Shown here: piece after piece, positions 1 through 30,301 of the stretch | Layout of the letters: the number at the start of each line of letters is the position of its first letter | Position numbering within the stretch: position 1 is the first letter of the stretch | IMG/VR virus record: IMGVR_UViG_3300020183_000327 | Span: 1-30,301 of that record | DNA: 30,301 nucleotides | Origin: a virus | Strand: one strand, 5' to 3' | Translations under genes and position numbers: made by a program | The notes under the pieces: generated by a model | What the model was told of the DNA's origin: nothing | What the model saw: only the letters and a program-made list of their open reading frames with translations | The model's database searches: none

Positions 1-843
1 AAAATAGAATCTACCTAAATAATCATGTATAGAAGATGCGGGCAATTCATATCCAATAGCCGTTGCAATCAATCTAACATGATATGAATCAAAATCCATT
101 TCGACTAAAGCACCCCGTTCAAATCGACTACAAAATGCTGCTCGAGTACCATCTTCTTTGTTCATTGCGGCAAAATTGAATCCACCAAATGCATTACTAG
201 GTCGACCTGTTACTGTATGATAATTGTATTGTGAATATACTCGACCCGAATGAATTAATTCTGGCATACGAAAATCTTCGGTAACTGCCAATCCTGCAGA
301 TTCAATACGTGCAAATACTTGCGGATATGTTGCATTGAACTGTAAATATGATTCTGTTAATTCTGCATTAACACACATTGGCCAAGCATAGTGTCGAATC
401 TTTTGACACATTGCTAAATGTTGCTGTAATGGCACAATGCTATTAACTGCTGGCAAGTTTGTGTGACGGCGCCAATAAAAACGATGTGCTGCCGTTGGAT
501 AATGTGATTCATCATATGCTTCAGAGTATGTATACCACCACAATGTCTTAACATCCCATACGGCCCCATTGCCTCCCGTTTGTAGCCATTGCTTCTTGTC
601 ATGAACAAAGATATTCTCTAATGCCAAAAACTCCGGGACAAGTTCAGTAAAGCCCCTTAGTTGTTCGGAATGACGTAATGGAATTATGCGCTCTACAGCA
701 TCTTCGGTATAAACGTATACAGCGCATAGCGTATTTACTGCAACATGTTGTGTGGGACTACAAAATACAGGAACTAGCAAAGTTTTGCGATCTTGAATGA
801 AATTCAATGTAGCGCGTGCATCTTCTATAGTATCCACAATCAT
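1..843 (-). CDS. Family A DNA polymerase, divergent; N-terminal 281 residues, runs off the left edge
   Basis: I translated this open frame by hand; it has no stop before base 1. Near the visible end, residues about 200-270 align with the Pol I fingers/palm entry: an H-T-V-T-G-R-P-S-N segment matches the TGRLSS motif, and V-E-M-D-F-D-S-Y-H-V-R-L matches motif A (DYSQIELR), keeping the metal-binding Asp and the Arg. The Glu that acts as steric gate in Pol I falls on His here. Residues about 20-140 look like the 3'-5' exonuclease fold (LLVPVF... then IIPLRH, then VWDVKTLWW), but the DxE pair is replaced by residues around C-S-P and the other exonuclease acidic residues are not evident, so proofreading is probably lost. 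The start is the ATG at 843, 23 bases after the upstream stop, without a Shine-Dalgarno. It is the only replication gene seen and sits directly behind baseplate genes. Family assignment is good; activity is inferred. Confidence 0.82.
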   Translation of the reverse strand, partial: MIVDTIEDARATLNFIQDRKTLLVPVFCSPTQHVAVNTLCAVYVYTEDAVERIIPLRHSEQLRGFTELVPEFLALENIFVHDKKQWLQTGGNGAVWDVKTLWWYTYSEAYDESHYPTAAHRFYWRRHTNLPAVNSIVPLQQHLAMCQKIRHYAWPMCVNAELTESYLQFNATYPQVFARIESAGLAVTEDFRMPELIHSGRVYSQYNYHTVTGRPSNAFGGFNFAAMNKEDGTRAAFCSRFERGALVEMDFDSYHVRLIATAIGYELPASSIHDYLGRFYF

Positions 844-866
844 ATATGAATAATAAGAAAAAAATC

Positions 867-1490
867 TTAAGAATCCAATCGATTAATGTCTATTGGAATA
901 AAAAAATCAACATCTGTATAAAATTGTGTAAAATTTGTAAGTAATGTTGACAAATCTGATATTGATTTGCTTGCTGTTTGTACTGCTAATTTGTTTTGGG
1001 TAATTACGCCAGGCCTGGATGCACCTAAATTTATTGAATCTTCTATGTTACCTGTTATCTGCCATTGAATTTGTGCAGCATTATACATTTTTTTATCAAT
1101 AATATTTGATGCCCAGTTTTCATATGTCGTTTGAGATACTTCCAATATTGTTGGATCATTAATACGCTGTAAAAAATAACGTGTTATGAAGCCGGCATCG
1201 ATATCTTTCTTTGTTACTACAGGCGTTCCGCCTCGAGGCGTTTCATATTGAACATTAATATTTGGTTTTAATTTTCGATATATATCATTAGTTAAATCAT
1301 ATGCAACGTATGTAATTAATTTTTTAGATATTTTACTATTCCATGTTGCATATGTATAACGTTCTCCAGTAGTATATGCATGATATGCACCGACATATTC
1401 ATTATTATCTTCAGTCATGAATTCACTACCACTAGTATATAAATTAGTAATAATTTCATCTGCCGTATAAAATGTTTTTAATCTAGCCAT
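867..1490 (-). CDS. Probable baseplate or tail structural protein, unknown function
   Basis: This 207-residue protein starts at the ATG at 1490 (Met-Ala-Arg-Leu-Lys). A TTG three codons earlier would overlap the stop of the previous gene, and neither start has a Shine-Dalgarno. No signal peptide, membrane segment or catalytic motif is visible. The N-terminal half is rich in Tyr and Thr, and the C-terminal half has helical stretches before a short acidic end. It follows the large hub-like gene with essentially no gap, so it is probably translated from the same message and assembled in the same complex. I recall similar proteins next to baseplate genes in uncultured aquatic myoviruses but cannot name a T4 equivalent. 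It could be a wedge component such as a gp25 or gp6 neighbour, but nothing seen proves that. Confidence 0.72.
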   Translation of the reverse strand: MARLKTFYTADEIITNLYTSGSEFMTEDNNEYVGAYHAYTTGERYTYATWNSKISKKLITYVAYDLTNDIYRKLKPNINVQYETPRGGTPVVTKKDIDAGFITRYFLQRINDPTILEVSQTTYENWASNIIDKKMYNAAQIQWQITGNIEDSINLGASRPGVITQNKLAVQTASKSISDLSTLLTNFTQFYTDVDFFIPIDINRLDS

Positions 1491-1491
1491 A

Positions 1492-3732
1492 TTATTCAAT
1501 TTTTGGTCGTTGTATACATGTTATTTGAGTTTTCCATTCACCCTGATTCGATACAGTATGTGATATTCCTATTATACTAAATACCGTGTTTATTTGGTAT
1601 TTTGCAGGTAATCCGTCGAATGTTAAAACATCTCCATATCTAAAACCATTAATTCCATCGATGGTAAAATTTACAGTAAACGGAAATAATGGTGCCGCAA
1701 GTAAATTAGTTTGTTTGATATCGCTTGTTGGATATTGAATATATCGTTTTAGTGCTGCAACTAATTTAGTTTGAATTGCCGGTACATCAGGCGATAATCC
1801 ATACTCTGATTTTGCCGCGTCAAGATTGGCACTAGCTGTAACATGAAATGCATTGTATCTTGCTAAGATATTATTTATTTCAGCTGGATTTTTTGCGTTA
1901 TACATAAAATTCATATACGGTGCAATATCTTCTTCTGATACTACCGAAGTAGAATTTAATACATATGAAAGATTTTTCGCAGATTCTGGTAATTGTGATT
2001 GAAATTGAAAATCGTGCACAATTGTTCCGTGTTTGTGATTTGCAAACATTGGTACTGAATATGCTACTACATTTTTAGTATCAGCTGGAACTCGTACGAA
2101 CTTACTATCTGTTAAATATAATTTAGTCATATCATATGGATATGTAACTAATGTTAAGTTAATAGCATTACCTGAAGCTTCGGATATTAAAGTACATATA
2201 TTTTTTAAAAATGCATCTACTGAAAATGCAATTGAATTACGTTGACTCATATTATTAATTAAAGTTTCAATCGTTTCCAAATTTATAAAAATTCTAGATG
2301 GAAATACCTTACCAGTATTATCAGCATTTCTTTCATATATTCCAGGCCATTCTTGCCATAACCCTCTTTGTTTTAATTCTTCGGTATTAATAGAATTAGC
2401 ATACAATTGCGAAACTACATCGTGATAATAAATCAAATCGCCATATACATGATAATCTGGCGAGAATGGTCGAGACATATTTGTAGTTTTTGGCAAAAAT
2501 AGTATTGAATTTGGATTTGAGGATACCATTAATGGGTAGTATACACTAAAACATTCTACATCGGTACAAATTATTTGTGCGCCTGGTAGTTTATTTAAAA
2601 CATATGCATTGATATGATCAATTAATGCTCCTAATGTTATATATCTAGCATCATTAGATAATGTTGCATCAGGAAATGATGCTCCCAACTCAGTCATTGA
2701 TGCGGGATACTGTTCTCCTTTTAAAATAAATCGATCCGTTGAATAATTATTAGTAGTTACAAACGGAGCGGGCAGTTGTGCTCGATATGGTAATAAAAAT
2801 TTAGTTAATTTTGCAGTTGCTGGATCTGCAGCTTTAGATTCACTTACAATTGTTTCAAATCGATCATATAATAATCCGTAAAAATCAGCCGAACCAGTTG
2901 GTATAATTGCTGCCGTTGCTGGATTACTAGATGTATTTTGTTTTTTATTTAGTTCATCGTTTATATACATTGATATATTAGTATAAATGTTACTAGTTCC
3001 TGTTAAATTTAAAGAAACTTCGACGGTACCATCTTTAGTATATGATAAATTAAATGAAACAATTAAACCTTCGAATATAAATCTTCGCATTTCGCGAGTA
3101 ATACGTTCTAATTCATCTAAATCCCAGTCTGGATATAATTGTTTTAATTTTTCTTTATTCGGAATCACTAATGAAGTTAATAATCCACCATTTGTTTCTA
3201 CTGAAGCTGCTATGGCAGTTGTTGGGTGTACTATTTCAATTTTTGCATATCGACCTGGTCGCATCCATACTTCTTCAAATGCATCTAAATCTCGTTCCGG
3301 ATTCGGGATAACAATATTTAACGATGCTTTATTTAATAACCCCATTGAATGATCGCCAATTGTACAGTCGACTGCAGTAACATATGGTCCGGTACGCATA
3401 CTTTTATCATTATGCAATGATTCTGATGCATATACTGTTCCGCGAAGATCGTTAAATTTAAGTTCAGAACGTTTATATTGTCGATTCGAATTTAGATATC
3501 CATCCAGGCCCGTTGGTAAATATCTGCCATGTTGTACTTGCGTTCCGCCCAATACACCGGCTACATTTGATTTAGAACTAGTTGTTGCATATGCAGTTAT
3601 TTCTACATTTGCTATTTTTGATAACATAAAATTTAATGAATTTTCATCTCTGGTACGAAATGCTTTACCTCGAGCATTAAGTTCTTCTTTTAAATTTTTA
3701 TCAACTTCTGAATAAAATATATTTCCGTCCAT
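1492..3732 (-). CDS. Baseplate hub-like structural protein
   Basis: This is a 746-residue protein starting at the ATG at 3732, two bases after the stop of the LysM-type gene. The C-terminal 60 residues (G-F-R-Y-G-D-V-L-T-F-D-G-L-P, then I-I-G-I-S-H-T-V-S-N-Q-G-E-W-K-T-Q-I) carry a pattern common in hub proteins of contractile tails (gp27 or gpD types), where a barrel domain ends with a GxxHxxxxxxWxT strand. Residues about 105-260 look like another beta-rich hub domain with NPERDLDAFEEVWMRPG. It has no signal peptide or enzymatic motif and no lysozyme domain like T4 gp5. Its place between a gp53-like gene and a small structural gene fits the central baseplate. The role is inferred from fold-like patterns and context. 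Confidence 0.65.
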   Translation of the reverse strand: MDGNIFYSEVDKNLKEELNARGKAFRTRDENSLNFMLSKIANVEITAYATTSSKSNVAGVLGGTQVQHGRYLPTGLDGYLNSNRQYKRSELKFNDLRGTVYASESLHNDKSMRTGPYVTAVDCTIGDHSMGLLNKASLNIVIPNPERDLDAFEEVWMRPGRYAKIEIVHPTTAIAASVETNGGLLTSLVIPNKEKLKQLYPDWDLDELERITREMRRFIFEGLIVSFNLSYTKDGTVEVSLNLTGTSNIYTNISMYINDELNKKQNTSSNPATAAIIPTGSADFYGLLYDRFETIVSESKAADPATAKLTKFLLPYRAQLPAPFVTTNNYSTDRFILKGEQYPASMTELGASFPDATLSNDARYITLGALIDHINAYVLNKLPGAQIICTDVECFSVYYPLMVSSNPNSILFLPKTTNMSRPFSPDYHVYGDLIYYHDVVSQLYANSINTEELKQRGLWQEWPGIYERNADNTGKVFPSRIFINLETIETLINNMSQRNSIAFSVDAFLKNICTLISEASGNAINLTLVTYPYDMTKLYLTDSKFVRVPADTKNVVAYSVPMFANHKHGTIVHDFQFQSQLPESAKNLSYVLNSTSVVSEEDIAPYMNFMYNAKNPAEINNILARYNAFHVTASANLDAAKSEYGLSPDVPAIQTKLVAALKRYIQYPTSDIKQTNLLAAPLFPFTVNFTIDGINGFRYGDVLTFDGLPAKYQINTVFSIIGISHTVSNQGEWKTQITCIQRPKIE

Positions 3733-3734
3733 TT

Positions 3735-4031
3735 TTATCTTATATTATAACTGTTTAAAATTTGTTGATAGTTTGATTTACTAGGTATACGCAATGGCGT
3801 ATTTGATGGCACCATCAATGAGCCTTTACCTAATCCATTTGCTGCAGCAATTATCCACCAAAGAGTTGAATCTTGATAAAATCGATATGCTAAATTATCT
3901 AAACGTTCTACGCTAGTAGTTCGTATATATACATCGAACGTACTAGAAGGAAATGATGGTACGATTGTAGATGCCATACGGCGTTTTCCGTTTACATCTT
4001 GAATTTCTGGGGTTGAATTATATCTACTCAT
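3735..4031 (-). CDS. LysM-type baseplate wedge protein (gp53-like / tail protein X-like)
   Basis: This is a 98-residue protein. From about residue 35 it reads like a LysM-type module: T-S-V-E-R-L-D-N-L-A-Y-R-F-Y-Q-D, then L-W-W-I-I-A-A-A-N-G, then a P-S-N-T-P-L-R-I-P ending. This is the pattern of T4 gp53 and of phage P2 tail protein X, which carry a LysM-like fold within the baseplate. The WW pair and the following A-N are the hallmarks used. The N-terminus is short and polar, as expected of a wedge protein rather than a secreted enzyme, and there is no signal peptide. The start at 4031 is an ATG without a Shine-Dalgarno, 16 bases after the stop of the previous gene. It stops two bases before the hub-like gene, which suggests translational coupling. 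Confidence 0.75.
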   Translation of the reverse strand: MSRYNSTPEIQDVNGKRRMASTIVPSFPSSTFDVYIRTTSVERLDNLAYRFYQDSTLWWIIAAANGLGKGSLMVPSNTPLRIPSKSNYQQILNSYNIR

Positions 4032-4047
4032 GTTAATTTTTTTTTAA

Positions 4048-6459
4048 TTAAAAACCTTTTGCTTTTCCTTTTCTTACCGAATCTTTTTTATCTTCTTTAT
4101 CTTTTATTTTAGTTTCAATATCAACATTATCTTCAGAATCACTTAACCAGTTATCATTTCCTCGTTTAGGTGTAGCAGTACCATCAAATCGTTTAGCTAA
4201 TGTATAGAAACGTCCATTTTTCTGTGGTAAATAATCAGTGAGCATATTAAACTGCAATGTAACGCCAATTTTCAATGGAACTTGCATCATAGTTGGGTCT
4301 TCTTCAATATTAATTTCCCACGGGGCATCCATTCCAAATGTATATGATACCTGCGTCAATGTTACTGGTTGTTGCACAAATAAATCTCCAATTGTAAGTC
4401 GCATCCATGGTGCAATCATTGCAATTGATTCTGGATCATACGTCGGTGTAGTATATCCAGCAAGTGCATTTAATTTTCGCCATATTGGTTTTACTTCATC
4501 TCGATCAGTTGCATATACATCAAATGATACACTAACATCTCGTGTAAATCCTGTATATGTATAATTTGGATCAGCCCGTCCGATCATATGTACTGGACTC
4601 CAGTTGGAGGTAAAACTATCATCAAAATTTGTTATATGAGCTCTAAATACGATGATATCGTCTGTTTCTGAATCATTTTGATCAAAATCATTTGCTAATA
4701 AGCCATTATGCAACTTTGGCCCTGTTAAATAAAATTTTATAAAATCTTGCGTTATTGATTGTTTATCAAATAGTTCTAGCGCGCGCTTAGGTTTCCATCG
4801 ATATGCTTCTTTAAGTGTTCGTTGTCCAAAATCAATAACAGATACTTTGTCTCCGCGAAATGGTATAATAACATCTTGCGGTGCTTTTGATGGACGCCAA
4901 TGTCCTTTTTGTAATTTTTGAGTTTTAAGTGTTCCGCCGCTTTTTTGTTTTTCGGATATTGTAACAGTTTTTGATGGTTCCCATGTTGTTGCTACATGGC
5001 TACGTATGGTAAAATCATTGCGAAATGCATCAGGATTATCATGATCACCCCATCCGTAACCAGTATTTCCAAAACCATCTAAATTAAACACACTATATGG
5101 ACCAACTGGTGTTACTGCAGCTGCGGCATACACTATTGATTTCCATGATTTTTGCATACCAAAACGCAACGATGCTGCTAAGCCATCGATGCGTCTACTA
5201 GTAAAATATGCAATTGACTGATCTGGTGTGGTAAATGTTGAATTAGTTTCTCCAAAATTATCTCCTTTTGGAAATGTAAATGTTGATCTAAAATCTGGAT
5301 ATTTGATATATTGACGTATTCCTCTTCGCGTCAATCGATCTTTAGCCAATGTTAAATATGCATTAGTAGAATCAAACATGCCTAATGCAGTTTGACCTAC
5401 TTGTGAAACTTGCGGAATGCCTGCTAATGAACCTATTGCTGACGCACCAAATCCTAATAAATTTGCAACAACACTTTTTGGTGTAATATTTGTATTGATG
5501 CCGATTGCTGGATCAACGCCGATCGTCGATGTATATGATGATAATACTATTGGATCTTTAAATTGTGATACAATTATTGTTTCTCCGGCAGGGTTTTGTA
5601 CTGCAACCCCAGGATTTACAGCTCCAAATCCCCACGTATTGTCAACCAACGTTGGATTTTTGGTAGATCCTGACAATAAAGCAAGTCCGTCTTGGTCGCC
5701 CCAATTATTTGCATTAAATGCATTTAGTATAAAATCATTGCTTGATGTATAATTAAATGTTGGTTCAGTACCTAATACAATCGTTGGAGAAAATTGGCCT
5801 GCTCCAACCGTTGGATTAGGAATAAAATCATTGCTTGATGTATAATTAAATGTTGGTTCAGTACCTAATACAATCGTTGGAGAAAATTGGCCTGCTCCAA
5901 CCGTTGGATTAGGAATAAAATCATTGCTTGATGTATAATTAAATGTTGGTTCAGTACCTAATACAATCGTTGGAGAAAATTGGCCTGCTCCAACCGTTGG
6001 ATTAGGAATAAAATCATTGCTTGATGTATAATTAAATGTATCATACTGTCCCAATGTTAGTGATTGTATAAATTGTTGCATTGTTGGCAACATAGTATTG
6101 GGTGTTATAATATCATTAGTTGTTACATAGTTAAATGTATCATATTGTCCTAATATTATGGGCTGTGAAAATTGTCCAGTAGCAGCAATAGTAGGATTTG
6201 TATATAAAGTATTTGGTAAAATATCATACGTATTAAATTGTCCTAATACTAATGGCGTTATAAATTGTGCTGGTGCTGCGATTGTAGTGTTTGAATATGT
6301 ATTGTCTGGTAATATGTTATACGTATTAATTTGTCCTAAAACAATTGGTTTAGAAAATTGACTTATAGCTCCAACCGTAGGATTCGTTAATATTGCATTA
6401 GGCAATAAATCATATGGGGCATTAAATTGCGAACCTGCTTGTGTGGTCGGGTTAATCAT
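4048..6459 (-). CDS. Large baseplate protein with N-terminal tandem repeats; C-terminus resembles tail-tube initiator proteins
   Basis: This is an 803-residue protein from the ATG at 6459, four bases after the tape-measure stop; a TTG at 6498 would overlap that gene and is less likely. The first 250 residues hold eight units of about 30 residues with the core Q-F-x-x-P-I-V-L-G-Q-x-x-T-x-N, the last three identical; a ninth weaker copy (SQFKDPIVLSSYTS) lies further on. The C-terminal third contains W-S-P-V-H-M-I-G-R-A-D-P, then G-F-T-R-D-V-S-V-S-F-D-V, then an R-K-L-N-x-L-A-G-Y segment. Those patterns are typical of gp48/gp54-like tube initiators and related baseplate proteins. The tail is Lys-rich and charged. 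Its place just after the tape measure suits a protein at the tube-baseplate junction. The repeats have no T4 counterpart I know of. Confidence 0.68.
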   Translation of the reverse strand: MINPTTQAGSQFNAPYDLLPNAILTNPTVGAISQFSKPIVLGQINTYNILPDNTYSNTTIAAPAQFITPLVLGQFNTYDILPNTLYTNPTIAATGQFSQPIILGQYDTFNYVTTNDIITPNTMLPTMQQFIQSLTLGQYDTFNYTSSNDFIPNPTVGAGQFSPTIVLGTEPTFNYTSSNDFIPNPTVGAGQFSPTIVLGTEPTFNYTSSNDFIPNPTVGAGQFSPTIVLGTEPTFNYTSSNDFILNAFNANNWGDQDGLALLSGSTKNPTLVDNTWGFGAVNPGVAVQNPAGETIIVSQFKDPIVLSSYTSTIGVDPAIGINTNITPKSVVANLLGFGASAIGSLAGIPQVSQVGQTALGMFDSTNAYLTLAKDRLTRRGIRQYIKYPDFRSTFTFPKGDNFGETNSTFTTPDQSIAYFTSRRIDGLAASLRFGMQKSWKSIVYAAAAVTPVGPYSVFNLDGFGNTGYGWGDHDNPDAFRNDFTIRSHVATTWEPSKTVTISEKQKSGGTLKTQKLQKGHWRPSKAPQDVIIPFRGDKVSVIDFGQRTLKEAYRWKPKRALELFDKQSITQDFIKFYLTGPKLHNGLLANDFDQNDSETDDIIVFRAHITNFDDSFTSNWSPVHMIGRADPNYTYTGFTRDVSVSFDVYATDRDEVKPIWRKLNALAGYTTPTYDPESIAMIAPWMRLTIGDLFVQQPVTLTQVSYTFGMDAPWEINIEEDPTMMQVPLKIGVTLQFNMLTDYLPQKNGRFYTLAKRFDGTATPKRGNDNWLSDSEDNVDIETKIKDKEDKKDSVRKGKAKGF
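5731..6039 (-). repeat. Exact 93-bp tandem repeat, three full copies plus 30 bases
   Basis: The unit beginning aaaatcattgcttgatg starts at 5731, 5824, 5917 and 6010. The first three units look identical over all 93 bases, and the fourth diverges after about 30. Each unit encodes 31 residues (N-Y-T-S-S-N-D-F-I-P-N-P-T-V-G, then Q-F-S-P-T-I-V-L-G-T). Older, diverged copies continue upstream in the gene to about 6420. Perfect identity points to recent duplication or ongoing homogenisation. Confidence 0.95.
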
Positions 6460-6463
6460 GTTG

Positions 6464-8161
6464 TTATCCGTAATATGAATTTGATAAGCCTCGTCCAAAA
6501 ACTGGATCTGCTTTTAATTCTCGTGTTTGATTGTTAATTGCAGCTACAACAGCTGCTGCAAATTGCATAACATCGCCTCCGCCTTTACCTCCAAATAGAT
6601 TAGTTCCGCCCATAACTACATTATTATTATTTTGCATAACATCGCCTCCGCCTTTACCTCCAAATAGATTAGTTCCGCCGAAGACGCTGTCGTCGCGATG
6701 TAGATTAAAGGTACCTTCGGGCGTTATTAACATTCTGCCGCCTCCTGGGCCAGAATAGAAGTCGGCCGCCTCCTCTGTTCCTACAACTAATGTTGGCATT
6801 GGATTGGTTTTGTTTATTGGCTTACCGCCAACTAATAATCCGCCAACGCCCCCGGGGGCGCTCGCAACAGCGGTGCCGACCTTGCCAGTAAATCTCACTG
6901 ATTGCGCGCCTTGGGCGGCGGTAACCGTGGTGGAATCAATTAAGCTCGTGAGAAAATCACCTATGGTATTTACACCTCCTACGCGACCTTGCGATCCGGA
7001 ATTCATCAATGCGGAATAATCTAAACCTTGAAGTTTAATACCTCTCGTAGTCAATATATCCATTGCATCTGCAACTTTTTCATCCGTCGTACGCATATCA
7101 TTTGCCTTCAAGACATCAGCAATTTCATCCTGTGTTCCACCTAAGGTAGCTAGTTTAGCTGCTAATGCATCGCCTTCAAGTCCCATCAATTTGCCGCCCG
7201 GATCAAGTTTTTTTAAGATATCTTGCTTTTTTATCATTTTTGCTATAGTAGCTTCATCTGTTTGTAAAAGACTTGCCATTTGTTGACGAGCAAATAAATT
7301 ATTTTTTAATGTTTCGCCTTCTTGTGAAATGATTTTATTCATCAACATGGCTTGTTTATTTGCATCTCCTTGAATAGTAGCAGCTCGATATGCATTTGTC
7401 AAACTTTCTCCAGATACTTCATCAACTAATCTTCGACCAGATAATAATTGATATTCCATTTCTTGTCCGATGCTAGATTCGATGTTTAATAAATTTTGTC
7501 CGGTGGTATTTAATTGAGCCATATTTATACCAAGCTGTTTAGATTTTATAACAGCTAATTCTAATGAACCAGGCATTTTGCCATAATGTAATGAAATATC
7601 TGCAGTTTGACTTGCTATATCTGATATCATTTCTTGTGTGACTTCGATATCGACTACTTGCTCTTCAATATAATTAGATATACTAATGTGATCTGCTAAA
7701 GTTCTTTCTAAACTTTTTCCACTTTGCGATGCCATTTCTATGTATTTATTTGCAATATCATCACTTAATCGCAAATTCATTCTCAATGCTTTAGATGTTT
7801 TTATTAGATCTTGGCCGTACATGTTTCCGGCCGCTCGCGTTGATAAATCAGCTATTTTCGAAAAAGGCCCAATTAGATTTTTAAGACCTTTTGTAACTGC
7901 TTGAAGTGCTTCGCCTCCCATTCCAAGTCGCTCAGCAATATCATCCATATTTTTACCAAGCGTAGCCACTTGATCGATAGTTAGTCCCATATTTGTTTGA
8001 AACTGACTAAAACGAGATTCTAATATGGTTAAATCTTTAAATACGGTATCAAATGTGGTTAATTGGTCTTGTAATCCAGCCGTAATGCTCTGCATTGCAC
8101 GTTGTTTACCTGCATTGTTCGCAGAACCAATCATTGCATTTATATCGTCAATTAATCCCAT
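6464..8161 (-). CDS. Tail tape measure protein (gp29-like), short
   Basis: This is a 565-residue, largely helical protein placed between the tail chaperone and the baseplate genes, the standard place for a tape measure. Its length is close to T4 gp29 (590 residues), implying a tail near T4 length. The first 420 residues are Ala/Leu/Lys/Asp-rich helices without motifs. The C-terminus changes character: Gly/Pro-rich, with a G-P-G-G-G-R-M-L-I-T-P-E-G-T-F-N-L-H-R-D-D-S-V segment and two copies of G-G-T-N-L-F-G-G-K-G-G-G-D-V-M-Q, which resembles the conserved end of many phage tape measures. Bases about 6560-6950, encoding this end, are clearly richer in G+C than the surroundings. The ATG at 8161 has the promoter motif 17 bases upstream but only a weak Shine-Dalgarno. 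Confidence 0.8.
   Translation of the reverse strand: MGLIDDINAMIGSANNAGKQRAMQSITAGLQDQLTTFDTVFKDLTILESRFSQFQTNMGLTIDQVATLGKNMDDIAERLGMGGEALQAVTKGLKNLIGPFSKIADLSTRAAGNMYGQDLIKTSKALRMNLRLSDDIANKYIEMASQSGKSLERTLADHISISNYIEEQVVDIEVTQEMISDIASQTADISLHYGKMPGSLELAVIKSKQLGINMAQLNTTGQNLLNIESSIGQEMEYQLLSGRRLVDEVSGESLTNAYRAATIQGDANKQAMLMNKIISQEGETLKNNLFARQQMASLLQTDEATIAKMIKKQDILKKLDPGGKLMGLEGDALAAKLATLGGTQDEIADVLKANDMRTTDEKVADAMDILTTRGIKLQGLDYSALMNSGSQGRVGGVNTIGDFLTSLIDSTTVTAAQGAQSVRFTGKVGTAVASAPGGVGGLLVGGKPINKTNPMPTLVVGTEEAADFYSGPGGGRMLITPEGTFNLHRDDSVFGGTNLFGGKGGGDVMQNNNNVVMGGTNLFGGKGGGDVMQFAAAVVAAINNQTRELKADPVFGRGLSNSYYG
6563..6679 (-). repeat. 48-bp direct repeat, period 69, in the tape-measure C-terminus
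   Basis: The stretch from ttgcataacatcgcctccgc to ttccgcc occurs at 6563-6610 and again at 6632-6679. It encodes two copies of G-G-T-N-L-F-G-G-K-G-G-G-D-V-M-Q separated by an Asn/Val linker. The identity at DNA level suggests a recent duplication. Confidence 0.9.
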
Positions 8162-8171
8162 GTACTTATTC

Positions 8172-8186
8172 TTTTATAATAAATAT
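8172..8186 (-). promoter_or_regulatory. Candidate late promoter before the tape measure
   Basis: On the coding strand this reads ATATTTATTATAAAA, 17 bases before the tape-measure ATG and directly after the stop of the chaperone frame. It matches the ATATTTATwwwAAAA motif found in nine other gaps of this window. Confidence 0.6.
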
Positions 8187-8438
8187 TTATCTTTTAGATT
8201 TTTGATTAGCTGTTTGTTGTTTAATTTGTTCCGCGCGCGTGTTTGAAATATCATTGATTCGTTTAATCCAATAGTTTCGAATAAATACGGGCATATTGTA
8301 TATCGTATCCCAGTCCCACCGACCTTCGCCAAACCAAATCATATTAAAAATAGTTTCTTGTAACTGTAGTCGGTATGATGCATTAAAACCAAAAAAGGTT
8401 TGAGTTAACTGGAAACATTGCTTTGAAGGTGCTCCCAT
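8187..8438 (-). CDS. Tail assembly chaperone, second frame; probably reached by frameshifting from the gp26-like gene
   Basis: This frame overlaps the end of the gp26-like gene and ends just before the tape measure. Its possible starts are an ATG at 8438, deep inside the other gene with a crowded purine stretch, or a TTG at 8450. Only the part after the overlap looks like a domain: Q-E-T-I-F-N-M-I-W, then W-D-W-D-T-I-Y-N-M-P-V-F-I-R-N-Y-W-I-K-R-I-N. I recall this from C-terminal parts of tail chaperones. The arrangement (long frame, short overlapping frame, tape measure) is that of lambda G and G-T. A +1 shift at the T-run at 8389-8398 would fuse 251 residues of the first frame to 67 of this one. 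An independently started small protein of 83 residues remains possible. Confidence 0.65.
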   Translation of the reverse strand: MGAPSKQCFQLTQTFFGFNASYRLQLQETIFNMIWFGEGRWDWDTIYNMPVFIRNYWIKRINDISNTRAEQIKQQTANQKSKR

Positions 8439-9144
8439 CTTCACCTTCAAAATTCATTTCATAATCAACACCTGGTGCATTTTCTTTTACATATTCTCGA
8501 AATCGTTTTGCATCTTTTGCAAAAAATTCATAACGAATAAAATTTTCAATTGCTGCTCGATCTCTAATTCCATTAACTTCGGTAATTAAATTGTTAATTG
8601 TTTCAGAAACCGTTTCTTGTGTTATTTCTGTTTTTGGATATGCAAATTTAATTGTAGTTTCAGGGTTTATTTGATATGTAAATTCGCCAGCATCATCTGC
8701 AACTAAATTAAATAGTTTAAATTGTACTTCTGTTAAATCAATTGTACGATCTAACATGTTTCCGGTTTTTGGATCTTGAACTTGTACTGAGTATTCGGGT
8801 CCATAGGCCATTACTCGCGCATTAAGAATTAATCCATCTTTATCAACACTACAAATATCATTTACGTTGACATCTGACATTATAATTGATTGCAACAATT
8901 TATCAAATACTACTCCTTCTCGAATGTATGATGAATTAGTTAAAATGTCTTCATCATATGCAGTCATATATCGAAGTTCTAATGTCCCATCGTGTAAAGG
9001 ATGCGATTTTGGATAAATTTTACCACCCGATGCTAATTTTGCAATAATTGTTGGTATTTTACTTCGTTGTTTGTTTTCGTATTGCTGACGTGCAATGTTT
9101 ACTAGATCTTGAGACCCTAATCTCGTTGTAGCTTTGTTGTCCAT
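8383..9144 (-). CDS. Tail/baseplate assembly chaperone (T4 gp26-like)
   Basis: This is a 253-residue protein. Residues about 40-70 read L-A-S-G-G-K-I-Y-P-K-S-H-P-L, then L-E-L-R-Y-M-T-A-Y-D-E-D-I-L, the pattern of the T4 gp26-type baseplate protein family (Pfam T4_baseplate), which in most phages has the form LPSKG.xY...L.x.Rx.....DE.L. These proteins are thought to help hub and tape-measure assembly and may not stay in the virion. The start ATG at 9144 has an AAGGA leader. The gene lies between the tube and the tape measure, as gpG does in other tailed phages. Its last codons (CTT TTT TGG TTT TAA) form a T-run where ribosomes could slip into the overlapping frame. Family call is fair; frameshift use is inferred. 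Confidence 0.78.
   Translation of the reverse strand: MDNKATTRLGSQDLVNIARQQYENKQRSKIPTIIAKLASGGKIYPKSHPLHDGTLELRYMTAYDEDILTNSSYIREGVVFDKLLQSIIMSDVNVNDICSVDKDGLILNARVMAYGPEYSVQVQDPKTGNMLDRTIDLTEVQFKLFNLVADDAGEFTYQINPETTIKFAYPKTEITQETVSETINNLITEVNGIRDRAAIENFIRYEFFAKDAKRFREYVKENAPGVDYEMNFEGEDGSTFKAMFPVNSNLFWF
8389..8398 (-). promoter_or_regulatory. Candidate +1 (or -2) ribosomal frameshift site
   Basis: The coding strand reads CCTTTTTTGG. In the gp26-like frame the codons are CTT TTT TGG TTT TAA. The second frame lies at +1. A Phe-tRNA on TTT can slide one base onto another perfect TTT while the Trp codon waits, after which GGT TTT AAT continues into the second frame. This is inferred; no canonical -1 heptamer fits the needed frame. 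Confidence 0.5.
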
Positions 9145-9170
9145 ATTTTCCTTGTTTATAACCTTTTATT

Positions 9171-9191
9171 AAAAAGGGGGCCGAAGCCCCC
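9171..9191 (-). terminator. Intrinsic terminator with UUCG tetraloop after the tail tube gene
   Basis: On the coding strand: GGGGGC, loop TTCG, GCCCCC, then TTTTT. It is a six-pair GC stem with a stable tetraloop and a T-run, 13 bases after the tube stop and before the chaperone start. It would limit read-through from the highly expressed tube gene. Confidence 0.9.
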
Positions 9192-9203
9192 ATTAATTTT
9201 ATT

Positions 9204-9728
9204 TTAGAAGCTTAAGAATGCCCAATCATAACGTACTGTTATTGATATTTCTTGAACCGAATCACTCGCCCAATCATAGGTACCAAATTCAGCGTCTGTT
9301 AGGAATGCACCATTTAAAATCCATTCTTCAACTGTTTCGCCCAATGGAGAAAGTTGTGATAATTTAATTTGTTTTTTGTAAAATGATGAATAACCATCTC
9401 TACCGGTAGATGATTCATGATGTAAACGAATCCACTCCATTACAGCTTGTGCACCAGATGGAACAATTGGATCATAAAGTGTCATTTGTATGGTGTTCCA
9501 TTCTGATTTTCCTTTAACATATCGTTTAATGTTAATTAAATCCAATGCTACTTCACCATTACTAATTTGTGGCTTACCTGATGTTTTTACTAAATATGCT
9601 GGAATATCCGGTATCGATAACACGAAATGATGTTGTCTTTTAGGCTCCCACGAGAAAGCCCTACTGAACATTATATCGGAGTCGGTGATCGCTAAGTTCG
9701 GATTTCTATTATCATATAAACCTGCCAT
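9204..9728 (-). CDS. Tail tube protein (gp19-like)
   Basis: This is a 174-residue protein, close to T4 gp19 (163). Residues about 30-100 contain F-V-L-S-I-P-D-I-P-A-Y-L-V-K-T and then a W-N-T-I-Q-M-T-L-Y-D-P-I segment ahead of Q-A-V-M-E-W-I-R. This is the typical pattern of myovirus tube subunits: a strand with PxFLVK-like residues, then a loop before a helix over the I-x-L-x-D strand. The gene directly follows the sheath gene. It is flanked by an upstream terminator plus promoter motif and by its own strong downstream terminator, so it forms its own transcription unit, as expected for a protein made in many copies. It has a good Shine-Dalgarno (AAGGA) ahead of the ATG at 9728. Confidence 0.9.
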   Translation of the reverse strand: MAGLYDNRNPNLAITDSDIMFSRAFSWEPKRQHHFVLSIPDIPAYLVKTSGKPQISNGEVALDLINIKRYVKGKSEWNTIQMTLYDPIVPSGAQAVMEWIRLHHESSTGRDGYSSFYKKQIKLSQLSPLGETVEEWILNGAFLTDAEFGTYDWASDSVQEISITVRYDWAFLSF

Positions 9729-9741
9729 GTTCGTATTCCTT

Positions 9742-9756
9742 TTTTTATATAAATAT
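9742..9756 (-). promoter_or_regulatory. Candidate late promoter before the tail tube gene
   Basis: The coding strand reads ATATTTATATAAAAA, 20 bases before the ATG and 10 bases past the sheath terminator. It matches the shared gap motif. Confidence 0.65.
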
Positions 9757-9766
9757 GATGATCAGT

Positions 9767-9796
9767 AAAAAAGGTAGAACCGAAATTCTACCTTTT
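9767..9796 (-). terminator. Intrinsic terminator after the tail sheath gene
   Basis: On the coding strand: AAAAGGTAGAA, loop TTTCGG, TTCTACCTTTT, continuing as a T-run and then ACTGAT. A seven-pair core plus four A-T pairs. The ACTG after the T-run also follows two other terminators in this window. Confidence 0.88.
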
Positions 9797-9806
9797 AATG
9801 TTTATC

Positions 9807-12338
9807 TTACGCTGATTCTGGAAATGCTGCGCCCGTTGGTTGAATATTGAAATCTAACACAACAAATTCAGCTGTTCTAGTTGGCTGTAAAAATATTTGA
9901 CCATATAATATATTTTGATCAATTAGATCCGGAGTATTATTTTTATCATTCATAATAACTCGGAACGCATACAAACCTTGTTGAACGCGCACTGACTCCA
10001 TATATGGATTAACTATTGCTAAGAATTTTTCGCGAGTCTGAACCGAGTTTTGTTCAAATACTAAATATCTCGTAGATGATGCAATAAACTTCTTAACGGT
10101 AATTAATAATCGTCTTACATTGATTCTATCTAACGCACTTGGACGAGCTTGTAATGTCTTTTGACCCCACACAACAATTCCTCCATTCGCTGAACCAAAG
10201 TTTGCAATCGGATTAACTCTAGATTGATACAATGCATCTCTATCTGCTTGAGCTAAAGGAATTTTTGTTCCTGTTGCAGAAACAATATTTCCTCGGGATA
10301 ATCCTGCAGGAGCATACCATGGAGCAGAAAATTTATCATTATATGCCAATACATTAGCTAATAATACTGACGGCGGAACAAATATCGTTGCTTGCGTATC
10401 AGAATTGACTGTCTGCAACCACGGCCAATAAACTGCCGTATAATTCGAATCTATGGTGCTTACTTGTGCCGTTACGGTTGCGATGCTATCATTAATTTGA
10501 TTTGAATCCATTATGTAAAACGTATCCTGACGGGTCTGACATAATGTTCTTGCTAATGATGTTGCTGATGAATGCAAACTATCAATAAGTCCTGGAGTAG
10601 TAAGCAAATTCATATCATAATAATCGGTATTACTTAATACTGAAAATGCTTTATTATATGCTTTAGTACCTGTCGACGTTGATGTTTGACAATCAAATCC
10701 ATATGTGTTATTTGATGCAATATACTCACCAGAATATTTTGGTAAATTAGGACGAGCTCCATCGAAGCCACCTTGAAATGGTACCATAAATTTTCTAGTA
10801 GATAATTTTACATTAGTAATAAATGTTGTTCCATTTAATGCTGCATCTAATGAACCTGTGTATGGACTTGTTGCATTTGGAAAATTTGATGCAGTTGCTT
10901 GAAGAACATCACCTAAGTAAAAATCAATCGAACTACCCGTGTTTGATCCAGATGTTGGAATTGGTGCTAAATAATTCATGTTACTAGCAACCGTATAATC
11001 AAATCCATGGAATATTCCACCCGAATATGTTCCGTTAAGTAATTGATCTGTTCTATATGTTGTTTTTGGCAAAGATAAACTAGATGATACTAATGGAATT
11101 GGAGCATATGGTGCTCGAAATCCAAATGGAATCAATGTTCTATCAATAACTTTGTTTTTAACGTCTTCTGATACTTCTACTCGAATAAAATTATTATTTG
11201 TAGCATAGCTTCCGTTAAATAAAACTTGACCATCATCGTTAACTGAAATATAGCTATCGCCAATTACTTTTGCAATGTATTTAGGTGATGCTGGATCTAA
11301 ATTAACTTCCCATTCTTGAATAATATCTTGAGTTCCTGTATCTGTGTCATTTGAAGAATATGGTGATCCTCCTAAGATTCCCGGAGTTTGTGTATTAACT
11401 CGTCGAAGCTGAACAACAAATGTGCTATATGTATCAGCCAGACCTAATTCTGTACCAGTTCCTGATACACCTGATGCTATTTTAATATCTTTAATTCCGA
11501 CTTTTACTTCATGACTTACTGAAGTTCCATGTGATAATGTATGAAATCTAAATAAATCTGTAACATTAGCGCCGATTTTTTGTGACGTAATCCATGGTGT
11601 TGAAGCTACATTATAATCTTGTAAAAACTCGTAATTGTTGATAATTTGTAATGATGCTGTTACTTTAGTTATATCTACGAAATCTTGCCATGCATCTTTT
11701 GCTTCATATTGAACATACAATGGATATTTTTTAGAATTTGGCGTATCACCAAATACCGTTTTAATATAATTGTTTGCTGAGCTAACAATTGATGCTGAAA
11801 TTCCTGTTGTTAGATCTGTTGCAGTAAATGATGAAAATCCTATAGCTGAATTTTGTGGCGCTGAATATGATCCAGAAACTTTTAAGCAAAATGAACCATT
11901 AGTTAATGATGCATTGTATAATAATGATGATGATTCAAATAATGGACCTGCTAATCCAACCGTTGTTACCGGTTGAGTTGGGTGCAAAATGTGAGTTACT
12001 TTTTTAACTAAATCCATACCGGAGCCAGATTCGGCAACAATTGCCAAGGCACCTCGATTTAAATAATAACCATCTTCGTATAAAATTCTAGTTACGGTAA
12101 TTACTTGACCGTTGTTTAAATAATCTTTTACTGCTAATGGTACAAGATAATTATCTGCAGTATTTGAACCAAATACTTGATTAAACTGCAATACGCTTGT
12201 AATTTTAGTTGGTACTAATACCGGACCTTTTACTGTTGGTCCGACAATTGCAGCACCTATAGTTTGTATCCCTAATGTTAAAAATGATTGATCAATCTCC
12301 CGGGTAAATACGCCAGGCGATACTATTCTTTCTGCCAT
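9807..12338 (-). CDS. Tail sheath protein (gp18-like)
   Basis: This is an 843-residue protein, longer than T4 gp18 (659); the extra length probably lies in surface domains in the middle. The N-terminus (V-S-P-G-V-F-T-R-E-I-D-Q-S) is the classic sheath start. The last 150 residues hold the conserved core: I-N-V-R-R-L-L-I-T-V-K-K-F-I, then a Y-L-V-F-E-Q-N segment, then L-Y-A-F-R-V-I-M-N-D and R-T-A-E-F-V-V-L-D-F. It forms the contractile outer cylinder that drives the tube through the cell envelope. It has a strong Shine-Dalgarno (AGGAG, about seven bases before the ATG) and a promoter motif 23 bases upstream. A terminator follows it. It is one of the most secure calls here. Confidence 0.95.
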   Translation of the reverse strand: MAERIVSPGVFTREIDQSFLTLGIQTIGAAIVGPTVKGPVLVPTKITSVLQFNQVFGSNTADNYLVPLAVKDYLNNGQVITVTRILYEDGYYLNRGALAIVAESGSGMDLVKKVTHILHPTQPVTTVGLAGPLFESSSLLYNASLTNGSFCLKVSGSYSAPQNSAIGFSSFTATDLTTGISASIVSSANNYIKTVFGDTPNSKKYPLYVQYEAKDAWQDFVDITKVTASLQIINNYEFLQDYNVASTPWITSQKIGANVTDLFRFHTLSHGTSVSHEVKVGIKDIKIASGVSGTGTELGLADTYSTFVVQLRRVNTQTPGILGGSPYSSNDTDTGTQDIIQEWEVNLDPASPKYIAKVIGDSYISVNDDGQVLFNGSYATNNNFIRVEVSEDVKNKVIDRTLIPFGFRAPYAPIPLVSSSLSLPKTTYRTDQLLNGTYSGGIFHGFDYTVASNMNYLAPIPTSGSNTGSSIDFYLGDVLQATASNFPNATSPYTGSLDAALNGTTFITNVKLSTRKFMVPFQGGFDGARPNLPKYSGEYIASNNTYGFDCQTSTSTGTKAYNKAFSVLSNTDYYDMNLLTTPGLIDSLHSSATSLARTLCQTRQDTFYIMDSNQINDSIATVTAQVSTIDSNYTAVYWPWLQTVNSDTQATIFVPPSVLLANVLAYNDKFSAPWYAPAGLSRGNIVSATGTKIPLAQADRDALYQSRVNPIANFGSANGGIVVWGQKTLQARPSALDRINVRRLLITVKKFIASSTRYLVFEQNSVQTREKFLAIVNPYMESVRVQQGLYAFRVIMNDKNNTPDLIDQNILYGQIFLQPTRTAEFVVLDFNIQPTGAAFPESA

Positions 12339-12354
12339 TTATGTCTCCTAATGA

Positions 12355-12369
12355 TTTTCTTATAAATAT
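12355..12369 (-). promoter_or_regulatory. Candidate late promoter before the tail sheath gene
   Basis: The coding strand reads ATATTTATAAGAAAA, 23 bases before the sheath ATG, matching the shared gap motif. A strong AGGAG lies between it and the start. Confidence 0.62.
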
Positions 12370-12388
12370 AATGTGTTGCGTCCAAACC

Positions 12389-12658
12389 TTACGCAGTAGG
12401 AGTAAATGTACCTTGGCCAATATTTATTTGACCATCGCCATAACGATTACGCATTTTTTCTAACAATTCTTCTTCTTGTTTGCGCAAATCAACAAACCGT
12501 TTCATTTGTTCTTCTCGTTGTGCATCTATTTGCCGAAGCTGTTGTTGCAACGAAAATTCTTCAATATATAAATTTCCTAGTAATTGAGAGTTTTGCGCAA
12601 ACGAATCTCGTAATGCTTGAATTTCATCTAGATGTTCTTTATCTAATTTTCGAGTCAT
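12389..12658 (-). CDS. Small coiled-coil protein, unknown function
   Basis: This is an 89-residue protein. Residues about 5-70 are a charged, Leu/Gln/Glu-rich helix with heptad spacing (L-D-K-E-H-L-D-E-I-Q-A-L, then a Q-Q-Q-L-R-Q-I segment and E-E-E-L-L-E-K-M), followed by a short Gly/Thr tail. It probably forms a dimeric or trimeric coiled coil. The ATG at 12658 has an AAAGG leader. It sits between the fibre cassette and the sheath gene. I have the impression that short coiled-coil genes at this place recur in aquatic myoviruses, but I know no function; a fibre chaperone or a fibre-neck connector is possible. Confidence 0.7.
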   Translation of the reverse strand: MTRKLDKEHLDEIQALRDSFAQNSQLLGNLYIEEFSLQQQLRQIDAQREEQMKRFVDLRKQEEELLEKMRNRYGDGQINIGQGTFTPTA

Positions 12659-12697
12659 AAATAACCTTTTCTTGATATTATAATGAAAATAATTAAA

Positions 12698-13342
12698 TTA
12701 TCCAAGCATTTCTGTTTTTGCAATATCAAGAGACAATGTATCTACTATAAGCATATCTCCATCTACGATAAAATCTTCCCGTTTAGTTAATGTGGTGCCT
12801 GCTACTACGTTTGACATATCAACATTTAGTCCGTAACATATATCATTAACATATACATTAACAATTAAATTGTGTCCATCTACTGTTTCTATAGCAGATA
12901 AAGTTTTGTCGTTTAAAAATTCTTCAGTAGTCCCATCAAATTTTAAAAGACTATTTTCATAGTCATCAGACGTCATATCAAATTCACGTAAAAATCCTTT
13001 TTTAAGTGCCTCTAGTCGGTCAGCTTCATCCTTGTTAAAATCTTCCATTAAACGTTTTCTACGAGCAAAGTCAACTCCGTTTTTTTCAAGCATCATTTGA
13101 ATGTTTCCATTGTATTTTTCATATGCATCGTTTAATTCAATTTCGGTTAATTTCCATTGCCAAAAATAGTGGGAAAATTCATATTCACCGTTTTGAATAC
13201 GTTGAAGAAACGTAGCATCTTTAGGAAGTGGTTTTGATTTGGTATCAAAACGTCTCCACCACTTAAATTGATTATAGTTTAGTGGTTTAAGTTTTTTAAT
13301 TTCTTTATAAACAAGATCTTTATTAGACGTTTTATATAACAT
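12698..13342 (-). CDS. Unknown protein in the fibre cassette
   Basis: This 214-residue protein has a Lys- and aromatic-rich N-terminus (residues about 24-65 with F-K-W-W-R-R-F-D and Y-E-F-S-H-Y-F-W-Q-W). A helical middle full of Lys, Asp and Glu follows, then a beta-like C-terminus (N-L-I-V-N-V-Y-V-N-D). No catalytic motif, signal peptide or membrane segment is visible. The ATG at 13342 has a close AGG, and a weak copy of the gap motif (one mismatch, 13357-13364) lies upstream. Its place between adhesin-type genes and the sheath suggests a structural or assembly role for the fibres, which is inference. Confidence 0.68.
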   Translation of the reverse strand: MLYKTSNKDLVYKEIKKLKPLNYNQFKWWRRFDTKSKPLPKDATFLQRIQNGEYEFSHYFWQWKLTEIELNDAYEKYNGNIQMMLEKNGVDFARRKRLMEDFNKDEADRLEALKKGFLREFDMTSDDYENSLLKFDGTTEEFLNDKTLSAIETVDGHNLIVNVYVNDICYGLNVDMSNVVAGTTLTKREDFIVDGDMLIVDTLSLDIAKTEMLG

Positions 13343-13392
13343 AACCTATTTTTTCGTTAAATATAAAAAAAATTTTTTAGGGAGACAAGTTT

Positions 13393-13743
13393 TTATCCAC
13401 ATTCTCCAATAACTTCCCAAACTAAATCTCTACCAACGGTATGCCACCAGTATATCACTGTGCCGTCAGAATAAAAACCTTCAGGTGCATAATCACCTCC
13501 ACAACTACCAAAATTATAAAGTAAATTATTTGTAGAGTCAAAACTATAAAATGAAGCTCCGGCAGAACATGCTATACCAGGTGCTCCACCGTAACTAAAA
13601 ACTGAATCTATACATGTTGGTCCGCTACTTGGCCAACCTGGTAAAGATGTAGTTGGGATGCCTACTAAACTAGTTATAGATGTTGCTGCTACACCTGCAA
13701 TGCTGATAATATTTTCTACTGGTACGCCTGATTTATTTGCCAT
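13393..13743 (-). CDS. Small fibre-associated or virion protein, unknown function
   Basis: This 116-residue protein starts one base after the stop of the adhesin gene (TAA-C-ATG), so it is probably translated together with it. The N-terminus (N-I-I-S-I-A-G-V-A-A-T-S-I-T-S-L-V-G-I) has a short repeating I-x-x-I/V-x-G-V pattern that I associate with small virion proteins of aquatic phages. The rest is Gly/Ser/Tyr-rich with five Cys residues, ending G-E-C-G. No signal peptide, transmembrane helix or enzyme motif is seen. A fibre tip or decoration role is possible because of its neighbours. The Cys content is unusual among the proteins of this window. Confidence 0.65.
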   Translation of the reverse strand: MANKSGVPVENIISIAGVAATSITSLVGIPTTSLPGWPSSGPTCIDSVFSYGGAPGIACSAGASFYSFDSTNNLLYNFGSCGGDYAPEGFYSDGTVIYWWHTVGRDLVWEVIGECG

Positions 13744-13744
13744 G

Positions 13745-15706
13745 TTATATTACTACCCAATCATTAGATGGTCTAAATTTCATTGTCCAATATGCGGAGT
13801 TATTAGTGTTTTGGTAATATGCATGACCTAAAATTCTAACATACTGCCCTGCAGTTGTAGGCACTATTATTGACATTGTATTTCCTGCACTTTCTTTAAT
13901 GTATATTGGTGATCCATTGTCAATATATTGAACTTGTGGCGTATCAGTATATGAACCATCATTCACTGTAATTGATCCTTCTAAAATAACTTTAGGGCTA
14001 ACACCAGTTTCTGCACATATTCCTAAAAGTCTAGAGCAATTATCAGTTCCCTGAGTAACTTGATACCACATACCATCTGTTTTTTCTAAATATACTAGAT
14101 CAAATTGGGCTACATTATTATCTAATATTCCTTCTATTACTTCTCCTTCATAATTAAAATTACCTATTGTTGGTACATCTGAAAATGCCTCTTGGGTACC
14201 TAGATCAATGAATCTTTTTAAGTATGTGTTTGTTTCTATTTTATAGTTAAGAGCAAATGCATCCCAATTAAAAACTGCAGTGTTTGATGAATCTATTAAG
14301 TCTCTACTGTTCCAATTAATACTATCAGTGTTTACACCGTCATATAATATTCTACTGTTAGCATTTACACTACTAACACCTGATATATCATTAATATTTC
14401 TTTTATTATCATTTACTTCAATTGCAGTAACGTAATTTGCTCCATCATATGTTTGAACACTAAATGATCCAGTTACGCCTAATGAGCCTGTAATCTCCGT
14501 ACTTCCCGTTACTTGTACAGTATTACCATGGGCAACTAGCAGGTTGCTTCGATTACTAACATCTGCACCGTTACCTACAACAAATGAAGAAGGATCGGAT
14601 ATAGGTACATTGTATTGACCTGTTACATGTTGGTATGAGCCTGAGGCTATTGTGCCTAATCCTTCTGCATGAGATGCATATCCTACGGCTTGAGTCTCAT
14701 AACCTTCTGCGTGTGAATAATATCCTATGGCTTGAGTATCATAACCTTCTGCGTGTGAATAATATCCTACGGCTTGAGTACCTTCACCTTCAGCATGAGA
14801 CGCATCACCTACGGCTTGAGTACCCCTTCCTTCTGCATGAGATGCATATCCTACGGCTTGAGTAGATCGACCTTCTGCATGAGATGCATATCCTACGGCT
14901 TGAGTAAGGACACCTTCTGCGTGAGATACATATCCTACGGCTTGAGTATTGTCACCTTCAGCATGAGACGCAACACCTATGGCGTGAGTACTTGCACCTT
15001 CTGCGTGTGAATAATCTCCTGGTATAGTTTGATCACCACCCCAGTTATTTATCCCTTGTCCTAAATCTCCAACATAAGCAGTAGTTGTAGTTACCGATGT
15101 ATCATATAGCTCTATTATTGTATTAAAATTCAGGAGATTAGAATCAAAGTATGATTGGCTAATGATGAATATAGCTCCGCCGTAATTGGAATCAAATGGT
15201 TCATCATACAAATACAATTGATTGTCTGTTCCAAAATTACCAGCTATATCACCATAAGAACTTGGCAGTGTTATAATACCCGATGCTACTGATTGTGCAT
15301 AGTATGCGTTTTGTGTTCCTGTCTTAGTATTGCCGCCTTCAGCGTGAGAAAATGAACCTACGGCTTGAGTATCATAACCTTCAGCATGAGACGCACCACC
15401 TACGGCTTGAGTAGTGTCACCTTCTGCATGTGAATAATCACCTACGGCTTGAGTAGAGTTACCTTCTGCATGAGAATATGGGCCTGAAGCTAATACAGAA
15501 TTGCCGTTAGCTAATGATCCAGTTACGCCTAATGAACCTGTAATTTCTGCAGAACCCGTATAAGGGAATGCAGGTGTACTTGGAGCATATGAAGCGCTTG
15601 TAGCAAATGAAGCAGTTCCAAGTAACGATCCGGTTATGCTTGGAGCATATAATGAATTTAATGCAGCATCAGAACCTGATACTATGATCTTTTTCCAGTT
15701 TGGCAT
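13745..15706 (-). CDS. Fibre/adhesin with YadA-head-type repeats
   Basis: This is a 653-residue protein. The start is the ATG at 15706, with AAAGGAAC ahead of it; an in-frame GTG at 15742 has no such leader. The N-terminus M-P-N-W-K-K-I-I-V-S-G-S is shared with the upstream fibre gene. Two blocks of 14-residue repeats (core S-H-A-E-G-x-x-T-Q-A-V-G-x-x) follow: four copies at about residues 78-130 and nine at about 232-365. This is the YadA-head (PF05658) repeat of trimeric autotransporter adhesins, which forms a left-handed beta-roll. Between the blocks is a 100-residue beta-rich insert. After them come ITGSLGVTGS repeats and a C-terminal domain with G-S-I-T-V-N-D-G-S-Y. It is a likely trimeric fibre or receptor-binding protein. 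The x-x pairs vary between copies while the core does not. Confidence 0.85.
   Translation of the reverse strand: MPNWKKIIVSGSDAALNSLYAPSITGSLLGTASFATSASYAPSTPAFPYTGSAEITGSLGVTGSLANGNSVLASGPYSHAEGNSTQAVGDYSHAEGDTTQAVGGASHAEGYDTQAVGSFSHAEGGNTKTGTQNAYYAQSVASGIITLPSSYGDIAGNFGTDNQLYLYDEPFDSNYGGAIFIISQSYFDSNLLNFNTIIELYDTSVTTTTAYVGDLGQGINNWGGDQTIPGDYSHAEGASTHAIGVASHAEGDNTQAVGYVSHAEGVLTQAVGYASHAEGRSTQAVGYASHAEGRGTQAVGDASHAEGEGTQAVGYYSHAEGYDTQAIGYYSHAEGYETQAVGYASHAEGLGTIASGSYQHVTGQYNVPISDPSSFVVGNGADVSNRSNLLVAHGNTVQVTGSTEITGSLGVTGSFSVQTYDGANYVTAIEVNDNKRNINDISGVSSVNANSRILYDGVNTDSINWNSRDLIDSSNTAVFNWDAFALNYKIETNTYLKRFIDLGTQEAFSDVPTIGNFNYEGEVIEGILDNNVAQFDLVYLEKTDGMWYQVTQGTDNCSRLLGICAETGVSPKVILEGSITVNDGSYTDTPQVQYIDNGSPIYIKESAGNTMSIIVPTTAGQYVRILGHAYYQNTNNSAYWTMKFRPSNDWVVI
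14650..15020 (-). repeat. 42-bp adhesin repeats, nine units
   Basis: A 42-base unit with a conserved core (on the plus strand near ttctgcatgagatgcatatcctacggcttgagt) is repeated nine times, encoding S-H-A-E-G-x-x-T-Q-A-V-G-x-x. Copies differ mainly at the codons for the two x-x pairs. Confidence 0.9.
15335..15482 (-). repeat. 42-bp adhesin repeats, four units
   Basis: This is a second block of the same 42-base unit, four copies, separated from the first by about 310 bases coding for an unrelated beta-rich insert. Confidence 0.88.
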
Positions 15707-15796
15707 ACGTGTTCCTTTTGTGCTGTGGTTGGTTACATACACTTATGCCGTGCGTGTGCCCACTTCCTTGCGGCCTACAACATTTATAATAAATAT
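15707..15796 (-). promoter_or_regulatory. Candidate late promoter and long GC-rich leader of the adhesin gene
   Basis: The motif ATATTTATTATAAAT is at 15782-15796, overlapping the stop of the small upstream gene. The ATG is 82 bases further on, far longer than most leaders here. Bases about 15740-15777 are markedly GC-rich for this genome. AAAGGAAC precedes the ATG. A structured leader is possible. Confidence 0.5.
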
Positions 15797-15972
15797 CACT
15801 GTTTTAGATATTGTTCTTGCAATTTTAGTATGATATTGTAGAATGTTTCTACTTGTTCTCCACGAATAGAAACATCTTTAAGCAGCATCAACAAAAATTC
15901 AATTTCTTGTTTTGTTAATTGTGATGCTGTTTGTGTTTCTGCTTTTGATTTTAATTTGTCGATTATGCTCAT
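15796..15972 (-). CDS. Small helical protein, unknown function
   Basis: This open frame of 58 residues runs from the ATG at 15972 to a TGA at 15796-15798. The product is helical and amphipathic, with an L-T-K-Q-E-I-E-F-L-L-M-L-L-K-D segment followed by R-G-E-Q-V-E-T-F-Y-N-I-I-L-K-L-Q. I recall short proteins of this pattern (LTxEExxFLL...GxxxExxYxxxxKL) scattered among fibre genes of aquatic phages, without known function. It fills the gap between two fibre genes on the same strand, and its codon use resembles theirs. No Shine-Dalgarno is visible, but it follows the upstream stop by 16 bases. I think it is real because of the pattern and the fit between genes. Confidence 0.72.
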   Translation of the reverse strand: MSIIDKLKSKAETQTASQLTKQEIEFLLMLLKDVSIRGEQVETFYNIILKLQEQYLKQ

Positions 15973-15988
15973 AACTTGTTATTGCGTT

Positions 15989-16819
15989 TTATGAATAAAT
16001 GTAAATATCACCGCTCAATGTATCAACGTGAATTGTTCCATGCCCATTACTAGTACCACCATATAATGGCGCCGGAGACGGTGTAGTAACACTTGTTTCT
16101 ACTGCACCTGCGTACACTGCTGGTGTGAATGAGTTATCCGTTGCATTAAATGATGATGTAAAGCCCCATCGCGTAGTACCAGAATCATATCCATACAATT
16201 CACCAATGTTTTGAGTACCTTGTTGAACTACAATACCACCATCTCCTGCAGTATTAGATCCAGATGCAAACAATACAAAACGATCTGCAACAAGCAAGTT
16301 TGCAGTGTTTTGAAATGATGCAGTACCTAATACAACTAAATTACCTGTTAAAGTTAAACCAACAAATGAAGGAGAATCTGTTGTTTCTAATCCTAAATCT
16401 ATAGTTGATCCAGCTACACCATTTGTTGTAAGTAATGCTTGGCCTTGTCCTGGACTAGATAACACTGATGCCGATACTACGGTGCTACCTGCTAATATTT
16501 GTGTTTGAGTTATGCTACCACCCAAAGATGTTGCATTGCCGGCGATTGTTATAGATGAATTTGCTAAACTTAAATTTGGAATACTACCTAATGTAAATGT
16601 GATAGTATCTGTACCGGCATTGCCAGATATATTTAATCCAGCTCCCGATGATGATGCAAATGTTAATGTATCTACTGCACTATCTGCTAATACATTCGTG
16701 CCATTAATTGACATCGTAACAAATGAATTTTGTGCCGTTACTGATGTTAAATATCCAGCATCGTTATTTAATTGCGAAATATTACTTCCCGATACTACTA
16801 CTTTTTTCCAAGTTGCCAT
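15989..16819 (-). CDS. Fibre or virion structural protein with WKK-VSGS N-terminus
   Basis: This is a 276-residue protein beginning M-A-T-W-K-K-V-V-V-S-G-S, the same start as the adhesin gene, followed by L-N-N-D-A-G-Y-L-T, a pattern I recall from uncultured aquatic phage structural proteins. The body is Thr/Ser/Gly/Asn-rich, beta-helix-like, with G-N-L-V-V-L-G-T-A-S-F, and residues about 175-215 contain a domain with D-R-F-V-L-F-A-S-G-S. No enzyme motif or signal peptide is seen. The ATG at 16819 is preceded by AGGAA and, 21 bases upstream, by the gap promoter motif. Probably a fibre shaft or tail-associated protein; the exact place in the virion is unknown. Confidence 0.75.
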   Translation of the reverse strand: MATWKKVVVSGSNISQLNNDAGYLTSVTAQNSFVTMSINGTNVLADSAVDTLTFASSSGAGLNISGNAGTDTITFTLGSIPNLSLANSSITIAGNATSLGGSITQTQILAGSTVVSASVLSSPGQGQALLTTNGVAGSTIDLGLETTDSPSFVGLTLTGNLVVLGTASFQNTANLLVADRFVLFASGSNTAGDGGIVVQQGTQNIGELYGYDSGTTRWGFTSSFNATDNSFTPAVYAGAVETSVTTPSPAPLYGGTSNGHGTIHVDTLSGDIYIYS

Positions 16820-16833
16820 GTTTTATGTTCCTA

Positions 16834-16848
16834 TTTTATAATAAATAT
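16834..16848 (-). promoter_or_regulatory. Candidate late promoter before a fibre gene
   Basis: The coding strand reads ATATTTATTATAAAA, 21 bases before the ATG at 16819, matching the shared gap motif. It lies in the short gap after the upstream fibre gene. Confidence 0.62.
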
Positions 16849-16853
16849 AAGCA

Positions 16854-17417
16854 TCAATCTAAACCTACAAAAAAAGATGCAGACGTAAAATAAATTGCTC
16901 CATTTGGTGCAGATCCTGATAATTCGACACTATGTGTTGCTACTATTACAACTCCACTTTGTGATACCGTTAATATGGGTTCATTATTAAAATTTTTAAT
17001 TAAAAATGCATTGTTAATGTCACTTTTAATTTCTAATGACCCTGTAATAACTGCGCTTCCAGAAAACGGAAATGTTGCACCGCCGCCGCCGTTAAGTGCA
17101 AATGAAGCTGTCACTGCATAACTTGAAGATATTGAATTTACTACGTTATTAACTGTAACAGGAAATGTAGTCCCATTGCCGCGTGTAAATGTAATAGTCG
17201 AATTACTAACCGATGCAGTATTTATACTTGTTAACGAATATGATGCGGTATTGGAAAATGATGCTGACGTTGCAAAAAATGCATACGACGATGTTTTTGC
17301 TAATAATGCATATGATGCTGATTCGGCCCACGATGCTGTACCAAAAAATGAACCTGTTATTTCGTATGATCCGGTTGGTAGCTGTAATATATTAAATATT
17401 AATTTACCGCGACTCAT
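16854..17417 (-). CDS. Ser/Ala-rich fibre-like structural protein
   Basis: This is a 187-residue protein. I choose the ATG at 17417 (Met-Ser-Arg-Gly-Lys) because AAAGGGAG sits nine bases ahead and the start forms an ATGA overlap with the stop of the gp15-like gene; an ATG at 17426 would lie too close to that Shine-Dalgarno. Residues about 18-70 carry short repeats such as I-T-G-S-F-F-G-T-A-S-W-A-E-S-A-S-Y-A, in which A-x-x-A-S-Y/F recurs every 7-8 residues. The same ITGSxxGTAS signature occurs in the adhesin gene. The C-terminus is beta-rich. Fibre or neck-whisker roles are possible; coupling to the gp15-like gene places it at the start of the fibre cassette. Confidence 0.72.
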   Translation of the reverse strand: MSRGKLIFNILQLPTGSYEITGSFFGTASWAESASYALLAKTSSYAFFATSASFSNTASYSLTSINTASVSNSTITFTRGNGTTFPVTVNNVVNSISSSYAVTASFALNGGGGATFPFSGSAVITGSLEIKSDINNAFLIKNFNNEPILTVSQSGVVIVATHSVELSGSAPNGAIYFTSASFFVGLD

Positions 17418-18643
17418 TGCGCCCATCTCCCTTTAACAATTATCGTATCCGCGGGGGTTATAGTATATCCTAATAATATCGTATTAAATAATATTGTTTG
17501 CGGAGCTTCCAACGTCGGTGTCCAATTATATAATGCTTTATCAATATATTGTCCATTAACAAATACATCAAATTCGTGATATGTTGCACCTAATTTTGTT
17601 ACAGGATTTTTTGCAGAACCAAAATTTAACTGCGCAGTAGAGCCATCGATGAATGTAGCTTGACGTTCTTGCAATGCAGTTAAATAAAACATAATGTCTG
17701 GAGTCAAATTTGTTATGCCGCCGCCTCCAGCAACTGTGACAGATGCTCCAGAAAATACACTACTTTGAACTTGTAATACTTCAAATGGTACTGTAGTAGT
17801 TTGAAATATATTAGTATCTCCAACATCAACATATTGGTCGAATGATATTTTTTTAGGTGAATACATTTTTTTAATTGTAGATATCCGAGCTTCCGAATCT
17901 GATAATAACGTTCCTAGTACTGTTAATGGTATAGTTGCCCGTATTAATCGATCTTCTCCTATCGTATTTACCGTTTCAAAATTTATTGAACCAATAGTTG
18001 TTTGAAATTTATTTCCATCATTGCCCCATGCAAATCGTCCGTACGGTAAAATTTGATCGACTAATTCATTCATTTGCGATGTAAAATCGCACCATAACAT
18101 CATATCATATTCAACCGTAACATATTTTGGAATATCTACTATATGTATTTGTTGAGATTCGGCCGGAATATTTGTAGGAATTGGAAATAAATCATCTTCA
18201 TAACGATTTCGTGCGTTATATTTGTTACAATGAATAATATAATTTGAAGGGTATGGTCTATTAACATCCAATGTTTTTTGATTATCCCGTTCTGATACTG
18301 AATTTCGTTTTAACATAATCAGTGGAGATTGTAACATGCCTTTTTCATCTCGCAAATATCCTAATCTACGTACATTATCCCATTTTTCGCCATTAGAAAA
18401 AATTACCGGTACTGGTATCAACTGTTGGTTTGCTGTAATTTGTGGTTGAATTTCATTTTCGATAAACCATTTTATTGCAAAGTCTATATCATATAACGTA
18501 CGTTGTGGAGATTTTATTACATCATCATCTCGCCGTGTTTGCATTGCCCGATTTAATAGTAGATCGTCAGTAACCCCTTCCGTTGATTTTGGATTAGGTT
18601 TATTTGTTTTTCGATCTATATTTTCTCTATTTAATCTAGGCAT
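17414..18643 (-). CDS. Proximal tail sheath stabiliser / tail terminator (gp15-like)
   Basis: This is a 409-residue protein (T4 gp15 is 272). The core matches gp15 in pattern: residues about 75-115 with Q-L-I-P-V-P-V-I-F-S-N-G-E-K-W, and residues about 175-215 with V-E-Y-D-M-M-L-W-C-D-F, then M-N-E-L-V-D-Q-I-L-P-Y. T4 gp15 has YELSIFTRYEDD and VEQILPY at the equivalent place. gp15 caps the finished tail and joins it to the neck. The C-terminal 130 residues are extra, ending in a beta-rich Q-Y-I-D-K-A-L-Y-N-W-T-P domain that is like those of fibre-bearing proteins, possibly an attachment platform. The ATG at 18643 has AAAGGA and follows the gp14-like stop by two bases. Confidence 0.8.
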   Translation of the reverse strand: MPRLNRENIDRKTNKPNPKSTEGVTDDLLLNRAMQTRRDDDVIKSPQRTLYDIDFAIKWFIENEIQPQITANQQLIPVPVIFSNGEKWDNVRRLGYLRDEKGMLQSPLIMLKRNSVSERDNQKTLDVNRPYPSNYIIHCNKYNARNRYEDDLFPIPTNIPAESQQIHIVDIPKYVTVEYDMMLWCDFTSQMNELVDQILPYGRFAWGNDGNKFQTTIGSINFETVNTIGEDRLIRATIPLTVLGTLLSDSEARISTIKKMYSPKKISFDQYVDVGDTNIFQTTTVPFEVLQVQSSVFSGASVTVAGGGGITNLTPDIMFYLTALQERQATFIDGSTAQLNFGSAKNPVTKLGATYHEFDVFVNGQYIDKALYNWTPTLEAPQTILFNTILLGYTITPADTIIVKGRWAQ

Positions 18644-18645
18644 CG

Positions 18646-19164
18646 TTATCCTTTATACGAAAATGATGAATTATCTCCACCTCTTCTTAAATTTGTAATA
18701 CCCCATGGTGTTTGTCTAGTTGCATGTGCATTACATAGTACAGAAACGCTATAACCATGAGAATTTCCATTTGGCCACGTTTCTGGATTTTTGCCGGTAA
18801 AATATTGATTTGCATCAACGTTATCTAATTCATAATATTCATTATCCCAAAATACAATATCTCCTACTTCGGGATAAAAATCTGCTCGTTCTAATAAATC
18901 TCGCGAAACCCCAAATGTTAATGTACGAGTATATGAATGACCATAATCGTCCATTACTGCAGATTTATCGTCTTTCGTAATCATACAAGGTAACAACACA
19001 GAATCATAATATGATTTTGCATCAGATTCGCCGTATATATTAGATTCAGTGTTTTCTACAACAAGTTTATAGAATTCAATTTCAGTATCAACAATTGAAT
19101 TTATTAATTCGCGATTAATTGATGCTAAAAACTTTGCATCTCTCTGTGTTCCAAAAAGTGCCAT
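18646..19164 (-). CDS. Neck protein (gp14-like)
   Basis: This is a 172-residue protein, shorter than T4 gp14 (256). The pattern F-G-V-S-R-D-L-L, then Y-P-E-V-G-D-I-V-F-W-D-N-E-Y-Y-E-L-D-N-V (residues about 82-115) matches the gp14 stretch with EGDLIYFPMDNSLFEI. gp13 and gp14 form the neck that seals the filled head and receives the tail. The gene lies between gp13-like and gp15-like genes, in T4 order, with nine- and two-base gaps. The start at 19164 has a full AAGGAG about six bases upstream. The shorter length suggests that the T4 outer domain is missing. Confidence 0.8.
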   Translation of the reverse strand: MALFGTQRDAKFLASINRELINSIVDTEIEFYKLVVENTESNIYGESDAKSYYDSVLLPCMITKDDKSAVMDDYGHSYTRTLTFGVSRDLLERADFYPEVGDIVFWDNEYYELDNVDANQYFTGKNPETWPNGNSHGYSVSVLCNAHATRQTPWGITNLRRGGDNSSFSYKG

Positions 19165-19173
19165 ATGTACTCC

Positions 19174-20400
19174 TTATCCTAGATATATTTTTAATGGAAC
19201 TTTTGCAAGTATTTCATTCATTTGTGTTGATTCTGCATTTTGTCGCGTCATCATTTGTTCTTTGGTCATTTTTTCTAAAAACTCTCGTAATTGAGTTATT
19301 AATTCTCCCTTTTCTGTTTGACCTTGAGATGTTAATTCTGATCCGTTGAGTGTTACTTCGCCGTTCGGAATAGGTACATTTGAATACTTACCTCGAATGT
19401 AACCTAACATTTCCTTTGCAGTTGCCGTTGCGTATTTAAAAATCCACGCACGCCCCATATCATTAATTCTACTGTATGTTTGATAAGTATATGGTATATT
19501 TGATGCGTCCGTAACAACACCTCGCATAAGTGCGGAATTACCATATAATACAGCCGAATTAGTTTTATCTTCTTCTAATACAAATTCAATCCATACTTTT
19601 TTATAAAAAATTGAAGATGCTGCACTACCGGTACCACTTGATGGTACTGGATAAAACTTTATATCATCGCCATGTACTTCAAATGTAAAATATGATTTAC
19701 GAACCATATCATTAAATTCAATTGCTTGTAATCTAAATAAGTCAGCATGAATTGGCATCATCATAAATGATACCGATGGCGAAAACCCGCCAAAATTAAA
19801 TGCATCCAATAATTGTTGAGATCCTAAACCTGTTCCAACGAATGGATCAAAGTATCTTACGATCGCCGGGGGCATTTGATGCAATACGCGTTTAATTTCG
19901 ATTGAACTACTGGTTAATACTAATCCTAAAGATTTTGAAATAGCAGTTCTAATATTATATGTTTGCTGGCCAGGAATAACATCAATTGATGCAGTATACC
20001 ATCTTAGATGTCCTCCAGAATCGGCTTCAGTACCATATGCTTTTGATATTCTACTAATATATCCAAATGAATTTCCAATTAATGAATCTGTAAAACTATT
20101 ACCTTGCAAAAAACTGGATCCGGTTTGAACGCCTAACGTATTTAATAAATTATTAGCAATATTTACTTGATTTACTTGATTTGAATATTCAATAACTGCC
20201 GATTCGAATGCAGTATAAAAGTTAATTGACTGCATTTCGACATCCATTATTGGATATCCTAATACTTGAGCAGCATGTTTAGCAAATTTATCAGCGTGCA
20301 ACTGAAATGTAGAATCGGAATCAAAAAAGCCAAATGGAGTGTCCCCGGGAATAAATGAAGAACTTCCGGGCCATATTGGGCGATTTTCTGAATAATCCAT
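19174..20400 (-). CDS. Neck protein (gp13-like)
   Basis: This is a 408-residue protein (T4 gp13 is 309). The N-terminal part has a helical segment F-Y-T-A-F-E-S-A-V-I-E-Y-S-N-Q-V that fits the early helix of gp13-type neck proteins. Residues about 305-350 hold R-I-N-D-M-G-R-A-W-I-F-K-Y-A-T-A-T-A-K-E-M-L, then the I-R-G-K-Y segment and P-I-P-N-G-E-V-T-L-N-G, the conserved C-terminal signature of the family. The last 40 residues are a charged helix. It precedes gp14- and gp15-like genes as in T4. AAGGA precedes the ATG at 20400, with a promoter motif 19 bases upstream, so a neck-to-fibre transcript may start here. Confidence 0.82.
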   Translation of the reverse strand: MDYSENRPIWPGSSSFIPGDTPFGFFDSDSTFQLHADKFAKHAAQVLGYPIMDVEMQSINFYTAFESAVIEYSNQVNQVNIANNLLNTLGVQTGSSFLQGNSFTDSLIGNSFGYISRISKAYGTEADSGGHLRWYTASIDVIPGQQTYNIRTAISKSLGLVLTSSSIEIKRVLHQMPPAIVRYFDPFVGTGLGSQQLLDAFNFGGFSPSVSFMMMPIHADLFRLQAIEFNDMVRKSYFTFEVHGDDIKFYPVPSSGTGSAASSIFYKKVWIEFVLEEDKTNSAVLYGNSALMRGVVTDASNIPYTYQTYSRINDMGRAWIFKYATATAKEMLGYIRGKYSNVPIPNGEVTLNGSELTSQGQTEKGELITQLREFLEKMTKEQMMTRQNAESTQMNEILAKVPLKIYLG

Positions 20401-20413
20401 TGTTACATTCCTT

Positions 20414-20427
20414 TTTCATATAAATAT
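20414..20427 (-). promoter_or_regulatory. Candidate late promoter before the neck genes
   Basis: The coding strand reads ATATTTATATGAAA, 19 bases before the gp13-like ATG and touching the stop codon of the PhoH-like gene. It matches the shared gap motif. Confidence 0.62.
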
Positions 20428-21092
20428 CAGTATGTTTCGTTTAGAAGTTTTAAAATTTCATCTAATGCTTGATGTCGATGATTATCTAATAATATAATTT
20501 CATTAACATATTTTGATTTAGTTAGTTTAGGAACTTCATGAACTGCTGAGTCATTTCTGAATTTTAAATCAATTTGATATCTATCACCCGTTAATATCAT
20601 TATACTTTCTTTTCCTAATCGAGATAATACCATTTGAAGTTGCTGTTTAGTTAAATTTTGAAATTCATCTACAATACAAACTGCGCGATCAAATGTTCGT
20701 CCCCTAAAATGTGCTAAAGAAACTAATTCGATATTTTCTTCTTTTTCCATTTTTTCTAAAATTTCTGGTTTATTGTAAACCTTACGCATATTGCTACGTA
20801 ATGGAACTAACCATGGTTCCATTTTTTCTGATAAAGATCCTGGAAGAAATCCGTTATCTTCGTTTGATACAGTTGGTCTTGTTATAATGATTTTATTGAT
20901 TTGCCGTTTAAAAAACATATCTAATGCAACTTGCACTGCTAATAATGTTTTACCGGAACCTGCTTTGCCCAAAATAAAGTTAAATGGCGTTTCTAAAATT
21001 TTTGCTTTTGCTTTTTTTTGTTCTTCTGATAATGTAATTGAAAATTTAATATCAGTTTTAGGTGGAGTTTTTTCCCGATTTTGAGTAGCCAT
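20427..21092 (-). CDS. phoH: PhoH-like P-loop ATPase
   Basis: This is a 221-residue protein made almost wholly of the PhoH domain. Walker A is G-K-A-G-S-G-K-T at residues 42-49; I-I-I-T-R-P-T-V follows. Walker B is V-C-I-V-D-E-F-Q-N at about 137-145, and the sensor-like L-T-G-D-R-Y-Q-I-D comes about 25 residues later. The domain resembles the N-terminal part of superfamily 1 helicases and binds ATP. PhoH-like genes are very common in aquatic phages; their role in infection is not settled (phosphate stress and RNA metabolism have been suggested). Here it is embedded between the capsid and neck genes and so is probably expressed late. The ATG at 21092 has AAAGG. Both flanking genes are on the same strand. 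Confidence 0.93.
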   Translation of the reverse strand: MATQNREKTPPKTDIKFSITLSEEQKKAKAKILETPFNFILGKAGSGKTLLAVQVALDMFFKRQINKIIITRPTVSNEDNGFLPGSLSEKMEPWLVPLRSNMRKVYNKPEILEKMEKEENIELVSLAHFRGRTFDRAVCIVDEFQNLTKQQLQMVLSRLGKESIMILTGDRYQIDLKFRNDSAVHEVPKLTKSKYVNEIILLDNHRHQALDEILKLLNETY

Positions 21093-21105
21093 AACTAACC
21101 TTTTA

Positions 21106-21381
21106 CTACAATAGTTTTGTAAGTGTCGATTCTCGATATGTCATCGATTTAAGAGTTTCAATTTTGCCTAAACATAATTGACGTATTGCATAAAATGTTT
21201 TTCTTGCAGGATACGGCGTCATTATTTTTATTTTAATCAATTCTCGATCGGTACCAAGATCTTGTTCAATATGTACCATTAGAACTAAACGAATTGCTCT
21301 AATTCGATCTAACACATCAAGCAGTCGACCGTCATATCGAATTTCGGCAAACATTTCATATTTGTTTCTTTCTACTGCCAT
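21106..21381 (-). CDS. Small conserved-looking protein, unknown function
   Basis: This is a 91-residue protein that heads its own short transcript: a terminator and promoter motif lie just upstream and the phoH-like gene follows by 13 bases. It alternates strands and helices: E-M-F-A-E-I-R-Y-D, then a V-L-D-R-I-R-A-I-R segment, V-L-M-V-H-I-E-Q-D and I-K-I-K-I-M-T-P-Y-P-A-R-K-T-F-Y-A-I-R. That beta-alpha-beta-beta-alpha-like order is compatible with a small ferredoxin-like fold, which is only a guess. There is no signal peptide or membrane segment. The ATG at 21381 has only a weak GAAG leader. Partnering with PhoH is suggested by position, not shown. Confidence 0.7.
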   Translation of the reverse strand: MAVERNKYEMFAEIRYDGRLLDVLDRIRAIRLVLMVHIEQDLGTDRELIKIKIMTPYPARKTFYAIRQLCLGKIETLKSMTYRESTLTKLL

Positions 21382-21387
21382 ACTTCA

Positions 21388-21402
21388 TTTTAATATAAAT
21401 AT
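21388..21402 (-). promoter_or_regulatory. Candidate late promoter before the 91-residue gene and phoH
   Basis: The coding strand reads ATATTTATATTAAAA, 13 bases before the ATG at 21381 and nine bases after the T-run of the capsid terminator. It matches the shared gap motif. Confidence 0.65.
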
Positions 21403-21411
21403 ATAAACAGT

Positions 21412-21435
21412 AAAAAAGGGTGACCGAAGCCACCC
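21412..21435 (-). terminator. Intrinsic terminator after the major capsid gene
   Basis: On the coding strand: GGGTGGC, loop TTCG, GTCACCC (one G-T wobble), then TTTTTT and ACTGTT. It is a seven-pair stem with a UUCG loop, about 55 bases past the capsid stop. Confidence 0.9.
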
Positions 21436-21489
21436 TCTTTCGTTTAATTAGTTAATTCGTTAATTGCTAATTCTAGTCGAAGTTAACTA

Positions 21490-23157
21490 TTAAAGTGAAT
21501 TAAGACCATGAACATATACTTTTCCGTAGAATTCAGGACGAACTACTTTCTTCGCGTAACGTGTCATGACACCTTTACGTGGAGTAAAGTTCACTGGATC
21601 GTATACAAGCGGAGTCATAATCAATGGAATATAAGGAGCAAATACAGCACCTGTTTCGAGGAACTGTGCACCTCTGAAGCCCATAAGGATTACATTCTCA
21701 GTCATGTATGGGTTTTTGTATACGGTATAACGGTTGTTGATAGCACCAATTTTTTGAACGCCAGCAGCAAATTCCATTTTGTTACCATCTGTATCAGCAG
21801 CAAATCCTGGGATAGACTCAAGGATAGTTGCAACTGCAGGAGATGTTACAAGGAAGTTAGCACCACCACGCAATGTTTTTTGGTGAATTTTATTAGATAC
21901 TTTTTGAAGTTTGGTACCCAAAGTTTGGAACCATCCACCTTGTGTATTGTAATATCCATCGCCGGCCGCAGTAGCTGCACCAGCACCTGATTGTGTAAAT
22001 CCTGAACCATTCCAAAAGTTGTTGTTCAATGCAGACCAATACTCAGTTGTAGGAGCTGCAGCAATCAACATATCAAGAATTTCAAGATCGATTTCCATTG
22101 ATACATACTCAGACAACATTGAAGTCAATTCAGCTTCGGCGTCAATTGAGTGGTATGCGTTCAAATCTTGAGCAAATTCAGGTGTCCATACTGCTTTCAA
22201 CTTACGTGTTTTAGCAACAATTGGATCTGATTGCATTTCAAGATTAATTTCTGGAATGCTAATATCTGCATTGTACCCATTATCATACGTAGTTCTATCT
22301 TCAAAATCACCTCTAGAAACATCGGTTGGTTGTTTGCTATATTGTAATTTTAAGTTTGTACCAGCAATTGCAAGTTGAATTGCAGTTGCTTGTGCAGTGG
22401 TTACAACAAATGATGCAGTAAAGTTACTGTCAATAGTTGAAAATGCTTGTACTGGAATAATTTCAGTAGCAGCTGCGCCTGAAACAAATGTCCAAGAACG
22501 AACTGAATATAAATCAGCATCGGTTGGAACATTTACGGTTACTTTTTTGTAGCTTGATAATGATGCAGAATAAACGCTATCATAATTAACTACGCCAGCA
22601 TCGGTAATTGCACCAGCACCAGAACCTGTATTAGCAGATGTACTAGTTAATGCAGATGATGTTACTGAATTAATTGAATATCCAAAACGACCTGCACCAT
22701 AAAGACCGCCATCTGGATCAGAACTTGTAGTGGTAACACCAAACATTGAGTCATCAGCATTTGGAGAACCAAATGGATCGCCTGTTCTGTTTAAGTTATC
22801 ATCATCGAATCCTGGTTGAGCTGTACCATATTTAAAGTCTAGATAAAATACAAGACCCGATGGCAAGTTCATTGGTTGAACTGAAACGAATTCTTTTGCA
22901 GCAAATTCAGCAAAGATACGACGTACCAATGGAAGTGCTACACCAGCCCATTCTTCAGATCCTTGAGCGACACCTGTTTGTGAAGCTTCTTTTACTAATT
23001 GACGTGCTTGGTTTTCAAGCAATTGTGCCATTCCGGCTCTTTCGGTTTCGGTACGAAGGCCTTCTAAAAGTCCGGTACGTTCCCATTTGTTTACGGTTGC
23101 AATTGCCGCAGCTCGTTGTGAACGATCTGGACTTTGCAATAAATTAGAAATACTCAT
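21490..23157 (-). CDS. Major capsid protein (gp23-like)
   Basis: This is a 555-residue protein (T4 gp23 is 521). The N-terminal propiece keeps gp23 hallmarks: K-W-E-R-T-G-L-L-E-G-L at about 24-34 and L-L-E-N-Q-A-R-Q-L at 46-54. These are followed by E-E-W-A-G-V-A-L-P-L-V-R-R-I-F-A-E and V-S-V-Q-P-M-N-L-P-S-G-L-V-F-Y at about 68-110, the best-conserved part of the family. Residues about 145-260 are Ser/Thr/Gly-rich and probably form an inserted outer domain. The C-terminus has the P-L-V-Y-D-P-V-N-F-T-P-R-K-G segment typical of gp23. The gp21-like protease probably removes the propiece during head maturation. It follows the scaffold gene in T4 order, with an AAGGA leader, and ends at a strong terminator. 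Confidence 0.96.
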   Translation of the reverse strand: MSISNLLQSPDRSQRAAAIATVNKWERTGLLEGLRTETERAGMAQLLENQARQLVKEASQTGVAQGSEEWAGVALPLVRRIFAEFAAKEFVSVQPMNLPSGLVFYLDFKYGTAQPGFDDDNLNRTGDPFGSPNADDSMFGVTTTSSDPDGGLYGAGRFGYSINSVTSSALTSTSANTGSGAGAITDAGVVNYDSVYSASLSSYKKVTVNVPTDADLYSVRSWTFVSGAAATEIIPVQAFSTIDSNFTASFVVTTAQATAIQLAIAGTNLKLQYSKQPTDVSRGDFEDRTTYDNGYNADISIPEINLEMQSDPIVAKTRKLKAVWTPEFAQDLNAYHSIDAEAELTSMLSEYVSMEIDLEILDMLIAAAPTTEYWSALNNNFWNGSGFTQSGAGAATAAGDGYYNTQGGWFQTLGTKLQKVSNKIHQKTLRGGANFLVTSPAVATILESIPGFAADTDGNKMEFAAGVQKIGAINNRYTVYKNPYMTENVILMGFRGAQFLETGAVFAPYIPLIMTPLVYDPVNFTPRKGVMTRYAKKVVRPEFYGKVYVHGLNSL

Positions 23158-23185
23158 TTGTTTTCCTTTTTTTTTAAATTTGTTT

Positions 23186-24259
23186 TTACAATAATCCTGC
23201 TAATTTTTTCCATCTGTTAGCCATTTCAAAACCTTCAGAAAGAATTTGTGTTGTTTGTTTACTTGGTGCAGTTGTCGTAGTAGCTTTTGATGCATATGAC
23301 TCTTTAACTACACGTTTTTTGGTTGGACGTTTAAAACTTTCAGCCAATGTAGCAAAAACTAATTTTGCTTCACGCGTATTTGCAGCTCTGTCAAAGTTCT
23401 CAATTACTTTCATTTTTTGAGATTCTGACAATTCAAAATTACGGAACAATTTGTTTGTGTAAAGCAATTTAGCGTTAAGAAGATTTACTTCGTTGATAAC
23501 TGATTGAAGATGTTTAACTGTGCGATATGCTTCTGTAAGTTCTTCATTTTTTGCATCTAATTCTGCTTCCATTGCTTCAAGTACTTCTGAATCTTCAGTT
23601 GCTGTTGGCTTTTCTGCTCCCATGTCACCTTCTTCACGTAAGATTGCTTCAATGATTTCATCAATATCAGATGTAACATTGGTGTCTGCGTCCATCGTAT
23701 CTTTCATACCTGCTTTATCACTAAATTCATCTTCAAAATACATACCTTCTTCTATATCAGTTGGCATCATTTCTTCTTCCGCTCCCATCGCGGCATCTTC
23801 TTCTAATTCACGAATGATTTCTGAAATGTCTAACTCCGTGCCTGACATATCCGCCCCTTCATTGTATTCAGCTGCCATTTCTTCTTCTGAAGCTGGTTCT
23901 TCTTCTGCAGGTAATTCTTCATCTTCTCCATCTCCTGCCATTCCAACTTGAAAATTATAATCCTTACCACCAACTGATGCTGCTAAGGTATCATCTGTCC
24001 AATTGAAATCGTCGCCCATCTCTGCTCCTGCTTTTACGCCCATCTCTGCTCCTGCTTCTGCTCCTGCTTCTGCTCCTGCTTCCATTGCGTCTGCTTCATC
24101 TTCTTCGCCCATTAATTCGGCATTCAATTTTTCAGCAAACACTTTATGGATTCTTGGAGCAAATGCTTCTTGCAAAGCTAATTTTGCGTTTGCTAATGCA
24201 GTTTCTTTAACTGTTTTAGCATCCGCGATTGCTTGTTTAAGCAAATCTGATTTTGCCAT
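23186..24259 (-). CDS. Prohead scaffold / core protein (gp22-like)
   Basis: This is a 357-residue, very acidic, helical protein directly upstream of the capsid gene, where T4 has gp22. Residues about 50-80 are a low-complexity run of A-G-A-E units. The middle (residues about 110-215) is dominated by Glu, Asp, Ala and Met. Residues about 230-330 form a long charged helix (L-E-A-M-E-A-E-L-D-A-K-N-E-E-L). The C-terminus R-W-K-K-L-A-G-L-L is basic-hydrophobic, the kind of end that binds capsid. Such proteins fill the prohead and are then cut by the gp21 protease. The ATG at 24259 has a good AGGAG. The preceding leader, over 100 bases, is the longest in the window. Confidence 0.85.
   Translation of the reverse strand: MAKSDLLKQAIADAKTVKETALANAKLALQEAFAPRIHKVFAEKLNAELMGEEDEADAMEAGAEAGAEAGAEMGVKAGAEMGDDFNWTDDTLAASVGGKDYNFQVGMAGDGEDEELPAEEEPASEEEMAAEYNEGADMSGTELDISEIIRELEEDAAMGAEEEMMPTDIEEGMYFEDEFSDKAGMKDTMDADTNVTSDIDEIIEAILREEGDMGAEKPTATEDSEVLEAMEAELDAKNEELTEAYRTVKHLQSVINEVNLLNAKLLYTNKLFRNFELSESQKMKVIENFDRAANTREAKLVFATLAESFKRPTKKRVVKESYASKATTTTAPSKQTTQILSEGFEMANRWKKLAGLL
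24018..24085 (-). repeat. Low-complexity 12-bp repeat in the scaffold gene
   Basis: On the plus strand tctgctcctgct recurs in tandem with one interruption (acgccc), giving the A-G-A-E repeat run in the protein. This kind of sequence can expand or contract by slippage. Confidence 0.85.
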
Positions 24260-24374
24260 TTTTTTCTCCTAAATTTGTTTTTTGGAAATAAGATTATTTG
24301 AAATCTTAATAGAATTTAACTTTTTATGTATAAACGCTATATAAAGAATGAATAGCGTATTCTACAATAAATAT
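24260..24374 (-). promoter_or_regulatory. Late promoter motif and structured leader of the scaffold-capsid message
   Basis: The motif ATATTTATTGTAGAA is at 24360-24374, 107 bases before the scaffold ATG. The leader contains two perfect inverted repeats: ACGCTAT/ATAGCGT (24352-24358 with 24334-24340) and AAGATT/AATCTT (24302-24307 with 24290-24295). AGGAG lies near the ATG. No other leader here is this long or this paired. Confidence 0.6.
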
Positions 24375-24394
24375 GAGCATGTTTTAAAAAACAG

Positions 24395-24424
24395 TAAAAA
24401 AGTCCTAACTTTTTGCTAGGACTT
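24395..24424 (-). terminator. Intrinsic terminator after the bS21 gene
   Basis: On the coding strand: AAGTCCTA, nine-base loop, TAGGACTT, then a T-run and ACTGTT. It is an eight-pair perfect stem about 20 bases past the bS21 stop, separating bS21 from the scaffold unit. Confidence 0.9.
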
Positions 24425-24445
24425 AAAAATTTTTCTTAAAATTTA

Positions 24446-24685
24446 TTAAAATTTGTTTTGCAAATCTTGCATATGTTGACGATATCTTGCTTTTGATATG
24501 TCATTTCTGCGTTTAACACTTGGTTTAGTAAATGTTCGATTTTCTTTAACATACTCTAATACACCCGAATCTTTTACTTTTCGTTTCCAAGTTTTTAGTG
24601 CAAATCCTAAATCTTGATTTACTACGTTAACGGCTACAGAATTGCCTGGTACGATCATTTGATGTTGTTTTTGTTTTTTATTCAT
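24446..24685 (-). CDS. rpsU: Phage-encoded ribosomal protein bS21
   Basis: This is a 79-residue basic protein. From residue 26 it follows bS21 along its length: L-G-F-A-L-K-T-W-K-R-K-V-K-D-S-G-V-L at 26-43, then F-T-K-P-S-V-K-R-R at 52-60 and a basic helix. bS21 binds late to the small subunit beside the 3' end of 16S rRNA and the anti-Shine-Dalgarno. The F-x-K-P-S-V segment and Tyr68, which aligns by my recall with Tyr54 of Flavobacterium bS21, point to a Bacteroidota-type protein. Residues 1-15 are an extra N-terminal extension. It lies within the head genes, 9 bases behind an unknown gene and before a terminator. There is no clear Shine-Dalgarno. bS21 genes are known from other phages and metagenomic viruses; the effect on the host is inference. 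Confidence 0.9.
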   Translation of the reverse strand: MNKKQKQHQMIVPGNSVAVNVVNQDLGFALKTWKRKVKDSGVLEYVKENRTFTKPSVKRRNDISKARYRQHMQDLQNKF

Positions 24686-24694
24686 ATATAACTA

Positions 24695-25174
24695 TTAAAT
24701 TTTCTCTTGTGGTTTTTTTGGAGCTTGTTGTCTTACGTTAAATCTAAAATGTTTTAGTTCTGGTTTCTGTGCTAAATAACCTTGTAACTTTTGTGATTCT
24801 AGGGCCGGGTCTTGACCTAATCTAAAATAAAAATATCCAATTTTGCCCGTTGGTGAAATTGTTTTTTTAATTACCGTAAAACCTTTGCGTTCTGCCCATT
24901 CTTGAATTTCAGATGCAACTTGCTCCGATGTAACAGGATCTCGAAGAACGTATTCAACGCCGCCGCGATAATCAGTTAAATTATTTACCAATTGTGCTTC
25001 ATCTAAATCTGATTCTCCCAATGCCTTAGCTATTCCAACATATGCATCTTTTGCTTTATTTAAATTTTCAACATCTTCATCAGAAAATCTCGGCAAATCT
25101 TCTTTAGCCGCCGGCATGCTTTGTTCGTTCAACCCAAAGAAGTCTCGATATAATTTTTTAAATTTGCTCATCAT
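24695..25174 (-). CDS. Unknown protein in the head module
   Basis: This is a 159-residue protein. It has two adjacent Met codons at the start, and the second (25171) has AGGTG at better spacing. The N-terminus (F-K-K-L-Y-R-D-F-F-G-L) is a short amphipathic helix. Residues about 65-130 look like an alpha/beta domain: G-G-V-E-Y-V-L-R-D, E-W-A-E-R-K-G-F-T-V-I-K-K-T, then G-Y-F-Y-F-R-L-G. The end is Pro/Lys/Gln-rich and probably disordered. No catalytic motif is visible. It sits between a coiled-coil gene and bS21 in the protease-scaffold interval, so a core or minor head role is possible. A regulatory role with bS21 cannot be excluded; neither is shown. Confidence 0.68.
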   Translation of the reverse strand: MMSKFKKLYRDFFGLNEQSMPAAKEDLPRFSDEDVENLNKAKDAYVGIAKALGESDLDEAQLVNNLTDYRGGVEYVLRDPVTSEQVASEIQEWAERKGFTVIKKTISPTGKIGYFYFRLGQDPALESQKLQGYLAQKPELKHFRFNVRQQAPKKPQEKI

Positions 25175-25212
25175 GCACCTATATTATAATGATTTTTTTT
25201 AAACTATCCAAA

Positions 25213-25590
25213 TTAACCAACATCAAAAAAACGATTTAAATGATTACCAATATTTTCATATGCAATTGACATACGTTGTTGTGCTTCTTTGAGTTGTGTT
25301 GCAGCTGCAGAAAATTCTTTATAATCTTCAAGCATTCTTTTATTTTCTTTTTTAAGTGCCAAATTTGAAAACCAATCATCTCCTTCGGTCATGATTCTGT
25401 CTGCACCATCGACGATTTGTTTAACGCGTTCTACAATTTCTTCAATATCGCCTTTACCGTATACCGAATCTCCCATTGCAGAAAAGTTTTTTACAGCTTC
25501 TTTAAATGCTTGTTTTTCTTGTACCGACATTGGTGCAGGTTGATCTTGCATTATAGTTTCTAAAATAAATTTTAAATTGGGCGTTCTCAT
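25213..25590 (-). CDS. Unknown helical protein, possible prohead core component
   Basis: This is a 125-residue, mostly helical protein whose ATG overlaps the protease stop by one base (TAATG), with AGGA eight bases before it, so it is translationally coupled. Residues about 20-55 and 75-115 are charged helices (E-K-Q-A-F-K-E-A-V-K-N-F, N-K-R-M-L-E-D-Y-K-E-F). No membrane segment, signal peptide or motif is visible. In T4 the small core proteins gp67 and gp68 lie near gene 21. A similar role here is a guess based on position, size and helicity. Its acidic-helical character also fits a core protein. Confidence 0.68.
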   Translation of the reverse strand: MRTPNLKFILETIMQDQPAPMSVQEKQAFKEAVKNFSAMGDSVYGKGDIEEIVERVKQIVDGADRIMTEGDDWFSNLALKKENKRMLEDYKEFSAAATQLKEAQQRMSIAYENIGNHLNRFFDVG

Positions 25591-26222
25591 TATATTATCC
25601 TACATTTACCATCTTCACACAAAATCGATGTAATGATGTCGTTTACTTTATTATATTTATTTGGTTGTGCCATTTTATTAACTGATTCATTCATGTGCGT
25701 AGGCCGCATAAAAGCCCCATGGGTTGACGGATTAGATACAAAGTCCCAACATATTAATTCAAAATCTTCTTGTACTTCAACCGTACCTTCATTTCGTAGT
25801 TCTTTTACTGAACCCAATCCGCGGGAAGAAATACCTAAAGTAATTCCTGCTCTAAATAGTTCTTTAAGAATTTTGCCAGATGGCGTATCTAAAATTTGTA
25901 CTGCTCCATGTAAATCATCACCTTTCCACCAAATTTTTAAAACATTGTGAGAAACATTGTTTAAGTTTACTACTGATGATTCTGGGTGATCCAATTCACC
26001 TAAAGCTCTATGTTGATCAATATATTCCATTTGATAACGTTGACATTCTTTTTCTAAAATACGTTTTGGATATATACGACCATTTTGATTTTTAGCTCCT
26101 GCTCGTTGCAAAACTCCTTGTACAACAAAACCACCAGGTATTCCATATGCAGCGCCACTTGATTCGGTTAATGAACCAACGGGTTTAAATGGCATATATT
26201 CTACAATTAGTTGTTTTGACAT
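25590..26222 (-). CDS. Prohead maturation protease (gp21-like)
   Basis: This is a 210-residue serine protease of the T4 gp21 type, which shares a fold with herpesvirus assemblin. The His motif G-E-L-D-H-P has His79, and I-S-S-R-G-L-G-S at 131-138 carries the Ser nucleophile (Ser132 or Ser133). T4 gp21 uses His85 and Ser140, so spacing agrees. N-G-R-I-Y-P at 47-52 is another family signature. The enzyme is expected to cut scaffold and capsid propieces inside the prohead. AGGAG precedes the ATG at 26222, which is one base past the previous stop; its stop overlaps the next start. The gene order portal, protease, scaffold, capsid matches T4. Confidence 0.93.
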   Translation of the reverse strand: MSKQLIVEYMPFKPVGSLTESSGAAYGIPGGFVVQGVLQRAGAKNQNGRIYPKRILEKECQRYQMEYIDQHRALGELDHPESSVVNLNNVSHNVLKIWWKGDDLHGAVQILDTPSGKILKELFRAGITLGISSRGLGSVKELRNEGTVEVQEDFELICWDFVSNPSTHGAFMRPTHMNESVNKMAQPNKYNKVNDIITSILCEDGKCRII

Positions 26223-26223
26223 T

Positions 26224-26700
26224 TTATTCTCCTAATGCTCTTACTCGCTCTGATATTTTAATTAGTCTTTCCGATATTTTATTTAGTGCTTTATCTACGG
26301 AAGGACCATAGCCTTTTCTTGCAACGCCTGATTCTGTTTTAAGTTTACTTGCGTATTTTACTGTTTCTTCAATTTCTTGAAGCTGTTTTGCAACTTCTTT
26401 TATTGTATGTTTAATTTTAGACTCAGGTGTTAATTTTGCATCACCAGTAGCATATGATCGATATGATTCAATGATTGATTCATATTTACGATCCATTGCT
26501 TCTGCTACTGTCATGCCCCCCGCTGTAACTGTTGAACGTTTTGCTTTACCTACCCAATTGGGAGTTGATATTGGAGCTACTGCTGCAGCTACATTTTGTT
26601 CTTCCAAATCTTCATTTGTATTATCATCTGCACTGTCAATATCTGATGTTTCTTCTAATTCAACAAACTTTTCTTCCATTTCTTTTAATAACGATCTCAT
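26224..26700 (-). CDS. Unknown protein between portal and protease, possible core protein
   Basis: This is a 158-residue protein. Its ATG at 26700 overlaps the previous stop (TAATG), and AAAGGA lies upstream, so it is coupled. The first 40 residues are acidic (E-L-E-E-T-S-D-I-D-S-A-D-D-N). After an Ala/Pro linker come two charged helices (I-K-H-T-I-K-E-V-A-K-Q-L-Q-E-I-E-E-T and K-A-L-N-K-I-S-E-R-L-I-K-I-S-E-R-V) with coiled-coil spacing. The layout (acidic N-terminus and helical C-terminus) suggests a prohead core protein like gp67, which in T4 occupies the same interval. No sequence match to gp67 is claimed. Confidence 0.68.
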   Translation of the reverse strand: MRSLLKEMEEKFVELEETSDIDSADDNTNEDLEEQNVAAAVAPISTPNWVGKAKRSTVTAGGMTVAEAMDRKYESIIESYRSYATGDAKLTPESKIKHTIKEVAKQLQEIEETVKYASKLKTESGVARKGYGPSVDKALNKISERLIKISERVRALGE

Positions 26701-27551
26701 TAATGTAATCCTTTTAATTCGTTTATTAAATCATAATATCGTAACAATGAAAGCACATGTGATTCTTTAATTGATTTCATATTTTTAACTGTACATAACA
26801 TTTCGGAAAGTTTCTTTACTTTAATTTGTGTAGCTTTATCTGATACTAATTTTGATTGTTGCAATAATTGACTTTTAATTTGTGGAATAATTTGTTCAAT
26901 ATATCGTTTTAATGTAGATGTATCATTAACATTTGTAATATACTTGTTCAAAAGTTGTTTTTGCGATTCATCTAATATAGAATATTTTTCATTAAATTTA
27001 TCAACTAATAGTTTATATGATAATAAACGTATATCTTTTGGTTGCGATTGATATGATTCAATCAATTCATCTCGTTTAGTTATAGATTTATTTGCAATAA
27101 TTCCTGTTTGTAATATTGCACGTTTGCATTCTAATAATTGTTTAGGATTATCAGATTCTTCATATTCAAACAGCATGTATATAGATGCCATTGTTTTATA
27201 ATTTGGAATATGAATTTTTGCAATGTCATTAAATACAAATTTTTCTGAAATTTCTTTTACTAAGTTATACTTTTGACGTTTTAAAACAGATTGATTTAAT
27301 TTTTTATACGATTCTTTAATCATTCGCATATAATCTAATCCTTGCGCATCTGTTTTATATTGTTGTTCTTTACTTAATGCATTATAAAGTTGTAATTCTT
27401 TTGCTAATTCTGTATTGCGTCCGAAATACTTTTTTATAATATCAACTGTTTTTGTTTTATTCGAAGATAATGTTTCGGACGTTAGTTTCCTAACTAGTAT
27501 TTCAAAAAGTATACCGGTATTTTTGTATTTCGAATGTTTTAATTTTTTCAT
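26700..27551 (-). CDS. Unknown Lys-rich helical protein after the portal gene
   Basis: This is a 283-residue, strongly basic and helical protein. The start M-K-K-L-K-H-S-K-Y-K-N-T-G-I-L-F-E-I-L-V-R-K-L-T is a pattern I recall from proteins next to the portal gene in aquatic T4-like phages, where it is usually called hypothetical. The rest has regular Lys/Leu/Glu/Ile helices without catalytic motif or membrane segment. A gap promoter motif lies 28 bases upstream and AAGG just before the ATG, so it may start the transcript for the protease genes. A core, scaffold-nucleation or portal-assembly role would fit position. Its codon use is as AT-rich as that of its neighbours. Confidence 0.75.
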   Translation of the reverse strand: MKKLKHSKYKNTGILFEILVRKLTSETLSSNKTKTVDIIKKYFGRNTELAKELQLYNALSKEQQYKTDAQGLDYMRMIKESYKKLNQSVLKRQKYNLVKEISEKFVFNDIAKIHIPNYKTMASIYMLFEYEESDNPKQLLECKRAILQTGIIANKSITKRDELIESYQSQPKDIRLLSYKLLVDKFNEKYSILDESQKQLLNKYITNVNDTSTLKRYIEQIIPQIKSQLLQQSKLVSDKATQIKVKKLSEMLCTVKNMKSIKESHVLSLLRYYDLINELKGLH

Positions 27552-27575
27552 ATTGCCTTATACAGTATTTCGGTT

Positions 27576-27587
27576 TTTAATAAATAT
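27576..27587 (-). promoter_or_regulatory. Candidate late promoter after the portal gene
   Basis: The coding strand reads ATATTTATTAAAAA, 28 bases before the ATG at 27551, matching the shared gap motif. Confidence 0.55.
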
Positions 27588-27595
27588 GTTTGTAT

Positions 27596-29431
27596 TTATA
27601 AAATATTATTTTCATCTAACATCGTACCTTCATCAGATTGTTGTTGATTTTTATTTTTTAATGATTCAGTAATAATATTAGATGACTTTGATTTCTTAAG
27701 ATATCGTAAAATACTGTGTGATTCTGCTGCAATTGGTTTAACGGATCTTTCTGCTCTAGGATCTGGTTGAAATGTTGATTTTTGATTTTCAGGTCTAAAT
27801 GCTTGATCAATTGTTTTATTGCCCATTAGGTCCCAACCAAATTCATTTTTATGTTGACCAAACTTAATTCCTTCTTTTGGACGGCCGCCTTTGTCTTTTT
27901 CTTCAACTTCATCGGATGACATATGAATTGATGCTAAATCATGTGGCGTTCCAAATGATACTCCCGTAATTGCTGGATCATTTCCTTCTTGTTCGATTTG
28001 ATTTTGACGGAATCGTAATTTAAGATCTTCAATTACATCCGTACGTTGTTGCAACCATTGATCTTCGGACATATTAAAAATATATTCGTATATAAATTTG
28101 TCAGAAACTAATTTACTATCTCGCATTGCTGTTGCTAATGTCATTTTTTCGGTCATTAACGCAACTTTTTGCTGATCGTAAATAATTGACGGTGCAGTTA
28201 ATTCTAATTCAAATCCAATTAAATCTTCGCCTTCAAATCCCTGTGCATATAAATGTACAATTGCAATTTTATATAATTCTGACATAGCAATTTTTTGGAT
28301 GCGTTCAATAGTTCTAGCAAATCGAATATCCATTGATGCTAATGTAGTTTTTCCTTCTACGGCTTCTTCAAATCCTAAAAAAGCTTTTGGAATTCGTAGA
28401 GCGGACATCATTTTATGCTTAATATAATTGATATCATCGATCCCTGTAAATGTCATTCCTGGTAATGTATCAATTGCAGTAGATGATTGTCCTCCTCGTA
28501 CAGGTAAATAATAATCTTCTAACATGTTAGCAAGATTAAATTTTAAATTATAATTTCCTGTATTTGGATCTACATGTGGAATTTTTTTCATTTTTACAAT
28601 GATTTGTTCCATAAATGAATCAACTTCATTTGGCGGAATATTACCAATATCAATTTTAAAAATTCGTTTTTCTGGTGCTCGCATAATACGATGTATTAAC
28701 ATTGCATCTTCTAACATCATAAGTTTTTGAAATTCTTGTCGTGCCCCTTCTAACATTGATTTACCATATGGCAAAAAATTAGAATCTGATAACATTCGGA
28801 AATGTGCAATTTCAAAAACATCGTATGTTGCTTGTTGATTTGCAATATTTTTAAACTGAATTTTATATTCTCCAGTTACTTCATCATATTCTTCCCAACG
28901 TTCCATTTCATAACTAGAAAACGGCCTTACATTAATAATACCAATTTCTTCAGCAATATCCATTTTGAGGAAAAAATCGCCATATTTTACCATGTTTCTA
29001 ATCCATGGCCATAAATTAAATTCTATGTTTAAAACATCATAGAATAAATTATAAAGTATTTTTTGAATTCTAGTGTTACTAGTTTTTATTGTTAATATAT
29101 CTCCAAATTGATCTGCTAATGTAGATTCATCTGCATAAATATCTAATGCCGAACTAATAATAGGATCGCGGTCCATCATTTCATAATCAGCATAAAGTTG
29201 CATACGATTCTGATGCATATAGTAGTTAGAATCATATCCACCCATACCGCCGACGCGATGTTTATTAGCACCATGCAGTCTAGTATATCTATCTGCAACT
29301 TTTGATTGATTTAAATTTCCACGAGATTGTAATCGATTAGTATCAACAACTTTTAATCGATCTTTACCGTACGCCCGAACAATAACGTTCGTAGCAAAGA
29401 GATTTTGTAATCGTTTTCTTAATGTAGGCAT
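27596..29431 (-). CDS. Portal protein (gp20-like)
   Basis: This is a 611-residue protein (T4 gp20 is 524). Residues about 60-110 include M-D-R-D-P-I-I-S-S-A-L-D-I-Y-A-D-E-S, the hallmark of T4-type portals. Later come F-L-P-Y-G-K-S-M-L-E-G-A-R, then R-I-M-R-A-P-E-K-R-I-F and the I-P-K-A-F-L-G segment ahead of L-A-S-M-D-I-R-F-A-R-T-I-E-R. The portal is a dodecameric ring at one head vertex through which the terminase packs DNA. The last 100 residues are polar, Gln/Ser/Lys-rich and longer than in T4, probably flexible. It has a promoter motif 18 bases ahead of the ATG but no Shine-Dalgarno. It lies between terminase and the core-type genes. Confidence 0.95.
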   Translation of the reverse strand: MPTLRKRLQNLFATNVIVRAYGKDRLKVVDTNRLQSRGNLNQSKVADRYTRLHGANKHRVGGMGGYDSNYYMHQNRMQLYADYEMMDRDPIISSALDIYADESTLADQFGDILTIKTSNTRIQKILYNLFYDVLNIEFNLWPWIRNMVKYGDFFLKMDIAEEIGIINVRPFSSYEMERWEEYDEVTGEYKIQFKNIANQQATYDVFEIAHFRMLSDSNFLPYGKSMLEGARQEFQKLMMLEDAMLIHRIMRAPEKRIFKIDIGNIPPNEVDSFMEQIIVKMKKIPHVDPNTGNYNLKFNLANMLEDYYLPVRGGQSSTAIDTLPGMTFTGIDDINYIKHKMMSALRIPKAFLGFEEAVEGKTTLASMDIRFARTIERIQKIAMSELYKIAIVHLYAQGFEGEDLIGFELELTAPSIIYDQQKVALMTEKMTLATAMRDSKLVSDKFIYEYIFNMSEDQWLQQRTDVIEDLKLRFRQNQIEQEGNDPAITGVSFGTPHDLASIHMSSDEVEEKDKGGRPKEGIKFGQHKNEFGWDLMGNKTIDQAFRPENQKSTFQPDPRAERSVKPIAAESHSILRYLKKSKSSNIITESLKNKNQQQSDEGTMLDENNIL

Positions 29432-29443
29432 ATTTTTATCTAT

Positions 29444-29457
29444 TTTAATATAAATAT
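29444..29457 (-). promoter_or_regulatory. Candidate late promoter before the portal gene
   Basis: The coding strand reads ATATTTATATTAAA, 18 bases before the portal ATG and about 23 bases past the terminase stop. It matches the shared gap motif. Confidence 0.62.
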
Positions 29458-29480
29458 AACTAGTTGTAGAACTGCGGTAA

Positions 29481-30301
29481 TTATCGTATCAACCAAGTCA
29501 AATCTTCATTACTATCACCCACATTCCAATTCCATGAATCTTTTCCAGAATTTTGTGTTCGATTAGTATATATAATCTGATCAGATGTTTTTTGAAATTG
29601 CGATAATGCTCGTTTATTAAGTTCTATTCCTTGTTGTCGCAATTTAAGCGACGTATCTCGTAACCATAGTCCAATACAAAAAGACATAACGAGGTCATCA
29701 TTATATCCGCCTTGGGCTTGTGCTTTTCCATTTAGCCAAACAAACACAAACAATTCTTGTATTAATCGTTTAGACCGAATTACTGGCGTTCGTTCTCGCA
29801 TATACATTTCGAGTGCTGATATCATTAATGGCCGGGTACGTGAGGTTGTTGATACTCCGGGAACCATTTGTGATTTATCCTTCATATCATAACCCTTTTT
29901 AAGTTGCACATCTACATCAACATAGCCATCATCTTTATATGTATAAAATATATTTTCATAACCTCTATCTAATGCCGGCTGAATTGCAGCCCATCCAATG
30001 TTTGCATTTTCTATTGCTAATAACGCATTGTTCCATTCCGTTGCAACTGTTACTAACATATTGCCAAAATCCTTAGGTGGCAATTTACCTTTATATTCTG
30101 CAACTTGTGCTACCGATTCAACATCAATAACATGAAAAGTAGACCAGTCGGCACCATCCCCGCGGGCAACGTCGGCTACTACTATGTAATTTTTTTCATA
30201 GTTAGGATATTCCCAAATCCAATATGCATTATCAAATCCTCTACGTTCAATTGGCTCAGTGCATTTATTTTCATAATCTAAAAGAATAGAACCATCTATG
30301 A
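29481..30301 (-). CDS. Terminase large subunit, C-terminal nuclease part (gp17-like), runs off the right edge
   Basis: The frame is open to base 30301; I translated the part before the internal TTG at 30083 by hand. About 273 residues are visible, covering the RNase H-like nuclease that cuts concatemeric DNA during headful packaging. The three acidic sites are all there: the Asp in V-V-A-D-V-A-R-G-D-G, the Glu in A-I-E-N-A-N-I-G-W, and the Asp pair in G-Y-N-D-D-L-V-M-S. The ATPase domain lies outside the window. The segment R-T-R-P-L-M-I-S-A-L-E-M-Y is also typical of gp17. The stop is 49 bases before the portal start. Confidence 0.94.
   Translation of the reverse strand, partial: IDGSILLDYENKCTEPIERRGFDNAYWIWEYPNYEKNYIVVADVARGDGADWSTFHVIDVESVAQVAEYKGKLPPKDFGNMLVTVATEWNNALLAIENANIGWAAIQPALDRGYENIFYTYKDDGYVDVDVQLKKGYDMKDKSQMVPGVSTTSRTRPLMISALEMYMRERTPVIRSKRLIQELFVFVWLNGKAQAQGGYNDDLVMSFCIGLWLRDTSLKLRQQGIELNKRALSQFQKTSDQIIYTNRTQNSGKDSWNWNVGDSNEDLTWLIR

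Follow-up and report, generated by a model that had tools for sequence, protein, structure and literature searches.

A divergent, N-terminally extended bS21 accompanies Shine-Dalgarno-led late genes in a lineage of T4-like phages

The stretch of viral DNA analysed here (30,301 nt; hereafter the window) encodes a divergent ribosomal protein bS21 within a T4-like head gene cluster whose late genes are led by Shine-Dalgarno (SD) sequences. Judging by sequence comparison with relatives, the clade of this bS21 and its N-terminal extension, more than the residue equivalent to Tyr54 of Flavobacterium johnsoniae bS21, are associated with SD-led late genes. The leader of bS21 itself lacks an SD, early genes of relatives are SD-poor, and so are relatives without this bS21. 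Such a two-stage translation programme—an early/late split in SD use tied to this bS21 variant—is apparently unreported. As a tentative reading, which falls just short of an even balance, we propose a virus-driven switch of initiation mode: early genes and bS21 do without an SD, and the extended bS21 would make SD-blind host ribosomes SD-reading for late genes.

The bS21 gene occupies positions 24446-24685 on the minus strand, starts with ATG and encodes 79 amino acids. Its product matches Pfam Ribosomal_S21 (PF01165; E=5.2e-12, 45.7 bits at a curated cut-off of 27) and PHROG 21469, ‘ribosomal protein S21’, and the closest solved structure is bS21 of the F. johnsoniae 30S subunit (7jil; E=1.5e-5). 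Since the two proteins align without gaps, F52-x-K54-P55-S56-V57 represents the FxKPSV segment (FTKPSV at 24515-24532, minus strand, aligned to FIKPSV of F. johnsoniae) and Tyr68 (codon at 24482-24484, minus strand; Tyr or Phe across this major capsid protein (MCP) clade) equals Tyr54, as the initial annotation had held. The phage form shares the KPSV segment, the Tyr at the anti-SD contact and an ungapped core with the F. johnsoniae protein (7JIL), but differs by an N-terminal extension and by belonging to a separate viral clade. The extension covers about codons 1-20 (MNKKQKQHQ..VPGN..AVNV; 24626-24685, minus strand) and is not present in short cellular bS21. An AlphaFold model of the protein (pLDDT 89.5) folds the tail into a helix at residues 3-10, this block having a pLDDT of about 82-88. 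Foldseek matches to the model were weak (best E 0.13, TM about 0.4), the top eleven all coming from small ribosomal subunits (nine of mitochondria, one of a chloroplast and one bacterial, 30S chain U). Codons 2-9 had a pN/pS of 0.00 (pS 0.38) among 12 close relatives, a value to be read with the N-terminal motif having been one of six patterns used to retrieve the window lineage; tails related to the KKQKQH-type extension also occurred in loci fetched via the MCP.

The neighbours of bS21 comprise, by profile, a T4-type prohead protease, a gp23 capsid protein, a portal and PhoH and, by position, a putative scaffold, in agreement with the annotated location between protease block and scaffold. 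The single-strand order portal-283-158-protease-125-159-bS21-scaffold-MCP recurred in 80/80 relatives fetched from IMG/VR, as far as their contigs reach. On the minus strand of the window lie the gp20-like portal (27596-29431; PF07230, E=5.9e-63) with an SD-less leader (SD in 0/15 of the lineage), the prohead protease (Peptidase_S77; 25590-26222; PF03420, E=4.6e-33) behind an AGGAG SD (82% SD-led in the lineage), an acidic, 357-aa putative scaffold assigned from position and composition (23186-24259) with an AGGAG SD in its leader (24260-24284; 93%), and the gp23-like MCP (21490-23157; PF07068, E=1.1e-74) behind an AAGGA SD (89%). Directly upstream of bS21 is the gene for a 159-aa protein without Pfam or PHROG match (24695-25174, minus strand), syntenic in relatives and found beside this type of bS21; as it nearly abuts bS21, the two may be linked in function. 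After bS21 follows an intrinsic-terminator-like hairpin with a 10-pair stem and a T run (24400-24424, minus strand); the region holds 4 terminator-like hairpins versus 3.0 in shuffles, and comparable ones were seen in 11/55 relatives. A late-promoter-like octamer, ATATTTAT (24367-24374, minus strand), precedes scaffold and MCP; the octamer is strongly enriched upstream of genes, and TATTTATA or ATATTTAT lay downstream of bS21 in 44/55 relatives. Scanning the head cluster for E. coli-type promoters returned 34 sites versus 38 expected. Elsewhere in the window, the tail region encodes an adhesin-like protein in which the HAEG(x)TQAVG(x)xS motif recurs many times (13745-15742) and an 816-aa protein (4048-6498) with three near-identical tandem repeats (FNYTSSNDFIPNPTVGAGQFSPTIVLGTEPT) at about 5700-6200.

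The initial annotation considered both this placement and the idea of a bS21 swap favouring phage messages to be new, a claim that prior work overturns. Chen et al. 2022 (PMC9723584) had found the bS21 of Bacteroidetes phages in a cluster with genes for terminase, portal, protease and MCP, described a conserved aromatic residue at position 54 as well as high late expression along with structural genes, and proposed a ribosome substitution favouring phage transcripts. Their freshwater phages (clades a-e) resemble the window phage in a T4-like head cluster that includes terL, portal, protease and MCP, in the aromatic residue at position 54 and in the proposed ribosome swap, but their bS21 lies on the opposite strand and is closest to host bS21. 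The loci with this arrangement (L543-L561) carry a short bS21 and are SD-poor, whereas the window bS21 is extended, shares the strand of its neighbours (as in the 80 relatives) and stands amid SD-led genes. Protein family and genomic setting are both familiar; it is the variant that is distinct.

With respect to translation signals, the strong SD leaders that had been pointed out are well above expectation: 17/29 window leaders contain an SD core (2.5 expected), the mean energy of pairing to the 16S tail being -3.46 kcal/mol as compared to -1.48 kcal/mol in shuffles (p=3.7e-5). This exceeds the chance level of SD-blind Bacteroidota phages, as four Cellulophaga and Flavobacterium phages showed an SD use of 2-8%; T4 reached 56%, HTVC008M 49% and S-PM2 25%. 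Further relatives, gathered by a capsid protein search blind to bS21, were scored together with the first 80 loci, and loci were counted as bS21-free where at least 3.5 kb upstream of the MCP was present. SD leaders made up 47.4% (9.8% expected) in 129 non-redundant loci with bS21 and 11.5% (5.0% expected) in 52 loci without it. Broken down by group, the proportion was 50.5% in the window lineage (10.7% expected), 50.7% in loci with other aromatic bS21 and 44.8% with non-aromatic forms. In the subclade of L322, L317 and L324, bS21 was not detected and 7% of leaders had an SD. Among relatives without bS21, the putative scaffold leader alone was often SD-like (48%, 2% expected), most other genes being near chance.

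On the MCP tree, bS21 switches between present and absent only five times, which leaves a link that is strong by rows and weak by independent events; with so few changes, testing bS21 and SD use by independent pairs had no power (median p 0.5). There are exceptions to the association. LR756508 and L374 carry bS21 and no SD, G442 carries bS21 and is SD-poor, and the fragment L409 is SD-led with no bS21 seen. Phages with a short, host-like bS21 are likewise SD-poor (22/259 in L541-L564, which include the opposite-strand loci of the Chen layout, and 31/391). Given LR756508, L374 and these host-like forms, we rejected the presence of bS21 alone as an explanation of SD use. LR756508 (L084) and L374 have Met or Arg at position 54 and almost no SD leaders across the head region; LR756508 also has none of the tested early promoter motifs. 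L428, SD-led with no bS21 near the MCP, was dropped as an exception because bS21 is found elsewhere on its contig: on this 252-kb sequence (G426), which has SD-led genes, bS21 sits at 211157-211315, far from the head cluster, and the slot is hence not fixed across all lineages.

In a tree that was only roughly resolved, owing to 63 columns and just three sequences from other phyla, the bS21 proteins of the window lineage (clade A), clade B and clade C1 formed a single viral clade (96/88) beside, and not inside, the cellular Bacteroidota clade (98/81), with weak support for the branch joining the two (86/13). The designation ‘Bacteroidota-type’ therefore applies to the residues but not to the tree. 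The bS21 of the C1-like locus L316 fell outside the viral clade. The median number of residues before the core-helix column was 31 in clade A, 34 in B and 34 in C1; host-like viral forms had 13 and Mel-like forms 25. Tyr68 as the cause of SD use was rejected, since clade C1 shows this late SD pattern with Arg at the Tyr54 position, and phages of the Chen type are SD-poor despite their Tyr.

The bS21 leader of the window (24686-24710, minus strand) lacks an SD, pairs at -0.1 kcal/mol (rank 26/29) and overlaps the end of the upstream gene, whose stop (24695) lies 9 nt before the ATG. No bS21 leader had an SD in the window lineage (0/58), clade B (0/11) or clade C1 (0/14; 0/83 in total); portal and terL leaders are likewise SD-less, and MCP and scaffold leaders in clades A and B are about 90% SD-led. 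In Mel-like phages, a clade using SD early and late, 12/13 bS21 leaders carry one. The phage is in this a mirror image of Flavobacteriales, where rpsU is the one gene that bears the strong SD (McNutt et al. 2023, PMC9976891), whereas in the phage bS21 is SD-less among SD-led genes. Bacteroidota genome loci had an SD in 32/72 rpsU leaders and 27/441 leaders of other genes. The genome search used Bacteroidota sequences as its query and is therefore biased to that phylum. The Saprospiraceae MAG DT_111 (G016; L432, L433) holds two different cellular bS21 genes. An SD-less leader is what a gene needed before such a switch should look like. In most relatives the bS21 ATG lies 9-11 nt past the upstream stop, so translational coupling could also account for the absent SD.

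Two elements are enriched upstream of genes, an early promoter (TTG-N20-TAnnTT) and the late octamer TATTTATA. As the window contains late genes only, the evidence for an early/late split comes from relatives (G001, G002 and others), for which we counted the first genes behind either promoter on long contigs, with heuristic gene starts and promoter classes, and with G003 left out of pools as the same phage as G002. SD leaders amounted to 15/79 early versus 62/115 late genes in the window lineage (p=8e-7), 6/47 versus 9/19 in clade B plus L398, and 1/45 versus 20/37 in sister clade C1 (G437 and G439). The split held at 5′UTRs of at least 20 nt (early 8/63, late 30/48), and structural homologues in the window lineage had an SD in 66/118 cases. 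Five contigs without bS21 showed 9/135 early and 0/82 late. No comparable split was seen in T4 (early/middle 56%, late 71%), HTVC008M (38%, 54% and 58% by region) or S-PM2 (27%, 17%, 9%). The part of the literature covered yielded no published study of SD sequences in such phage genes; in the portions covered, neither Chen et al. 2022 (PMC9723584) nor McNutt et al. 2023 (PMC9976891) analyses them.

The host of the window phage is probably a member of the Bacteroidota. Relatives carry the promoter signature described above, and the nearest isolates by MCP are Flavobacterium phage immuto (54.5%), whose genome lacks bS21 anywhere, and Microcystis phage Mel-JY01 (54.6%). A search of the MCP against 395 Bacteroidota genomes for prophages or MAG contigs gave no match and, run with no positive control, is uninformative on the host. 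Mel-JY01 (PP395634; L082/L184-L193) was deposited as a Microcystis elabens phage; its upstream regions hold 22 Bacteroidota-type TTG-N19-21-TAnnTTTG promoters versus 0.5 expected, and its true host may therefore be a Bacteroidota companion in the culture. Its RpsU shares the protease-scaffold slot and strand with the window, but has Lys at position 54, lacks the KKQKQH tail and, like the early genes of that phage, is SD-led.

These observations suggest a sequence of events in which a T4-like phage with a probable Bacteroidota host, encoding the divergent, extended bS21, would at first meet ribosomes that hide their anti-SD, its early genes and bS21 being built without an SD. The phage protein would then take the place of host bS21 and free the anti-SD, or steady SD-anti-SD pairing, and the altered ribosomes would turn to late messages with an SD, which encode protease, scaffold, capsid and tail proteins. 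We give even odds to a mechanism in which unmodified, SD-blind ribosomes make the phage bS21, take it up and thereby expose their anti-SD to late messages. The earlier suggestion that a phage bS21 could shift anti-SD access toward phage messages fits the late-only SD leaders, the SD-less bS21 and the SD-poor, bS21-free relatives. The bS21 of pelagiphage HTVC008M was shown to enter E. coli ribosomes (Mizuno et al. 2019, PMC6375957). Replacement of bS21 is discussed there and by McNutt et al. (PMC9976891), in whose experiments SD-led translation in F. johnsoniae rose 3- to 5-fold when bS21 was truncated or carried Y54A. Counting against an opening of the anti-SD, the window lineage retains Tyr/Phe at the residue thought to hide it.

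Alternatively, the hosts’ ribosomes might already read SD sequences, with the phage bS21 needed only as a supply of the 30S protein added last, at a time of heavy late translation. We consider this unlikely, if the best of the alternatives. It would suit the Mel-like clade and G438, which are SD-led early and late (22/41 and 30/46), G438 having TTGAC/TATAAT-type promoters, and also HTVC008M, which encodes a bS21, as does the window phage, but uses SD throughout and has the gene by replication and Hsp20 genes, outside the head cluster. It sits poorly with the window lineage, clade B, G437 and G439, where early genes are SD-poor, bS21 is SD-less and late genes are SD-led, a split that T4 and HTVC008M lack. 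The early promoters, moreover, are like those of Flavobacterium phage immuto, and its TTG-N20-TA(T/C)nTT element occurs both in bS21-free contigs and in the majority of these phages with bS21, which makes it hard to explain the pattern by a change of host phylum alone.

More doubtful is that another late phage factor opens the anti-SD, for instance by taking host bS21 away or by targeting bS18, bS6 or the 16S tail, with phage bS21 only keeping the altered ribosomes working. SD messages are favoured by ribosomes without bS21, and McNutt et al. (PMC9976891) suggest host bS21 as a possible phage target; the retained Tyr/Phe and the 159-aa gene directly upstream of bS21 would also accord with such a factor. 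Yet SD use tracks the clade of bS21 itself, and a bS18 gene was absent from the eight records checked. Least probable is the published model without an SD component, in which phage bS21 mimics that of the host and leaves the anti-SD concealed, phage mRNA being preferred owing to the divergent N-terminal part: Tyr68 is kept and the N-terminal region is divergent (Chen et al. 2022, PMC9723584), but the model gives no account of late-only SD leaders and SD-poor relatives.

The preferred reading, a bS21-driven switch of initiation mode, draws on the early/late SD split and its tie to one bS21 clade, and predicts that the phage bS21 makes SD-blind ribosomes read SD messages, something that the SD reporters already available for F. 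johnsoniae could test. If true, it would constitute a viral ribosome-remodelling switch and a natural tool for studies of anti-SD sequestration, and it bears on why so many aquatic phages carry bS21.
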